A stretch of DNA of 64,000 nucleotides. It comes from Planctomycetota bacterium (GTDB taxonomy: Bacteria; Planctomycetota; Planctomycetia; Pirellulales; Pirellulaceae). Shown piece after piece: positions 1 through 64,000 of this stretch. Where the stretch lies: NCBI GenBank assembly GCA_016872775.1, contig VGZA01000013.1, positions 1 to 64,000 of the forward strand, given 5' to 3'. The translations under genes were made by a program, and so were the position numbers. Within the stretch, counting starts at the first letter, position 1. The number at the start of each line of letters is the position of its first letter. Below the pieces are notes generated by a model, which was not told the DNA's origin, searched no databases, and was given only the letters and a program-made list of their open reading frames with translations.

Positions 1-225
1 AACCCGGTTGCTGCGAACCCGGTTGCTGCGAACCCGGTTGCTGCGAACCCGGTTGCTGCGAACCCGGTTGCTGCGAACCCGGTTGCTGCGAGCCCGGTTG
101 CTGCGGGCCCGGTTGCTGCGAGCCCGGTTGCTGGGAGCCCGGTTGCTGCGAGCCCGGTTGCTGCGAGCCCGGTTGCTGCGAACCCGGTTGCTGCGAGCCC
201 GGTTGCTGCGAGCCCGCTACTGCAG
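1..225. repeat. 15-bp tandem repeat, 14 units plus one degenerate unit
   Basis: The unit is AACCCGGTTGCTGCG or AGCCCGGTTGCTGCG. Fourteen consecutive copies occupy 1-210, and a diverged copy occupies 211-225. Variation is limited to the second base of most units, one GG start at 106 and one G in place of C near 134. Because the unit is 15 bp, copy-number changes keep the reading frame. On the minus strand it codes GSQQP in the C-terminus of the partial membrane protein. The array may extend beyond the left edge. Confidence 0.95.
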
Positions 226-1297
226 CGGCGCTGCTGCCGATGTGCCCTTGTTTGCCTTGGGGGCCGCTGCGGGTTGCCTGTTGTGGATCGTTGGGCCCAT
301 CGTTGCCGACGCCGTACTTTGACTGTTTTCGATCGGGGTTGGTCAGCAGGCCCGCAAGTTGCCATGAACCGGTGGGGCGAGGGAGGACAGTCACGACCGC
401 GAGGATCGCCAGTACAAGCACGGTTCCTGACAACAACCAGGCGCCGGTCATTTCCAATGGAATCTCGATGCGCCGTTGTCTCAGATACCTGCGCAATCCA
501 AGGAAACTGGATGTCAGCAGCAACATCAAACCGGATGCCATGTATGCGACAAGGCACTTGAACGCGAATGCGCGGGAAGGTGTGTTACTGGCTGGGATGA
601 GAACCTGTCCGAAACCGATCAGCGGCAGTGCGACCAGAGACACATAAATCACCCAGACTCCGGGAGTATGTTTTTTCTTGATCGACTCGCGATCGAACCA
701 GAAGCGAACGCGCTCCTTGACCCAGCGGGAGATCAGGTCGTTCCAAGCCTTGCTGTCCGCGGGCGGCGGCAGAGCGCGGAGAACTGCCGCGCTGCGGGCT
801 GGCAGTTGTTCGAACCCGGTTACCTGGAGCAGGCCATTCCCGGACGCATCTTCCGCATCGTCGATGACCGTGCAATCCCAGGTCAATTTGTGGGCGGCCC
901 ACCAGACCAGCGCGAGCAGTGCGGCATTGAACAGGAACGACGGGAGGAACCAGAATCGTGTTTCCGTTTTGACGAAGAAGTTCAAGCCGAGGTAGGCGGT
1001 GGCGGCGAACGCCATTCCGTAGATGCTGGCGTAGCCGTAGCCTTGTTCGATGGTGAGCCGCGCGATCGCAACGGTCCCCAGGACGATCATTGCCAGCACC
1101 CACATGACGCGCAGCTCGTAGTCGCCGCGATAGAAGGCTTCGATGAAGAAGAACACCAGACTGCCGATCATCACCATGATCAGCGACGGGTTCAGTGCCA
1201 ACAGGATATAATCCGTCGCCGATTGCGCGGGGCGGTTGATCCTGTCGTGTGGCGAGTTGGACAGGCGGTTCGAGCTGGCGTCATTCAATTCGGTCAT
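1..1297 (-). CDS. Membrane protein with GSQQP-repeat C-terminus (partial)
   Basis: The frame opens with ATG at 1297 and runs without a stop off the left edge, so at least 432 codons are present and the C-terminus is missing. The start reads MTELNDASSNRL. Hydrophobic segments follow: two near residues 32-52 and 58-75 and further ones at about 80-130, then a soluble stretch of about 100 residues, then two more (after KKKHTPG and before PRPTGSW). The tail is low-complexity: it becomes repeated GSQQP, coded by the 15-bp tandem repeat at 1-225. I do not recognise the family. It lies 62 bp downstream of the DUF58 gene on the same strand, so it belongs to the MoxR-DUF58 operon, where membrane proteins of unknown role are common in this phylum. 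The tail may be periplasmic or cytoplasmic; the topology is not settled. Confidence 0.8.
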   Translation of the reverse strand, partial: MTELNDASSNRLSNSPHDRINRPAQSATDYILLALNPSLIMVMIGSLVFFFIEAFYRGDYELRVMWVLAMIVLGTVAIARLTIEQGYGYASIYGMAFAATAYLGLNFFVKTETRFWFLPSFLFNAALLALVWWAAHKLTWDCTVIDDAEDASGNGLLQVTGFEQLPARSAAVLRALPPPADSKAWNDLISRWVKERVRFWFDRESIKKKHTPGVWVIYVSLVALPLIGFGQVLIPASNTPSRAFAFKCLVAYMASGLMLLLTSSFLGLRRYLRQRRIEIPLEMTGAWLLSGTVLVLAILAVVTVLPRPTGSWQLAGLLTNPDRKQSKYGVGNDGPNDPQQATRSGPQGKQGHIGSSAAAVAGSQQPGSQQPGSQQPGSQQPGSQQPGSQQPGSQQPGPQQPGSQQPGSQQPGSQQPGSQQPGSQQPGSQQPG

Positions 1298-1359
1298 ACG
1301 TCTTATCGTAACGGAGACCTGCTTTCATCGCCAAGGTTTGCCGGGTCGGATTACGGTGT

Positions 1360-2667
1360 TCAGCCGGCGAGATGCAGTCTGCGGCAGATGCCGCGCACCG
1401 ATTCACGATCGGCCAGGTGCCGTGTTTCGACACCTTGGGCGATCAAGGGCCCCGCGGCCTGGGCATACTCGTAAACCTCATGAATATTGAGGATCGCGGT
1501 GACGGCAAATCCCTGGCGGCGGAGATTGCCCAATGCGATTGCGTTTTCCTCGGTCACCGCCGGCAGGATGGCGATGACAGAGGCATCCCGGGGCAGTCTG
1601 CCCTCCCCTTCCTCGATCAAATTCGGAAGCGACAGTCCGTCGCTCAGTTCGAGTCTTGCCAGCGTTTCCAGGATCCTCCGGAATTGTTCTGGACCGCGGC
1701 GCGTGGGGACCACGACGGGCGCGAGCCGATCGTTGGGGTCGGTGGCCTCGGCAGCGGCCCGTGCGCTGTCGCGCGTGCGCCAGTCTCCTTTCCACCCTTC
1801 GCTGCGAATGCGGTCGGCCGCATCGCGCCCATTCGAGATCAGTCCGACCTGCTGCTGCATGGTATAGATTGCGTTGGCGATCGATGCGGCCGCGGTAATC
1901 GCCAGCTCGGAACGGAACGGTTCATGTGCGGCAGCGTGGCTGGAACGGTGGAAGTCAAGCAACAGCGTTGCGCCGGCAACCGTCGACGGTTCGTACACCT
2001 TGCTTTGGAGTTGGCCCGTTCGGGCCGTGGCGCGCCAGTGCACGCGATTCAGTGGATCGCCGGCCGTGTACTGACGAACGCCGGCGATACGTGTCGGGTC
2101 CTCGAATAACCGGTAGGTCATGCGGACTTCGCCGATCGGCCGGCGGGAGCTGATATCGTAGCCTTCCAGCGGAATCACTTCTGGATAAACCATCAGATAC
2201 TGCGGTTCCGCGGCGACCCGGTAGCGTCGATGCAGGCCGAACAGGTCGCCCGTTTCAAGGATCGCTGGACCCAGTTGATAGTATCCGCGGCGGTTGCAGA
2301 CGATCTGGTAAAGCAACGACTTGACGGCACCGCTGCGGAACATCGCCAGCTTGATCCGTTGGCCGCTGAGCCGCAGATTCGGTGGCTCGTGCAGCAATGC
2401 GGCAGGCGGCAGAAGATCCTCGACCAGCATCCAGGCGACCGGCAACCGGCCGCGGTTTTCGATGCGCACGAGGACGGAGACCTGATCACCGACCTCGGCG
2501 GTCAGCCGATTACACTCGCGCCTGGCCAGCAGGTTCTCCGACCAGACCCTCGACAAGTGACGGCTGACCAGGACGATTGCCAGCAGGGCGTAACCGGCGT
2601 AGACGAGCATTCCGAGTCGGAATACGAGCGCCAGCAAGACCACGGCGATAGCGACCCATTTGAGCAT
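1360..2667 (-). CDS. DUF58 domain-containing protein
   Basis: This 435-residue protein has two hydrophobic segments at residues 1-40, a beta-rich region with an NRGRLPVAWMLVED stretch at about 70-90, and the DUF58 signature RQYTAGDPLNRVHWRATA near 200-215. The second half resembles the VWA-like fold usual in DUF58 proteins. DUF58 proteins typically work with MoxR AAA ATPases. Here the moxR-like gene lies 51 bp upstream on the same strand, and the repeat-tailed membrane protein follows. The family role is proposed to be assembly or maturation of envelope or metal-containing complexes; no specific substrate can be read here. The start is ATG with only a weak ribosome binding site. Confidence 0.9.
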   Translation of the reverse strand: MLKWVAIAVVLLALVFRLGMLVYAGYALLAIVLVSRHLSRVWSENLLARRECNRLTAEVGDQVSVLVRIENRGRLPVAWMLVEDLLPPAALLHEPPNLRLSGQRIKLAMFRSGAVKSLLYQIVCNRRGYYQLGPAILETGDLFGLHRRYRVAAEPQYLMVYPEVIPLEGYDISSRRPIGEVRMTYRLFEDPTRIAGVRQYTAGDPLNRVHWRATARTGQLQSKVYEPSTVAGATLLLDFHRSSHAAAHEPFRSELAITAAASIANAIYTMQQQVGLISNGRDAADRIRSEGWKGDWRTRDSARAAAEATDPNDRLAPVVVPTRRGPEQFRRILETLARLELSDGLSLPNLIEEGEGRLPRDASVIAILPAVTEENAIALGNLRRQGFAVTAILNIHEVYEYAQAAGPLIAQGVETRHLADRESVRGICRRLHLAG

Positions 2668-2718
2668 GGCAGTGATCGAGCTTCTTGCGGCGAAGTTTCT
2701 TAAGGTTCCGTGGAGCGT

Positions 2719-3678
2719 TCAGGTCGGCGCGGGCGGTTCGTCCAGAGTTGGCACGGCGATTTCGGCAATCACGTCTTCGATCACCTTGGCGGCCGTGACT
2801 TTGCGCAGCCGGCTTTCTGGCTTGAGGATGACGCGATGGGTAAGCACGGGGGCGGCGACCCGTTTCACATCATCGGGCTGCACATATTTCCGTCCGCGGA
2901 GGGCCGCCATCGCCTGGGAAGTCCGGAATAGCGCGATCGACGCGCGGGGGCTGGCGCCGAGGCTGAGGTCGTCGTGGGTTCGCGTATCGTGGACGATCTG
3001 CATCAAGTAGCGGCGGATTTTGTCGTCGACGTAGATCTCGCGAACCGATCGCTGGCAGTCGATCAGCTCATTGGCCGACACAACGGCGCTCAACGATTCA
3101 ATCGGATGCGTGCGCTGCAGTAGTTCCAGCATCCGCAGTTCCTCTTCCAGGCCAGGATATCCCAGCGAAAATTTCATCAGGAAGCGGTCGAGTTGCGCTT
3201 CGGGCAGTGGAAACGTACCTTCATGATCGACCGGATTCTGAGTTGCGATCACGAGGAAGGGCGGCGCGAGTCGATGGGTTTCGCCGTCCACGGTGACGCG
3301 GCTTTCGGCCATCGCTTCCAGGAGGGCGGCCTGGGTGCGCGGCGTGGTCCGGTTGATTTCGTCGGCGAGCAGCACCTGGGTGAAAACCGGTCCGGGCCGG
3401 AATTCGAATTCCACCGTTTTCGGATTGAACACCGATGCGCCCGTGACGTCGGTCGGCAGCAGGTCGGGGGTGCACTGGATCCGTTTGAACGAACAGCCGA
3501 CGCTCGCCGAAAGGGCCCGCGCCAGCATGGTCTTCGCAACACCGGGGACGTCTTCGAGAAGAATATGCCCCTCACAGAACCAGGAAACGAGCGACAGCAG
3601 GATCTGCTGGCGTTTTCCGACGATCGCCTTTTCCACATTGGCGATGATCTTCTTCGCGACGTTGGGCACATCAGCCAT
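2719..3678 (-). CDS. MoxR-family AAA+ ATPase
   Basis: This 319-residue protein has Walker A LEDVPGVAKT near residue 40, Walker B VLLADEINR near 103, the sensor-1 segment ATQNPVDHEGTFPLPEAQLDRF near 140, and a C-terminal lid with RGRKYVQPDDVKRVA. This is the classic MoxR layout and length. MoxR proteins are cytoplasmic chaperone-like ATPases working with DUF58/VWA partners, and both downstream genes fit that. I start at ATG 3678 (MADVPNVAKK). An in-frame TTG at 3696 would add six residues and is less likely. It is the first gene of a three-gene minus-strand operon. Confidence 0.93.
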   Translation of the reverse strand: MADVPNVAKKIIANVEKAIVGKRQQILLSLVSWFCEGHILLEDVPGVAKTMLARALSASVGCSFKRIQCTPDLLPTDVTGASVFNPKTVEFEFRPGPVFTQVLLADEINRTTPRTQAALLEAMAESRVTVDGETHRLAPPFLVIATQNPVDHEGTFPLPEAQLDRFLMKFSLGYPGLEEELRMLELLQRTHPIESLSAVVSANELIDCQRSVREIYVDDKIRRYLMQIVHDTRTHDDLSLGASPRASIALFRTSQAMAALRGRKYVQPDDVKRVAAPVLTHRVILKPESRLRKVTAAKVIEDVIAEIAVPTLDEPPAPT

Positions 3679-3747
3679 AAGGGGCGCCTGTTGCAAGTCA
3701 TTGGTCCGGACTAGTACGATCTTGAGTGCCGGGAGCGGTCCCGCAGT

Positions 3748-3779
3748 TGTCTATGCTAACCACTGTCTATGCTAACCAC
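3748..3779. repeat. Perfect 16-bp tandem duplication
   Basis: TGTCTATGCTAACCAC occurs at 3748-3763 and again at 3764-3779 with no gap. It lies in the intergenic region between the divergent moxR and PQQ-propeller genes and has no evident coding role. Confidence 0.9.
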
Positions 3780-3915
3780 GAACCGGCGAGCCGGCCATAG
3801 AATCGACCGGTTCCGAGGGGGACCATTCCCAAATTTGGTTCCGGACGCCTATAATCCAAAGCGATTCGACTTTGAATTCCCCGCTCGCCGCTCCCACCGC
3901 CAAAGGAAACGATCC

Positions 3916-5238
3916 ATGAAACTCGGCAAGCTCGTTCTCCCGATCGCGTCGTTGGTCGCCCTGCTCCCGGCGGCGACCTCCTGCATGGCCCAGTTGATTG
4001 CGCTGGCGCCCACCTCGAAACCCAGCGCCGCGGATGCTCCCAAATCGAGTGAATGGCACCAGTGGCGGGGACCGAATCGGGACGGAATTTCCCCGGAAAA
4101 ATCGCTGTTGCGGGAATGGCCGGCGGAGGGGCCCAAACTTGCCTGGCGCGTGGAGGGCCTGGGTGGTGCTTTTTCCAGTGTCGCGGTGTCGGATGGCATG
4201 ATCTTCACCATGGGCAATCGTAACGGTGCGACATTCTTGATCGGTTTGAACGCGGCGGATGGCGCCGAAGTCTGGGCCACACGGGTTGGTGACGGTGATC
4301 GACCGAACTGCACTCCTACGGTCGACGGCGATCTGGTCTACGCGGTCGGTTTTAATGGCGATCTTCTATGCGCCCGCGCCAAGAACGGCGAAGAGGTCTG
4401 GCGCGTGAACTTTGGTCGCGACTTTGGTGGCAAGATGATGTCGGGATGGGGATACAGCGAATCGCCTCTGGTCGATGGGAACCTGCTGGTCTGCACCCCG
4501 GGTGCCAGCGACGCGATGATCGCCGCGCTCGACAAACGCACCGGCCAGAAACTCTGGACAACGGCAATACCGGCCGAGACCGGTCCCAAAGGTCAGGACG
4601 GCGCAGGCTATTCGTCGATCGTGATCGGCAAACTGGGTGGAACAAAGCAATATGTCCAACTCGTCGGACGCGGGCTCATCGGCGTCAACGCCAAGACGGG
4701 AAAACTGATCTGGGGATACAACAAGATCGCAAACGGGACCGCCAACGTCCCGACGCCGATCATTCGAGACGATTTGGTGTTTTGTTCCTCGGGCTACAAC
4801 GATGGTGGCACCGCGCTGCTGAAAGTGTCCGGGGCCACGAGTTCGAGTGTTCAGGAGCTGTACTACTTCCCCGACCGCAAACTGCAGAACCACCACGGCG
4901 GCATGATTCTGCTCGGGGACTTCGTTTACATGGGACATGGCCACAATCAGGGCTTTCCGATTTGCGTCGATCTCCGATCCGGAGAAACCGCCTGGGCGCC
5001 GGGCCGCGGCCCCGGCAAAGGTTCCGCCGCGATATCGTACGCGGACGAGCGTCTCTATTTTCGCTACGAGGATGGAACGATGGCGCTCCTGGAAGCCACG
5101 CCATCCCAGTACCAGTTAAAAGGGCAGTTCGAGCTTCCTTCCAAGCTCGATCGAAGCTGGTCCCATCCGGCAATCTCCGGCGGCAAACTGTATCTGCGCG
5201 ACCAGGATGTATTGCTTTGCTATGACATTCGCCGTTGA
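3916..5238 (+). CDS. Exported PQQ-like beta-propeller repeat protein
   Basis: The 440-residue product starts at ATG 3916, preceded by AAAGGAAACGATCC. The frame is open upstream to 3769, but the ATG gives a clean signal peptide (MKLGKLVLPIASLVALL, cleavage near ATSCMAQ), so I reject the longer form. The mature protein begins with the planctomycete signature HQWRGPNRDGISPE and carries repeated GLNAADGAEVW- and ALDKRTGQKLW-type blades of the PQQ-binding-like (YVTN/PQQ) propeller. Such proteins are periplasmic; most lack a proven cofactor, and many are dehydrogenase-like or scaffold proteins. A second propeller gene lies 1.3 kb downstream, so the three plus-strand genes probably form one unit. 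Substrate unknown. Confidence 0.88.
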   Translation: MKLGKLVLPIASLVALLPAATSCMAQLIALAPTSKPSAADAPKSSEWHQWRGPNRDGISPEKSLLREWPAEGPKLAWRVEGLGGAFSSVAVSDGMIFTMGNRNGATFLIGLNAADGAEVWATRVGDGDRPNCTPTVDGDLVYAVGFNGDLLCARAKNGEEVWRVNFGRDFGGKMMSGWGYSESPLVDGNLLVCTPGASDAMIAALDKRTGQKLWTTAIPAETGPKGQDGAGYSSIVIGKLGGTKQYVQLVGRGLIGVNAKTGKLIWGYNKIANGTANVPTPIIRDDLVFCSSGYNDGGTALLKVSGATSSSVQELYYFPDRKLQNHHGGMILLGDFVYMGHGHNQGFPICVDLRSGETAWAPGRGPGKGSAAISYADERLYFRYEDGTMALLEATPSQYQLKGQFELPSKLDRSWSHPAISGGKLYLRDQDVLLCYDIRR

Positions 5239-5270
5239 AAGGCTGCGGAATCTAATCTCCGGAGTTATGC

Positions 5271-6452
5271 ATGAAAATGTCGGCAGGAGTAATTCGGGCA
5301 ACGATCGCTTTCCTGTGCGCGGCAAATGTAGCATTCGGACAGACGGGATCCGCGGAGCGGCGTGATCCTGGACCGTTCTTAGGGAAGATCAACGCGGTCG
5401 GTCCCCATGGTGAGGGGCATCGCGATGCGGCGGCGGCCTGGCAGGTACTTTCGAAATTAGACGCGGCACAGTTGCCAGCCGTTCTTGCAGGGATGCGCTC
5501 CCAGAATCTGCTGGCTGAGAATTGGATTCGAGCTGCCGTCGAGGCAATCGCCGAACGCCAGGAACGCGCGGGGCGGACTCTGCCACAAAAAGAGCTGGAG
5601 CAGTTCCTTGCCCAGGTGCAACACGCCCCGCGCGCGAGGCGGCTGGCATACGAATTGATTTTGCGCGCGGATCCGGCTGCCGAAAAACGACTGCTCGACG
5701 GGCTGATCGACGATCCCAGCCTGGAATTGAGACGGGATGCGGTGATGGCCGCGTTTCACGCCGCCGAGGCGCTGGAAAACGCCGACAAAAAAGATGCCGC
5801 GCGCGACGCCTATAAAAGTGCATTCCGCTCAGCGCGCGACGTCGACCAGATCAAACTGTTCGCCGACAAACTTCGCAAACTAGAGGCCTCCGTCGATCTG
5901 CCTTCCCACTTCGGGTTTTTGATGAACTGGCACGTCGTCGGGCCGTTTGAGAATCGAGGTGACGTCGGATACCAGCAGGCTTACCCGCCGGAGTCAAAAG
6001 TCGAGCTGAAGGAGTCGTATGCCGGCCAGGATCATACGAAGATCGCGTGGGCCGGGCATACCACCCAGGATGATTTCGGACTCGTGGACCTCAATAAACT
6101 CCTCGGGAATCATAAAGGCGCGGTCGCCTATGCTTTTCACGAGTTCGCAGCTACCGAGCCGCGAACTGTTGATATTCGCATTGGATCGACCAATGCGAAC
6201 AAAGTCTGGCTGAACGGTGAACTGCTTACCGCGAATCACGTCTATCACGCGGGGCGCGATATCGATCAGTACGTCGCGAAAGGCAAGCTGAAAGCGGGTG
6301 CCAACCAGATTCTCGTGAAGATTCTTCAGAACGAACAGACGGAACCGTGGGCACAAGACTGGCAATTTCAATTGCGCGTGTGCGATGCGATCGGTACTCC
6401 CGTCTTTTCCTCTGATCGAAAACCGGCCACGACCACGTCGGGAGGTTCTTAG
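5271..6452 (+). CDS. Exported hypothetical protein with C-terminal sandwich-like domain
   Basis: The 393-residue product has a signal peptide (VIRATIAFLCAANVAFG). A helical middle follows, residues about 40-200, rich in Ala, Glu and Arg and reminiscent of HEAT-type repeats. From about 215 a beta-rich domain begins with NWHVVGPFENRG and later shows KVWLNGELL and GANQILVKILQNE, a pattern common in planctomycete exported proteins with a galactose-binding-like or jelly-roll fold. The function is not recognised. It lies 32 bp after one PQQ-propeller gene and 92 bp before another, suggesting joint export and a joint task. The ATG at 5271 follows a GGAG motif. Confidence 0.8.
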   Translation: MKMSAGVIRATIAFLCAANVAFGQTGSAERRDPGPFLGKINAVGPHGEGHRDAAAAWQVLSKLDAAQLPAVLAGMRSQNLLAENWIRAAVEAIAERQERAGRTLPQKELEQFLAQVQHAPRARRLAYELILRADPAAEKRLLDGLIDDPSLELRRDAVMAAFHAAEALENADKKDAARDAYKSAFRSARDVDQIKLFADKLRKLEASVDLPSHFGFLMNWHVVGPFENRGDVGYQQAYPPESKVELKESYAGQDHTKIAWAGHTTQDDFGLVDLNKLLGNHKGAVAYAFHEFAATEPRTVDIRIGSTNANKVWLNGELLTANHVYHAGRDIDQYVAKGKLKAGANQILVKILQNEQTEPWAQDWQFQLRVCDAIGTPVFSSDRKPATTTSGGS

Positions 6453-6544
6453 TACTTTTTCTGCAGCGAATCGCAGCCGCATTACGGTCCGTGCCCCATC
6501 GCAAGGACTGGAGCCCTAACCAAAAAGTTTCAACGGAGCATCTC

Positions 6545-7765
6545 GTGCAGTGGATCCGACTTCTATCGATCGCCGTCGTGCTGATCATTTGTCCTTGTCT
6601 TCGCGTGGGATTTGCGGCGGATTGGAAACAGTTTCGCGGGTCCGACGGGACCGGCGTTGCCAGATCGGAGGTCATTCCCACGGCTTGGAGCGACAACGAG
6701 CAGATCGCCTGGAAGGTCGCGTTGCCGGGTCGCGGTCCCTCGAGTCCCATCGTCGTCGACGGTCGTGTGATCGTGACCTGTTCCGATGGTGCTCGGCAGG
6801 ACAAGATCCTGGTTGCCTGTTTCGATACCGCTTCGGGCAAGCAATTGTGGCGACGTCAATTCTGGGCGACGGGCAGAACATTATCGCACCCCGACAGTGC
6901 CAACGCGGCGCCGACTCCCGCCAGTGATGGCTCGCGGATTTTTGCATTTTACTCGTCCAACGATCTGGCCTGCCTTGATCTGGCCGGAAACCTGCTCTGG
7001 TATCGTGGTCTGGCCCACGATTATCCCAAGGCGGGCAATGATGTCGGGATGTCGGCTTCCCCTGTGGTTGTCGGGGAGACCGTCGTCGTACAGGTGGAGA
7101 ATTATGCCGATTCGTTCGCGGCGGGGATCGACACGGCGACCGGCGAAACTCGCTGGCGCATCGACCGACCCGCGATTTCCAACTGGTGCTCCCCTGCCGC
7201 CATGCGCTCGCCGGGCGGCGAACTGGTGGTACTGTTACAGTCTCCGTCGATGTTGACTGCCCACGATCCGCGGACGGGCGCCAGGTTGTGGCAATATGAA
7301 ACCAAGTGCGAGTCGATCCCATCGGTCGTGGCCTCCGGAAAGCATGTGGTGCTGCCGGCAAATGGGTTGACGGTGCTGGAACTCGAGGGGTCGGCGCCGA
7401 AGGTGCTATGGGATTCGAATCGCATGCGAAGTGGCTCGTCGAGTCCGATCACCGACGGCGAGAACATTTATCTGCTTAACTCGGCTGGCGTGTTGACCTG
7501 CGCCAGATTGATCTCCGGGGAAGTCGCCTGGCAAACACGCATCGGTGGTACGTTTTGGGCAACACCGGTCATTGCCGGCGAGCATCTGCTTTGCGTGAAT
7601 CAGGAAGGCAAGGCCAAGATCGTCAAGTTGGGAGGTAGCAAAGCAGAAATTGTCGGCGAAGCGGACTTCGGCGAGAAAATTCAGGGAACTCCCGCGATTG
7701 CCGACGGCGCGATTTTCGTTCGCAGCGATCGACACCTCTGGAAAATAGGCACGAAGCGAAAGTGA
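6545..7765 (+). CDS. Exported PQQ-like beta-propeller repeat protein
   Basis: The product has 406 residues from GTG 6545, which sits after GGAG and gives a signal peptide (VQWIRLLSIAVVLIICP, cleavage near VGFAADW). The frame extends to 6491, but that form would bury the signal sequence. The mature N-terminus WKQFRGSDGTGVA and the blades with SPIVVDGRVIVTC and CFDTASGKQLW place it with PQQ-like propellers, as the gene two places upstream. Its stop overlaps the GTG of aroA by the 4-bp GTGA, so the two are translationally coupled, an unusual pairing of an exported protein with a shikimate enzyme. Confidence 0.88.
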   Translation: MQWIRLLSIAVVLIICPCLRVGFAADWKQFRGSDGTGVARSEVIPTAWSDNEQIAWKVALPGRGPSSPIVVDGRVIVTCSDGARQDKILVACFDTASGKQLWRRQFWATGRTLSHPDSANAAPTPASDGSRIFAFYSSNDLACLDLAGNLLWYRGLAHDYPKAGNDVGMSASPVVVGETVVVQVENYADSFAAGIDTATGETRWRIDRPAISNWCSPAAMRSPGGELVVLLQSPSMLTAHDPRTGARLWQYETKCESIPSVVASGKHVVLPANGLTVLELEGSAPKVLWDSNRMRSGSSSPITDGENIYLLNSAGVLTCARLISGEVAWQTRIGGTFWATPVIAGEHLLCVNQEGKAKIVKLGGSKAEIVGEADFGEKIQGTPAIADGAIFVRSDRHLWKIGTKRK

Positions 7766-9048
7766 ACGATCGCAGGTCCATCCCGATCTCCGGTCCCATC
7801 CGCGGCCTTCACCGTCCTCCGGGCTCCAAGAGCATCACCAATCGCGCGTTGGTCTGCGCGGCGCTCGCCAGCGGCCGATCGCGACTCCGCGGCGCGTTGG
7901 AGAGCGATGACACGCAGGTAATGTTCGAGGCGCTGCGGGTGCTCGCAGGAAAATCCGTCGTGGAACGAACTGGCGATGATATTCAGGTCGTCGGTACCCA
8001 AGGCCGTTTCACGAATGCGAATGCGGAATTGTGGGTTGGCAACAGTGGAACCACGATCCGCTTTCTTACGGCAATGCTGTGCGCATCCCATGGAGATTTT
8101 CGACTCGACGGCGTTCCCCGCATGCGTCAGCGACCGATCGGCGATCTGCTGCATGCATTGCGACAGCTCGGAGCCAACGTCGAAACGGAATACCAGAATG
8201 AGGCTCCACCCGTGCTTGTCCATGCCCAGGGACTGTCGGGCGGGCGGGCGGGTGTGCGCGGTTCCATTTCCAGCCAGTATCTGAGCGGACTGCTGCTGGC
8301 CGCGCCGTACGCGCGCAACGAGGTGCGATTGGAGGTCGAAGGAGAATTAGTCTCTCGCCCGTATGTCGACATGACGATTGCTGTCATGCGTGCTTTTGGC
8401 GTCTCTGTGCGGTCGCCCGATTCGCATACGTTCTGTATCCCCGCCCCGGCCTGTTACCAGGGCGCCGACTATCCGATCGAACCGGATGCGTCCGCCGCCA
8501 GTTATTTCTGGGCCGCGGCGGCCATCACCGGCGGATCGATGACCGTTATCGGATTGAGCCGGCAATCATTGCAGGGCGACGTGGCCTTCGTCGATTGCCT
8601 GCGCGACATGGGTTGTTCCGTGTGCGATACCCCGGATGGAATCGCCGTCACTGGCGGAAAACTCCGTGGCATCGACGTGAACATGAATGCTATCAGCGAC
8701 ACGGTTCAGACGCTGGCGGCCGTGGCACTGTTCGCCGAAGGACCGACGACCATCCGCGGCGTGGCGCATATTCGGCACAAGGAGACTGATCGCATCGGGG
8801 ATCTAGCCAGGGAATTGCGAAGATTGGGGGCCGATGTCAATGAGAACGAGGATGGTCTGACGATTGTGCCGGGACCGCTGCGAGGCGTCGAGCTGCAAAC
8901 CTACGATGACCATCGCATGGCGATGAGCTTCGCGCTGGTGGGACTGCGGGTCCCGAATGTTCTCATCGCTAATCCCGACTGCACGCAAAAGACCTACCCC
9001 GGGTTCTTTGATGATTTGGAATCGGTTGTCGCGACTGGAGAATCTTGA
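7762..9048 (+). CDS. aroA: 3-phosphoshikimate 1-carboxyvinyltransferase (EPSP synthase)
   Basis: This cytoplasmic enzyme joins shikimate-3-phosphate and phosphoenolpyruvate to form EPSP, step six of the shikimate pathway. The 428-residue length is normal. Family motifs are present in order: PGSKSITNR at about 20, NSGTTIRFL at about 94, DGVPRMRQRPIGDL at about 114, ISSQYLSGLL at about 170, RHKETDRIGDL near 336 and YDDHRMAMSFAL near 375. The start is GTG, overlapping the upstream stop by 4 bp. trpE, which acts downstream of chorismate, lies in the same window but 43 kb away. The gene converges with the giant minus-strand gene. Confidence 0.97.
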   Translation: MNDRRSIPISGPIRGLHRPPGSKSITNRALVCAALASGRSRLRGALESDDTQVMFEALRVLAGKSVVERTGDDIQVVGTQGRFTNANAELWVGNSGTTIRFLTAMLCASHGDFRLDGVPRMRQRPIGDLLHALRQLGANVETEYQNEAPPVLVHAQGLSGGRAGVRGSISSQYLSGLLLAAPYARNEVRLEVEGELVSRPYVDMTIAVMRAFGVSVRSPDSHTFCIPAPACYQGADYPIEPDASAASYFWAAAAITGGSMTVIGLSRQSLQGDVAFVDCLRDMGCSVCDTPDGIAVTGGKLRGIDVNMNAISDTVQTLAAVALFAEGPTTIRGVAHIRHKETDRIGDLARELRRLGADVNENEDGLTIVPGPLRGVELQTYDDHRMAMSFALVGLRVPNVLIANPDCTQKTYPGFFDDLESVVATGES

Positions 9049-9378
9049 GTTCGGGCGTCGTACTCTCCCGACTCCTACTCGTACCCAGGCGCCAGCCGGT
9101 ACTCGTAATCGAAGGGGGTATCATGGCGAGCTAGTTATCGATCACGAGACCTTCGACGTTTGTGGGCCGTGGAGCGCATACCTGCCGGTGACTCGGCCGA
9201 TCGAGCGGACCGGTGGCGACCGGCAGAATTCTATCGAGTACGAGTTGGAGTGGGAGTGCGAGTACAGGCACGAGTCGGAGTGGCGTGCGAAGCCCGAATC
9301 GGGCCGAGAACTGGAGCGGCCGGAAACGCGGGACTTGGAATCAACGTCGCTTTGGCGACCGACCGCTTACGGCTGTTG
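9049..9378. repeat. Intergenic region with GAGT/ACTC repeats between convergent genes
   Basis: This 330-bp gap between the 3' ends of aroA and the giant FG-GAP gene holds no gene I can support. At 9235-9283 a run of six-base steps of the form GAGTNN recurs. An imperfect inverse of it (ACTCCTACTCGTACC) lies at 9071-9085, so the two ends could pair. It may act as a bidirectional transcription barrier, which is inference. Confidence 0.55.
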
Positions 9379-12300
9379 CTATCGGCGGCGGCGTTGCCGC
9401 CGAACCTCCGACTCAACCACCTGCCACAGCGATTCCCACGCCGAATCGGCCGACGACTCGAACATCGAGTTCGGAAGATCCGAACTTCCCCAAAGAGAGG
9501 ATAGGCTCGTTCTGTCCTGCGATGCCGCGGGCGTCGGCACCGTAGTGAAAAGCTCTTCGATCGCTCGATCGGTATGCGACGCATCGACGACCTGCTCGAT
9601 CCGGAACGATTCGCCTTCTCCGCCAGTCGATTGGTGGTTCAAAAAATTGATGACCAGCAGTGCATCAAGGGCCGTCGCAAATTCATCGCCGCTGACGTCG
9701 TAGAATGCTTCGTTGCCCACCGGGCGAGGCGCGAAGGACGGCAGGAACGGATTGGGAAGTTTCAGGGCGGAGGTCGCCGATCGATTGATGTAGTTGATGA
9801 TCTGCAGGGCATCTTCGGCCGTGACGATGCCATTGTTGGTCACGTCGAGCGGATTGGATGGATTCTGCCACGGCGCCCCTTCGGCGATCGCCTGCATGAT
9901 CACGGTGGCGACTCCCTGGCGGAACGTATTGAACGTGCGCCCGTTCAGTACCTGCACGTTGGTCAGCGTCCAGCCGGTGCCGATGTCGACGGTGTCTCCG
10001 TCGTTGCGGGTTATTTGAAGGGTGTTGCTCGTGTCGGAAAGGGTCAGCACGTCGCGCACGGAGAGCAGCAAGGAGTTGTTTCCCACGCCGGTCAGATCGA
10101 TCTGCTCGATACCCGTAATTCGATGATCGCTCATCGTGCGGAGATTCAACTGGATCCCCGCGCCGTCGACTCGCAAAGTGTCCGAACCGGTGCCACCGTC
10201 GATGCGGGTGAATGTGGCATCCAGCACGGAGATCGAATCGTTACCTTGCCCGCCTCGCAGGACATCAATCCCACCGTTACCCAGCAGCGCGTCGTCGCCT
10301 GAGCCGCCGACGATCCGATCGGAGAGTATCGACCCTGTAAGGACGTTGCTGTTTCGATCACCCTTCTGATCAACCGATTGGGTGAAATCCGCGCCAAAAA
10401 CGACGAACGCCGCGCCGGCCTGAGAACGCGTCGGAGTTCCGGGATCGGCACTCGGAACGCCGACGATAAAGTCCTCGAATCCGTCTCCGTTGATATCGGC
10501 GGCACCGCCCAGGGAAGCGGCGGTACGGTCGCCAGCCAGAACGCCTGTGAATCGAATCCCATTTTCGCCGTTGATGGCATCGACGCCAAGCGTCGGCGAA
10601 AAGTCGCTTGTCGGTCCGCCGAACAGGAGGTACGCTTCGCCGGCGCGGAGCCGGGCAGGGCTGCCGGGATCGGCGTTTGGTGCACCGATCAACAGATCGT
10701 CGTAACCGTCGGCGTTCATATCCCCGACGCCGGCGATCGCGGCGCCTGCGTTGTCGCCTGCCCGCCGTCCTTGGAACTGGAATCCGTTGCTACCGTCAAG
10801 CGAGGCCGCGTCGAGTGCTGTCGTCACTAACGATCGGCCAAAAAACAGGTAGGCGTCGCCGGCCTGCGATCGGGCCAGATCCGCGCCGACCAGGAGATCG
10901 TCGAAGCCGTCGCCATTGACGTCTCCGGCGGACGCCGACTGATGCCGGGACGATGCCAGATTGAAAATCGAGAATCCGTTGGAGCCGGTCAGCGATGCGA
11001 CGTTGACCACGCTGTTCCATGGCCCCGTGCCGCCGAAAAGCACAAAACGCTCCGATCCGCTTGGTCCCCGACCACCGACGACCAGATCGCCCAGCCCGTC
11101 TCCGTTGAAGTCACCGGCGGACGACACATACGTTGCGTCTCCCGCTCCAAACACGTTACCCGCTCCGTCTCGGCCGACAATCGCAAAGCCGTTCGTTCCG
11201 TTCAAGGCGGCAACCGTGATCGTGCTGGGGCTGACGCCCACTCGGCCAAAGACAACGTAGGCTCGTACTCCCTGCCCGACCACATTGGCGCCGGCGATTA
11301 AATCCGCCAGGCCGTCGCCGTTAACATCGCCGGCGGCACTGAGCGACATGCCGAGTTGCGCGCCGGCAGCGGGGCCCTGGATCGCGAACCCGTTTGAGCC
11401 ATTCAGCGTGGTTACATCGAGGGTCGCGAAAAATCCGCCGGACCGGCCATAGATAACAAACACCAATCCGTTGTCCGGCGCGGAACCGTCCCAGGTCGGT
11501 GCGCTGATCGCGAAGTCGGAGATCCCGTCCCCATTCATATCGCCAAGCGCGGTCGCGGCGGTGCCGAGCCGCCCCTGAATCTGACCGCCGAACAGCGAAA
11601 AACCGTTCAGGCCGTTAAGCGTGCTGATATCGACCGAAGCCGCGGAAAAGTCGGCTCGGCCAAAGACCACGTAGACCGCCCCGGCCTGCAATTGCGCGGG
11701 CGCTCCCGCCGTGGCGGACGGCGCAGCGACGAGAAAGTCGTCGAATCCGTCGGCATTGATGTCGCCGATCGCGGTCGCGGTTGTTCCTAACTCCGTGTTC
11801 GCGGTGTTCCCTTCGATCACCAGTCCGGCGGACCCATTTCCACCGCCCGCGGGCGTCAATTGTTCGAGCGGAAATTGGGCATTCGCCGGCGGAGGATTTC
11901 CGACAGTTACCTGCGCGGACACCTCGTTGCTGATGGCGCCCCGCAAGTCAACGGCACGAGCGTGAATCGTGTAGTGCGACTCGGGGAGGCCGAGCGTATC
12001 GAATGACAGGGTCCACCCACCGGAAAACACTGCATCGCTCCCAAGAACGAAATCGCCACCCGCGCCTGTCTGCAAACCGGGCTGAAAATTCGATTCGCGA
12101 TAGAATTCGACGCGGGCGATTGGATCGTCCGGATCGGTGACACCACCCGCGGTCAGTTGAATTCGACCGTCCACCGCGACGCGCGTCGGATCGGCGGACA
12201 GGAAGATGATCGACGGTGACTGATTGACCTCGGTCACCTGAAACTGTTTCGATATCGGTAAACTACCGGCACCCGTGTTGTCGAATGCCACCGCATAGGC

Positions 12301-15300
12301 AGTATGCGGTCCGATTGGCAGCACCGCCGACGAAACCGTCAATGAGAAGTCGTCCGCCGCATTCGCGTCGGTCCCCAACCTTGTATCGCCACCGGCACCC
12401 AATTGCAGACCGACGATCGCGTTGGACTCGCGATAGAATGCCACTTCACTGACCGTTCCGTCAAAATCAGCGACATTACCCGCCGTGATGGTGAACAGCC
12501 CCGGCTTGGTAACCTGTTCCGGACTCACCGTCAGTGATTCGATCGTCGGCACCTGATTCACGCGATTCTCCGTGACAACAATATGGCGTAAAGCGAGCGG
12601 GCTTCGCCGAGCCGTATTGTCGACTAACGTCACCCCCACGGTGCGAAGAGGGGAATCGGGAATCAATCGGTCGTTGAAGAATTGCACATTGCGCAGCAGG
12701 AACGGCGCGATCGTCGGCGTCGCGGCATTCGTGAACTGGATCACCAGGGGCGTGGCATTCGCGCCGCCCTGGATAACGCCAACCTCAATCCCGTTGACGG
12801 ACACCCTGCCGCCAACGATGTGAATCCCCGTGTCTTCATCGCCCAGGGCCTGCAATTGCAGTTGATCGCCCGCCTGCCCGCCGGCAAGCAGATCGACGAT
12901 CAGTTCACCTCCTTCGAGCGAGGACGAATCGAGGTCGATGATTTCGGCGAGCGGATCGAGAAAAACCGGATCGGAACGAAATGGAAAATGAACGGCCTGC
13001 GGCGATAGAGTGACCATGGGCGATTCGATGCCGATGGCGCCTCGCACAAATCCAGTTACCGGGAAACGGAACGTGGGCTGATTGGGATCGTCCGTCGTGA
13101 AACGCAACTCGCCGAATTTGAGGCCCGGCGGGCTGGGATCGAGCCGCAGCGTGATATCCGCGTGCTCCGTGGGATTGATCTGCGACGGGAAAGGGGTTGT
13201 CAATGAAAAACCGACCGGCACCTGGACCAGTCGGGAATTCAATACCGTCGAACCATGGTTCTGTAACCGGAAAGTCATGTCCGCCGGATTGTCCGTCCGA
13301 TTGATGCGGCCGAAGTCAAAGGCAGTCGAACGCCCATTGAGAACGATCGTTTTGGCATGGGATACGCGTAACTGTGGCACCAGCGGCTGGGAAACGATGT
13401 CGAACGATCGGCGTACTTTCTCTTGGTCATTGATGCTCAGCGTAACCGTCCAGCGCCCCGGCAACTGCGACCAGACCGGTGTCAGCGTTTCGTAACTTTC
13501 GTACGAGTGAAACGACGGACCGAACAGGCCGACGCAACCCAGGGCCGACGCATTGATACAGTAGCGAGACCGGGTATCGACCGTACCGTCCGGTCGGTAC
13601 CAGGTGACCTCATAGGTGTCGCGCGTGTTAAGGTGACCGATCTCAAACCAGAAATGTACCGATCCTGTAAACGTCGGATGCAACGTTTCAAATTCGGACG
13701 GTCTCTCGGCGATGTCCTGCGCGGGATCGACGTTCGTCAGCCCCGATCGCAAAACGGCACGCTCCATTCCGCCCTGATACTGCAACGGCTGTAACCAATA
13801 GGCGGTTGGATCCTGGTAAGTGTCGACTAGGGTTCCATTGTGCAGTACCTGAAAACGGAAGATGGGAGCGGCGCGGCTCGCGTCGATCCCCAACAATCCC
13901 AGGACCTGGCCGGCGTCCAGACGATCGCCAATCTGGACCGTGAGGGAAAGTGGATTGACGTTGTGGTACCGCATGCGCCAGCCGTTTCCATAGTCGACCT
14001 CGACAAGGTCGTCAGGGATCGGCAAGGTGCCGAGCGAAAACGACGGCCCCAAGGTGGCGGTGCGGCCGAAAAGTACGAATGACGCGCCGGATGCAATGCC
14101 GCTGCCGTTTGCCGCAGGAGCGCCAATGATCAGGTCGGCAATCCCATCCCGGTTGACATCTCCCGCCGAACTCACGGAACTGCCCGCGGCGTCGCCTGGC
14201 GCAGCTCCGGTCAGACTCAGGCCGCGCGTTCCGTCGCCGTTTGCAAGGTCTCCCAGATTGAATTCGGCGCCGAATCCGCCGGTGCGACCAAACAACAAAT
14301 ACGATTCTCCCGCGCTGCCGGCGCCCGGAGCGCCGATCAACAGATCGTCGCCACCGTCACCATTAAAGTCGCCAATTCCGGCCAGGGACGTCGCAGTTTG
14401 ATCCAACGAACTAACGCCCAACAGTACGGCGCCCTTCGTGCCATTTCCGCCCCCGGATTCCCACAGACTGTTCAAGTCGAATTCCGCAGTGAACGGTGTG
14501 CTTTGGCCGTAGATCAAGTAGCAGAGGCCACTCCCCGATGCCGCCCCATCCGCACCCGACGCGGACACATAAAGATCGTCGATACCGTCGCGGTTCAGGT
14601 CACCGGCCGATCCAATCGGAACGGCCGTCATGTCAAAAAATCCCAAACCGGGAATGACGAATCCTTCGGAACCGTCGCCGATATTCGGTGGTGGCGGCGG
14701 GGGATCGACCGGCGGAAGCGGGGGAATGGGCGGAATCTGACCCGGCGGCGGAGGAGGAGGTGGTGGCGGTGGCGGAAACAACCGGATCACGTCGAAGTCA
14801 GGTTCCCATGCCTCGGTCTTGCCGAAGACCACGTATCCTTCCCCTGTCGATCCGAAAAAACCTTTCCCGACGGTGCCAATCGCCAGATCGCCAATGCCGT
14901 CGTGATTCAGGTCCCCGGCGGAACTGAGCCACTGACCAAATTCATCGAACTCGTCCACGCCGCGAAGAACGAATCCTTTGCTTCCATCCCCGCCATTGAA
15001 GGATTCCAACGAATCCAGGGCAAGTTCGGCCGGAAAGGCAGTCTGCGATCCAAAAAGTACATAAGCGACGCCGACGTCCAACAACATTTCATCCGCGTCG
15101 TCGTCCAACAACATTTTCACGTCAGCGCGCGGGGCGGCCACCGCCAGGTCAACCACCTGATCTCCATTGATGTCGCCGATGCCGCTGACGACCGTGCCCG
15201 AACGATCGAATTCCTGGCTGCCGTTGAGCACAAAACCTCGCGAGCCGTCGCCCCCATTGGCCGCCAACAACAGGGACAGGTCGAGCTCGGCGGGAAATGC

Positions 15301-16353
15301 CTGCGACGATCCGAACAACACGTAGGTTCGCCCCACTTCTTCGAAGCCTTCGACCGATTCCCCCGGGACCCCGACGATCAAGTCCGACAATCCATCGCCA
15401 TTGAAATCACCCGACCCGAACGACTCCAGCGGGATGTCGGCAATCAGAAGCCCGCGACTGCCGTCGCCACCGTTCTTCTCGAGCAAATCGGCGAGTTCGA
15501 TCGTCGACTGGTAAGGGCCGTCGTGTCCAAACACAACGTAAACTCTCTCCGCCGCAATCGAAACAACCGCCAGGTCGGAAATTCCGTCGCCATTGACGTC
15601 GCCCACGGACTGCACAATGCTGCCCGTGCCTTCGTCGTCCTCGAAACCGTTCAATACCATCCCATCTCGTGCTCGTCCGCCCGAACTGATCACCACCCCG
15701 GGCGCCGCCGCGAACAGCGGCAGTCCACGATCGACTTCCGACGCATTGGGCACTGGAATGTCAATTCCGGTTGAACGGTTGGCACTGAAATTGCCGCCGT
15801 TGTAGTCGCGAACTTGAGCTCGTGGATCAACATCGACGTAGTCACGGACCGCCCAGTCCTCGTTCTGTGCGCCCGCCAGCGGTTGCACCATTTTCTGCGT
15901 CAGGGTTGACGGGAACTGTGGAGAATAATTGATGACGAATCGATTATCGGTTTCGTTGGTCTCGGCGACACTGTTGGCGGAGTCGACAGTTACCTCGATC
16001 CGGTGCTCCCCGGGACCGGCGAACCAGCCGCCCTGAATCGTGGCCGCACCCACCGCCTGCCCTGGAACCGTGGAAGGTGTGAAAAAAAGCGCCGACGTCA
16101 AGGGTACGGAATCGTGCAGGAAACGGAGTCGATACGAGGCATCGACGTCGGTCGCTTCCCATGCCGCTCGAAGCCGGATTTGCTCGCCCACCGTCGGTAT
16201 CGAAATCGGATTGGATTCGCCGTCGAGGAATTGAACGTCAAGGATCCGCAGATTGCCGGCGAGCAACTGTCGCGACTCCAGCGACTCAAATAAGGCCCTG
16301 CGGCGCCAGCGTTGATCGAGCGTTATTGGTGCGGCCATGCGACTACGTTTCAT
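9379..16353 (-). CDS. Giant exported FG-GAP / RTX / dockerin protein
   Basis: The product has 2324 residues. The N-terminus carries the planctomycete export tag FESLESRQLLAG (residues 22-33). Then come a CARDB-like domain (about 40-145) and an M23-like N-part (about 185-228). Next are seven FG-GAP motifs of the type GDVNGDGISDLAV (about 250-740), with a proline run near 530-555. An M23-like C-part follows (about 780-848), then a Hydin/choice-of-anchor-like domain (about 1005-1100) and Ig-like repeats (about 1270-1485). Seven more FG-GAP motifs (about 1530-1960), RTX-type GGSGDDALLG repeats (about 2010-2045) and two dockerin-like calcium loops (about 2168-2240) complete it, with a basic end. 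It is probably a calcium-bound surface adhesin or matrix protein. M23 zinc ligands are missing, so peptidase activity is unlikely. The ATG follows GAGG. Confidence 0.9.
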   Translation of the reverse strand: MKRSRMAAPITLDQRWRRRALFESLESRQLLAGNLRILDVQFLDGESNPISIPTVGEQIRLRAAWEATDVDASYRLRFLHDSVPLTSALFFTPSTVPGQAVGAATIQGGWFAGPGEHRIEVTVDSANSVAETNETDNRFVINYSPQFPSTLTQKMVQPLAGAQNEDWAVRDYVDVDPRAQVRDYNGGNFSANRSTGIDIPVPNASEVDRGLPLFAAAPGVVISSGGRARDGMVLNGFEDDEGTGSIVQSVGDVNGDGISDLAVVSIAAERVYVVFGHDGPYQSTIELADLLEKNGGDGSRGLLIADIPLESFGSGDFNGDGLSDLIVGVPGESVEGFEEVGRTYVLFGSSQAFPAELDLSLLLAANGGDGSRGFVLNGSQEFDRSGTVVSGIGDINGDQVVDLAVAAPRADVKMLLDDDADEMLLDVGVAYVLFGSQTAFPAELALDSLESFNGGDGSKGFVLRGVDEFDEFGQWLSSAGDLNHDGIGDLAIGTVGKGFFGSTGEGYVVFGKTEAWEPDFDVIRLFPPPPPPPPPPPGQIPPIPPLPPVDPPPPPPNIGDGSEGFVIPGLGFFDMTAVPIGSAGDLNRDGIDDLYVSASGADGAASGSGLCYLIYGQSTPFTAEFDLNSLWESGGGNGTKGAVLLGVSSLDQTATSLAGIGDFNGDGGDDLLIGAPGAGSAGESYLLFGRTGGFGAEFNLGDLANGDGTRGLSLTGAAPGDAAGSSVSSAGDVNRDGIADLIIGAPAANGSGIASGASFVLFGRTATLGPSFSLGTLPIPDDLVEVDYGNGWRMRYHNVNPLSLTVQIGDRLDAGQVLGLLGIDASRAAPIFRFQVLHNGTLVDTYQDPTAYWLQPLQYQGGMERAVLRSGLTNVDPAQDIAERPSEFETLHPTFTGSVHFWFEIGHLNTRDTYEVTWYRPDGTVDTRSRYCINASALGCVGLFGPSFHSYESYETLTPVWSQLPGRWTVTLSINDQEKVRRSFDIVSQPLVPQLRVSHAKTIVLNGRSTAFDFGRINRTDNPADMTFRLQNHGSTVLNSRLVQVPVGFSLTTPFPSQINPTEHADITLRLDPSPPGLKFGELRFTTDDPNQPTFRFPVTGFVRGAIGIESPMVTLSPQAVHFPFRSDPVFLDPLAEIIDLDSSSLEGGELIVDLLAGGQAGDQLQLQALGDEDTGIHIVGGRVSVNGIEVGVIQGGANATPLVIQFTNAATPTIAPFLLRNVQFFNDRLIPDSPLRTVGVTLVDNTARRSPLALRHIVVTENRVNQVPTIESLTVSPEQVTKPGLFTITAGNVADFDGTVSEVAFYRESNAIVGLQLGAGGDTRLGTDANAADDFSLTVSSAVLPIGPHTAYAVAFDNTGAGSLPISKQFQVTEVNQSPSIIFLSADPTRVAVDGRIQLTAGGVTDPDDPIARVEFYRESNFQPGLQTGAGGDFVLGSDAVFSGGWTLSFDTLGLPESHYTIHARAVDLRGAISNEVSAQVTVGNPPPANAQFPLEQLTPAGGGNGSAGLVIEGNTANTELGTTATAIGDINADGFDDFLVAAPSATAGAPAQLQAGAVYVVFGRADFSAASVDISTLNGLNGFSLFGGQIQGRLGTAATALGDMNGDGISDFAISAPTWDGSAPDNGLVFVIYGRSGGFFATLDVTTLNGSNGFAIQGPAAGAQLGMSLSAAGDVNGDGLADLIAGANVVGQGVRAYVVFGRVGVSPSTITVAALNGTNGFAIVGRDGAGNVFGAGDATYVSSAGDFNGDGLGDLVVGGRGPSGSERFVLFGGTGPWNSVVNVASLTGSNGFSIFNLASSRHQSASAGDVNGDGFDDLLVGADLARSQAGDAYLFFGRSLVTTALDAASLDGSNGFQFQGRRAGDNAGAAIAGVGDMNADGYDDLLIGAPNADPGSPARLRAGEAYLLFGGPTSDFSPTLGVDAINGENGIRFTGVLAGDRTAASLGGAADINGDGFEDFIVGVPSADPGTPTRSQAGAAFVVFGADFTQSVDQKGDRNSNVLTGSILSDRIVGGSGDDALLGNGGIDVLRGGQGNDSISVLDATFTRIDGGTGSDTLRVDGAGIQLNLRTMSDHRITGIEQIDLTGVGNNSLLLSVRDVLTLSDTSNTLQITRNDGDTVDIGTGWTLTNVQVLNGRTFNTFRQGVATVIMQAIAEGAPWQNPSNPLDVTNNGIVTAEDALQIINYINRSATSALKLPNPFLPSFAPRPVGNEAFYDVSGDEFATALDALLVINFLNHQSTGGEGESFRIEQVVDASHTDRAIEELFTTVPTPAASQDRTSLSSLWGSSDLPNSMFESSADSAWESLWQVVESEVRRQRRRR

Positions 16354-16897
16354 GCGAAAACAACCTCAAGTAAGGATCGATCAACTTCCAGGTTGAGCCG
16401 ATTCGGTGACCACCTGACGACGCAACGCCGAACGCAATTTGCGTTGCGGTGTTCCGGTCGCCATTTAATTGCCAGGACTTCGATGCCCGTACTTGCGAAT
16501 CAGAACCATATACCAAGTCGCCCTTTACAAAGATTCGCCTTGCGCGCACCCTCCCCAATTTGGATCTTGAATCGTTAATTATTCTAATTGGACCCTCGGA
16601 ACGACACAAACTTTTGGAACGTTTCGACCGGAGACATGGCCGTCAACCCGACGGGACCTTCACCCCTTCTTTGGAGGGGATGCCCTCTGCCGCGGCACCA
16701 CCAGGGCGACCGAGCAGGTGCCGAAGAGCAGGGTATAGCGGCGGCGTGAATGTCTCGGCGAGTGGTGCTCCCGGCGGGAAAACAGTAACTTGTTGGCGGC
16801 CTGTCCTGGCGTTATTGAGCGGGCCAAACGGACCAGAATCGCGGCCGCGGCGCGAAGGGTCGGCAACGCGCTAGCGCCCAGGAGCGAATTGGAAAAG
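16354..16897. other. Divergent intergenic region
   Basis: This 544-bp gap separates the giant FG-GAP gene (minus) from the M24 peptidase gene (plus). It contains a short AT-rich tract (16550-16590) unlike the rest of the window and a candidate minus-strand promoter at 16581-16609. I see no convincing gene; the open frame leading into the peptidase from 16790 has no good start and no conserved content. Confidence 0.6.
16581..16609 (-). promoter_or_regulatory. Candidate sigma70-type promoter for the giant FG-GAP gene
   Basis: Read on the minus strand, TTGTGT (16609-16604) and TAGAAT (16586-16581) are separated by 17 bases in the AT-rich tract. The predicted start would leave a leader of roughly 220 bases before ATG 16353. 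This is pattern matching only, and planctomycete promoter consensus is poorly known. Confidence 0.3.
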
Positions 16898-17995
16898 ATG
16901 AGTCGATTTGCACAACGTCGCGACCGCCTGCGGAAAGTGCTGCGGAGCGCAGGACTGCCGGCACTGTTGGTGAGCCAGGAGAAGAATGTCACTTATCTGA
17001 CGGGTTTCTCGGGAGAAGCCAGTTGGCTGCTGCTCTCCAAGAACGATGCCGTCATCCTGTCCGACGGCCGTTTTATCGAGCAACTGCAGCGTGAGTGCCC
17101 CGATCTGGACGCGGAGATCCGTCTTCCACCGACACAGCTCCCGGATCTGGTGCAACGGATCGTCTCGAAAGGCCAATGGAGTCAAGTGGCTTTCGAGGCC
17201 GACGAGATGACGTTCTCCACCCACGCGGTCCTGAAATCCCAATGCCCCGAACAGGACTGGGTGCCGTCGCAAGGGATCGTCGAATCGTTGCGGGAAGTGA
17301 AGGACACCGAGGAATTGGCGGCCATTCGACGGGCGATCGATGTCGCAGAACGGGCGTTCAACGTTGTTCGTGCATCGTTGCTGGGATCGCAGACGGAAAA
17401 AGATGTTGCCGACGCCCTGGATTACCAGATTCGGCGATTTGGCGGCAGTGGATGCTGTTTCGAACCGATCGTCGGTGTCGGCGCCAACGGAGCGCTGCCG
17501 CATTACCGTGCCGGAGACGTTCGACTTGGTGCGAGCCCGTTTGTATTGATCGATTGGGGGGCGCGCGTGGCGGGCTACGTCAGCGACTTGACGAGGGTGC
17601 TTGTCACCGGTAGAATCCCGCCGAAACTTGAACGCCTATATGGAGTTGTGTTGACTGCTCAGTTGCGCGCAATCGAGCAGATCCGACCGGGGGCGCTTCT
17701 TGAGGACATCGACGCCGCCGCAAGGTCGGTCATCGAAAAGGCCGGCTGGGGGGCGAGTTTTACGCATGGGTTGGGACACGGAATTGGCCTGGCGGTGCAT
17801 GAAGCGCCCCGACTGGCGGTCCGGCAGAAAAGAGCGCTCAAAGCGGGGATGGTGATCACAATTGAACCTGGCATCTATCTCCCTGGTTGGGGCGGAATCC
17901 GGATTGAAGACGACGTTCTGGTTACGCGCAATGGGCACGAAGTACTGACCAGCGTTCCAAAGTCGTTCGACGCATGTGTGGTTCCGATGGGATAA
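16898..17995 (+). CDS. Xaa-Pro aminopeptidase (M24 family)
   Basis: The product has 365 residues from ATG 16898 (MSRFAQRRDRLRK), preceded by GGAGCGAATTGGAAAAG. Residues about 1-130 form a creatinase N-like domain (KNVTYLTGFSGEASW), and about 135-360 the M24 pita-bread domain. The metal ligands are visible: Asp in LIDWGAR, Asp in YVSDLTR, His in THGLGHGIG, Glu in ITIEPGIY and Glu in IRIEDDV. It is a cytoplasmic dimetal exopeptidase cleaving N-terminal residues before proline. The gene lies 58 bp upstream of accB; this peptidase-accB-accC order recurs in many bacteria, often with efp between, although efp is absent here. Confidence 0.92.
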   Translation: MSRFAQRRDRLRKVLRSAGLPALLVSQEKNVTYLTGFSGEASWLLLSKNDAVILSDGRFIEQLQRECPDLDAEIRLPPTQLPDLVQRIVSKGQWSQVAFEADEMTFSTHAVLKSQCPEQDWVPSQGIVESLREVKDTEELAAIRRAIDVAERAFNVVRASLLGSQTEKDVADALDYQIRRFGGSGCCFEPIVGVGANGALPHYRAGDVRLGASPFVLIDWGARVAGYVSDLTRVLVTGRIPPKLERLYGVVLTAQLRAIEQIRPGALLEDIDAAARSVIEKAGWGASFTHGLGHGIGLAVHEAPRLAVRQKRALKAGMVITIEPGIYLPGWGGIRIEDDVLVTRNGHEVLTSVPKSFDACVVPMG

Positions 17996-18053
17996 ACGGC
18001 GTGGACGGAGTTCCGATTTCTGAAATCGTGGCACGACCGAAAGGGTTCTAGAG

Positions 18054-18575
18054 ATGGATAATCCAGGGAAAAACGCAGACACGGATGGGCTACCCGACGT
18101 CAGCAAGGTTCGCGATCTGGCGGCCTTGATGGTCGAATTCGACTTGTCGCAGATTTCGTATCGCAACGGCGATGCGGAATTACGGATAAAGCGCGGAATC
18201 ACGACAGGGATACCGGCTCCGGCCGCCTACCCCCACCTGATGGTGGCTCCATCCGCGCCGAGTCCTTCGGTCGGATCGTCGGTTTCCTCCGCTCCGCCTG
18301 CCGCCGCCGCTTCGGCCACCGAAGGGCGGAACATTGAGTATATTCGCAGCCCGATGGTCGGAACGTTCTACTCAAAACCGAATCCAGCCGCCGAACCGTT
18401 TGTCAAAGTCGGCGACCACGTTGATCCCGAACGCACGATTTGCATCATCGAAGCGATGAAGGTCTTTAACGAAATCCCGGCGGAAATGCGCGGGCGCATT
18501 GTCGCGGTACTCGTGGGTGACGAAGAATCCGTGGAGTTCGGCAAGCCACTGTTCAAGGTCGACACCAGCGGATAA
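18054..18575 (+). CDS. accB: Biotin carboxyl carrier protein of acetyl-CoA carboxylase
   Basis: This 173-residue protein carries the biotin for the first step of fatty acid synthesis, moving CO2 from biotin carboxylase to the carboxyltransferase. Residues about 15-50 resemble the AccB N-terminus (VRDLAALMVEFDLSQI). An Ala/Pro/Ser linker follows (about 55-85), then a biotinyl domain with the EAMKVFNEI motif, in which Lys136 is the predicted biotinylated residue. Only 6 bp separate it from accC. Carboxyltransferase genes accA and accD are not in the window. Confidence 0.96.
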   Translation: MDNPGKNADTDGLPDVSKVRDLAALMVEFDLSQISYRNGDAELRIKRGITTGIPAPAAYPHLMVAPSAPSPSVGSSVSSAPPAAAASATEGRNIEYIRSPMVGTFYSKPNPAAEPFVKVGDHVDPERTICIIEAMKVFNEIPAEMRGRIVAVLVGDEESVEFGKPLFKVDTSG

Positions 18576-18581
18576 CCGACG

Positions 18582-19928
18582 ATGTTTAAGCGTATTTTGA
18601 TAGCCAATCGCGGAGAGATTGCCCTGCGGATTATTCGCGCCTGCCGCGAACTGGGGATCGAAACGGTCGTGGTCTACAGCGAGGCGGATCGCGGGGCATC
18701 GTACCTCGAGCTGGCCGACGAGTCGTACTGCATCGGCCGCGCCAAGTCGGCCGAGAGTTACCTCAAGATCGACCGTGTGATCAGTGCCGCCGAAGTCGGC
18801 AATGTGGAGGCGATCCATCCCGGCTACGGTTTTCTGTCGGAAAACGCCCATTTCAATGAAGTCTGCCGGCGCTGCAAAATCGATTTCATTGGACCGTCCC
18901 CGGAGGCAATGGCCGCCTTGGGAGACAAGAACACCGCCAAAGCGATCGCCCGGGAGGCCAAGGTCCCGGTCGTGCCGGGCAGCGAGGGCCTGATCGAGGA
19001 CGACGACGGTGCGTTGCGGATCGCCCATGAAATTGGCTTCCCGGTCTTGATCAAGGCAACCGCCGGAGGCGGCGGCAAGGGGATGCGGGTGGCTGCCAAC
19101 GACCTGGCGCTGAAGTCGGCCCTGGAACAGGCGCGCAACGAGGCGAAAGCGGCATTCGGGAATCCGGGCGTGTACCTGGAAAAATATGTAGAACGGCCGC
19201 GGCACGTCGAGGTTCAAATCCTGGCCGACCATTATGGAAACGTCGTGCACTTGTGGGAACGGGATTGCTCCACGCAGCGGCGACATCAAAAGCTGATCGA
19301 AGAGAGCCCGGCTCCGAACCTGCCCGAAAAGACGCGCACCGCGATCTGCGAGGCCGCCGTAAGGTTGATCAAGAAGGCCAAGTATACGAACGCGGGCACG
19401 GTCGAATTTATCGTGGATCAGCAAGACAATTTTTATTTCATCGAAGTAAACGCCCGCATCCAGGTCGAGCATCCGGTATCCGAAATGGTTACGGGGGTGG
19501 ATCTCATCAAATCGCAGATCCGGGTTGCCGCCGGAGAGCCTTTACCGTTCAAGCAGAAGGATATCCGGGCCAGCGGCCACGCGATCGAATGTCGCATCAA
19601 CGCAGAGAATCCCCAGCGGGGATTCCAGCCGTGCCCGGGATCGATCAACCGCATTTTCATTCCCGGCGGCAAGGGCGTGCGATTCGACTCCCATGTGCAT
19701 GCGGGGTATGTCGTACCGCCATTTTACGATTCGATGATCGGCAAGTTGATCGTGCATCAGCCGACGCGCGCGGAAGCGATTGCCTGCATGCTGCGGGCGC
19801 TGGACGAATTGCGGGTCGAGGGAATTGCCACCACGGCGCCGTTCCTGAAAGAAGTCTTGCGGCACGCGAATTTCGCGTCGGGCACGATGGATACGAAGTT
19901 CGTCGAGCGTACGTTGCTATCAAGCTGA
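18582..19928 (+). CDS. accC: Acetyl-CoA carboxylase, biotin carboxylase subunit
   Basis: This 448-residue enzyme uses ATP and bicarbonate to carboxylate biotin on AccB. It has the N-terminal [18 protein letters not shown] signature, the ATP-grasp glycine-rich loop [12 protein letters not shown] near 160, and [14 protein letters not shown] near 285, where the family norm is [16 protein letters not shown]-terminal biotin carboxylase domain follows with [12 protein letters not shown]. The length is normal. It is the last gene of the peptidase-accB-accC operon and converges with the CphA-like pair 41 bp further on. Confidence 0.97.
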
Positions 19929-19969
19929 CGAAGACGTCAAATTGCCAATCGCAAAGTGGCGCTGTCCAA

Positions 19970-22138
19970 CTAGTCCGCCTCGGCATCCTGTGCGGGAAAC
20001 AGATTCAACGCGAGTCGCAACGCCTCGAGCGGCACTCCCAGGCTCCATGCGGCTGCGATTCCCGCAAGCACATTCGTGATCTGTCCGACTTCCGACGATG
20101 TGTGGATCAGGGGCACTTCGAGTAACGTTATCAAGCGGGTTTCCTCGACGCCGGTCGCCAACACAATCGCTCCGTCGCGGACAAACACGCAGCGACCGGC
20201 GGAGCCACGATGAGCGGCTAGCGCCGGCGACTGCGGCTCACGCGAAACGAAGATGACGCTTCCCTTGCAGGCGGAAGCCATTTCGACAACCAGCGGATCT
20301 TCCGCGTTCAACACCGCCACGCCATGCGGCAGGACCACGTCGACGACGCTCCGATCAAGCCGCACGCGATTCTCGAGTGTCTCCATCCCGTGCATCGGCA
20401 GCGTCTCGACAGGGCCCAGACTGGTGATAATCCCCACCTCACAGCGGTCGAATCCCAGCCCTTCGCGTCCGATCGTTTCCGCTCCCACGCAGAAAACCGC
20501 CGCCTCGACGATTGGGTTGAGCAACAAGCAGCGAGCGGCCTCCGATTCCGATTGCCCCGGCAAATCGCTGCAACGATCTCCCACCATAACGCGATGCGTC
20601 GTCACCAGTCCGATCACCCGATTGGTTGCGCGGAGCAGGTGGGCGACCAGACGGGCCGTGGTGTTGCGGCCCCGCGTGCCCGCTACAGCGATCAGCGGAA
20701 TGCGGCCGGTATCGCCCTTGGGAAAGAGCATCTCGACAATCGCGTCGCCGACGGGGCGCGGCTCGCCCTCGGTCGGTTCAATATGCATCCGCAGCCCCGG
20801 CCCGGCGTTCACTTCCACGATGGCGCCCCGCTGGTCTTCCAGCGAACGGCTGATGTCGATCGCGACGATGTCCACGCCGGCGATGTCCAGCCCGACGATC
20901 TTCGCCGCTTCGATCGCCCGGGCGGCAACTTCGGGGTGAACCCGATCGGTCACATCGGTGGACGTTCCACCCGTACTCAGGTTTCCATTGCGTCGGATCA
21001 GCGCGACACGACCCTGGGGCAGAACCGATTCGGGGGTGAACCCCTGCTCGGCCAGAACCTCCAGACCGATCGGATCGAGCTTGATGTAGCTGAGCACCGT
21101 GGCATGGCCGTCGCTGCGCCGGGGATCGCGGTTGACCTCGGCAACAAGCTGAGCAATCGTCGACGAGCCGTCGCCGATGACATGCGCTGGATGGCGGACG
21201 GCGGCGGCTACCATGCGGTCGCCGACCACCAGAACCCGATGGTCGATTCCCTCAATGAACTGCTCGACCATCAAGTATTCGCTTTCCAGACCGGCCGTAT
21301 CGTAGGCCTTGGCAATCTGTTCCCGCGTTCGCAGGTCGGTCTGCACACCGCGACCATGATTGCCGAATTGCGGTTTTACGACCACCGGCAGCCCCAGCGA
21401 CTGGGCCGCCTCCCAGGCCTCGTCAGCGCTGGAGACCGTTCGACCGTCCGGTACGGGAACGCCAGCGCTCTTCAAGAGCAGCCGCGTCAGCTCCTTATCC
21501 TGGGCGACCGCTTCAGCGATTGCGCTGGTGCGATCCGTTTCCGCGGTGCAGATGCGGCGGGCCTTCGCGCCGATTCCGAGCTGCACCAGGCTGTGCCTGT
21601 TCAGCCGCCGATACGGAATGCCTCGGCTCTTTGCCGCCTTGACAATCGCGAATGTGCTCGGCCCCAGGCGCACGTCATACGCCATTTCCTTTAATCGCGC
21701 AATTTCCACCGCAACATCGAATGGCCCGTCATCGATCGCGGCGAGGATCAGCTGGCGTCCGGTATCCAGGCAGGCGCGGGCCAGCGATTCCTCCTCGAAC
21801 TGAATCGCGACGCGGTAAACGCCATCCTCATCCAGTTCCCTGGCCCGGCCGTATCCGCAGGAGCTTCCGGCCAGCGCCTGGAGTTCCAGCGTGACATGCT
21901 CCAGAATATGGGCCATGTAGGTCCCACGTTCCAGGCGTTGAAAGAAACCACCTCGCTCGCCGACACTGCAGCGGTGTTCCACCAGAGTCGGCAGCCAGTT
22001 TTTGAGGCGATCGTTGAACCCCGGGATCAGTTCGGACGAGCGATCTCGCAGATCGCCCAGGTCAACGAGTACCTCTAGGACGGGGAAATTGGCCCAGTAA
22101 TTCGGGCCGTTCAGAGTCCAGATCCGACGAAAGTCCAT
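19970..22138 (-). CDS. Cyanophycin-synthetase-like protein: ATP-grasp intact, Mur-ligase half degenerate
   Basis: This 722-residue protein is collinear with CphA1 but lacks its C-terminal Mur domain. N domain at 1-160 (WTLNGPNYW) has AHILEHVTLE with H77, H81 and E85, resembling the primer-generating metal site recalled for CphA1. ATP-grasp runs from about 205 to 475, with VVVKPQFGNHGRG, DHRVLVVGDRMVA, GNLSTGGTSTDVTD and VEVNAGPGLRMH all well kept. The Mur-like region begins near 485, but its P-loop reads GTRGRNTT instead of GTNGKTTT, and the chain ends before the TPGRMNLF-type domain. In CphA1, ATP-grasp adds Asp to the backbone and the Mur half adds Arg. This protein could do only the first step alone. 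It lies 6 bp downstream of its paralogue. It may correspond to what is called CphA-prime in proteobacteria. Confidence 0.88.
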   Translation of the reverse strand: MDFRRIWTLNGPNYWANFPVLEVLVDLGDLRDRSSELIPGFNDRLKNWLPTLVEHRCSVGERGGFFQRLERGTYMAHILEHVTLELQALAGSSCGYGRARELDEDGVYRVAIQFEEESLARACLDTGRQLILAAIDDGPFDVAVEIARLKEMAYDVRLGPSTFAIVKAAKSRGIPYRRLNRHSLVQLGIGAKARRICTAETDRTSAIAEAVAQDKELTRLLLKSAGVPVPDGRTVSSADEAWEAAQSLGLPVVVKPQFGNHGRGVQTDLRTREQIAKAYDTAGLESEYLMVEQFIEGIDHRVLVVGDRMVAAAVRHPAHVIGDGSSTIAQLVAEVNRDPRRSDGHATVLSYIKLDPIGLEVLAEQGFTPESVLPQGRVALIRRNGNLSTGGTSTDVTDRVHPEVAARAIEAAKIVGLDIAGVDIVAIDISRSLEDQRGAIVEVNAGPGLRMHIEPTEGEPRPVGDAIVEMLFPKGDTGRIPLIAVAGTRGRNTTARLVAHLLRATNRVIGLVTTHRVMVGDRCSDLPGQSESEAARCLLLNPIVEAAVFCVGAETIGREGLGFDRCEVGIITSLGPVETLPMHGMETLENRVRLDRSVVDVVLPHGVAVLNAEDPLVVEMASACKGSVIFVSREPQSPALAAHRGSAGRCVFVRDGAIVLATGVEETRLITLLEVPLIHTSSEVGQITNVLAGIAAAWSLGVPLEALRLALNLFPAQDAEAD

Positions 22139-22144
22139 TGTTGA

Positions 22145-24421
22145 TCAGGATTGGCCTGGTTGTGCCGGCACGACGGCGGGCACCGCCGGCGCGGGATCCA
22201 ATGAGGCTTTCATCGTGACTTCGTGGATATCGACATCACTGGCCAGATGTCGGTTCACCAGCGCGACTGCCTCGTCGATCGTATCGGCCTGCAGTAACAA
22301 CAGGTCGCCGGGCCGGAGGCTCTTCAATGCCTGTTCCGCCGCATTTTCCCAACCCTGGATCGATTGCGCGTCGCGGACCCGTCTCCCGTGCGTCAGGCCT
22401 TGTTGAAACAACCGCATGATGTCGCCCGGTTCGCGGCCCCGCACATACTGATCTTCGTAAATCAGCACGCGATCAAAGGCGTTGCCCAACATTTCCCCCT
22501 GACGAATCATGTCGCTGTCGCGACGATCGCCTGCGGCCGAGTAAACCGCCACGCGATTGCGATGGGGGAACAGGGCCAGCGCATCGAGCATCGCGGCCAG
22601 CGAGGAAGTATTGTGACCGTAATCGACGACGACCGTCGCGCCGCCCATCTCCAGCAGATTGAATCGGCCGGGCGACGTGTCGATGCTGGCGGCGAAAGAC
22701 TCCAGGCCATTACGAATAATCTCGGCCGGCGTGCCCAACGCCCAATTTGCCGCGGTGGTCGCCAATGCGTTTTCGACTTGAAAGAGAATCCGTCCACCGT
22801 GGGTCAACGGTATGCGATCGACAGAGAGCAGGGGGATCTCCAGGCTGCCCTCCGCCAGCACCATGAAATTATCCCGCACGAACACCACACGGCCGCCCGC
22901 GGCGCGATGCTCGACCATCACCGGATGGTCCGCGTCCAGGCAAAAGAAAATCGTATTGCCCGGACAATGCGACGCCATTTCCGCCACGAGCGGATCGTCA
23001 GCTTTCAGGACGGCTGTGCCGCTCTTGGACACCGCGGTCACGATGATCCGCTTCACGCGTGCCAACTGCTGGGGAGTATGAATGTCGTTCAGACCCAGAT
23101 GATCTCCCTCGCCGATATTCATCACCACCGCCACGTCGCATCGGTCGAACGCCAACCCTTCACGCAACATGCCCCCGCGAGCGGTCTCCAGGATCGCGGC
23201 GTCGATCGTCGGATTCATCAGTACATTGCGAGCGCTTCTCGGCCCACTGCAATCGTCGTGATCAATGCGGCGACCATTCACGTAGATGCCGTCCGTACAA
23301 GTCATGCCAACACGCTTTCCGGTCAACGCCACCGTATGAGCGATCATGCGCGTGGTCGTGGTCTTGCCGTTCGTGCCGGTGACACAGGCGATCGGGATCC
23401 GACCATTCTGATGGCCCGGAAACATGGTTTCGATAATCGCACTGCCAATTCTCTGGGCGACCGTCGGCGAAATCCCGCACAGCGCGTCGAGGTCCGGTTG
23501 CACCGCCACTTCCAGTACCCGCATCGGTTCGTTCAATTCGCGGCTGGCAATCCGCACCATGCCGATATCGAGTCCGACCGCACGGACTGCGTCGACCGCC
23601 TGACTCGTCCATTCCGAAGTCAGACTCCCCGTAACGTCCCGAAGCTGCTCGTCGTCGTGACGCACTCCCACCACCGCCTGACCACCGATGACCAGCAAGG
23701 AAAAGTGCGGGTCGCCGCTTTCGGCAAACGCAATGCCCGCGGACTTCAGCAACGAACAGGTCGTCTCGGCCTGACCGGCGATCGTTTCCGCGATCGCACT
23801 CGTGCGATCGCTCCTATTCGACATGAAGCGTCTCTGGCGGGATCCCCACCCCAGCTGCTGAAACTGGTCAGTCGGCAATCGAAGCATCGGTACGCCGTTG
23901 GCCCGTGCTGCCAGCGCCAATTCGCGCTGCAACGCCGTGGGACGACAGTCACGCCAATGCGCATTCAGTTGTTCCACCGCCGCCGCGACGTCGAACGGTG
24001 CGCCGCTGGCGACCGCAGCGATGAACCGCTCTGCGGTCTCCAGGCATTCGCGCGCCAGCGACTCGAATTCAAAGCCGATCACCACCTTGTACAGACAAGG
24101 CTCACTTCCCCGCTCGACGTGAACGTGGCAGACCCTCGTTCCTGAAATGACCGACTGAAGTTCATTCGCGCATCGCCCCACCAGCCGAGCCGCATCGACC
24201 TCGTCGTGAAATGGCAACTCGTCAGCACGATGGCAGGCGACGCCACAGGCGCCATGCAGCGTGGCGCAGAATTGCATTAACCGCTCGCGAACCGTCGGGA
24301 CAACCAGCTCCGCCTGCTCCGTCGACGAAATCGCCAGCCACGCTTCCAAGCTCGGAGACGTTGTCCACAAATTCGGTCCACGCAAATGAAGAACTTTCCG
24401 AAGTTCCATAACAAGATGCAT
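22145..24421 (-). CDS. Cyanophycin-synthetase-like protein: Mur-ligase intact, ATP-grasp half collapsed
   Basis: The product has 758 residues from ATG 24421; an upstream TTG at 24505 is less likely, and ATG 24409 also fits. The N-terminus ELRKVLHLRGPNLW matches CphA. The HxxxHxxxE motif of its neighbour is lost here (ARLVGRCANELQ). Between DRTSAIAE (about 205) and the P-loop there are only about 140 residues, against about 280 in the neighbour. The ATP-grasp signature blocks are gone apart from FSLLVIGGQAVVGV and traces of the end. The Mur half is intact: GTNGKTTTTRMIAH near 348, ETARGGMLREGLAFDRCDV, SPGRFNLLEMGG near 585, VVDYGHN and AAGDRRDSD. It should catalyse ATP-dependent amide formation, Arg addition in the canonical enzyme. 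It is first in a two-gene operon, divergent from the ABC exporter. Confidence 0.88.
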   Translation of the reverse strand: MHLVMELRKVLHLRGPNLWTTSPSLEAWLAISSTEQAELVVPTVRERLMQFCATLHGACGVACHRADELPFHDEVDAARLVGRCANELQSVISGTRVCHVHVERGSEPCLYKVVIGFEFESLARECLETAERFIAAVASGAPFDVAAAVEQLNAHWRDCRPTALQRELALAARANGVPMLRLPTDQFQQLGWGSRQRRFMSNRSDRTSAIAETIAGQAETTCSLLKSAGIAFAESGDPHFSLLVIGGQAVVGVRHDDEQLRDVTGSLTSEWTSQAVDAVRAVGLDIGMVRIASRELNEPMRVLEVAVQPDLDALCGISPTVAQRIGSAIIETMFPGHQNGRIPIACVTGTNGKTTTTRMIAHTVALTGKRVGMTCTDGIYVNGRRIDHDDCSGPRSARNVLMNPTIDAAILETARGGMLREGLAFDRCDVAVVMNIGEGDHLGLNDIHTPQQLARVKRIIVTAVSKSGTAVLKADDPLVAEMASHCPGNTIFFCLDADHPVMVEHRAAGGRVVFVRDNFMVLAEGSLEIPLLSVDRIPLTHGGRILFQVENALATTAANWALGTPAEIIRNGLESFAASIDTSPGRFNLLEMGGATVVVDYGHNTSSLAAMLDALALFPHRNRVAVYSAAGDRRDSDMIRQGEMLGNAFDRVLIYEDQYVRGREPGDIMRLFQQGLTHGRRVRDAQSIQGWENAAEQALKSLRPGDLLLLQADTIDEAVALVNRHLASDVDIHEVTMKASLDPAPAVPAVVPAQPGQS

Positions 24422-25117
24422 TAACCTCACAAGAGCTGCGATTCGCTTCGCCCATCCACGGTTCCCTGGACCCTCTGGCCTATGCCGCGGAACAACGAGG
24501 CGCAATCGCGACTCAGATTGATTGTCAGTTTCTCGAAGAGGGTGTCACTCGCGATTTGTATAACGATCGGATCGCGTCCACTCGTCCATGCCAGACGCAC
24601 AATGCGGCGATGTTTGGCGGGATGCTTCGTTGGTGGGTCGGTCGTTCGGCGATTTCAGTTTCAAGGACTAATGTATCGCAAGCGGGGTGTCGTACGATAG
24701 CCTCGGAACCTAGAAATTTGAACATGCCCCTCAAATCGGTGGGTTCTGCAAGCCGGAAAAGTCGACTTTCGGCAAATGCAAGTTCATCCATGATAGTTAG
24801 GGGGCACGAACTCTGCTTCCGGTCACCTTGAAAAAATGATCGGGCGGAGCAAACTAGTGCCGAGCATCTCCTACAATTCATCGATTCCTGTCGACCGGTT
24901 AGCTCGACGTCTTGTTGATTCCAATACGAACGTCCGGCCTGGGTGGGTCGGGTTAATTATTATCCGCGAAAGGCAAAAATCCAGGGCAAAATCGCTGCAT
25001 TGATTCTCTCGATACCGATAGTATTTTCGGACGGTCGGATCGTGGCCCCCCCACGTTGCCCCTTTCTCCAAGTCCTGTTTTTTCCCCCAACCCGAACCCC
25101 GAAAACGATATCCGCAA
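24422..25117. other. Divergent intergenic region between CphA-like pair and ABC exporter
   Basis: This 696-bp stretch lies between the minus-strand CphA-like operon and the plus-strand ABC-DUF1854 operon. It presumably holds both promoters. A weak plus-strand match, TTGATT at 25000-25005 and TATTTT at 25022-25027, has a 16-base spacer. I found no conserved coding content or repeat. Its size exceeds that of most gaps in the window, leaving room for regulation of both operons. Confidence 0.6.
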
Positions 25118-27373
25118 GTGGCAGACACTGACCGCAACCCCGAAATCTGGGAAAACTTGCCTGCCGAGCATCGTGCCGCGCTGGAATCCCGTCTCGAACC
25201 GGGGGAAAAGTTGTTCGCGGCGTTCGTCACGGACCTGGATCAGCGACTGCGATACCGGGCCGAAACCGTGGTGTTGACCAACCGCCGAGTGTTAGGCATT
25301 CCTTCCCAGAATTCGCCGCGGGAGTCAATGCCGATCGACAGTTGGGAATATCCACTCGCTCAGGCTTTTCGGATCGGGGAACACGGCGGGTTGGGGATGT
25401 TGGAATTGCTGGGAGGAGAGGGGCGGCTTGGAATCTGGCGATTCACCGGAAATCGCACCCACGACGCGAATCGACTTGTGTCGCGCTTTCGCATGCTGGA
25501 TCCGCGCGGAGCCGGTCATGTCGAAACGGTGTTGTCGGTCTGTCCGCGTTGTGGCGGTGTCTTGAGTCCGGAAGGGGAATGTGCCGGCTGTGCCACGGCG
25601 CTGCAACCGCCCGCTTCCAAGTCGCTGATCCGGCTGATGCGGTTTGCGCGTCACCGGGCCGGATCGATTCTGGCCGGGTTTATTCTGCTGATGGCGAGTA
25701 TTGGGGCCGGACTGGTACCGCCCTATCTGGTCGGGCCATTGACGGAAGAAGTGTTGTTGCCGCTCAAGGAGGGACAATCGATTCCCGCGGGGCTGCCCGC
25801 AACCTATTTGAGTCTGCTGCTGGTCACCGCGCTTTTAGCCTGGCTGCTGGGCTGGGCGCGCAATTTTGTGCTCGGCAAGGTCAGCGAGCAGATCAGTGCC
25901 GATCTGCGAAACGAATCGTATTCACACCTGCAAAAATTGTCGCTGGAGTTCTTCGGCGGTCAGCGGACGGGGGACCTGATCTCGCGGATCAGCAGTGACA
26001 CCGACCGCATCTGTCAATTCCTGTCGACCGACGCTCTGGAGTTCTTTGCCGACGCGGTGATGATTGCATTGACGGCGGTGATCCTATTCAGCATCAACGC
26101 CTGGCTCGCGGCGGTTACGCTCGTACCGCTGCTGCCTGTCGCCTGGCTGGTACAGAAAGTTCGCGCTCGGGTCCGCCACGGTTATGCGCGAGGAATGACC
26201 GCCTGGAGCGACATGGTGAGCGTATTGGCCGACACGATTCCGGGGATTCGCGTGGTCAAGGCGTTCGCACAGGAACAGCGCGAGATTGAGCGTTTCCGAC
26301 GCAGCAACACGCACGTGTTGGACCTTAATAACCGCGTGAATCGCTGGTGGGCATTCTTCCGCGCTACCGTTCCGTTTTTCACCGAATGTGGCGTCTTGAT
26401 CGTCTATGGCATGGGAATCTGGCTGGTCCTCCACCAGGAACTCAAAGTGGGCGTGATTTTTCAATTCCTGCTGTACATCGGCATGTTTTATGTGCGGTTC
26501 GAATCGATGAGCCGTATCACGGCCGCGGCGCAGCGCGCGGCCGCATCGGCGCACAGGATTTTTGATATTCTCGATCGAGTCCCCAGTGTTCCGGAACCGG
26601 TGCGCCCCATTCAACCGGGCACGGTTCGCGGCGAAATCGAGCTGCGGGACGTGCGCTTCCGTTACGGAAAACGGGAAGTGATTCACGGCATTAACTTGAA
26701 GGTCCAGCCCGGTGAAATGGTGGGGCTGGTTGGCCCGAGTGGCGCCGGCAAGAGCACCCTGGTGAATCTGGTCTGTCGCTTCTACGACGTCGGCGAGGGC
26801 GCCATACTCGTGGACGGTGTCGACATCCGTTCCTTCCCGGTTGAAGCGTACCGCAGGAATATTGGAATCGTTCTGCAGGAACCGTTCCTGTTCTTCGGCA
26901 CGATCGCCGAGAACATCGCGTACGGCCGCCCCGAGGCCAGCCATGCCGAGATCGTCGCCGCGGCGCGGGCCGCTTTCGCGCACGACTTCATCCTGCGGTT
27001 GCCTGATGGCTACGATTCGCTGGTCGGTGAGCGAGGCCAGGCACTGTCGGGCGGCGAACGGCAAAGGATCTCCATCGCCCGGGCTCTGCTGACCGACCCT
27101 CGCATCCTGATTCTCGACGAGGCTACCTCGTCGGTCGATACGGAAACCGAACGGGAAATCCAGGCCGCCCTCAATACGCTCGTCCAAGGCCGCACCACAC
27201 TGGCAATCGCGCACCGCTTGAGCACCCTGCGGAAAGCGAACCGGCTGGTCGTAATCGAATCGGGCAAGATCGTGGAAACGGGAACTCACGAGGAATTGTT
27301 CCATCGCGATGGAACCTACGCGCGGCTGGTCCACGCCCAGATGGAAATGTCGCAGCAGATCGGCATCGGATAA
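25118..27373 (+). CDS. ABC exporter with PH-like and zinc-ribbon N-terminal extension
   Basis: The 751-residue product starts with GTG. Residues about 1-140 form a PH-like or bacterial-PH-like region (EPGEKLFAAF, TNRRVLGI). A zinc ribbon CPRCGG with CAGC follows near 145-165. Type I exporter membrane segments lie at about 180-475. The nucleotide-binding domain (about 500-740) has Walker A GPSGAGKST, signature LSGGERQRIS, Walker B ILILDEATS and the H-loop AHR. It is a full half-transporter expected to form a homodimer. The N-terminal extension is unusual for ABC exporters. It is followed after 12 bp by a DUF1854 gene and is divergent from two CphA-like genes. I recall RefSeq families naming such a pair as cyanophycin-metabolism-associated. 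The substrate is unknown; a peptide related to the CphA product is inference. Confidence 0.9.
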   Translation: MADTDRNPEIWENLPAEHRAALESRLEPGEKLFAAFVTDLDQRLRYRAETVVLTNRRVLGIPSQNSPRESMPIDSWEYPLAQAFRIGEHGGLGMLELLGGEGRLGIWRFTGNRTHDANRLVSRFRMLDPRGAGHVETVLSVCPRCGGVLSPEGECAGCATALQPPASKSLIRLMRFARHRAGSILAGFILLMASIGAGLVPPYLVGPLTEEVLLPLKEGQSIPAGLPATYLSLLLVTALLAWLLGWARNFVLGKVSEQISADLRNESYSHLQKLSLEFFGGQRTGDLISRISSDTDRICQFLSTDALEFFADAVMIALTAVILFSINAWLAAVTLVPLLPVAWLVQKVRARVRHGYARGMTAWSDMVSVLADTIPGIRVVKAFAQEQREIERFRRSNTHVLDLNNRVNRWWAFFRATVPFFTECGVLIVYGMGIWLVLHQELKVGVIFQFLLYIGMFYVRFESMSRITAAAQRAAASAHRIFDILDRVPSVPEPVRPIQPGTVRGEIELRDVRFRYGKREVIHGINLKVQPGEMVGLVGPSGAGKSTLVNLVCRFYDVGEGAILVDGVDIRSFPVEAYRRNIGIVLQEPFLFFGTIAENIAYGRPEASHAEIVAAARAAFAHDFILRLPDGYDSLVGERGQALSGGERQRISIARALLTDPRILILDEATSSVDTETEREIQAALNTLVQGRTTLAIAHRLSTLRKANRLVVIESGKIVETGTHEELFHRDGTYARLVHAQMEMSQQIGIG

Positions 27374-27385
27374 CGAGAACAGACC

Positions 27386-27862
27386 ATGCAACCGTTGAGT
27401 CCGGAACAGATTCGCGTCGAACGAGACAGCTGGGGCAAACTGATGTGCCGTTTGCCCGACGGTCAATCGGTTGCGATCACCGCCCAGCACCTGTTCCCGA
27501 TTTCGGACCCCGCGCATTGGGTCTCCTTGCGCGGACCCCAGGGCAAGGAACTGGCATGCCTTGAATCGTTGCAGTTTCTCGATCCGGCCTCGCGTGCGCT
27601 CGTCGAACAGGAGCTGGCAAGTCTGGAGTTTTTCCCGGTTATTGAACGCGTGCGAAGCGTTTCGAGCCTATCCGAGCCGTGCGAATGGACGGTCGTAACC
27701 GATCGGGGTGAAACTCGATTTGTACTGAAAAGTGAGGACGACGTCCGACGGCTGGGGCCGCACCAGGCGGTGATCGTCGATGCGCATGGAATCCGCTATC
27801 TGGTCCCTGACGCGAGAAAACTCGACGCCCGCAGCCGACAATATGTTGAGTGGTATCTATAA
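27386..27862 (+). CDS. DUF1854 domain-containing protein
   Basis: This 158-residue cytoplasmic protein has no signal or membrane segment. The content matches DUF1854: RDSWGKLMCRLPDG near the start, FPISDPAHWVSL, a central VIERVRSVSS linker, then WTVVTDRGETRFVLKSEDDVRRL and the ending DARSRQYVEWYL. It follows the ABC exporter gene by 12 bp and is surely co-transcribed. DUF1854 has no proven biochemical role. Its regular pairing with this exporter type near cphA genes suggests an accessory or regulatory subunit, which is inference from context. Confidence 0.88.
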   Translation: MQPLSPEQIRVERDSWGKLMCRLPDGQSVAITAQHLFPISDPAHWVSLRGPQGKELACLESLQFLDPASRALVEQELASLEFFPVIERVRSVSSLSEPCEWTVVTDRGETRFVLKSEDDVRRLGPHQAVIVDAHGIRYLVPDARKLDARSRQYVEWYL

Positions 27863-27986
27863 ACGCCCGGCCCTTGTGAGTCGCGGAGCAGCCACCTAGT
27901 ATGGGATCGTTGTCCCTGGTCGTAAGCCGCGCCCTCCCGGGGGCTGAATTTCCGAAGCATCTGCTGATTGGAGGGGAACTTTTCCT

Positions 27987-28829
27987 GTGCCGATAGCCGT
28001 CACCTGCCCGCAATGCGGTCGTAATCATCAAGCTCCTGATTCTCTCGCCGGCAAAGCAGCAAAGTGCCCCTGCGGGGCCGCGATGACCATTCCGATGCCT
28101 TCGTCGGCGGCCGCCGCCCCTACGGCCCCGGTCGTATTCGACCCTAGCATGCCCACGACGGTGATGTGCCGCTGCTTCAAATGCCATGAGGAGCATGTGC
28201 TGCCGATCCAGTATGCCGGGAAGCAGGCCAACTGCCCGAAATGCGGACAGCTGATCGTCATTCCCTTTCCAAAAGGCATGCAGCGGCCGAACACGCTGCT
28301 GGACGAGCTCACCGAGAACGACTGGAATAAGGCACTCAATCCCAATGCGGGCAAAGCCGTCGAAAAAAACCTGCATGGCAACCAGCTGGATGAATTCGCA
28401 AAAAAGATCCTGGCTGAAGGAGCGGACGAATTCCGCGGTACTCCGCGCACCGTCTACCTGCTGCTGATCGTCCCTGCCTACATCAATATCGCGTTGATGA
28501 TCGCCTGGATCGTGACGATCCTGTTTTTCGCCGATGAGGTCCCAGAAAAGCTGAAGCTGCAGTCAACCGTCCAGATGATCGTGGCAGGTGTGGCGATCTT
28601 CTTCGATATTTTCATCATTATCGCTGGCGAGTTCGTCCGTAAGGGCCACAAAGCGGGCAAAGTCATGTCGATCCTGGGCGCCGTCTGCACGCTGCTGTTC
28701 ACGCTTTGCGGTTTGATCTTCGCCATCCTGCTGGTCTTGAAAATCAACAATCCGGCCATGACGCGATACTACAGCGCCATGGAATCCAAACGCGCCCGAA
28801 GACGGGCCGAAACAAGCGGGAAGAAGTAG
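27987..28829 (+). CDS. Zinc-ribbon membrane protein
   Basis: The 280-residue product starts with GTG after GGAGGGG. Two zinc-ribbon-like modules lead: CPQCG with CPCG at residues 7-33, and CRCFKC with CPKCG at about 60-87. A soluble linker follows, then three hydrophobic segments (about 153-178, 192-212 and 228-252) and a basic tail (KRARRRAETSGKK). Double N-terminal ribbons before membrane segments are common among planctomycete proteins of unknown function. No partner is evident: the upstream DUF1854 gene is 124 bp away and the next gene is convergent. Confidence 0.82.
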   Translation: MPIAVTCPQCGRNHQAPDSLAGKAAKCPCGAAMTIPMPSSAAAAPTAPVVFDPSMPTTVMCRCFKCHEEHVLPIQYAGKQANCPKCGQLIVIPFPKGMQRPNTLLDELTENDWNKALNPNAGKAVEKNLHGNQLDEFAKKILAEGADEFRGTPRTVYLLLIVPAYINIALMIAWIVTILFFADEVPEKLKLQSTVQMIVAGVAIFFDIFIIIAGEFVRKGHKAGKVMSILGAVCTLLFTLCGLIFAILLVLKINNPAMTRYYSAMESKRARRRAETSGKK

Positions 28830-28903
28830 GAACGGGGAACCGGGAATCGGGAACTGGGGCAGGGCGCAGCCGGCTTTGGATTCCGTCAACCCGTAACCCA
28901 GAA

Positions 28904-29662
28904 TTACTCCGGCGCGGTCACCGCGCGGCGCAGGGCGCGAATGTTGAGGAACTCCACGCACAACGAAAAGATCATCGCGAAATAGATATATCCCTTGTTG
29001 ATCTCCGCGCCGACACCCTCGGAGACCAAAGTGACGCCGATCAGAATCAGGAAACTGAGCGCCAACATTTTCACGGTGGGATGGCGATCGACAAATCGGC
29101 TGACCGGACCGGCGAATACCACCATCGCCACGGTCGCCAGAATGACAGCGATAATCATCACCCACAGCTCCTTTGCCATGCCCACGGCGGTGATGACTGA
29201 ATCGAGTGAGAAGACGATATCGAGGATGGCAATATGCACGATCACACTGCCGAAGCTGGCCGCGGGTGTCGGCTTTTTCGTCGACTTGCTTGACTCCATT
29301 CGCTCGTGAATTTCGTGGACACTCTTCACCAACAGGAAGAGTCCCCCACCCACGAGGATCAGGTCCCGCACCGATACATCGACGATGTGGTGGCGTGTCG
29401 ACTCATCAACCTGTAGCGATTCCAGCAGGCCGGTCAAAACGGTCAGGTGCAGGAACGGCTCTTTCAGATTGAGAATAAACGACAGGCTGCACAGCAGCAG
29501 AATGCGTGTGACCAACGCCAGCGCGAGCCCGATCTTGCGGCCGGCGTCCTGGCGTTCGGGGGGCAGCTTGGCAGCTTGAATCGCGATAAAGACGAGGTTG
29601 TCGATCCCCAGCACCACTTCCATTACCGAAAGGGCCAGAAGCGCCAGCAAGTTATTCCCCAT
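28904..29662 (-). CDS. TerC-family integral membrane protein
   Basis: This 252-residue protein has about seven hydrophobic segments. The TerC hallmark acidic motifs sit in membrane helices: EVVLGIDNLVFIA near residue 15 and DIVFSLDSVITAVGM near 148. A charged loop with KSTKKPTP separates the halves. TerC proteins are linked to tellurite resistance and to metal, notably manganese, homeostasis and metalation of exported proteins. The ATG follows an AGGCGAGG motif. It is a single gene on the minus strand, with no other ter genes near. Confidence 0.93.
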   Translation of the reverse strand: MGNNLLALLALSVMEVVLGIDNLVFIAIQAAKLPPERQDAGRKIGLALALVTRILLLCSLSFILNLKEPFLHLTVLTGLLESLQVDESTRHHIVDVSVRDLILVGGGLFLLVKSVHEIHERMESSKSTKKPTPAASFGSVIVHIAILDIVFSLDSVITAVGMAKELWVMIIAVILATVAMVVFAGPVSRFVDRHPTVKMLALSFLILIGVTLVSEGVGAEINKGYIYFAMIFSLCVEFLNIRALRRAVTAPE

Positions 29663-29742
29663 TTGTTCGCACCTCGCCTTGCATTCCTTTTCAAGGTGCC
29701 AAACTTAGCAGAATTGTGCGCGGCGACAAGTTAGTCTGGTGC

Positions 29743-30810
29743 TCAGTCGGTAATCAGGAAACTGCCGTTGTCGGCAACGGGAATCAGTGGCAGTCCGGCG
29801 TAACCCGACACATTCTCGGTGGCTGCCTTGCCACCGAAGGAGAACACGAGTCCCAGCGACAGATTCCAGGTTTCCTGAAGGACGCCGGCATTGCCCGACG
29901 CAGCGCTGGGGGCAACATAAGTCAGGCCGCCAAAAAACGCGGTCGACTCGCTCAACGGGGCACGCACGTCAAATCCAAACAGCCAGTCACCAACGTCGGC
30001 TCGATTCACAAATCCGAGAAACAGATTCGTATCGGCGCCCCAATCCCAGTGTTTGTGCCAGAAGCCGGTGCATTGGTCCATCGGCTTCGCCGTCGTCCCG
30101 GGATTGCCGGGCGTAAGGAAGGTCAATGCGTTGCCGGGCTGCGCACCCCAGGAGGCGCGAATCCCGATTTCGTGGCATTCATTGATCGCGTACCCAATCT
30201 GGCCTCGAAACTGCCCCATCGTGAAATCCTGGGCCAGAAATCCCCATTGATCGGTGACCAGTTCATCGAAGACGATTCCCCAACTGATCGGAACGTCCGA
30301 GCAGATATCGCTCCGTTGATAGACGCCGGCTGTTACGAAGAACTGCTTTTCCCAGGGCGACGCCGGAACGATTCCGCCCAGGTTGAATCGCCCTTTCCAG
30401 TCGTAGCCGCCGTAACCCAGTCCGAACTGTCCACGGATCGAGGATTCGCCAAGACGAAATCCCGAGTTGAATCCCATCCGGGCGCCCAGCGAATTGTCGA
30501 GGCTACCCAGGGTGCCGGTCGCGTCACCGATGTTCTTGAACGAGTCGACGAACAAGAAGCCCTCCGTGTTGTCCCAGAGGTCGCCGAGCCAAGTATCGCA
30601 GACGTTACTTGAACCGTATCGAACCGCGCCCTGGCAATCATGCCAGTAATTCGTGGATCCACACGGGCTGCCGCTTCTGTTGCAGTCGGAGCAAAAGCCT
30701 GCGGCGGCGACCTGCGAATCCTCGATGTCGTAGTTGAAACCGTCGGCGGCAACGGCCGTCACCGGAAGCAACAGAGCGGGAATCAAGATACCGATCCAAT
30801 GGCGTAGCAT
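29743..30810 (-). CDS. Outer-membrane beta-barrel-like protein
   Basis: The product has 355 residues from ATG 30810, giving a signal peptide (MLRHWIGILIPALLLPVTAVA). The longer open frame to 30930 is rejected because it would hide this signal. The mature N-terminus has six Cys (CSDCNRSGSPC and following). The rest is Gly- and aromatic-rich with alternating strands such as SSIRGQFGLGYGGYDW and FRGQIGYAINECHEIGIRASWG, ending in a Gly-rich strand (LSLGLVFSFGG). This suggests an outer-membrane barrel of 12-16 strands. I cannot name the family with certainty. The gene stands alone behind a long leader region with palindromes further upstream. Confidence 0.75.
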   Translation of the reverse strand: MLRHWIGILIPALLLPVTAVAADGFNYDIEDSQVAAAGFCSDCNRSGSPCGSTNYWHDCQGAVRYGSSNVCDTWLGDLWDNTEGFLFVDSFKNIGDATGTLGSLDNSLGARMGFNSGFRLGESSIRGQFGLGYGGYDWKGRFNLGGIVPASPWEKQFFVTAGVYQRSDICSDVPISWGIVFDELVTDQWGFLAQDFTMGQFRGQIGYAINECHEIGIRASWGAQPGNALTFLTPGNPGTTAKPMDQCTGFWHKHWDWGADTNLFLGFVNRADVGDWLFGFDVRAPLSESTAFFGGLTYVAPSAASGNAGVLQETWNLSLGLVFSFGGKAATENVSGYAGLPLIPVADNGSFLITD

Positions 30811-31252
30811 CGAGGCCCCCCCCCAACATACGTACTGGATCACGGGTAGTCCGGATGCGCCGGAGACGAGTCCTGCGACTACATCGAGTCCCTTGCCCGT
30901 GCCATCGCAGGACTTATCGAACCGGCGCATTCGTTAAGTTCAATACAACCATTGCGATCGGAACATCTCCCCCAACTTGCCGATGTTGTAGCCCGAAACT
31001 TGTAGCCCGAAACTCGTTTCGGGGGTGTCGCTTCCCGAAACTCGTTTCGGGCTAAAAGTTCCGAGGTCCGACTACCCCTCACAAGGAACTTGGACGGCAG
31101 GGTAGATTACAGAAATTGCCTCGGATTGAAATTGCCTGGGAACGCCCGCTGTTAAGCGTGATCGGAATTTGTTTCAATCTGCAGTTTCTCAGTGGGGCCT
31201 GGAGTCGACGGTCGCCTGGGATCGGATCGCCCCAAGGAAAGGAACGGAAAGA
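30811..31252. other. Divergent intergenic region upstream of gltA
   Basis: This 442-bp region lies between the barrel gene (minus) and citrate synthase (plus). It holds a run of nine C at about 30815-30825 upstream of the barrel gene and two perfect palindromes at 31006-31051. No coding content is seen. Promoters for both genes are expected here, but none stands out. Confidence 0.6.
30987..31053. repeat. Tandem palindromes CCCGAAAC-TC-GTTTCGGG
   Basis: The 18-base perfect palindrome occurs at 31006-31023 and again at 31034-31051. In addition TGTAGCCCGAAACT is directly repeated at 30987-31000 and 31001-31014. The repeats are extragenic and look like a REP-type element, or a strong hairpin in the leader of one of the divergent genes. 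Confidence 0.85.
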
Positions 31253-32542
31253 ATGTCGAGCCCTGCCAAACTAAGGTATGGAGACAAGGAATTCGAATTG
31301 CCTGTGGTGGTCGGTACCGAAAATGAGACGGCACTCGACATCAGCAAGTTGCGGGCGGAATCGGGCTTGATCACGCTCGACGAAGGTTACGTCAACACGG
31401 GGGCGGTGGCCAGTTCGATCACATTCCTGGACGGTGAAGCGGGCATCCTGCGTTATCGGGGGTACCCGGTGGAAGTGGTCGCCGACCAGTGCGACTTCCT
31501 TGAGACCAGTTATCTGCTGATCTACGGCACCCTGCCGACCCAGAAGCAACTCGAAGAGTTCCGCTGTTCGATCCAGCACCATACGATGCTGCACGAGGAT
31601 ATGAAGTCGTTTTACAACGGCGTTCCTCGGGATGCGCACCCGATGGCGATCCTGTCGTCGGTTGTGGGAGCCTTGTCGACGTTCTATCAGGATTCGTTGA
31701 ATCCCCATGACTCTCGGCAGGTCGAGATCTCGATCCACCGCCTGTTGGCGAAACTGCCGACCATTGCCGCCTACAGTTTCAAGAAATCGGTTGGCCAGCC
31801 GTTCATTTATCCCCGCAACAATCTCCCGTACTGCGAGAACTTTCTGCACATGATGTTCGCGGTACCTTGCGAGGATTACGAAGTCGATCCCGATTTTGTA
31901 CGAGCACTCGAATTACTGCTGATTGTGCATGCGGATCACGAGCAGAACTGCAGCACGTCCACGGTGCGCATGGTTGGATCGTCCAACGCGAATCTGTTCG
32001 CATCGATTTCCGCGGGCATTTGCGCGCTGTGGGGGCCGCTGCACGGAGGCGCGAATGAAGCCTGCGTGAACATGCTGGAGCAGATCATCGCCGACGGCGG
32101 GGACGTGAAAAAGTATGTCGCGATGGCGAAGGACAAGAAGAGCGGCTTCCGGTTGATGGGGTTCGGCCATCGCGTTTACAAGAACTACGATCCGCGCGCG
32201 AAACTGATCAAACACCAGTGCGATCGTCTGCTGGCCAAATTGTCGCTGAAGGATCCGTTGTTTGACGTTGCGCAGGAACTGGAGCAGGTTGCGTTGAGCG
32301 ATCCTTACTTCATCGAGAAGAAACTCTATCCCAACGTCGATTTTTACTCGGGGGTCATCTACCGGGCGATCGGCATCCCCGTGCAGATGTTCACCGTATT
32401 ATTCGCGATGGGGCGTTTGCCAGGCTGGATCGCCCATTGGGTGGAGATGCAGCGATCGGAAACCACCCGCATCTGCCGACCGCGTCAGGTCTATGTCGGC
32501 GAGAAGCTGCGCCCGTTCGTGTCCGTGAAAGACCGTGGTTGA
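31253..32542 (+). CDS. gltA: Citrate synthase (type II)
   Basis: This 429-residue enzyme condenses oxaloacetate and acetyl-CoA to citrate, the entry step of the TCA cycle. The start is ATG 31253 after AAGGAAAGGAACGGAAAG. Catalytic elements are visible: HADHEQNCSTSTVR near 237, GPLHGGANEA near 265 (catalytic His), MGFGHRVYKNYDPR near 305 (second His) and NVDFYSGVIYRAIG near 364 (catalytic Asp). The length and N-terminal domain fit the gram-negative hexameric type, which is often NADH-regulated. It is a single-gene unit. Confidence 0.96.
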   Translation: MSSPAKLRYGDKEFELPVVVGTENETALDISKLRAESGLITLDEGYVNTGAVASSITFLDGEAGILRYRGYPVEVVADQCDFLETSYLLIYGTLPTQKQLEEFRCSIQHHTMLHEDMKSFYNGVPRDAHPMAILSSVVGALSTFYQDSLNPHDSRQVEISIHRLLAKLPTIAAYSFKKSVGQPFIYPRNNLPYCENFLHMMFAVPCEDYEVDPDFVRALELLLIVHADHEQNCSTSTVRMVGSSNANLFASISAGICALWGPLHGGANEACVNMLEQIIADGGDVKKYVAMAKDKKSGFRLMGFGHRVYKNYDPRAKLIKHQCDRLLAKLSLKDPLFDVAQELEQVALSDPYFIEKKLYPNVDFYSGVIYRAIGIPVQMFTVLFAMGRLPGWIAHWVEMQRSETTRICRPRQVYVGEKLRPFVSVKDRG

Positions 32543-32592
32543 GACCGTCGCTCGGCATCGCCACGATCCGAGACGGCCCGTTGATCGCATGG

Positions 32593-33243
32593 TCAGCGAG
32601 CAACGAACCATTCCAGCCGTTTCAGGACGTAGATACCAGACGGATCATATTCGAGCTGCACGCTGAACAGTTCGTTGCTGCCCCAGAATGCCAGTACAGG
32701 CTTGGAAGCGTCGTCCGACTGGCGGTAGACGCGCGGGGGCGCGAATTGATCCATGAACCGGCGTCGATCGAGTTGATCTTTGCTCATCAATAATCGCGAG
32801 ACCACATCGCGCAAGGTGCGCGCGGCGTAGCAGGGATCCCACCATTGGGTTGCCAGGACGTGATGATCGAACGGCGGCTTGCCGCGCGCTTCGGCGCGAA
32901 AGTCGTTCTCCACCGCGGTGAAGATTTCGTCCAGCAGCAGTCGCTTGGAAATCCACTGACCTGGGTCGATCGCTTCCAGCACGGGCAGCTCCAGGTACTG
33001 TCGCGCCGCCAGTTCGTGCAGTCGCTCGAACTCGGGCTTGAGAATGGACTCACCCAGGGCTTCAATCTTCAGCAGCACGTCGTTCTGGGAACCGGCGCCG
33101 CGCGGGTCGACCCCGACGCCCAGGTGGACTTCGGTAAGAAAGTGCCGCAGCACGGTTTCCGGCAGCTCCGACCCCTTAGGTGGGGCCGCCGCCACCGGCA
33201 GCAGGCAAATCAGGAATCCGAACGCAAGTGAGCAGACGGTCAT
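32593..33243 (-). CDS. Exported hypothetical protein
   Basis: This 216-residue protein has a signal peptide (MTVCSLAFGFLICLLPVAAA). The mature part is mixed helical and charged, with HFLTEVHLGVGVDPRGAG, LLDEIFTAVENDFRAEA, WWDPCYAARTLRDVVSRLL and FWGSNELFSVQLEYDPSG. It is not recognised. Its ATG lies 4 bp after the stop of the AAA ATPase gene upstream, so the two are co-transcribed and may work together across the inner membrane. Confidence 0.72.
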   Translation of the reverse strand: MTVCSLAFGFLICLLPVAAAPPKGSELPETVLRHFLTEVHLGVGVDPRGAGSQNDVLLKIEALGESILKPEFERLHELAARQYLELPVLEAIDPGQWISKRLLLDEIFTAVENDFRAEARGKPPFDHHVLATQWWDPCYAARTLRDVVSRLLMSKDQLDRRRFMDQFAPPRVYRQSDDASKPVLAFWGSNELFSVQLEYDPSGIYVLKRLEWFVAR

Positions 33244-33247
33244 CGGA

Positions 33248-34609
33248 TCATAGCCCCGCGAAGTAATTGTGTGCGACGACGTCCATCGCCTCAGGGGTCA
33301 TCGCCGGGGGCACGTCGTGGAATTCACACAAGGTGCGAATCTGTTCAACAAGGTCGCGGGCGTGGCAGAACCGGAACGGTCGTCCCTTTCCGGTAAAGTG
33401 CCGAACCAGAAGATGGTCGTAACAGTCGGCGTCAAAACGCACGCCCAGTTCCAGGGCCGCGGACTCGAACAGCTTTCGGAACTCCTCCGTCGTCGGGTTC
33501 GTCATCGAAATCTTGTACGGCAGCCGCCGCAGGAATGCGTCATCAAATACCTGTTTGGGTTCCAGGTTGGTGGCGAAGACGAGCATCGAATCGAACGGGA
33601 TCTGGATCTGCCGACCGGAAGGCAGCGACACCAGATCAAATCGTTTCTCCAGCGGCACGATGAATCGATTCAGCAGGTCGCTGGCGCTGATGCGCTGGCG
33701 TCCAAAGTCATCGATGACCAGCACGCCGCCATTACTCTTCAGTTGCAGTGGCGCTTCGTTGACCCCGCGCGACGGATTGAAGATCACGTCGAGGTGCTCC
33801 AGCGTCAATTCGCCGCCAACGACAATCGTTGGCCTCTGCACGCACACCCAGCGGCGATCGATTCGCGAGGCTGTGATGAGCTGCTGGCGGGGCGGTGTCT
33901 GAACCTCGACGTGCGACGACGGATCAAACAACCGGATAATCTCGCCGGCTACAGAGATCGCTCGCGGAATCCAGATCGTATCGCCCACGGTTCGGACCAG
34001 GCGCTCGGCCACGCTGGACTTGCCGTTTCCCGACGGTCCATAGAGGAAAAGCCCCCGCGCGGCACCAATCGCCTGACCGATCTGATAGAGCTTGGCGTCG
34101 CTCAACAGCAGATCGCGATACGCGTGGCGCACCGCGGCGATCCGTGTGCGGACGAATTGGAACGACTGTGCTCGGACGCTGGCCACGTAGGCGTCGAATG
34201 CCACCGGGGCGGAACCGCAGTAGGTGCAATGTTCGCTCAACCGGCGGGCTCGATCTTGACCTTGCGAAGTCAGTTCGTAGTTGAAATCGCCCACGACCGA
34301 GGTGTTGTGGTACTGCAAAAAGAGTTGCTGCTTCAAACTGCGGAGCAGTTCCTGGGCGAGCCCGAATGGCAGCTTCAGTTGCTCGGCGATGTTCCGGCCG
34401 GTTGCCTGACCGGCGCTCAGGAGGTAGCGCAGCGCGATGGCGGAAACCTCGTTCGGGCTGATGCCCGACTCTTCCCAGCTCTCGGGTTCCCGTGGCACGA
34501 ACGCTTCAGTGGGTTCATTCGGGCGACGGTCAGGTTGAGTCGCGGGAACAATGCCGGAGCAAACGGCCGCATCGGGAACGGCAAAGGCGGTATCGGTTGT
34601 GCTGTTCAT
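33248..34609 (-). CDS. AAA ATPase with winged-helix-like N-terminal region
   Basis: The product has 453 residues from ATG 34609; the open frame upstream to 34771 lacks conserved content. An N-terminal disordered stretch (1-45) is followed by a probable winged helix (about 50-135, with GRNIAEQLKLPFGLAQELLRSL). A CTYCGS segment follows, then an ATPase domain with Walker A GPSGNGKSS near 193, Walker B VLVIDDFGRQ near 297, sensor VFATNLEP and arginine-rich AFLRRLPYKI. It resembles ATPases widespread in planctomycetes with no assigned role. It is co-transcribed with a small exported protein and divergent from NatA. Confidence 0.82.
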   Translation of the reverse strand: MNSTTDTAFAVPDAAVCSGIVPATQPDRRPNEPTEAFVPREPESWEESGISPNEVSAIALRYLLSAGQATGRNIAEQLKLPFGLAQELLRSLKQQLFLQYHNTSVVGDFNYELTSQGQDRARRLSEHCTYCGSAPVAFDAYVASVRAQSFQFVRTRIAAVRHAYRDLLLSDAKLYQIGQAIGAARGLFLYGPSGNGKSSVAERLVRTVGDTIWIPRAISVAGEIIRLFDPSSHVEVQTPPRQQLITASRIDRRWVCVQRPTIVVGGELTLEHLDVIFNPSRGVNEAPLQLKSNGGVLVIDDFGRQRISASDLLNRFIVPLEKRFDLVSLPSGRQIQIPFDSMLVFATNLEPKQVFDDAFLRRLPYKISMTNPTTEEFRKLFESAALELGVRFDADCYDHLLVRHFTGKGRPFRFCHARDLVEQIRTLCEFHDVPPAMTPEAMDVVAHNYFAGL

Positions 34610-34760
34610 GATGATTGTGGGGGATCGCAAGGCGTGAGGGTGTAATCTACGCAGCCATCCCAACCGTACGCCATCTTTTTGCGACAGGCAAATCCGCCAC
34701 AATCGGTTTGTAAGCAGCGATTTTTGTCGATCCTCGGCTGACGGGTTGGGCTCGGACACT

Positions 34761-34786
34761 TGAATCGGCACGAAGTGTGATATAAG
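34761..34786 (+). promoter_or_regulatory. Weak candidate promoter upstream of natA-like gene
   Basis: TTGAAT near 34760 and an extended -10 (TGA then TATAAG, 34781-34786) are separated by about 15 bases, shorter than ideal. A start here would give an almost leaderless mRNA for ATG 34794, although an AAGGGCAGG stretch between the two could serve as a ribosome site. Low confidence. Confidence 0.22.
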
Positions 34787-34793
34787 GGCAGGA

Positions 34794-35561
34794 ATGATTC
34801 ACGTCCAGCAGCTCACAAAAGCTTACGCCGACCTCAAACGGGGGCAGTTTCTGGCGGTGTCCGGTGTGACGTTTCAGGCGACCGCCGGGCAGATCTTCGG
34901 ACTGCTCGGCCCGAACGGGGCCGGCAAAACGACCGTCTTGCGGATCTTGAGTACGATTCTCCGCCCGACCAGTGGCACGGCGATCATCAACGGCTACGAC
35001 CTGCGTACGCAACCTGCCTTGATCCGGCACCAGATCGGATTCGTATCGACCAACACGGCCGTCTACGATCGGATGACGGCGTGGGAAATGGTCGAGTATT
35101 TCGGACGATTGTACGGATTGGCGGACGATGAACTTCGCGAGCGGATGGAGCGGATTTTTTTGCGATTGCAGATGAACGATTTTCGGGACCAGGTCGGCGC
35201 GAAGATGTCGACCGGCATGAAGCAGAAAGTCTCGATTGCTCGAGCGATCGTCCATGACCCGCCTGTCCTGATCTTCGACGAAGCGACGGTGGGACTTGAT
35301 GTGCTGGTCGCCCGGGCACTGCTCAAGACCGTGATGGAGCTCCGCGAGCAGGGAAAGTGCATCGTGTTTTCCACGCATATCATGCGCGAGGCCGAGCGGC
35401 TTTGTGATAAGATCGCGATCATGTATCGCGGCCACATTCTCTCCGAGGGCTCGTTGCCGGAATTGCTTGAAAGGTACCATGAAACCGACTTGGAAGAACT
35501 GTTCTTCCGTCTTTTGACCGATTACGATGCGGCACCAGCGCTGGCAGGCAATCCGCGCTAA
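34794..35561 (+). CDS. ABC transporter ATP-binding protein (NatA-type)
   Basis: This 255-residue ATPase has Walker [11 protein letters not shown] near 42, the Q-loop region [12 protein letters not shown], the signature [13 protein letters not shown] near 140, Walker [13 protein letters not shown] and an H-loop [11 protein letters not shown]. The variant signature (STGM) and [13 protein letters not shown] match the NatA sodium-exporter-like branch. It energises the permease encoded 25 bp downstream. Substrate unknown; Na+ efflux is the family precedent only. Confidence 0.92.
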
Positions 35562-35585
35562 ACCGGGTAAGGCGGAATAAGATTT

Positions 35586-37823
35586 ATGCAATGGTCGAAG
35601 ATCAAGTTGATATTCCTGCGTGAACTGCGCGATCAGCTGCGCGACCGCCGCACGTTGTTCACGATCGCGGTCTTGCCGCTGATACTCTACCCGCTGCTGG
35701 GAATGAGTTTTTTGCAGGTGGCTCAGTTCACTCGGGAGCACCGCAGCACAATTTTGTTGCAAGGCGCGGACGATCTGCCATCGACGCCGCGATTGTTGGA
35801 CGGGGAAAATTTTGCCGCCGAGGTATGTCCGGGTTCCGAAGCGCAGTTGCTGCGCATCGTGCCGCGACCGTCGCCGCAGCCGGCGCCGGCTGCGGAAGAG
35901 TTGCGGCAGGAAGCGCAAAAAGCGATCCGCTCCGGCCAATGTGACGCCGTCGTCTACTTTCCGCACGATTTCGGGGAGAGGCTGGCCGCCGCACGCGCGG
36001 CGATGGACGCCGACGCAACTTCCGGCGATGCCGAAACCGTTTCACCGCCGCCGATTCCCGAGCCGCGCGTTTTTGCCAGCACGGCCAACGACAAATCCCG
36101 GATTGCGGCCGATCGTGTGGAGCGCATCTTGCGCCGATGGCGGGAATTGATGGTGCAGCAAAACCTGCGGCACCGCAACATCCCGCTGGCGGCTACCGAA
36201 CCGTTTCATCTAGTCGACACCGACGTGGCCGAGGAAGTAAGCCGACGCGCCGTAGTCTGGTCGAAAATTCTGCCTTTTGTGGTGCTGATCTGGGCGCTGA
36301 CCGGCGCGTTCTACCCGGCGATCGATCTGTGTGCCGGCGAAAAAGAGCGCGGTACGCTCGAGACGCTGCTCAGCAGCCCGGCTCTACGGGGCGAAATCGT
36401 CTGGGGTAAACTGCTGACTGTGATGACGTTCAGCACGGCGACGGCGCTGCTGAATCTGGCGAGCATCGGCCTGACAGGAACGTTCATCATCAGTCGCCTG
36501 ACGTCCCTGGGCGGAGCGATCCGCATCGGCCTGCCCCCACTCGGTGCGATGCTCTGGTTGGCGGTGGCACTGATACCGATCTCCGCCCTGTTCAGCGCGC
36601 TTTCGCTGGCGATCGCTGCCTTCGCGCGTAGTTCCAAAGAGGGCCAGTACTACCTCATGCCTCTGCTGATGATCACGCTGCCACTGATGATGATACCGCT
36701 GCTGCCGTCGGTGGAACTGGATTGGGGTTCGAGTCTTATTCCGGTGTCGGGAATGATGCTGCTGCTGCGCGCCGTGATCGAAGGGCAATTTCGCGACGCG
36801 ATCACGCACCTGCCGTCGGTGATCCTCGTGACGATGGCATGCTGCTGGCTGTCGATACGCTGGGCGATCGACCAGTTCAACAACGAAGGTGTGATCTTCC
36901 GGGAAGGCGAACGATGGTCGCTGGGCGCCTGGTTGCGGCATCTCTGGCGGTTTCGCGAACGAACACCCACGTTCGGAATGGCGATCCTCTGCGGTGTTTC
37001 GTTGCTGCTGGTGCGATTCTTCGCCAGTTTTCTGATCGGGACCCCGCAATCCTGGTCGGCCTTCGCCGTGGTGCTGCTTGCCACCCAACTGGCGCTGATC
37101 GCGCTTCCGCCGCTGTTAATGACCGGCATGCTTACGACCAGCTGGCGGCAGACGATGCTGCTGCGCTGGCCGGGTTTTCCCAGCCTCTTTTCCGCGGTGT
37201 TTCTGGCGCTGGCATTTCATCCAGCCGCCCTGGTATTGCACGAGCTGATCCAGTGGCTCTATCCGCTCAGCCCCGACGTTCGCGCTGCCGCGGGGACGAT
37301 CAACGCGCTGGCCGCGGAGGCTCATTGGCTGCCGCGATTGCTTGTCCTGGCGCTGACCCCCGCGATCTGTGAAGAGCTGGCGTTCCGCGGTTTCATTCTG
37401 TCGGGGCTGAGGCATATGGGCCACAAATGGGGCGCGATCGTGGTTTCGAGCCTGTTTTTCGGCGCCGTGCACGGCATGCTGCAGCAGTCACTCTCCGCTT
37501 GCGCCGTCGGTATCGTCATTGGCTATATCGCCGTGCAGACCGGCAGTCTATTGCCGTGCATCCTGTTTCATGTCACCCATAATTCCCTGGTGCTCACCGT
37601 CGGGGTTCATGGACCCAGACTCGTCGATCAGTTTCCGCAGCTGCGATGGATCTACCAGGTGCAACAGGACCAGTTTCGCTATCAACCCTACGTAACGATC
37701 GCTGGTCTCGTACTTGCCGCCGGCTTTCTGGCCTGGTATCGCCTGCTGCCGTTTCGAGCGACCGAAGAAGAGCGATTGCGATCGTTGCTGGAGCATCAGG
37801 CACTTCGACCGGCAGCCAAATAG
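35586..37823 (+). CDS. ABC-2 permease fused to CPBP intramembrane protease
   Basis: This 745-residue fusion starts with an ABC-2 type permease (about 1-430): TM1 near 20-40, a large extracytoplasmic loop (about 40-225), then five membrane helices including GAFYPAIDLCAGEKERGTLE. The second part (about 460-735) is a CPBP (Rce1-like) domain with all three motifs: EELAFRG near 596, FFGAVHG near 620 and HVTHNS near 660. CPBP proteins are intramembrane metal-independent proteases or bacteriocin-immunity-type proteins. The fusion with NatB-like permeases recurs in planctomycetes. It pairs with the upstream ATPase in one operon. Confidence 0.93.
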   Translation: MQWSKIKLIFLRELRDQLRDRRTLFTIAVLPLILYPLLGMSFLQVAQFTREHRSTILLQGADDLPSTPRLLDGENFAAEVCPGSEAQLLRIVPRPSPQPAPAAEELRQEAQKAIRSGQCDAVVYFPHDFGERLAAARAAMDADATSGDAETVSPPPIPEPRVFASTANDKSRIAADRVERILRRWRELMVQQNLRHRNIPLAATEPFHLVDTDVAEEVSRRAVVWSKILPFVVLIWALTGAFYPAIDLCAGEKERGTLETLLSSPALRGEIVWGKLLTVMTFSTATALLNLASIGLTGTFIISRLTSLGGAIRIGLPPLGAMLWLAVALIPISALFSALSLAIAAFARSSKEGQYYLMPLLMITLPLMMIPLLPSVELDWGSSLIPVSGMMLLLRAVIEGQFRDAITHLPSVILVTMACCWLSIRWAIDQFNNEGVIFREGERWSLGAWLRHLWRFRERTPTFGMAILCGVSLLLVRFFASFLIGTPQSWSAFAVVLLATQLALIALPPLLMTGMLTTSWRQTMLLRWPGFPSLFSAVFLALAFHPAALVLHELIQWLYPLSPDVRAAAGTINALAAEAHWLPRLLVLALTPAICEELAFRGFILSGLRHMGHKWGAIVVSSLFFGAVHGMLQQSLSACAVGIVIGYIAVQTGSLLPCILFHVTHNSLVLTVGVHGPRLVDQFPQLRWIYQVQQDQFRYQPYVTIAGLVLAAGFLAWYRLLPFRATEEERLRSLLEHQALRPAAK

Positions 37824-37865
37824 CGGGACCATTTTCAGATTCCAGAGACGCCGGGAGGCAATCGC

Positions 37866-39131
37866 ATGTTGCCGCGAAAGTTGCCTCGACAGCTGCCGGC
37901 CGGAAGGACGACGGTTCGAGCCGCGATCGCATTTCCCGTGATCGGGCCGCCGATCGCACCCGCGTTCGTGACGGTCGAGTCGGGACGCGTACTCGAGATC
38001 TCCACGGCGCAATCCACGGTAAATTACGCCGACCTGGGCGATGTCGCTCTGCTGCCGGCGTTGGTGAACGCGCATACGCATCTGGAATTCAGCGACCTGC
38101 CGGCGCCGATTGCGGCAGGGCGTGGCGGATTTGCCAGCTGGATTCGCGCGGTCGTCGCCGAGCGACAGACGCGCTGGTCGACGGTAGGCGCGGCGGAACG
38201 CGACGCGGAACTGGCGAAGGTTCGCAGGCAAGGGCTCGAGGAGTCGATCGAGGTTGGAGTCGCGTTCGTCGGTGAGATCGCAACAACTCTGGATCCAGTG
38301 CCGGCGACGGCAGGGACCGGTGGCTTGAATTTCCTGGAACTGTTGGGGCTGGATCCACAGCGGCAGCCGTCGCTCGTCGAACGAGCCCGGCAACATCTCG
38401 CCCAGGGGAAAGTCGATTCGTGGCATCCCGGGCTGAGTCCGCACGCTCCCTACACGATCGATCCAGAACTGCTGAGTCGGCTCTGCGCGCTGGCGACGCA
38501 GTTCGACGCACCGGTGGCAATGCACGTCGCCGAATCGAGGGAGGAACTGGAACTGTTGCGATCGCACAGCGGAAGCCTGGTTGACACCATGCGATCGCTG
38601 GACGCATGGTTTCCTGGACGTCTGCCGCGAGGCATCGAACCGGGGGATTACTTGAGGATTCTCTCCAACGCACCGAGGGCTCTGGTGATTCACGGCAGTT
38701 TTCTCGGGCCGGACGACTGGACGTTTCTCGCCGCTCAACCGCAGATGCATGTCGTCTTTTGCCCGCGTACGCATGCCGGATTTCATCCGGGCCGATATCC
38801 CTTGCTTGAACTTCTGCAGGCGGGAGTGCGCGTGGCGGTCGGCACCGATTCACGGGCCTCAACCCCGAATCTGTCCATGCTGGACGAACTCCGATCGATT
38901 GCCCGCTCCCACGGCGACGTTTCGCCGCGGGAGATTCTGGAACTTGGAACGATTCGCGCGGCGGCCGCGCTGGGAGCTTCAGATCGTTACGGCGGAATCG
39001 GGCCGGGGCGAGTTGCCTCGTTTGCGGCGGTGCAGTTGCCGGACGAATCCTGGACCGACGGCGACGCATTGCTCGAAGAACTGTTCCACTCGACGCGTCC
39101 GGCTTCGCTGATTTTTCAACTCCAGGAATGA
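37866..39131 (+). CDS. Amidohydrolase (cytosine/aminofutalosine deaminase-like)
   Basis: This 421-residue protein of the ATZ/TRZ-type amidohydrolase superfamily has metal ligands in NAHTHLEFSD near residue 72, SPHAPYTI near 193, MHVAESREELE near 219 and GTDSRASTPNLSM near 324 (Asp). Proteins of this type deaminate purine-like or aminofutalosine substrates; NAHTHLE is also seen in futalosine-pathway deaminases for menaquinone synthesis. No other mqn gene is near, so the substrate is open. It follows the NatAB-like operon by 42 bp. The 3' end overlaps the convergent metallopeptidase gene by 16 bp. Confidence 0.87.
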   Translation: MLPRKLPRQLPAGRTTVRAAIAFPVIGPPIAPAFVTVESGRVLEISTAQSTVNYADLGDVALLPALVNAHTHLEFSDLPAPIAAGRGGFASWIRAVVAERQTRWSTVGAAERDAELAKVRRQGLEESIEVGVAFVGEIATTLDPVPATAGTGGLNFLELLGLDPQRQPSLVERARQHLAQGKVDSWHPGLSPHAPYTIDPELLSRLCALATQFDAPVAMHVAESREELELLRSHSGSLVDTMRSLDAWFPGRLPRGIEPGDYLRILSNAPRALVIHGSFLGPDDWTFLAAQPQMHVVFCPRTHAGFHPGRYPLLELLQAGVRVAVGTDSRASTPNLSMLDELRSIARSHGDVSPREILELGTIRAAAALGASDRYGGIGPGRVASFAAVQLPDESWTDGDALLEELFHSTRPASLIFQLQE

Positions 39132-39916
39132 AAGTGATCGGCGAATGCCCGCGGAAGACGGTCGATGCGCCGTTCCAGGCGGGCACTCAGATCTCCCGGG
39201 GGCGAACTGTTGGCGATGTCTGCCAGATAGCGGCGCAGTTCGGTGCGCCCGGCTTGCGGACCGTGCAGCATGAAATGGACCCAGGCCCAGGAATCACGGT
39301 ACTCCGCTTTGCCCATCTCGGCCAGCTCGTTCAGTTGCTCAAGCGATTTCAACGAGCGGACCTGGCCCAGGCGCGTCCGCCAGATGATGGTGTTTTGGTA
39401 GGGATGATTTCGGGAGCGGTTGGCCTGGCCCGGTTCGTAATACTCGGCCAACCCTTCGTCCAGCCAGAGGGGCACGAGCGGCAGTGCGCCGTGCAGTAAA
39501 GCGTGCGTGCATTCGTGCCGCAGATCGATCGGCAGTTCCTCACTATGCTGGGCAAACACCATCCCCGGCCCACGACGTTTGATGTACATGGCGCGCCGCG
39601 AAATGACATTCGGGAAAAAGTGCCTCATGTACGATTGATAGGTCGACTTTTGTCGGAAAAGGAACACGTGAATCGATTCACGCGTCGCTTCGATTTGCAG
39701 GTCGTTGATGAGATCGTCCTGCAGCTGCGCCAGTTCGTCGACCAGGGGGCGAAGTTCTTCGAGCGAATAATCGGCGTGAAACAGCCAAGGGCCGGCGGCC
39801 CGTTCGTCCGGCCAGCGATTCTCCACCGCGGCCGGGAGTCCCGCGCACAGAGCGCCGACGGTCGCTCCAGCCAGTCTCGCAACGAATTCCCGGCGTCCGG
39901 TGAGCGGCAGTTGCAT
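39116..39916 (-). CDS. Tat-exported HExxH metallopeptidase-like protein
   Basis: The product has 266 residues from ATG 39916, giving a twin-arginine signal (TGRREFVARLAGATVGALC). The longer open frame to 40099 runs into the upstream gene and is rejected. A gluzincin-like motif HECTHALLHG near 148 is followed by LWLDEGLAEYYE, supplying the third zinc ligand Glu. This matches planctomycete DUF1570-type peptidases. The protein acts in the periplasm; its substrate is unknown. It lies 19 bp downstream of the CpsB-like gene. Confidence 0.82.
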   Translation of the reverse strand: MQLPLTGRREFVARLAGATVGALCAGLPAAVENRWPDERAAGPWLFHADYSLEELRPLVDELAQLQDDLINDLQIEATRESIHVFLFRQKSTYQSYMRHFFPNVISRRAMYIKRRGPGMVFAQHSEELPIDLRHECTHALLHGALPLVPLWLDEGLAEYYEPGQANRSRNHPYQNTIIWRTRLGQVRSLKSLEQLNELAEMGKAEYRDSWAWVHFMLHGPQAGRTELRRYLADIANSSPPGDLSARLERRIDRLPRAFADHFHSWS

Positions 39917-39935
39917 GGTAGACGACGACTCCGGA

Positions 39936-40784
39936 TTATGCTGCTTTTCGCCAGCCAAACCAGACGCCAAGCCCCCGCGATTTGACGACCGGAGACGGGC
40001 ATGCAACTTGCCGGCCATCGCATACGGCGCGCGGGTTCTCCCCGCAGAGAAGTCGAGCCAGGTCGACGCCATGTCGTTCGGAAACGTAGTCGAAGGCACG
40101 TTGCATCAGCGGTCGCCTAACGTGGGGACCGTGCGCATCGGTCGCGATGAAATGCACCAGACGCTGTCCTAACATCCAATCGGCCATCTGCTGGCAGACA
40201 TTACCAAAACTCCCGCTGAAGCTGCCGGCCGTAACCTGCATCAGGCAACCTCGTTCCACCAGGCCGCTCAGACGATGACGCTGGCGCAACAGCCCCTGGT
40301 TCCGTTCCGGGTGAGAGAGAATCGCGACGATTCCATGCCCGAGTAATCGGTCGACGAGCTTTTCCAGCGGGAAGTAAAGATCATGCGGCAATTCCAGCAA
40401 TACATGCCGGCGTTGGTCGGCGAGCGTGAGTACTTCTCCCTGGAGCAGTCGTGGGACAAGCTCCGGTTCGATCCGAACATCCGCGCCCGGCAGTACCTGT
40501 AACTCGATTCCCTCCGATTGCAGTTGGAGCTGCAGTTTGGCGGTTTTCATTCGCAGCATGTCGCCCGTGTTATGGGCATACGCTCCGAGCTGATGCGGCG
40601 TGGCAATCACGGCGCGGATGCCGTCGGCGTGGGCGATTCGAGCCATTTCGAGCGCCTCGTCCCACGACCTGGCACCGTCGTCGACGCCTGGTAGAAGATG
40701 GCAGTGGATGTCGGCGAAAAAATCGCTGGTTTCCACGGTGAATTCCTCGCAGCAATCGCCTCGAAAACTGTCGCCCACCAGCAC
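39936..40784 (-). CDS. CpsB/CapC-like tyrosine-protein phosphatase (PHP domain)
   Basis: This 282-residue protein starts with GTG. The PHP metal-site motifs are in order: DIHCHLLPGVDDGA near 25, ATPHQ near 62, LLELPHDLYFP near 130, ILSHPERN near 155 and IATDAHG near 213. This is the pattern of CpsB/YwqE manganese-dependent phosphotyrosine phosphatases that control capsule and exopolysaccharide assembly by dephosphorylating BY-kinases. No kinase or polysaccharide gene is in the window. The C-terminal 30 residues (after ENPRAVCDG) are variable. It is first in a two-gene unit with the Tat peptidase. Confidence 0.9.
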   Translation of the reverse strand: MLVGDSFRGDCCEEFTVETSDFFADIHCHLLPGVDDGARSWDEALEMARIAHADGIRAVIATPHQLGAYAHNTGDMLRMKTAKLQLQLQSEGIELQVLPGADVRIEPELVPRLLQGEVLTLADQRRHVLLELPHDLYFPLEKLVDRLLGHGIVAILSHPERNQGLLRQRHRLSGLVERGCLMQVTAGSFSGSFGNVCQQMADWMLGQRLVHFIATDAHGPHVRRPLMQRAFDYVSERHGVDLARLLCGENPRAVCDGRQVACPSPVVKSRGLGVWFGWRKAA

Positions 40785-41022
40785 CCCCTGTTCGCGCGGT
40801 GGAGTATAGGTGGGAGTCGGAGCCGGTCAAGAGACATTGAACGGGCTGGGTAAATGAGGCGAATTGGTCCGTAAAATGGTTCCAACCGGCCAGAGCGGGG
40901 GCGCGGGAGCGGTAGGAGTTTCGACGCGGGGACTGGACCACCCGTTTTCAGACAGGTATTTTGGGACTCCAGAATACGGTTTCCACGGGTTGCAAGTCGG
41001 ACGGACTGAGGAATAAATCAAG

Positions 41023-42030
41023 GTGAAGTACGGCGCCATTGGTCCCATTGCGATTCATCTCCCGGAGCGGGTGGAAACGAATGAGGACTTGAAAGCAGAA
41101 TTTCCGAACTGGGACCTGGACCTGATTTTCGCCAAGACCGGTATCTACGCACGGCATATCGCTGCCCCGGGCGAATGCGCTTCCGATCTGGCGGTCGCCG
41201 CATCCAAGAAACTGTTTGAAGTATACGACATCGATCCGCAGAGCATCGATTTCCTGTTGCTCTGCACACAAACCCCCGATTATCCGTTGCCTACGACTGC
41301 CTGCCTGCTGCAGGACAGGCTGAAATTGCGCACATCGGCCGGCGCGATTGATTTCAATCTGGGCTGCTCCGGCTTTGTCTATGGACTATCGATCGCCGAC
41401 GGTCTGATCCGAACGGGTGCGGTCCAACGGGTCTTATTGATTACGGCGGAGACCTATTCCAAATATATCCATCCCAGCGACCGGAGCTTGCGGACGATTT
41501 TTGGAGATGGAGCCGCGGCCACTTTGGTTCAGGCGGCCGATACACCGTCGCTGGGCGCCTTTCAGTTCGGAACCGACGGCACCGGCGCGGACACCCTGCT
41601 TGTCACGAAGGGCGGCGCTCGACCGGCCGAAACCGCACACCAGCCTCGCCACCGACAACGCTGGTGCAGCGACCTGTACATGGACGGCCCCAGCCTGATC
41701 AAATTCACCGTGGAGGCGGTCCCGGAACTTGTCAACAGCGTCCTGCGCTCCGCCGGAGTCACGGCCCAGGATGTCGACCTGTACCTGTTGCATCAGGCGA
41801 CGCTCAAGATGCTGCAGCAACTTCAGGAAAGGCTGGGACTACTGGACGAACGGATGCCGATGGCGTTACGGGATGTCGGCAATACCGTTTCCTCGACTAT
41901 TCCCATCCTGATCGAACAACTGAGGCGCGATCGGCGTATTTCGCTCGGAACTCGCAGCATGTTGATTGGGTTTGGCGTTGGCTGGTCCTGGGCCGGCTGC
42001 ATGTGGCGCGAAGAGTGGCGGACACGTTGA
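41023..42030 (+). CDS. 3-oxoacyl-ACP synthase III family protein
   Basis: This 335-residue thiolase-fold enzyme has the full KAS III triad: Cys115 in NLGCSGFVYG, His in YLLHQATLKML near 249 and Asn in DVGNTVSSTIP near 288. It starts with GTG after a GAGG. FabH normally condenses acetyl-CoA with malonyl-ACP, but the replacement of the usual mid-region by PRHRQRWCSDLYMDGPSL and the absence of nearby fab genes suggest a FabH paralogue for special acyl chains. The gene is followed by YqgE after 3 bp. Confidence 0.87.
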   Translation: MKYGAIGPIAIHLPERVETNEDLKAEFPNWDLDLIFAKTGIYARHIAAPGECASDLAVAASKKLFEVYDIDPQSIDFLLLCTQTPDYPLPTTACLLQDRLKLRTSAGAIDFNLGCSGFVYGLSIADGLIRTGAVQRVLLITAETYSKYIHPSDRSLRTIFGDGAAATLVQAADTPSLGAFQFGTDGTGADTLLVTKGGARPAETAHQPRHRQRWCSDLYMDGPSLIKFTVEAVPELVNSVLRSAGVTAQDVDLYLLHQATLKMLQQLQERLGLLDERMPMALRDVGNTVSSTIPILIEQLRRDRRISLGTRSMLIGFGVGWSWAGCMWREEWRTR

Positions 42031-42033
42031 AAA

Positions 42034-42582
42034 ATGAAGTCACTCAAGGGACAATTCGTGGTCGCGTCCCCGCACTTGACCGGAGGGAATTTCTTTCGCA
42101 CGGCCGTGCTGGTGCTCAACCATGACCATGACGGAGCGCTGGGCGTGGTCTTAAATCGACCGATCGCCAATCCGATGCAGGAAATCTGGGAAGACCTAGG
42201 CGTCGAAGCGGTCGCCGGACAAGCCATTTTTCTGGGAGGTCCGGTCCCTGGCCCGATCCTGGCACTGCATCCCTGCTCCGACGTCGATTCCGGAGAGATC
42301 CTGGATGGTGTCTTCCTGGCTTCGCAAAAAGAACAAATTCAAGAAGTACTTTCCCGCAGCGCGGTGACCGTTCGTGTCATCGTTGGTTATTCCGGTTGGG
42401 GCGCCGGTCAGCTCGAACGGGAATTCACCCGCGGCAGTTGGCTGGCGACGTCCGCTGTAGCGGACGACGTATTCCGCGACCGAGACGATCTCTGGGAATA
42501 CCTCGTGCAGTCCGTCGGGCAGCGGATTTTGGCGCCCCATCTCGGGCACCGTCCCCGCCCCGACGATCCACGATGGAATTGA
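42034..42582 (+). CDS. YqgE/AlgH family protein
   Basis: This 182-residue protein matches the family end to end: LKGQFVVASPHLTGGNFFRTAVLVL, GALGVVLNRP, FLGGPV, RVIVGYSGWGAGQLEREF and the C-terminal SWLATSA. It is cytoplasmic; family members are proposed transcriptional or regulatory proteins (AlgH of Pseudomonas), with no established activity. It begins 3 bp after the KAS III stop, so the two are co-transcribed. Confidence 0.94.
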   Translation: MKSLKGQFVVASPHLTGGNFFRTAVLVLNHDHDGALGVVLNRPIANPMQEIWEDLGVEAVAGQAIFLGGPVPGPILALHPCSDVDSGEILDGVFLASQKEQIQEVLSRSAVTVRVIVGYSGWGAGQLEREFTRGSWLATSAVADDVFRDRDDLWEYLVQSVGQRILAPHLGHRPRPDDPRWN

Positions 42583-42618
42583 AGCGGGTTAACGACTCGA
42601 TCAGGAACGCGGCCCGGC

Positions 42619-43275
42619 ATGAGAACGATCGCAATCGGTGACGTGCATGGATGCTCTCTGGCACTGGAGACGCTCGTCGAACAGATCGGCCCGCAGCCGG
42701 ACGACAGGCTGATCTTTCTCGGCGATTATGTCGACCGAGGCCCCGATTCTCGGGGCGTCGTGGAATACCTGTTGGCGCTCGCATTTCGCTGCCAGGTCAT
42801 TCCTTTGCTCGGCAATCACGAATCGATGCTGCTCAGCGCGAGGGAACTTGGGATTCCCAATCCGTTCTGGTTGCAGTGTGGCGGGCGGGAGACACTCACA
42901 AGTTACGGTGGATCACTGGCCGATATTCCGGAAGAGCATTGGGAATTCTTCCGAGGTTGTCGCCGTCATTACGAAACGGAGCACCACCTGTTTTTTCACG
43001 CCAATTACGATCCAGCATTGGATCCCGACCAGCAGCCCGAGCTGCTGCTGCTCTGGCAGCACATTACCGGCCAGATTCCCGGTCCGCACCAGTCGGGCAA
43101 GACGGTCGTGGTTGGCCATACACCACAGCGGTCGGGGCAGATTCTCGACCTCGGCTACCTTCTCTGCATCGACACCGCCTGTTTTGCGGGCGGCTGGTTG
43201 TCAGCGATCGATCTCGGCTCGAAGAAAGTCTGGCAGTCGAACCTGATGGGCGAAGTGCGCGACGGGCAACTGTAA
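42619..43275 (+). CDS. Calcineurin-like metallophosphatase (PPP type)
   Basis: This 218-residue phosphatase has the PPP signatures GDVHG at 7, GDYVDRG at 36 and GNHES at 70, plus a later VVGHTPQRSG supplying a His ligand. It resembles bacterial serine/threonine protein phosphatases and symmetrical Ap4A hydrolases (PrpA/ApaH-like). The substrate cannot be separated by sequence alone. It follows yqgE by 36 bp in the same direction. Confidence 0.92.
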   Translation: MRTIAIGDVHGCSLALETLVEQIGPQPDDRLIFLGDYVDRGPDSRGVVEYLLALAFRCQVIPLLGNHESMLLSARELGIPNPFWLQCGGRETLTSYGGSLADIPEEHWEFFRGCRRHYETEHHLFFHANYDPALDPDQQPELLLLWQHITGQIPGPHQSGKTVVVGHTPQRSGQILDLGYLLCIDTACFAGGWLSAIDLGSKKVWQSNLMGEVRDGQL

Positions 43276-43371
43276 CTTGCCTGCTTTTCGGAATCGCATC
43301 CGCGAGCGAGATACTGCCCGCCCCATGGCGCAGGGGCGATCGATTGTCGAGTCTCCGCGCAGGACCTAAAT

Positions 43372-44826
43372 CTAGAACTGCCCCATACCCTTGGAATTCA
43401 GCAGCTGACGGATTTGCGAGAGATTTGCTTTCTGTTGCGCATCGAGCAACGCCACATTGATCGCCTCGAGATACTCCCGTGCCTCGCCGGGCTGGTCGAG
43501 ATGCTGAATCAAGATCTGTGCCAACGCCAGCCGAATCGTGGTCTCGCGCTCGGAGTACCGCAACAAATAGTCGCGCATCGCATCGACCGCTGACCGCCAC
43601 TTCTTCTGGGATCGCAGGAGGGACAGCAGCTCCACATGGTCCGCCTCCGGCAGAACCCAATTGGGGAACTGCTCGATACCGCGTCGCCAGTACTCACGAG
43701 CCTGCTCGCTGTTGCCCGCTTTGACAAACTCGCGGAACTTCCTGGTTAATACCTCGCCCATCGGCGAGTTCGCGGCGGGCAGGCCCGTCGGTATCAGAGC
43801 GCGCATTTCCGCCGCAGCGGCATCCGTGCCTCCCGCGAAAACCACAGGGGCGATCGGACCGTGTTGCGATCGCTCCATCTGTTTGATCCGTTCCAACTCG
43901 CGTTGAACATCCTCCCGGTCATCTTGGATCGTTTTGAGGTGGGTTCCCTTCCAAACGGAGATCGCGTCCCAGCCTTCGCAGTCAACGAGATTTCGAAATA
44001 ACATCCCGAACCCAATGGCTGCACCGACCACGGCTCCGGTGAGATGCAGGGTCTCGCTCGTCAGCACGGCACCAAACTCGTTCTCGTGGGCGGAAATGAC
44101 GCGAAGTCCACTCTTGAACGCCTCCCAGGCAATGCCCACGCCCGCCATCGTTGCGACCGACGCCTCGAACGTGATCACGCGAAACGCGAGCAGCAGTACG
44201 CAATGCAGCTCATTGGCGGGGGCCCAGATCAGCGCCATCGCGATCAGTCCGAAAATCGGCAACGAGGCCCCGATCGCAATCCCGCCGTCGGCGCCCAGCA
44301 GCACAAGCTGCGTCAGGCCATACCCGATGACTCCGATCGCATTGTAGGCCAGGAAAAATTTCCACCAGCCGATTTTTCCCTCGACAATCAAGCCAAAGGT
44401 CCAAAGAAAGAGCATGTTCCCGAACAGATGCATGAACCCGATATGCATGTAGCTGGCGGTCAACCACTGCTGCGGATTGAATCGGCCCAGTTCGAGCGCC
44501 AGCCAGCGGACGCTGCCGTCCGTCGTTCGCGATTCCGACTTCTCTTTTCGAAGATTCTCTTCATACTTCCGGGCCACCTCTGCGCGCCGACGATCACCGT
44601 CAGCCCACGGTTCGTCGCCGAACGGATCGGCCGTATTGTCCGCGTCGGCGTGCTCCTCCGCCCAATCGTCGCCGGAGTCGTCACCAGCCAGCACCGTCGA
44701 CGGCCGTTCGTAAGGCGCGTCCGCCAGAAACACGGGTACGTAGAGCAGGACGTTGATCACGATGGTGCCGACCGTCACAATCGGATAGTGATAGATCGGC
44801 GCGTCGGTGCCGTATGGTATCAACAT
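43372..44826 (-). CDS. Rhomboid-family intramembrane serine protease with C-terminal TPR-like region
   Basis: The product has 484 residues. TM1 is near 15-35. A 75-residue acidic, probably loop, insertion follows (GDDSGDDWAEEHADADN). The rhomboid core holds YMHIGFMHLFGNM near 127, the catalytic Ser in AIGASLPIFG near 185 (GxS, with Leu where Gly is usual) and the catalytic His in HLTGAVVGAAIGF near 260. The tail (about 290-484) is helical with repeated YWRRGIEQFP- and YLLRYSERETT-type units, suggesting TPRs. Both Ser and His are kept, so activity is possible. It stands alone on the minus strand, convergent with the phosphatase gene. Confidence 0.87.
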   Translation of the reverse strand: MLIPYGTDAPIYHYPIVTVGTIVINVLLYVPVFLADAPYERPSTVLAGDDSGDDWAEEHADADNTADPFGDEPWADGDRRRAEVARKYEENLRKEKSESRTTDGSVRWLALELGRFNPQQWLTASYMHIGFMHLFGNMLFLWTFGLIVEGKIGWWKFFLAYNAIGVIGYGLTQLVLLGADGGIAIGASLPIFGLIAMALIWAPANELHCVLLLAFRVITFEASVATMAGVGIAWEAFKSGLRVISAHENEFGAVLTSETLHLTGAVVGAAIGFGMLFRNLVDCEGWDAISVWKGTHLKTIQDDREDVQRELERIKQMERSQHGPIAPVVFAGGTDAAAAEMRALIPTGLPAANSPMGEVLTRKFREFVKAGNSEQAREYWRRGIEQFPNWVLPEADHVELLSLLRSQKKWRSAVDAMRDYLLRYSERETTIRLALAQILIQHLDQPGEAREYLEAINVALLDAQQKANLSQIRQLLNSKGMGQF

Positions 44827-45297
44827 CGATTCCCCCTTGACGCCGACAATTCGCTATTTCAGCGGCCTTCCCCGTCTAAAGTTTACCCATTCTGCCGCGT
44901 GACGGTAAGATTTTTGCGGAGCGATTCGAGCTCCGCTCGGCTCTACAAAAAGGGGCCGCCCCTTGCCACGGCGAGTTACTTCGCTCAACTTGGCATGGGG
45001 AGGCTGGGAATCTAACTGATTTAGACGACGACAGTCACGTCCCTTCCTGGGGGTAGCTATGATTCGGAGTGGTTCGTCCGGCGCAGCGAAAACAGAAGGG
45101 CAGGGGAATGGCTGACAACAAGCGACACCTTTGGCTTACGGCGATGCCGGTTCACGCCCCGCCCGATCGATGTGAATCGTATGAGGGCGGCTGGGCGGCA
45201 AATGGAGCGCAGCGATAGGTCACGGTTGCAGAATCTGGGATTTATCGCCACGATAATAGCGGTTCCTGCGCAACCCCTCGTTCCCAGAGAGATCATC
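44827..45297. other. Intergenic region, no feature seen
   Basis: This 471-bp gap lies between the divergent rhomboid and cyclase-family genes. I found no supported gene, repeat or clear promoter. The open frame continuing upstream of the cyclase start lacks a signal or conserved content. Confidence 0.55.
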
Positions 45298-46320
45298 ATG
45301 AAACTGCTGCCCCATCGACCATCGCCGGACATCTGTCGAATACTCTGCCTCGTTCTCTGGAGCACGATCCTGTTCGCAGCCATACCGGGCGTTACCACCG
45401 CACAATCCGCTGCTTTATCGAAGGCCGACATCGATCGCCTGCACAAGGAACTTTCGAACTGGGACCGCTGGGGCAAGGACGATCAACTGGGCACTTTGAA
45501 TCTGATCACGCCGGAAAAACGCGTTCAAGCCGCTTCGCTTGTCCAACAGGGGAAGTCGGTGAGTCTGGCTCGCCTGGTCGAGAAGCAGACGGCCGCCGAC
45601 AACGGCAGCCCGTTCCAACACAAGATGCTCTCGACCGGCAAGGGGCCGGGAAGCCAGTGGGTCACCGATCAGTTCACGGTCAACTACCACGGCATTGCCC
45701 ACACGCATATGGACTCCTTATGCCACTTGATCCATGACGGCAAGCTCTACAACGGTTTCACGCAAAGCGATATCACCGAAAGCGGGGCCGGCAAGCTTGG
45801 AATTCAGACGGTGCGCACTGGTATTTTTACGCGCGCGATCCTGATGGATATTCCGAGGCTTCGAGGCGTCAAGTATCTCGACCCGGGCACACCGATCTAT
45901 GTGGCGGACCTTGAGGCGTGGGAAAATCGAGCCGGCGTTCGTGTGGGCAGCGGCGACGTTGTCTTCATTCGCACCGGGAAATGGGCGCGCCGCGACGAAA
46001 AAGGGGCCTGGGACTCGGCCAAGGATGGATTGGCGGGGTTACACGCATCGTGCGTGAAATGGCTGCGCAACCGGGATATCGCGATGCTTGGAAGCGACGC
46101 CGCCAGCGATGTGGTGCCATCGGGAGTACCCGGAGTCGACCAACCGGTGCACCTGTTAATTCTGAACGCAATGGGCACGCCGATCTTCGACAACTGCGAA
46201 CTGGAAGAAGTGGCGCGAGTGGCGGCCGAATTGAAACGCTGGGAGTTCCTGATCACCGCCGCGCCGCTGGCGGTCGAGGGCGGCACCGGATCGCCGTTGA
46301 ATCCCATTGCGGTCTTTTGA
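45298..46320 (+). CDS. Exported cyclase-family protein (kynurenine formamidase-like)
   Basis: The product has 340 residues from ATG 45298 (after AGAGAGATCATC), which gives a signal peptide (LCLVLWSTILFAAIPGVTTAQS). The Cyclase family metal motif appears as HGIAHTHMDSLCH near 132-144. The start of the domain, DRWGKDDQLGTLNLITPEKR, is typical of the wider family, and GSDAASDVVPSG follows late. Members hydrolyse cyclic or formyl amides, such as N-formylkynurenine or isatin, using zinc or manganese. Periplasmic location is predicted. The substrate is unknown. Confidence 0.87.
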   Translation: MKLLPHRPSPDICRILCLVLWSTILFAAIPGVTTAQSAALSKADIDRLHKELSNWDRWGKDDQLGTLNLITPEKRVQAASLVQQGKSVSLARLVEKQTAADNGSPFQHKMLSTGKGPGSQWVTDQFTVNYHGIAHTHMDSLCHLIHDGKLYNGFTQSDITESGAGKLGIQTVRTGIFTRAILMDIPRLRGVKYLDPGTPIYVADLEAWENRAGVRVGSGDVVFIRTGKWARRDEKGAWDSAKDGLAGLHASCVKWLRNRDIAMLGSDAASDVVPSGVPGVDQPVHLLILNAMGTPIFDNCELEEVARVAAELKRWEFLITAAPLAVEGGTGSPLNPIAVF

Positions 46321-46491
46321 CCGGATCGACCTTTTGTTGGTATGTTAGAGCGTTGGATGGGAACTCCATCCTAGTTTTGGCCGGCGGAGTCGGCCGACGT
46401 CCCACCCACGATTTCCGCGACCGGTTAATTGCCGAACGGCGCTTGGGCATCGCTAGGAAAGCTAACTGCTCGACCGAACCGATATCGATTT

Positions 46492-49400
46492 ATGCAAATT
46501 CCCACAAGTTCTCCACGGCTGATCCGCTGGCTGCTCTACGGCTGTGCCGTGGCGCTATGCGACTGCACCGCGGCATTGGTACTGCCCGCTGCGCTGTCCT
46601 CTCAAGGACTCCACGCCCAGGAGTCGGCGAACGCCACGCAAATCGACGCCGAACAACGGCAGAATTTTGAGAAGAAAGTCCGACCGTTGCTGGCGGAACA
46701 TTGCTGGTCGTGCCATGGACAGGAGAATGCCGAGTCCGAACTACGGCTCGATTCGCTGGAAGGACTGCTGGACGGCGGGACGCGCGGGCCGGCGATTCTG
46801 CCCGGCCAGCCAGAAAAGAGCCTGATGATCACGGCGGTCAATCATGCCGACCGATTGCAGATGCCACCCAAACAGAAATTGCCGCCGGCAGAAATTGCCG
46901 TGCTTGCAAATTGGGTTCGCGACGGAGCCTATTGGCCCGACGCTCGCCCCGCCGAGCGTTCGGAGCGGGTTCGAGAAGCCGCGCCGGAAATGCTGCGCGA
47001 CGAGGATCGGCAGTTCTGGGCATTCCAGCCGGTCAACCGACCGCCGTTGCCGGAAATTAGCGATCGCGGTTGGGCCTTTGGCCCCAGCGATACGTTCATT
47101 CGCTCTCGTCTGGATCAAGAACATCTGAGGCCGGTCGCCGCTGCCGATCCGGCGACCATGTTGCGGCGTGCCACTTTTGACTTGCTGGGTCTGCCGCCTG
47201 CCGCCGATGACAGGGAAGATTTCTGGAGCGATCCGCAGCTCGACCGTTTCGACCGCCTGCTTGATCGGCTGCTGGCCTCTCCCCGTTACGGTGAACGCTG
47301 GGGACGGCATTGGCTCGACGTTGCCCGCTACGGTGATTCCAACGGGCTGGACGAAAACTTGGCGTTTGCGAACGCATTTCGTTACCGCGATTACGTCGTC
47401 CGCTCTCTGAATCGCGACAAGCCGTACGATCAGTTCGTCCTCGAACAGATTGCCGGCGACCTGATCCTCGATCCGGCGGCGCCAAGCTCGGATCCGCTCG
47501 ATCCGCTGATTGCCACCGGATTTCTGGCCCTGGGCGCGAAAATGCTGGCCGAGGATGACCCGCTAAAAATGCAGATGGACATTGTCGACGAACAGCTCGA
47601 TACGCTCGGCAAGGCGTTTATGGGGCTGACTCTGGGGTGTGCTCGATGCCACGACCATAAGTACGATCCCTTGTCAATGAGCGACTACTACGCGCTGGCC
47701 GGGATCTTCAAGAGTACCAAGACGATGGAGAACTTCTCGGTCGTCGCCAAGTGGCAGGAACGGCCTCTGGGGACGCCGGATCAGATCGCGCAGCGGTCGC
47801 AGATTCAGGCGACGATCGATGCGCAGCAGAAGCAGGTCAACCAGCAGATCGCGGCGCTGAACCAGGAACTTCTGGCCCATGTTCGCGCCCGTTCCCGCGA
47901 ATACCTGTTGGCCGCGGCGGCGCAAATCTGGCAGGAACGCACGCAACGTTCGATCGGAACCGCACTCGGAATCGCCGCGGCCACGGGACAAGTCGCGCCC
48001 GTCACCGATCCCGAGGCCGGATCGGTACCAAGTCCCCAGGTGCTCGAGGCCGAAAACTATCAACGAGGAAACGCTCTCAAGCATTTTAACGGCTACGGCG
48101 AGGGGATCGGCGTCATTCTCAGTAATGGCAATGGCGGCTGGCATGCCGAATACGACCTGTCGGTAACCGACGCCGGCTGGTACCAACTCGAAGTGCGCTA
48201 CGCCGCGGCTGCCAGTCGCCCGACAGAACTTTCGATCAACGGCAAGCTGGTACGCTCGGATGCGCTCCGTGAAGTGACCGGCTCGTGGTACCCGGATACG
48301 CAGAAGTGGCATGTGGAGCGAGTGGTTGAGTTAAAGAGCGGGGTCAACGTGATTCGGTTGTCGCGGTTCGAGCCGTTGCCCCATATCGACAAGATCCTGG
48401 TGGCCAGGGTCGATCCGGCACTGGACGTCGCTGCGCTGTTCGCGGCGGAAAATCCGACGGATTCTTCCCCCGTCCGGGCGGATTCCTACGAACTCAAGGC
48501 CCCTTTCGTGGACCAGTGGAGGCAACGGCTGGAGCGCGCCGAAGCGGAAGCCGACGGTCCCCTGAAGGAATGGCGCGCATGGATGGTCGCTTCCAAGGGT
48601 CCGGAATTCCGCCCGAGCCTTGCGTCGGCGCAGGCGCTGGCGGCGCTGGCGACCCAAACCGGTCAGCGGCTGGCCGCGGCGGAACAACAATGGCAACAAT
48701 TGTTGAAAACTCGGGCGTCGGCCCAAGCCGAACCGCCGAACGAATTACCGGACGCGGACGCCGAATCATTCCGCAAGTTGCTCTACGAGAGCATGCCGGG
48801 TGCTCCGCTGGCGATTCCGTCGAACGTTGAGGAACACTATGCACCTTCGACGAAGGACGCGCTCCGCCGCAATCGCGACGAGCTGCAGCAACTTCGTCAA
48901 TCGCTGCCCATTCTCCCCGAGACCATGGCGGTCGGGGAGGGAACACTGGAGGACCTGCCGATCCACCTGCGTGGGAATCACACGTCGTTGGGCAAGGAAC
49001 GGGTCCCGCGTCGTTTTCCCCGCATCCTCGATACCGAACCACCCGCACCATTAACGGCCAGTCAAAGTGGCCGCCTTGATCTGGCACGTTGGCTGACGCG
49101 CGGCGACCATCCGCTGACCAGCCGGGTGATTGTGAACCGTATCTGGATCGGTCATTTCGGCGATGGTCTGGTGCGATCCGCGGACAACTTCGGACGTCTT
49201 GGAGATCGGCCGTCGCATCCTGAATTGCTGGACTGGCTCGCCCGGCGACTGCTCGATCGCGGCTGGTCTTTGAAATCGCTGCACCGCGAATTGATGCAAA
49301 CGGCGACTTACCAATTGAGCGCCGAGAACCACGACGCGGCACAGCTCGCGGACCCCGACAATCGGCTGCAGTGGCGTCATCCGCGCCGCCGGCTGGAGGC

Positions 49401-49953
49401 GGAGGCGATTCGCGACTCGATCCTGGCCGTCGCCGACGGGCTCGACCTGCGCATGGAAGGCTCTTTGCTGCCGATCGCCAATCGGGCTTACGTCACCAGC
49501 ACCGCCAACGTCAATCCGCAGATTTACGATTCGCCGCGGCGAACGATCTATCTGCCGGTGGTGCGCAGCGCCTTGTACGAGGTCTTGCAGGCTTTTGACT
49601 TCGCGGAGCCAAGTGTTCTGAACGGGAAACGTGACGCGACCACGGTGGCGCCGCAAGCGCTGTTCATGCTCAACAGCACCCTGGTGGCCCAGCAAGCGCG
49701 GGCGATCGCCACGCAGCTGATGCGGCAGCCCATGCAGGAAGAAGGCGCCCGTATCGAGTGGCTCTACCAGAAGGTGCTCGGCAGGCCGCCGCGGGAAGGC
49801 GAACGGGCCGCCGGTACGCAGTTCCTCCAGACCTACGCGTCGCATCTGGAACGTTCGGAGCCGAATTTATCGAGCGACGATCGGTGGCTGCGAGTCTGGC
49901 AGGCGGTCTGCCGTTCCTTGATCGCCTCCAACGAATTCGTCTACGTCGATTAA
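46492..49953 (+). CDS. PSCyt1/DUF1549/DUF1553 protein with carbohydrate-binding-like insertion
   Basis: The product has 1153 residues from ATG 46492, giving a signal peptide ending near LHAQES. A planctomycete cytochrome-c-like domain carries the heme motif CWSCH near 71. DUF1549 (about 200-410) includes YGERWGRHWLDVARYGDSNG and a second CxxCH, CARCH. A coiled segment (about 430-480) follows, then a CBM6/35-like sandwich (about 518-643, VLEAENYQRGN, GGWHAEYDL). DUF1553 lies at about 860-1140 (RLDLARWLTRGDHPLTSRV). These proteins are periplasmic and numerous in planctomycetes, nearly always paired with DUF1501; a role in polysaccharide breakdown or electron transfer is proposed but unproven. 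A DUF1501 gene follows 15 bp downstream. Confidence 0.93.
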   Translation: MQIPTSSPRLIRWLLYGCAVALCDCTAALVLPAALSSQGLHAQESANATQIDAEQRQNFEKKVRPLLAEHCWSCHGQENAESELRLDSLEGLLDGGTRGPAILPGQPEKSLMITAVNHADRLQMPPKQKLPPAEIAVLANWVRDGAYWPDARPAERSERVREAAPEMLRDEDRQFWAFQPVNRPPLPEISDRGWAFGPSDTFIRSRLDQEHLRPVAAADPATMLRRATFDLLGLPPAADDREDFWSDPQLDRFDRLLDRLLASPRYGERWGRHWLDVARYGDSNGLDENLAFANAFRYRDYVVRSLNRDKPYDQFVLEQIAGDLILDPAAPSSDPLDPLIATGFLALGAKMLAEDDPLKMQMDIVDEQLDTLGKAFMGLTLGCARCHDHKYDPLSMSDYYALAGIFKSTKTMENFSVVAKWQERPLGTPDQIAQRSQIQATIDAQQKQVNQQIAALNQELLAHVRARSREYLLAAAAQIWQERTQRSIGTALGIAAATGQVAPVTDPEAGSVPSPQVLEAENYQRGNALKHFNGYGEGIGVILSNGNGGWHAEYDLSVTDAGWYQLEVRYAAAASRPTELSINGKLVRSDALREVTGSWYPDTQKWHVERVVELKSGVNVIRLSRFEPLPHIDKILVARVDPALDVAALFAAENPTDSSPVRADSYELKAPFVDQWRQRLERAEAEADGPLKEWRAWMVASKGPEFRPSLASAQALAALATQTGQRLAAAEQQWQQLLKTRASAQAEPPNELPDADAESFRKLLYESMPGAPLAIPSNVEEHYAPSTKDALRRNRDELQQLRQSLPILPETMAVGEGTLEDLPIHLRGNHTSLGKERVPRRFPRILDTEPPAPLTASQSGRLDLARWLTRGDHPLTSRVIVNRIWIGHFGDGLVRSADNFGRLGDRPSHPELLDWLARRLLDRGWSLKSLHRELMQTATYQLSAENHDAAQLADPDNRLQWRHPRRRLEAEAIRDSILAVADGLDLRMEGSLLPIANRAYVTSTANVNPQIYDSPRRTIYLPVVRSALYEVLQAFDFAEPSVLNGKRDATTVAPQALFMLNSTLVAQQARAIATQLMRQPMQEEGARIEWLYQKVLGRPPREGERAAGTQFLQTYASHLERSEPNLSSDDRWLRVWQAVCRSLIASNEFVYVD

Positions 49954-49968
49954 CGGGAGAGTAAGGCC

Positions 49969-51432
49969 ATGGAACAGGAACACGCGGTCAAGGCGCACGC
50001 CTGCCACCGATTCGAACCGGTGCATTCACGGCGTGCAATGCTGCGGACCTCGGCCTGCGGCCTGGGAATGCTGGCGCTGGCAGATCTGCTGGCAGGCGAT
50101 TCGCGTTGCCAATCGGCCGAGGCACAAGCGGCCAGCAATCCCTTGGCTCCGCGCCCGTCTCATTTTGCCGCGCGTGCACAAAACGTCATATTTTTGTTCA
50201 TGCATGGAGGCCCTTCGCAGGTCGACACTTTTGATTACAAACCGCTGCTGGAACGGGATCATGGCAAGCCGTTGCCGTTCAGCAAGCCACGGGTGTTCTC
50301 GTCCGCTACGGGCAATTTGTTGAAGTCTCCCTGGGCATTCCGGCAGTATGGCCAGAGCGGAGCCTGGGTAAGCGATCTCTTTCCGCACCTGGCGCGGCAT
50401 GTCGATGACCTGTGTATCATCAATTCGATGTGGGGCTCGAACTCGCGTCACGGCGGCGCGCTGCTGGAGCTGCATACGGGCAGCGACACGTTTGTGCGGC
50501 CCAGTATCGGTTCCTGGATCACCTATGGCCTGGGCACCGAGAATGCCAACCTCCCGGGGTTCATCACGATCTGCCCGACGCTCACGCACGGCGGCGTCAA
50601 CGCCTACAGTTCCGCGTTTCTTCCCGCGGTGTACCATGGCACGCCGCTGGGAAACGCCAGCATTCCGTCGGATCAGGCCAAGATCCCGTTCATCGACAAC
50701 GCGGACAAGCTGCCTCTCGACCTGCAATCGCTGGAATTGCAGCTGATCCAGCAATGGAATGCCGAGCACCAGCAGACGCGCGGTCCGGATCCGGCTCTGG
50801 AAGGGCGGATCAATTCGTTTGAGCTTGCGTTCCGCATGCAGACGACCGCGCCCGAACTGCAGGAAATCCACGACGAGACCGCCGACACGCAGAGGGCTTA
50901 TGGTCTGGATAATCCGGCGACCCGCAACTTCGGTCGCCAGTGCCTGATGGCGCGACGTTTTGTCGAGCGGGGCGTACGTTTCGTGCAGTGCAGTCACAGT
51001 TACAAATGGGACCAGCATGGAGGATTGAAAGCCGATCATGGCCGTAATGCGGTGGAAGTCGATCAGCCGATTGCCGCCTTGCTGGCCGATCTGAAACAGC
51101 GCGGACTGTTGGAAAAAACGCTGGTGTTGTGGGGCGGCGAATTTGGCAGGACACCGGTGGCCCAGGGCGACGACGGGCGCGATCACAATCCACAGGGTTA
51201 CACCATGTGGCTGGCCGGCGGAGGTGTCAAAGCGGGAATCCGGCACGGTTCCACCGATGACTACGGTTACTACTCGGTCCAGGACAAAGTCCACTTGCAC
51301 GATCTGCACGCCACGATTTTGCACCTGCTGGGACTGGACCACAAACGACTGACTTATAAGTACGCGGGCCGTGATTTCCGCCTTACCGACGTGCATGGCG
51401 AGGTGGTTCACGAAATCCTCGCGGCCTCGTGA
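49969..51432 (+). CDS. DUF1501 domain-containing protein, Tat-exported
   Basis: This 487-residue protein has a twin-arginine signal (HSRRAMLRTSACGLGMLALA). The DUF1501 fold, an alkaline-phosphatase/sulfatase relative, shows IFLFMHGGPSQVDTFDYK near 74, SRHGGALLELHTG near 160, KADHGRNAVEVDQPIAALL near 354, LVLWGGEFGRTP near 385 and GRDHNPQGYTMWLAGGG near 402. It acts in the periplasm with the upstream PSD1 protein (15 bp gap). Enzymatic activity of the family is unestablished. Confidence 0.94.
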   Translation: MEQEHAVKAHACHRFEPVHSRRAMLRTSACGLGMLALADLLAGDSRCQSAEAQAASNPLAPRPSHFAARAQNVIFLFMHGGPSQVDTFDYKPLLERDHGKPLPFSKPRVFSSATGNLLKSPWAFRQYGQSGAWVSDLFPHLARHVDDLCIINSMWGSNSRHGGALLELHTGSDTFVRPSIGSWITYGLGTENANLPGFITICPTLTHGGVNAYSSAFLPAVYHGTPLGNASIPSDQAKIPFIDNADKLPLDLQSLELQLIQQWNAEHQQTRGPDPALEGRINSFELAFRMQTTAPELQEIHDETADTQRAYGLDNPATRNFGRQCLMARRFVERGVRFVQCSHSYKWDQHGGLKADHGRNAVEVDQPIAALLADLKQRGLLEKTLVLWGGEFGRTPVAQGDDGRDHNPQGYTMWLAGGGVKAGIRHGSTDDYGYYSVQDKVHLHDLHATILHLLGLDHKRLTYKYAGRDFRLTDVHGEVVHEILAAS

Positions 51433-51559
51433 CCCGCGAATCTCCGCGAACGGCTGATCTTGACAGGACACGCCGCACGGTCGAAACTGCAGTAGCCGAG
51501 CGTGGGACGGCTTGTGATTCGACGGCTATACCAACAGATTTCACAAGGAGAACTTTCGA

Positions 51560-52405
51560 ATGAGAGCGCGGATCACGCTGCAACTTCAGATTCTCATCGG
51601 ATTCGGATTCGTCATCGGGTTCCTCAGGCCGCTCGCTGCGCAACCGCAGTCGGCCGAAGAAGAGCCGATTCCAAAAATTGCGGTGCTGCGCGCCGTTGCG
51701 GACTCGGAATCGAACGCCATTGTGATCGCCGATGGCGGGGACGGCGCCGGCCTGCAGTTCACTTTTTCGACACCGATCGGAGCGGGACCGATGTTCTTTG
51801 GTGGCGGCGCGGGCGGACTGCCGCCGGTGCCGGCCGACGAGTTAGGGATGTTGGCGATGGACCAGTTCCAGTCGGAATTGGAACTCGTCGACCGTCAGAA
51901 AGAGCAGATTGCCCAGTTGCGGCAAGATCTCAACGAGCGTCGTCGCAAGGTGATGGGTGATATGAAGAACATCGAACCGCGAAAGGTCGCGTCCCAGTTT
52001 CGGGAACTGGAATCGACCTTGCAGCTGGAAACCAAAACACGGCTGGCGGAAATCTTGTTGCCGCATCAGGTCGATCGCTTGAAACAGCTGCGGGTTCAAA
52101 TGCAGGTCCGTAATCGCGGGCTGAGTGCCTTGACGGGACCGGATCTTTCCGATGCACTGGGCCTGAGCGACGATCAGAAGTCCAAGCTGGCGGAAAAGCA
52201 GGCGGAAGCTCAAAAGCAGTTGCGGGAGAAAATCGAGGAGCTGCGGAAGCAATTGCAACAGGAGGTGATCCAGGAGGTACTGACCCCAGTCCAGCGGGAC
52301 AAATTGTCGAAATTGACCGGTTCCGAATTCAAGCTGAAGCCGGTCGAAGCGCCGGCCGCGCGTTCAGCGCCGGACAACGTCCGTACCATCAAGCGGGCGC
52401 AATGA
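51560..52405 (+). CDS. Exported coiled-coil protein, Spy/CpxP-like
   Basis: This 281-residue protein has a signal peptide ([20 protein letters not shown], cleavage near AAQPQ). The middle is Gly-rich (about 60-85). From about 95 on it is almost all helix, with heptad-rich stretches ([39 protein letters not shown]) and two LTP/LSDDQ-type turns ([23 protein letters not shown]) reminiscent of LTxxQ proteins. It is likely a periplasmic chaperone-like or sensor protein; function is not proven. Its end overlaps trpE tail-to-tail by 42 bp. Confidence 0.75.
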
Positions 52406-53905
52406 TGATTGGCTCAATGACGATTGACGCTGTTCGGTGATCTCGATCGCTTTGAGCAGCCCCTGGGCTTTGTTGAGCGTTTCCTGGTACTCGGTGTCCG
52501 GGTCGCTGTCGGCGACGATTCCAGCGCCGGCCTGGACGTAAGCCGTTTCGCCTTGTACGACCAGGGTGCGCAGCGCGATGCAGGTGTCCATGTTGCCGCT
52601 GTAGTCGAGGTAACCGACGGCACCCGCGTACGGTCCGCGGCGGTGTGGTTCGAGCTCATCGATGATTTGCATCGCCCGGACCTTCGGCGCTCCGCTGACG
52701 GTCCCTGCCGGCAGGCTGGCGCGTAAGGCGTCGAATGCATTTTTTCCGTCGGCCAGTTCGCCAGTGACATTCGACGTGATGTGCATGACGTGGCTGTACC
52801 GCTCGATGACCATCACGTCGTCGATACGCACGGAGCCGAAACGGGCAACTCGACCGACGTCATTCCTGCCCAGATCGACCAGCATCACATGTTCCGCCCG
52901 TTCCTTCGGGTCGGCCAGCAGTTCCGCCGCCAGCCGCCGATCCTCCTCGTCATTGGCGCCGCGGCGGCGCGTTCCGGCGAGCGGCCGCAAAGTGATCTGG
53001 CGGTCGACGACACGGCACATGATTTCCGGTGAACTGCCGACGAGTGTCACGTCGGGCGTCCGCAGGAAGAACATGAACGGGCTGGGGTTGACGACGCGCA
53101 AAGTGCGATAGATTTCGAACGGATCGCAGTGGATCGTCAGTTTCCAGCGCTGGCTGATCACGACCTGAAAAATGTCGCCGGCTCGGATGTACTCCACGCA
53201 GCGGCGCACCGCATCCTGATACTGGCCCGGCTGGAAATTGGACGAATAGGTTCGACTCAACCCGCCGCCCGTGACAATGTCGGCGGTGGGAAGATCGACC
53301 GGCGAGGTCAACTGTTCCACAAGTTTGTCGACGCGAGTGGCTGCGTCATCGTAGGCCTGATCGGGGTCGATCGACGGATCAACTCGTGCCAGCGCCACCA
53401 CGAACATCGTCTTGCTGACGTTGTCGAAGATCACCATGCGATCGTAAAACGCGAACGACAGATCGGGAAGTCCGCGGTCGTCCGCCGGCGCATTGGGCAG
53501 GTTTTCCACGTACCGAACGACGTCGTAACCAGCATATCCGACGGCACCGCCGCAGAACGGCGGCAGTTCCGGCAGATGGACGGCGCGAAACGCCTGGACG
53601 CGCCGCCGCAATTCCTCGATCGGGTCGTCGGCATCGAATTCCTGAACTTCTTTCGGCGATTTCACGGTCACCCGTTGTCGCCGCGCGGAGATTTCCAGGA
53701 ACGGATCGGAGGCCAGGAAGCTGTAGCGGCCGACTTTCTCGCCGCCAATCACACTTTCGAACAGGCAGATCGTTCTCCCTTGCTGGTCGATCCGCTTCAG
53801 CGCCGTTACCGGCGTCAGCGAGTCGCTCATCAGGCGCCGGTAGACCGGCACGAGTTGGTAGTGCGCGGCGAGTTGTCGAAATCGGTCACGATCCGGTACC
53901 AGCAT
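52364..53905 (-). CDS. trpE: Anthranilate synthase component I
   Basis: This 513-residue chorismate-utilising enzyme converts chorismate to anthranilate with glutamine-derived ammonia from TrpG. The start is ATG 53905 after AAGGGGACCTCG; a TTG at 53923 is less likely. The N-terminal domain has the allosteric-type segment [17 protein letters not shown]. The catalytic domain shows [59 protein letters not shown] and [13 protein letters not shown]. The length is normal. No trpG or trpD is adjacent. It is a single gene, overlapping its convergent neighbour by 42 bp. Confidence 0.96.
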
Positions 53906-54024
53906 CGAGGTCCCCTTTTCCAACCAAGGTTAGCGGGCCGCCGCTTACCTTGACACCCCCCGGCACACTGCTAGAATCCTAGCGTCATTCTAAGTAGCGT
54001 AAACAAAACGAGTTGCACCGGCCG

Positions 54025-54546
54025 ATGAAGTGCCAGCACTGCGAAAAACCGGCGACATTTCACATCACCGAACTCACCGGTCCGGAACCGGTCGAATACC
54101 ACCTCTGTGAGGACCATGCGACGAAGTATCTGCATGCGTCCGAGAACGCGGAGGTTCCCTCACCGACGTTGGCGGGAGTCTTGGCCAAACAGTTGAAAAT
54201 CGGGCAGACGGCGGAGGAACTTGCCCGGTTGGACAAGAAGGCCTGCCCGATCTGCGGCATCACCTTCTACGAGTTCCGTCACCAGGGACGCCTGGGCTGC
54301 CCGCACGACTATGTTTGTTTCGAGCAGGAACTCGAACCGCTGCTGGTGAGTATCCATGGCGAGAAGCGGCATGTTGGAAAGCAGCCGCTGGTCGGACAGC
54401 AGAACACGGCCGACCAGACCGAACTGATCCGGCTGCGTCGCGAGATGCAGGATGCGGTCGATCGCGAGGATTACGAAAAGGCGTCGCAGCTCCGTGATCG
54501 CATACGCCAGGCGGAACAGAAACAGAAACGTGGTGGAGCGGCTTGA
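54025..54546 (+). CDS. mcsA: McsA-like zinc-binding activator of protein arginine kinase
   Basis: The product has 173 residues from ATG 54025 (MKCQHCEKPATFH). There are two Cys pairs at the N-terminus (CQHC, then C and H at LCEDHA), a CPICG with CPHD pair near 74-97, and a C-terminal UvrB/UvrC motif (REDYEKASQLRDRIRQAE near 155). This is the McsA layout. McsA binds zinc and activates McsB. The mcsB-like gene starts 39 bp on, on the same strand. No ctsR or clpC is seen nearby, unlike the Bacillus operon. Confidence 0.9.
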   Translation: MKCQHCEKPATFHITELTGPEPVEYHLCEDHATKYLHASENAEVPSPTLAGVLAKQLKIGQTAEELARLDKKACPICGITFYEFRHQGRLGCPHDYVCFEQELEPLLVSIHGEKRHVGKQPLVGQQNTADQTELIRLRREMQDAVDREDYEKASQLRDRIRQAEQKQKRGGAA

Positions 54547-54585
54547 TTGGCGGGGATCCGGGTGGAGGGATTCGAGGAGGAGAAT

Positions 54586-55656
54586 GTGATACTGGACGAG
54601 CTCGTTCGCCGCGCTCCGGAATGGTTGAGGGGAGTCGGACCCGAGTCGGATATCGTGGTAAGCACCCGGGTTCGTTTAGCGCGGAACCTCGCGGAATTCC
54701 CGTTCATTCGCAGGTGCAACGAGGCGGACCGTACCGCCATTGAAAAAACGGTGCGGGATCGGATTCGCGAGATTGCAGCCTGGACCGACCTGTTGTACCT
54801 CGACCTCATTTCGCTCTCCCCGATCGACCGGCAGTTTCTCGTGGAGCGGCAGCTGATCAGCCGTGAGATCGCCGATGCGACCGGCGCGCGAGCCGTGGCG
54901 ATCGAACCGCAGGAAACGTTCAGCGTGATGATCAATGAAGAAGATCATCTGCGGATCCAGGTCATGCACAGCGGCCTCGACTTGAACGCGGCCTGGGCGC
55001 AGATCAACGGCATCGACGACTTGCTGGAGGAACGGCTCAATTTTGCATTTCACGAACGGTTCGGATACCTCACCGCCTGCCCAACCAACGTCGGAACCGG
55101 GTTGCGCGTGAGCGTGATGCTGCACCTGCCCGCGTTGGTCATTACGCACCAGATCGAAAAAGTCTTCCGCGGTCTGCAGAAAATCAGCCTTGCGGTTCGC
55201 GGACTGTATGGCGAAGGGTCGCAGGCGATGGGCGATTTTTACCAGATCAGCAATCAGATTACGCTGGGCCGTTCCGAGTCCCAATTGCTCGAGGAAGTCG
55301 GCGACGTCGTACCGGCGATCATCGACTATGAACGTAAAGCCCGCGAGTTCTTGCTGAAAGAAAGCCCAAAGGACCTGCACGACCGGGTCAGTCGCGCCTC
55401 GGGAATCCTCCGCACCGCGCAAACGATCAGCAGTGAGGAGACGATGTTGCTGCTGTCGAGCGTGCGGATGGGTGTCAACCTCGGGCTGCTCAAGGACCTC
55501 CCGATCGCCACCATCAATCAGCTGTTCATCCATACGCAGCCAGGACACCTGCAAAAACTCTGCAGCTCGGAACTGGATACGTCGGAACGCAACGTGGAAC
55601 GAGCGCGCTACCTGCAGGAACATCTCCGCAACGACTCGGAACCGCCACGCACCTGA
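54586..55656 (+). CDS. mcsB: Protein arginine kinase McsB
   Basis: The product has 356 residues from GTG 54586, chosen because GAGGAGGAG sits just upstream; a TTG at 54547 would add 13 residues. The guanidino-kinase fold shows PESDIVVSTRVRLARNL near 20, SVMINEEDHLRIQVM near 110, the catalytic Cys165 in ACPTNVGTGLRVSVMLHLP, and the C-terminal GQFxIxN-like IATINQLFIHTQPGHLQ. McsB phosphorylates arginine residues on proteins, in Firmicutes marking them for ClpCP. Phosphoarginine signalling is best known in Firmicutes; this gene pair indicates it in this lineage as well. Confidence 0.95.
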   Translation: MILDELVRRAPEWLRGVGPESDIVVSTRVRLARNLAEFPFIRRCNEADRTAIEKTVRDRIREIAAWTDLLYLDLISLSPIDRQFLVERQLISREIADATGARAVAIEPQETFSVMINEEDHLRIQVMHSGLDLNAAWAQINGIDDLLEERLNFAFHERFGYLTACPTNVGTGLRVSVMLHLPALVITHQIEKVFRGLQKISLAVRGLYGEGSQAMGDFYQISNQITLGRSESQLLEEVGDVVPAIIDYERKAREFLLKESPKDLHDRVSRASGILRTAQTISSEETMLLLSSVRMGVNLGLLKDLPIATINQLFIHTQPGHLQKLCSSELDTSERNVERARYLQEHLRNDSEPPRT

Positions 55657-55680
55657 CCGGGCTCCCGGCCCCTCGCGCGC

Positions 55681-56196
55681 TTATCCGGCCGAATCAGGGC
55701 CGGGTATCTTCTGCCGCAACGCCGGCAAGATCTCCGCGGGAATGAACTGCAGCAGCATGGCGTCATTGGCCAGCGGAGCGATCTGTTTCAAAAGCGAACT
55801 TGAAACATGCGCGAATTCCTCGTCGGCCATGAGAAATACGGTTTCGATGCCCGGGTCGAGCCGCCGATTGGCCATCTGCATCGTGAATTCCGCCGCGATA
55901 TCGGTCAGCGGGCGCACGCCGCGAATCATGACCCGCGCCCCGCATTGCCGGACGAAATTCACCGCCAACCCACCGAACGTGCGCACCTCGACGTTCCCGA
56001 ACCGCTGGGTTGCTCGCGAAACGAGTTCCACCCGTTCCTGCAGCTGGAAAAGTTCCAACTTCTCGACGTTGATGCCGATGCCGACAATCAGGCGGTCGAC
56101 AAGCCGGCTGCTGCGACTGATGACGTTCATGTGTCCCAGCGTGATCGGGTCGAAGGAGCCGGTATAGACCGCGACTCGCGAATCGGAATTCGTCAT
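55681..56196 (-). CDS. coaD: Pantetheine-phosphate adenylyltransferase
   Basis: This 171-residue enzyme makes dephospho-CoA from 4'-phosphopantetheine and ATP, the penultimate step of CoA synthesis. Nucleotidyltransferase signatures: AVYTGSFDPITLGHMNVI near 9 with TxGH, RGVRPLTDIAAEFTMQMANR near 91, and VSSSLLKQIA near 131 (family ISSS). The length is typical (about 160). Its ATG overlaps the stop of the upstream membrane protein gene by 4 bp, so the two are coupled. Confidence 0.96.
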   Translation of the reverse strand: MTNSDSRVAVYTGSFDPITLGHMNVISRSSRLVDRLIVGIGINVEKLELFQLQERVELVSRATQRFGNVEVRTFGGLAVNFVRQCGARVMIRGVRPLTDIAAEFTMQMANRRLDPGIETVFLMADEEFAHVSSSLLKQIAPLANDAMLLQFIPAEILPALRQKIPGPDSAG

Positions 56197-56828
56197 GGGG
56201 TGCTCGGAGGGGAATTAGGGGTGTTGAACTCGGACGGAGTGGAATTCGCGAACGGAGACCTGGCGCTGCCCGCCCGTGCGGCGACCAGATCCTCAAAAGC
56301 GGACAGGATCTGATCGCCGGTGTAACCCTGGGCTCCCAGTTCAAATGCGGCCGCAACCGGCTTATCGAGTAATACGATCAAACCGTAGATCAACAGCCCC
56401 ACCGAGATTGGGATGCAGTACAGGGTCAGTGAAGTTGTCAGACCAAATACCAGTGAGGAGATTCCCACGACGCGATTACGAAATCGGAACAAACGAAATC
56501 CGGCGTAAATCCGCAGCAAAGATACGGCCATGATCACCCCGCCCACCGCCAGATAGACGCCACCGACGATATGAACAAAGACCTTGGGGTCGGGCGAATT
56601 GGGCCGCGGGGGCTGCTGATTCTGATCGAAGGCCGCGAACATCGTCGGAAACGCGAACGACAAGACGACGAAGATGGCCGCCAGGAATAACTCCAGTCCG
56701 CCGCTCACAATCATCAGAATCGCAAGCACGCGCACGTGTCCGACCAGACCTTTGTTGTTTACAGCCAGCTTGATCGCCGGCAAGGTTCCTGGATCAAGAT
56801 CGGCCGGCGTCGTGTAGGGGCTGCTCAT
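56193..56828 (-). CDS. Predicted four-helix membrane protein
   Basis: The product has 211 residues from ATG 56828; the upstream in-frame M at 56894 is less likely. Four hydrophobic segments: about 33-58, 85-105, 115-135 and 140-160. The N-terminus is short and polar, and the C-terminus is a low-complexity tail (PFANSTPSEFNTPN). Not recognised. Translationally coupled to coaD by a 4-bp overlap; no functional link is evident. Confidence 0.7.
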   Translation of the reverse strand: MSSPYTTPADLDPGTLPAIKLAVNNKGLVGHVRVLAILMIVSGGLELFLAAIFVVLSFAFPTMFAAFDQNQQPPRPNSPDPKVFVHIVGGVYLAVGGVIMAVSLLRIYAGFRLFRFRNRVVGISSLVFGLTTSLTLYCIPISVGLLIYGLIVLLDKPVAAAFELGAQGYTGDQILSAFEDLVAARAGSARSPFANSTPSEFNTPNSPPSTP

Positions 56829-56909
56829 TGGTTTGACCTGTCTGCGGCGACGCTTCCACGGCGTCCATCGGTCAACGAAGTCCCAGGTCGCCAATCGCCC
56901 ATGTCAAAG

Positions 56910-58055
56910 TTATGCCGTACGCAGCGCCGAAATCAACTGGTCCAGGTCCGATTCGTCGTTGTAGGCGTGCGGGCTGATACGCAAGGCCCCCTGCCGGTAA
57001 CTCAGCGCCACCCCGGCGGCGAGACAGTGGCGACGGACTTCTAACGGGGCTCGATTCGGCATTTGAAACGAAACAATTCCCGACCGATGCGCTCCGATGC
57101 GCGGGGAGGTCACGATCGCGCCGACGGATCGGAGCCGTTCACAGGCCTGGTCGGAGATCTCCAGCACTCTGTCGGCAATTCTCGAGTGGCGACTTCCCAG
57201 ACCAAATCGCTCCAGTAATTGCAGGCTTGTCCCTAAAGCCAGGAAACCGGGCATATTGTGCGAGCCACCCTCGAAGCGGCTTGCGCTGTCGGCCCATTCG
57301 AGTTCAATTCGCGAGAAATCGAAGCGATGCTTGACGCTGTGCCAACCCACCCCAAGCGGCCGCAGCCGTTCCAGGTGCTGCTCACGGATATACAGCAGTC
57401 CCGCGCCTTCGGGCCCCAGCAGCCATTTGTGGCCGTCGGCCACGGCAAAATCCACGCCCGTGGAACGCACATCAAGAGGAAACACGCCCCAGCCCTGGAT
57501 CGCATCGAGGACGACCTGGATCCGCCTTGCGTGGGCGTCGGCAATCAGTTCCTCCAGATCGATACGCCAGCCGGTGGCGAATCCCACCCAACTGATCGCC
57601 AGCAGGCGGGTGTTCGAATCGCAGGCGTCCCATAACGCTGCCGGGTCCACCGCCCCGGAGGTCGGCACGACGCGGGCTTCCACGCCCCGAGACGCAAGGT
57701 TAAGCCAGGGATACTGATTTGATGGGAATTCATTGCCTAGAACAACGACGTTCTCGCCCTCTTGCCAGGGGTAACCTTCCGCAATCAGATTGAGACCGGT
57801 GGTAGTATTCGCGACCAGGGCGATCTCGGATTCGTTTGCGGCGATCAAACGGGCAGCGGTTCGCCGCACCTCGCCCAGGTGCTCACTCCATTGGGGCCAG
57901 ACCGTGTCGCCGTGCTCGGACGATTCGACCGCCCAGTCGATCAGCGTCTGTCGGGTTGGTTCCGGCAGGGGGCAGACGGCGGCATGGTCCAGATAGGCCC
58001 AGCGCCGGGTCACCGGCATCAGGTTCCGAAGTTCATTCCAGGAAATAGCTGACAA
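56910..58055 (-). CDS. Class V aminotransferase-fold PLP enzyme
   Basis: This 381-residue protein starts with TTG 58055 (SAISWNELRNLMPVTRRWAY, a stretch common at the start of this subfamily); ATG 58019 is an alternative. Class V signatures: RRWAYLDHAAVCPLP near 18, NTTTGLNLIAEG near 84, VVLDAIQGWGVFPLD near 180, and the PLP Lys in DGHKWLLGPEGAG near 207, then SHNMPGFLALG near 267. Relatives include cysteine desulfurases and isopenicillin-epimerase-like enzymes, but no active Cys loop is obvious. Substrate unknown. Confidence 0.88.
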   Translation of the reverse strand: MSAISWNELRNLMPVTRRWAYLDHAAVCPLPEPTRQTLIDWAVESSEHGDTVWPQWSEHLGEVRRTAARLIAANESEIALVANTTTGLNLIAEGYPWQEGENVVVLGNEFPSNQYPWLNLASRGVEARVVPTSGAVDPAALWDACDSNTRLLAISWVGFATGWRIDLEELIADAHARRIQVVLDAIQGWGVFPLDVRSTGVDFAVADGHKWLLGPEGAGLLYIREQHLERLRPLGVGWHSVKHRFDFSRIELEWADSASRFEGGSHNMPGFLALGTSLQLLERFGLGSRHSRIADRVLEISDQACERLRSVGAIVTSPRIGAHRSGIVSFQMPNRAPLEVRRHCLAAGVALSYRQGALRISPHAYNDESDLDQLISALRTA

Positions 58056-58228
58056 TTTCGAGTTTGAGGCTCGAATTCTCCGACAAAACCGATTAATCTA
58101 TGCCGACTCTTCCGGATCTGAGGCGCTCGCCCCGCTCCGGGGTGACATCCAGATTCTTCGAATTATACTAGCTGGGTAATTCGATTTGATATGGTCGGAT
58201 TGTATTGCAACTTTGAGGATGCAACCTA

Positions 58229-58420
58229 ATGCCCAAGGGCTTATGCGTGACGGGGATGGTAATCGCCATCCTCATCTTATTGCTTTTCATGCTGGATCTG
58301 GTGCTCCCAGTTTCCTGGGCACCGTTCAAGGGGGCGAGCGTGTTAATGGACATTTCGTTCGTAATATGTGCCGGCGGCCTGGGGTACCTCAGCTGGTCGA
58401 CTTTTCGCGAGCAGAAGTAG
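58229..58420 (+). CDS. Small two-helix membrane protein
   Basis: This 63-residue protein, with ATG at 58229, has two hydrophobic segments (GMVIAILILLLFMLDLVLPV at about 9-28 and MDISFVICAGGLGYLSW at about 40-56) and a short polar tail (STFREQK). The clean topology, isolated location and 3-bp gap to the convergent gene argue for a real gene. Function unknown. Confidence 0.72.
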   Translation: MPKGLCVTGMVIAILILLLFMLDLVLPVSWAPFKGASVLMDISFVICAGGLGYLSWSTFREQK

Positions 58421-58423
58421 CGA

Positions 58424-59212
58424 TCAGGCGGCGGGACGCAGGATCGAGTGGAATCTTCTTCGCTCGAACTCCGATAACCGCATTTCTTTGAAGCCTCGGA
58501 CTGTCAGCGTTTCTACGTGCCCCACCTGCCGAAGTTCGACGACCCGGTCAAGAAATCTTCCAATCGCGTGGATCGACCGGCCTTTACGTCGAGCAATCTG
58601 GGCGGCATCCAGGGTCAGGTGCATTTCTTCGGTTCGCGTGCTGATTTCTCGCAGCATTCGCAACGCCCTCCGCGTACCGTGGCTCCCGTCCCACCAGCGA
58701 AGGATGGGCAATCGCAGCGACGATGTCACGCCGACGAGGCCCGAGTAAACCAGCGTTGCGGACGGCGATGAAACTGCGTCGCCGCCGGCATGCCGGACAA
58801 TGGCATCGACGCCGGCCGCCGCCAGCAGATCGAGATTTCCGCCGAATTCCGGCTGTCGGACGACCAGGGTCGAACAAGGAATGCCGACGCACTTGGCTCG
58901 CTCCATACGCCGTCGAAGCTCCCGCGAAAATCGCTCTCGCCCCGCTCCCGTGCCGATCCAGCTGCGATCACCAAGGATGGCAATTTCGTTGTCGGGGTGC
59001 GCCGAACGAATCAAACTCGACGCCGACGAAACGGCCGGATCAGCCACCGACCAGGTAGCCACGATCTGGCGCGTGCGGAATTGTTCGATCAGCCGGGCAA
59101 CTACCTTGTCAAACTGGGATTCCAGTCCATGCCCCTGATGATCGAGCGAGAATTCCAGTTCGACCGTAACCGTCAGCAATCCCCCCGTTCTCCCTTTGCC
59201 CGTTTTACGCAT
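58424..59212 (-). CDS. Polysaccharide-deacetylase-like (NodB-fold) protein, probably non-catalytic
   Basis: The 262-residue protein shows the alpha/beta-barrel rhythm of NodB-type deacetylases: LTVTVELEFSLDHQG, VVARLIEQFRTRQIVATWSV, NEIAILGDRSWIG, SRELRRRMERAKCVG, LLAAAGVDAIVRHAG. The catalytic Asp-Asp pair expected at the first strand reads VELEFS, and the HxxxH zinc motif expected after NEIAILGDRSW is not visible. The fold is inferred and activity is doubtful. It stands next to the 63-residue membrane gene with a 3-bp gap. Confidence 0.6.
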   Translation of the reverse strand: MRKTGKGRTGGLLTVTVELEFSLDHQGHGLESQFDKVVARLIEQFRTRQIVATWSVADPAVSSASSLIRSAHPDNEIAILGDRSWIGTGAGRERFSRELRRRMERAKCVGIPCSTLVVRQPEFGGNLDLLAAAGVDAIVRHAGGDAVSSPSATLVYSGLVGVTSSLRLPILRWWDGSHGTRRALRMLREISTRTEEMHLTLDAAQIARRKGRSIHAIGRFLDRVVELRQVGHVETLTVRGFKEMRLSEFERRRFHSILRPAA

Positions 59213-60217
59213 GTTGGTCCTCCCTTGACCTGCGAATTCCGCCCTCCGCGACTAAAATATCTATCGGTTCCCACCGGCCCGCAGATTGTCCCGATCGGCC
59301 TCGGTCACGCTAACCCGAAATTCCGGCACGGCTTGCCAGGGACTGTCTGTAGCGACGGCAATCCGCGACGCCGATTCGGTCCTGTCGCGGAGGCGACAGG
59401 ACTACACCAGCGGAAGTTGTGGGACGCTTTCATGCGACCTGAAAGGTCGTTGTTGTGCGTCTACAGCGAAGCGGACGAACCAGCCAACCAAGTCACGTTT
59501 CTGCCCCTCCGTTGACCTGCGAAACGGCCCGACATCGGTGCACCACCACATAAGCCGCCATTGAACCCGGCCGATGTAGTCACAGTGATGACGCAGCTGC
59601 AGAGTTGTCTGCCACCGCCAGCAATCAACCGAAATGCTAACTCGCAGAGGTTTGTCCAACCTCGGGCAGTTTGATCCGCAACGAAATACGGGCGGTCGAT
59701 TTAACCCTCGGCAGATTTTTGCCAGCAGGGGATGTGACTGTATCTTTTGGCCGAAGGCCTTTCCTCACCGTAGCCTGGGGCAACGCCGGGCAACGCACCG
59801 GGAATAGAATGCAGACACCGCAGTTTGGCCGAAGGCCATATTCACCCAAAACCCCAAGGTTTACCTCACGAAACGATTGATCCATGCTCCAATCCCTGAC
59901 GAGGCTTTACCCATTTGGTTTTCAGCACAAAGGCCCACCAACGATGCGCGCGGGGACAGGGCCTGGAAAGGCACCCATCCCCGGGAGTTGGCCAGCGTCG
60001 GTCCCCGTGACTTTTATCGGCCAGTGCTGAATGGCGTTATTCGGTCTGTGCCCATAAAATCCTGCGAGGGGTTACTCTCGTGCGGGTTCGCCGCCGTCGA
60101 AAATCAGTGCGACCCACCACGATTCGTGTCGTTACTCGTTTCCCGAAAAATCGTTTGCGTGCAATAATAAGCAGCGACTAAGGGTTCCACGTAGGCAGAT
60201 GCATTGGGAGACCTGAG
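59213..60217. other. Gene-free kilobase with extragenic repeats
   Basis: I see no coding region in these 1005 bases; open frames are short and carry no family content. GGCCGAAGGCC (palindromic arms GGCC around GAA) appears at 59749-59759 and 59827-59837, with a CCTGGGGCAACGCC-type stretch between. Such repeats are familiar as extragenic elements in planctomycetes. Candidate contents are decayed sequence, a regulatory leader for the downstream VWA gene or an unrecognised RNA. Confidence 0.6.
59745..59837. repeat. Paired GGCCGAAGGCC extragenic repeats
   Basis: TTTGGCCGAAGGCC is found at 59746-59759 and again at 59824-59837, 78 bp apart. Each copy has palindromic arms. The intervening bases repeat short CAACGC and CCGGG motifs. 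This looks like a REP-like unit. Confidence 0.7.
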
Positions 60218-62236
60218 TTGACCAGATCGTCAGATGAACCGGTGAAATCACGTGCGACCGACGAGTTGACGGGCCACTCGGACCCAGCGGCAGGCAGCGA
60301 CGATCGGCAAATGGACGACGATTGGGAAGATCTCGAGATCAATCCCACCTGGCGTTCCCGCGCCGTCATGCAGGCGATGGGTGGCTGGTTCTTGTCGATG
60401 ATCACTCACGCGGCGGCGATCGTGGTGCTGGCGCTGGTCGTCAATCCGGAACCGATCCGCGTGGTACTGCGGGAACTGGTTGCCGACCCGCTTCCCGAAC
60501 GCGACGAAGATATCCTCAAAATCGACCTGGATGACCAACTCCTGCCGTCGCAGGAACTCGCCGAAGCTGCGTCCGCGGCCGTGGAGGGCGACGTCGGCCC
60601 AGCCAACTCCGCAGTGGTCGGTGGTCCGGCGGGAATCGGCGGGGTTTCCGCTCCGCGCATGGACGCCGCGGTGCTCGACCAGCTTGCCGACGAGGGCCTC
60701 TCCGTGGACAGCCCGACATTCGACGTTCTCCCCGGTCGCAGGTTGATCGTCGCCGTCCCCGACTCGGCGCTGGGCGACCCCCGCGCGATCGTCAAAGACT
60801 ACCAACAGGCGATGGATTTGATCACGCAGGAAATTCTCAACATGCTCTACCAGAGCAAAGTCCTGGTGATCTGGTGCTTCGATCAATCCGAGAGCATGAA
60901 GGATGATCAACAGGAGATCCGCCAGCGCATCGATCGCGTTTACGTCGAATTGGGCATTGAGGACGGCACGCGCGGCGACGCCTTGGATACGGCGGTCACC
61001 AGCTTCGGCCAATCGTTTGCCGTTCATACCCGGCGGCCGACGCACAGCCCTCGCGAAATTCGTCAAGCGATCGACGCGGTTCCTGTCGACCCGACCGGCA
61101 AGGAGATGATGTGCGATGCGGTGGGACTTTCGATTGCCCAGTTCCGTGATTCCGCTCGCCGCACCGACCGCCAGATGGCACTGATCCTGGTGACGGATGA
61201 AAGCGGGGATCCGGAGTCGAACCAGTCCCGGCTGGAAGCGGCGATTTCCGAGGCGAAAGCCGCCCGATGCCGTATCTACGTGCTGGGCCGGGAAGCCGTC
61301 TTTGGATACCCCTACGCGCACATGCGATGGCTGCACCCCCAGACCGCTGTCACCCACTGGCTGCAAATCGACCGTGGTCCGGAAACCGCGACGGCCGAAC
61401 AGCTGCAAACCGACGGGTTCCACCGTCGCTACGACGCCCATCCCAGCGGATTTGGCTCGTACGAACAGACCCGTCTTGCCCGACAAACCGGCGGGATCTT
61501 CTTTATGCTTCCCAGCCTGGAAGTGAATTTGATCGGTGGGGAAAAGCGGCATTATGAACTCGATCAAATGCGTCCCTACCTTCCCGACCTGCGGGCGCGG
61601 GACGAGGTCATGCGCGATATCGCGAAGTCGCCGCTCCGCGCGGGCCTCACCCGCGTCATTTATGACCTGAACCCTTACGTACCGGAGGTCGCCAAGATCA
61701 TTGAAATGCGGGTCGCTTTCGCACCCCAGCCTGACAATTTTGTGCAGCAGGCGCGGCTGGAAATGGCGAAAGCGATTACCTACCTCGCCTACCTTGGCAA
61801 CGTGGAAGAGGGGCTGAAGAAAATGGCGCCGGATCGACGCCGTGAGATCGCGCGTCGCTGGGAAGCCAACTACGACCTTTTCACCGCCCAGGTCATCGCC
61901 TATCAGGCCCGCATGTTCGAGTACGGCGCCTACCTGGAGTGGTTCCTGAACCATCCCAAACAGGTTCCGCTGACGAAGCCACCCAATCTGTTCCTCTCCC
62001 ACTGGCAGGTCCGTACGCGGTCCGAGATTCTGGTGCCGGAGAAGAGCCGACCCTATATCGAACGGGCGACGGAATTGTTCCAGGCGGTCATTCGCGATCA
62101 CCCTGGAACGCCGTGGGCCGCGCGGGCTGAGATTGAACTGGCACGTGGATTTGGTGTAGAACTGGTGGAGGTTTACGATGCGCCTCGCCCGCCCTTGCCG
62201 CCCGGTGTCGTTCCGATTCCGATTCCCAACTTGTAA
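60218..62236 (+). CDS. VWA-domain membrane protein
   Basis: This 672-residue protein starts with TTG after GGGAG. A disordered acidic N-terminus (1-45) is followed by one membrane helix (about 56-76, WFLSMITHAAAIVVLALVV). An Ala/Asp-rich linker follows, then a VWA domain (about 218-420) with the metal-ion-dependent adhesion motif in CFDQSESMKDD near 222 (DxSxS) and LILVTDESGDPESN later. A helical region continues to a Pro-rich end (RPPLPPGVVPIPIP). Membrane-anchored VWA proteins of this size are common in planctomycetes. Directly followed by a terpene-cyclase-like repeat gene. Confidence 0.87.
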   Translation: MTRSSDEPVKSRATDELTGHSDPAAGSDDRQMDDDWEDLEINPTWRSRAVMQAMGGWFLSMITHAAAIVVLALVVNPEPIRVVLRELVADPLPERDEDILKIDLDDQLLPSQELAEAASAAVEGDVGPANSAVVGGPAGIGGVSAPRMDAAVLDQLADEGLSVDSPTFDVLPGRRLIVAVPDSALGDPRAIVKDYQQAMDLITQEILNMLYQSKVLVIWCFDQSESMKDDQQEIRQRIDRVYVELGIEDGTRGDALDTAVTSFGQSFAVHTRRPTHSPREIRQAIDAVPVDPTGKEMMCDAVGLSIAQFRDSARRTDRQMALILVTDESGDPESNQSRLEAAISEAKAARCRIYVLGREAVFGYPYAHMRWLHPQTAVTHWLQIDRGPETATAEQLQTDGFHRRYDAHPSGFGSYEQTRLARQTGGIFFMLPSLEVNLIGGEKRHYELDQMRPYLPDLRARDEVMRDIAKSPLRAGLTRVIYDLNPYVPEVAKIIEMRVAFAPQPDNFVQQARLEMAKAITYLAYLGNVEEGLKKMAPDRRREIARRWEANYDLFTAQVIAYQARMFEYGAYLEWFLNHPKQVPLTKPPNLFLSHWQVRTRSEILVPEKSRPYIERATELFQAVIRDHPGTPWAARAEIELARGFGVELVEVYDAPRPPLPPGVVPIPIPNL

Positions 62237-62248
62237 ATGGAGTTTGAA

Positions 62249-63304
62249 ATGGGCCTGATTCAATCCCGTCGGGATTGCCTGCGTGCCGGCCTTGCTTTAG
62301 CCAGCGGTGGCTGGATCGCGGGTGCCGGGAATCGCATCGCGCGGGGAGGGAGACGGGATCCCAATTGGGAAATCGCGATTGACCGCGGACTGAAGTGGGT
62401 GGCGCGTACCCAGTCGCAACTGGGGCACTGGACCGCGCAAAACTACCCCACCGCGATGACCGCCCTGGCCGGCACCGCGCTCACCTGCTCCGGCTCGACC
62501 ACCACCCAGGGTCCATTCGCCAAGAACATTCGCAAGTCGGTCGACTATCTAATGACCAAGGTGCGCGGTAACGGCCTGATCGGTGATCCGGGCTCGGATC
62601 ACCAATATACCTACGGCCACGGCTTTTCCATGTTGTTCCTTTCGCAGGTGCTTGGTGAAGAGGAGGACGAGGATCGTCGCAAAGAACTGGTGGAGGTGCT
62701 GACCAAAGCCGTGGAATTCAGCGCTCGCGCCCAGACCGCCTCGGGTGGCTGGGGCTACATGAGCGCGAAAGATGGAAACAACTTTGATGAAGGCTCCACT
62801 ACCATCACACAGGTTCAAGGACTGCGCGGCTGCCGTAACGCTGGAATTCCGGTACCGTCGGAGATCATTGAAAAGGCGAAGGAGTATATCTACTCCTGCA
62901 AGAACTCGGATGGCGGAATCTCGTACAGCTCCCGCAATCGAGGAACGTCGCGGCCCGCAATTACTGCCGCGGCTCTGGCGGCCCTTTACAACGCCGGAGA
63001 CCATGACAGCAAGCATGTGCCCGACATGCTGAAATACTCGCGGCAGTCGTTGCACAACATCACCGACCAGGCCGCCGCCTTCGGACATTGGCATTACACC
63101 TACCTGTATTACTCGCAAGTCATCTATCGCCAGGGGCCGTCCGAATGGGAGCCCTTTCGCGACAAGCTTTACAGCAGAATCGTCAGCGAACAGAAACCGG
63201 ACGGGAACTGGGGTGAACAACAGATCGGCCCGATCTATATCGCCTCCTGCAACTTGATCATGTTGCAGCTCGACAAGGGCTTCCTGCCGATCTATCAGCG
63301 CTGA
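62249..63304 (+). CDS. Tat-exported prenyltransferase/squalene-cyclase-like repeat protein
   Basis: The product has 351 residues from ATG 62249 (after GGAG); ATG 62237 is 12 bp upstream. A twin-arginine signal SRRDCLRAGLALASGGWIAG leads. Repeats of the terpene-cyclase alpha/alpha toroid follow: ASGGWGYM near 172, SDGGISYSS near 227 and PDGNWGEQQIGPIYIAS near 315. No DXDD catalytic motif is seen, as in most planctomycete proteins of this type, so cyclase activity is not expected. Directly downstream of the VWA gene (12 bp), suggesting a joint envelope function. Confidence 0.88.
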   Translation: MGLIQSRRDCLRAGLALASGGWIAGAGNRIARGGRRDPNWEIAIDRGLKWVARTQSQLGHWTAQNYPTAMTALAGTALTCSGSTTTQGPFAKNIRKSVDYLMTKVRGNGLIGDPGSDHQYTYGHGFSMLFLSQVLGEEEDEDRRKELVEVLTKAVEFSARAQTASGGWGYMSAKDGNNFDEGSTTITQVQGLRGCRNAGIPVPSEIIEKAKEYIYSCKNSDGGISYSSRNRGTSRPAITAAALAALYNAGDHDSKHVPDMLKYSRQSLHNITDQAAAFGHWHYTYLYYSQVIYRQGPSEWEPFRDKLYSRIVSEQKPDGNWGEQQIGPIYIASCNLIMLQLDKGFLPIYQR

Positions 63305-63414
63305 TCGGCGCTATCGAAGCCCGACATTCCAGGCATGTCCCGCATCCAACCCGTTTCTCGGACTCCCCAAACACAAGTTTCTGTCGGCACGACACCGAAC
63401 GGCTAGCGCGATTA

Positions 63415-64000
63415 TCACCGAGGGACCAACTGTTGCACGCGCGTGGTTTGCTGACGAATTTCGTCGCGATCCAGCGACAGCCAATGGTATTGGCCTGCGT
63501 TCCAGTCGGCCATCTGGTCCGAATAGTGGGCATCCCCGACGTTTCCTGATTGACTTTGGCCGTCGATGGCCAGCAGCCTGGGCGTCGCGAGATCCGCGAT
63601 CATGCGGTAGCCGGCACCGGTTGTTGCCAGCCAATCCGGTCCGCTGCCGGTATTGCACACGGTGAGCATATCGCCTCGTACCGGCCCTCCGCCGTGATTC
63701 AACAGCGTGCCCAGGTCGCCGCGCATTGCGAGCCAATGGACAAGCGGACATCGATGGAGCCGCCCCCAGGCCGGCAGCTCAACGCCGAAGCGGTCGTGCA
63801 GGTAATTCACGGCCCGCGCAAAGGCGGCTCGAATGGCCGGCACCCTCGTCCCTTCGGGAAACCATTGGTGGGGATCGGCCGCCAGCAGGCGTCCCGCGAC
63901 GACGTCGACCTGGCGGGCAAGCAACTCCGCCGCGGCGCCGGAGAAATGGACTTCGGTGGCCGCCTGCGTCCAGTACGTAAAGAACACGTTGAACAAGGCA
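63415..64000 (-). CDS. Penicillin-acylase-family protein, C-terminal part (cut by right edge)
   Basis: This frame ends at 63415 and is open to the right edge, so the N-terminus is outside. About 195 residues are visible. They match the C-terminus of penicillin acylase / cephalosporin acylase-type Ntn-hydrolases: LHDRFGVELPAWGRLHR, GPVRGDMLTVCNTGSG, GAGYRMIADL, and the closing DGQSQSGNVGDAHYSDQ then ADWNAGQYHWL. The nucleophile and signal peptide lie off the window, so activity cannot be judged. It converges with the VWA/repeat-protein unit. Confidence 0.82.
   Translation of the reverse strand, partial: ALFNVFFTYWTQAATEVHFSGAAAELLARQVDVVAGRLLAADPHQWFPEGTRVPAIRAAFARAVNYLHDRFGVELPAWGRLHRCPLVHWLAMRGDLGTLLNHGGGPVRGDMLTVCNTGSGPDWLATTGAGYRMIADLATPRLLAIDGQSQSGNVGDAHYSDQMADWNAGQYHWLSLDRDEIRQQTTRVQQLVPR

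Follow-up and report, generated by a model that had tools for sequence, protein, structure and literature searches.

According to the available text of PMC9262961, the cyanophycin synthetase CphA1 divides its work among three active sites: the N site cuts chains into primers, the G domain adds Asp, and the M domain adds Arg. On a single chain, the enzyme thus switches between two ligase sites and one that makes primers, and the cooperation of these sites has been studied there by means of artificial heterodimers. SuCphA1 heterodimers engineered with complementary dead sites were active with primer, and dividing the sites over two protomers is therefore chemically feasible; for the second heterodimer, the text and the figure legend disagree (N-G+M+/N+G-M- and G-M+N+/G+M-N-, respectively), and only the legend's version splits G and M over protomers. 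The N-site consensus is given in the same source as Cx19HxxEH, which is fully present in 83% of nr70 CphA1 sequences. The available part of PMC9427784 sets the module borders of CphA1 at 1-161 (N), 162-234/306-324/400-487 (Gcore), 235-305 (Glid), 325-399 (Gomega), 488-723 (Mcore), and 724-876 (Mlid). Besides, gene clusters in which an ABC transporter accompanies two copies of cphA have been described (PMC10687191, in its available part). A published split CphA1 of the kind described below was not found in the open-access papers that were searched.

We analyzed two adjacent CphA-like genes in a 64,000-nucleotide stretch of planctomycete DNA (here, the window), which belongs to genome G000. It is likely, in our estimation, that this locus encodes a two-gene CphA1 which arose by duplication and in which the two products cooperate, probably within a heteromer, with P0001 adding Asp and P0002 adding Arg.

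Anatomy of the gene pair

Both genes lie on the minus strand, and their frames are open throughout. P0002 (758 aa; 22145..24421), the first gene of the pair, is referred to as the b subunit, and P0001 (722 aa; 19970..22138), the a subunit, starts 6 bases past the P0002 stop codon. Residue roles were taken from the available text of PMC9262961 and PMC9427784, and SuCphA1 numbering is used.

P0001 contains all CphA1 modules except Mlid, of which 4% of the columns are covered. It aligns with CphA1 positions 4 to 723 of solved structures and ends at about position 723, which is the published Mcore/Mlid border; the proposal of a first-pass annotation that this protein keeps ATP-grasp and lacks the final Mur domain was thereby confirmed, the G domain being complete. 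The primer-peptidase motif Cx19HxxEH, from C57 to H81 (21896..21970, minus strand), is intact, with C57, H77, E80, and H81 equivalent to C59, H79, E82, and H83 in SuCphA1. The G residues H267, R309, R323, N394, S396, and R458 are all kept, and position 215 is altered (E215A). The M site is lost: the P-loop has degenerated to GTRGRNTT (20657..20680, minus strand), in which the catalytic Lys is replaced by Arg, the substitutions amount to K499R, T500N, E558C, D585E, and H586T, DHLG has become ETLP, and there is no lid.

P0002 contains all modules except Glid (8% of columns) and Gomega (5%), the three Gcore pieces being covered at 100, 95, and 92%, and it aligns with positions 4 to 235 and 420 to 889 of solved CphA1 structures. 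The first-pass annotation had reported a loss of about 140 ATP-grasp residues in this protein. The loss is real and comprises 146 positions by the published borders of Glid and Gomega together, but it is not a single gap: two deletions, with approximate junctions from the alignment at 23708..23728 (Glid) and 23639..23644 (Gomega; both minus strand), flank a Gcore strand that is kept (95%). The N site is broken, with the Cys aligned and both His residues and the Glu missing; thus, the earlier statement that only P0001 keeps the N-domain motif stands, although the motif is Cx19HxxEH and not HxxxHxxxE. The G-site positions are missing or altered, and position 215 is Thr. In the M domain, 9 of the 9 tested Mcore positions (G495, G498, K499, T500, T522, E558, D585, H586, and F692) and the Mlid residues R731 and H748 are retained, and all expected motifs were found, namely GTNGKTTTT (the intact P-loop; 23351..23377, minus strand), DHLG (equivalent to D585 and H586 of SuCphA1; 23093..23104, minus strand), DYGHN, and GDR. 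The intact P-loop of P0002, the broken one of P0001, and the open frames are all as first described.

In both proteins the module losses coincide with published module borders. Neither protein carries the three CphA1 sites on one polypeptide, and in combination they hold every CphA1 module and all tested catalytic residues, with the exception of position 215. We checked by alignment whether catalytic residues had shifted elsewhere, such that either protein would be a single full CphA1, and this was ruled out, as the lost modules stay empty.

Among NCBIfam models, both proteins fall with cyanophycin synthetase. P0001 scored 971 bits against NF010623 (cutoff, 877; model positions 1 to 719 of 871), and P0002 scored 653 bits, below the cutoff, with the best match at model positions 395 to 865; the equivalog cutoff of TIGR02068 (850) was reached by neither (scores of 802.5 and 551.8). 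The family models would accordingly label P0001 a cyanophycin synthetase on the strength of NF010623, despite its dead Arg-adding half. AlphaFold models had mean pLDDT values of 84.3 for P0002 and 90.8 for P0001. The P0002 model superposed on TeCphA1 (7wae_A) with a Z score of 56.9 and an rmsd of 2.5 Å over 711 aligned residues (30% identity), and that of P0001 superposed on CphA1 7txv_A with a Z score of 47.3 (3.1 Å, 716 aligned) and more poorly on CphA2 7ta5 (Z score of 26.1, 3.8 Å, 574 aligned), although the agreement with CphA1 is partly built in, because the input alignments consist of CphA1 sequences.

Recurrence, phylogeny, and genomic context

Both gene types were found in four planctomycete genomes: the window genome, G797 (same family), G433 (a different family), and G470 (same genus as G433). 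In G797 and G433, b and a are adjacent in that order, with the a gene of G797 cut by a contig end, and in G470 they lie on separate contigs (b on C424 and a on C119), so that adjacency and the order b-a are kept in three of the four genomes. All four a proteins keep the N site and the six G residues and have lost K499 and D585/H586, and all four b proteins keep the tested M residues, with Glid and Gomega coverage of 5 to 32%; these residue statements, like the others given here, rest on the rows listed from a 207-row alignment or from further alignments. In the a protein of G470, only 69% of Mcore is left, which, together with the separation of the genes in that genome, indicates that neither adjacent genes nor a complete Mcore is an absolute requirement. 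The recurrence of this build in three further genomes rules out an assembly or frameshift artifact. Within the dead N domain encoded by the b gene of G797 (L219, 1287-4055), there is a series of short repeats that are almost identical to one another.

Searches in which every first-look candidate was scored revealed no full CphA1 in G000 (99.91% complete), G433, or G470, nor in G797 (with P0001 as the query), where one contig-end CphA-like fragment (C387) is unexplained; the completeness of three of the four genomes is 84 to 93%. Contig C53 of the window genome carries a third CphA-like gene (L048, 4341-6476, minus strand), which has a broken N site, the changes R323G, N394D, S396T, and R458S, and a degenerate M domain. 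It adjoins a gene for a CehA/McbA family metallohydrolase, and its relatives in G797 (C821) and G600 group with it (support of 1.0).

P0002 matches 107 of 396 genomes of the order (E ≤ 1e-40) and 39 of 241 of the family, and P0001 matches 108 of 396 order genomes (E ≤ 1e-150); a search for related loci with P0002 alone as the query returned none. The frequency of the pair is a lower bound, since only part of the matching loci were read module by module, some short frames among the P0001 matches (e.g., those of G539, G464, G685, and G528) falling outside that part, and a diverged b gene may pass for a full CphA1 in the match list, as was seen with G797. Truncated a-like genes in G422, G418, G438, G407, G449, G440, and G431 were considered as further split pairs and rejected, because all seven genomes have a full CphA1 elsewhere and all seven genes carry R323G and R458Q. 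These stand-alone genes (L082 to L088) keep the N site and most G residues, have a dead M domain and no Mlid, and adjoin the cyanophycin ABC transporter in six of seven cases. The two substitutions look as if Asp recognition had changed, and the genes are possibly a planctomycete counterpart of CphA2. Another division of the sites is seen in G548, in which L081 (8020-10245) combines an N site with an M domain and has lost Glid and Gomega, and L092 (3-2477), which is cut by a contig end, has G and M domains and no N site.

In a tree of the N and G domains, the four a proteins form one clade (SH-like support of 1.0) inside planctomycete CphA1. The best M-domain tree joins the b protein of the window to that of G797 (0.985) and the b protein of G433 to that of G470 (1.0) without uniting these two groups; a single clade for all four b proteins was not rejected (p-AU of 0.42). 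In the Mcore tree, the a proteins are intermixed with the stand-alone truncated paralogues (support of 0.89 to 0.95), which may reflect attraction among fast-evolving dead modules. Six rows (near-duplicates and contig-cut or fragmentary proteins) are left out of the trees. It is simplest to assume that the pair arose once, an assumption that is less secure in the case of b.

Divergent from the pair lies a gene for a cyanophycin metabolism-associated ABC transporter (NF052233; 25118..27373, plus strand; 1088 bits, cutoff of 880), followed by one for a cyanophycin metabolism-associated DUF1854 protein (NF052234; 27386..27862, plus strand; 165 bits, cutoff of 150). The NF052233 transporter is likewise divergent beside the pair in G433 and beside b in G470, and in G797 its N-terminal part is divergent next to b at a contig end (129 bits). 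Among 14 loci with a single full CphA1, the transporter lies alongside in six (G596, G606, G548, G353, G365, and G573), DUF1854 only is present in two (G418 and G438), and neither is present in six (G600, G422, G407, G440, G431, and G105). The transporter thus accompanies both the pair and the full CphA1 of several relatives, and therefore the pair occupies the place that CphA1 has in those relatives.

The window genome also encodes a cyanophycinase-like protein on C49 (TIGR02069, 243 bits; cutoff of 126.6; 451 residues of a longer frame scored) and two Asparaginase_2 proteins (PF01112, the family of the isoaspartyl dipeptidase IaaA). The whole genome has four Mur_ligase_M matches only, namely the two CphA halves, one on C3 that by eye looks like FolC, and one on C16; hence, this genome seems to have fewer of the Mur ligases for peptidoglycan than is usual. 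Elsewhere in the window, at 9379-16353 (minus strand), a 2,324-residue open frame shows, by eye, many repeated GDxNGDG-like motifs and Pro-rich runs.

Module evolution and candidate mechanism

The rates of change in the two proteins are mirror images. P0001 is 69, 73, 64, and 44% identical to the canonical CphA1 of G596 in N, Gcore1, Gomega, and Mcore, respectively, and P0002 is 37, 38, 67, and 59% identical to it in N, Gcore1, Mcore, and Mlid; for comparison, the canonical enzymes of G600 and G596 share 76% (N), 75% (Gcore1), 64% (Gomega), 70% (Mcore), and 59% (Mlid). In three comparisons (window-G797, G433-G470, and window-G433), dN was 0.14 to 0.34 for catalytic modules and 0.48 to 1.02 for dead ones, and between the full CphA1 proteins of G407 and G440 it was 0.06 to 0.07 across all modules. 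For the closest pair, G433-G470, the dN/dS values of dead modules were 0.53/0.93 (Mcore of a), 0.56/1.38 (N of b), and 0.48/1.69 (G of b), ratios that are only rough because silent sites are near saturation. As all are below 1, this suggests that the dead modules are under relaxed yet remaining constraint, as expected of a scaffold. The first-pass view of two complementary, half-active CphA subunits is borne out at the gene level by motifs, module borders, recurrence, synteny, these rates, and the failure to find a further CphA1 in the genome, and we regard this interpretation of the genes as well supported.

As for the order of evolutionary steps, we infer that an ancestral CphA1 gene beside the cyanophycin ABC transporter probably underwent tandem duplication. 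In copy a, the primer site of the N domain and the ATP-grasp G domain would have survived, while the M active site decayed and Mlid was deleted. Copy b would have come out with its M domain preserved, its N site broken, and its G domain reduced to Gcore by deletion of Glid and Gomega. P0001 would then cut chains into primers and add Asp at the chain C terminus, and P0002 would attach Arg to the side chain of that newly added Asp, the two alternating on one chain and standing side by side in a mixed dimer or tetramer. The available text of PMC9427784 describes Gcore as the dimer interface of CphA1 and Mcore as touching three Gcores in the tetramer, and since these cores make such contacts, their retention in a dead state suggests a mixed assembly. 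Three points temper this argument: a b homodimer would also explain the retention of Gcore, the a protein of G470 is missing part of its Mcore, and identity between the window and G797 is low in the dead modules of b (N, 34%; Gcore1, 33%; Gcore3, 40%), their divergence between lineages making a weaker case for a conserved interface. A heteromer of P0001 and P0002 is nevertheless the best reading of the sequences and a plausible one. To the fuller proposal of an obligate heteromeric synthetase, probably a2b2, we would give an even chance; in it, each subunit would contribute one ligase site and the dead core of the other as a scaffold, one gene encoding the N and G sites and the other the M site, and nature would thereby have produced an equivalent of the engineered heterodimers with mixed sites.

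Next in standing is a relay between separate homo-oligomers, in which the chain would leave P0001 after Asp addition and diffuse to P0002 for Arg without any mixed complex. Each protein does have a complete active site and a CphA1-like fold in the models, and the genes are nonadjacent in G470, but adjacency and the same order in three of four genomes, with a spacing of 6 bases in the window, argue against such independence, as does the loss of both lids while Gcore, the published dimer interface, remains. We consider the relay unlikely.

It is less likely still that P0001 is a CphA2-type enzyme polymerizing beta-Asp-Arg dipeptides alone, with P0002 as a separate Arg ligase. The outline is the same, CphA2 also being without the M P-loop and Mlid (PMC9427784, available text). 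However, P0001 scores 576 bits against CphA1 and only 197 and 208 bits against 7ta5 (CphA2) and 8fxh, respectively, has the N site that is absent from CphA2, and retains Arg at position 458, where the three cyanobacterial CphA2-like sequences examined have Leu or Met. Moreover, it groups inside planctomycete CphA1 in the tree, and no other CphA1 for making the polymer was found in the genome.

That cyanophycin synthesis is being lost and the pair is turning into pseudogenes seems very improbable: the fast evolution of the dead modules and the decayed paralogue on C53 would fit, but in all four genomes the tested catalytic residues of the kept halves are intact (position 215 excepted), their conservation is near canonical, and the frames are open. 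Least probable of all is that the product is not cyanophycin but a polymer in which some other amino acid forms the backbone or side chain, for although P0001 has Ala and P0002 has Thr at position 215, a contact of the Arg side chain in TeCphA1, ordinary planctomycete CphA1 also has Ser, Thr, Ala, Met, or Gly there and the Asp-contact residues are kept. The altered substrate choice suggested in the first-pass annotation is likewise unsupported, because P0001 retains the published Asp and chain contacts (R309, R323, N394, S396, and R458) and conservation in the M domain of P0002 roughly equals that in ordinary CphA1. We also dropped position 215 as a cross-subunit adaptation, given its variation in ordinary planctomycete CphA1.

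Comparison with known systems

The pair shares with CphA1 (TIGR02068/NF010623; PDB 7LG5 and 7WAE) the family, the order of modules, and the neighboring genes, the last of these in some of the relatives. It differs in that CphA1 holds the N, G, and M sites on one polypeptide, whereas the pair has N and G on one and M on the other, each without the lid modules of its dead half. P0001 resembles CphA2 (PDB 7TA5) in having no working M P-loop and no Mlid; in contrast, CphA2 has no N site and Leu or Met at 458, whereas P0001 has the N site and R458, branches within planctomycete CphA1, and has an M-domain partner.

In Proteobacteria, cphA occurs in two-gene loci with a Mur-type partner gene, which is called cphA'. 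Such loci resemble the pair in having two adjacent genes and a partner with an intact M domain, and it had been asked whether they show the same decay. We did not see it in a comparison set of 17 loci that have at least two CphA-like frames, although in two of them (L133 and L160) the second match is only weak (75 and 90 bits, respectively). The remaining 15 belong to Proteobacteria, Myxococcota, Acidobacteria, Gemmatimonadetes, and one planctomycete, and their CphA1 has kept all tested positions apart from 215 and 692, which vary. Their partner is an open frame of 544 to 858 residues with a clear CphA match in the M domain only (scattered short N/G matches in 4 of 15). In contrast to these loci, no complete CphA1 was found in the genome carrying P0001 and P0002.

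Tandem full-length CphA pairs (L035, L036, L037, and L041) were observed in G369, G283, G321, and G216, from another order of the class. One copy has the N site together with R323G, R458L, and H748R, and the other has no N site and intact G and M domains. By sequence, this is a milder partition, with a gene order opposite to that of P0002 and P0001.

If the two-gene reading is true, the enzyme would let the Asp and Arg steps be switched off, titrated, or swapped separately. The pair also shows which CphA1 modules can be shed and which are retained, perhaps only for assembly, and it clearly exemplifies how the duplicated copies of an oligomeric enzyme can undergo complementary active-site loss. 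As in the engineered SuCphA1 heterodimers, the active sites are shared out between two chains; whereas those carry laboratory point mutations, P0001 and P0002 have undergone natural loss that includes whole lid modules.
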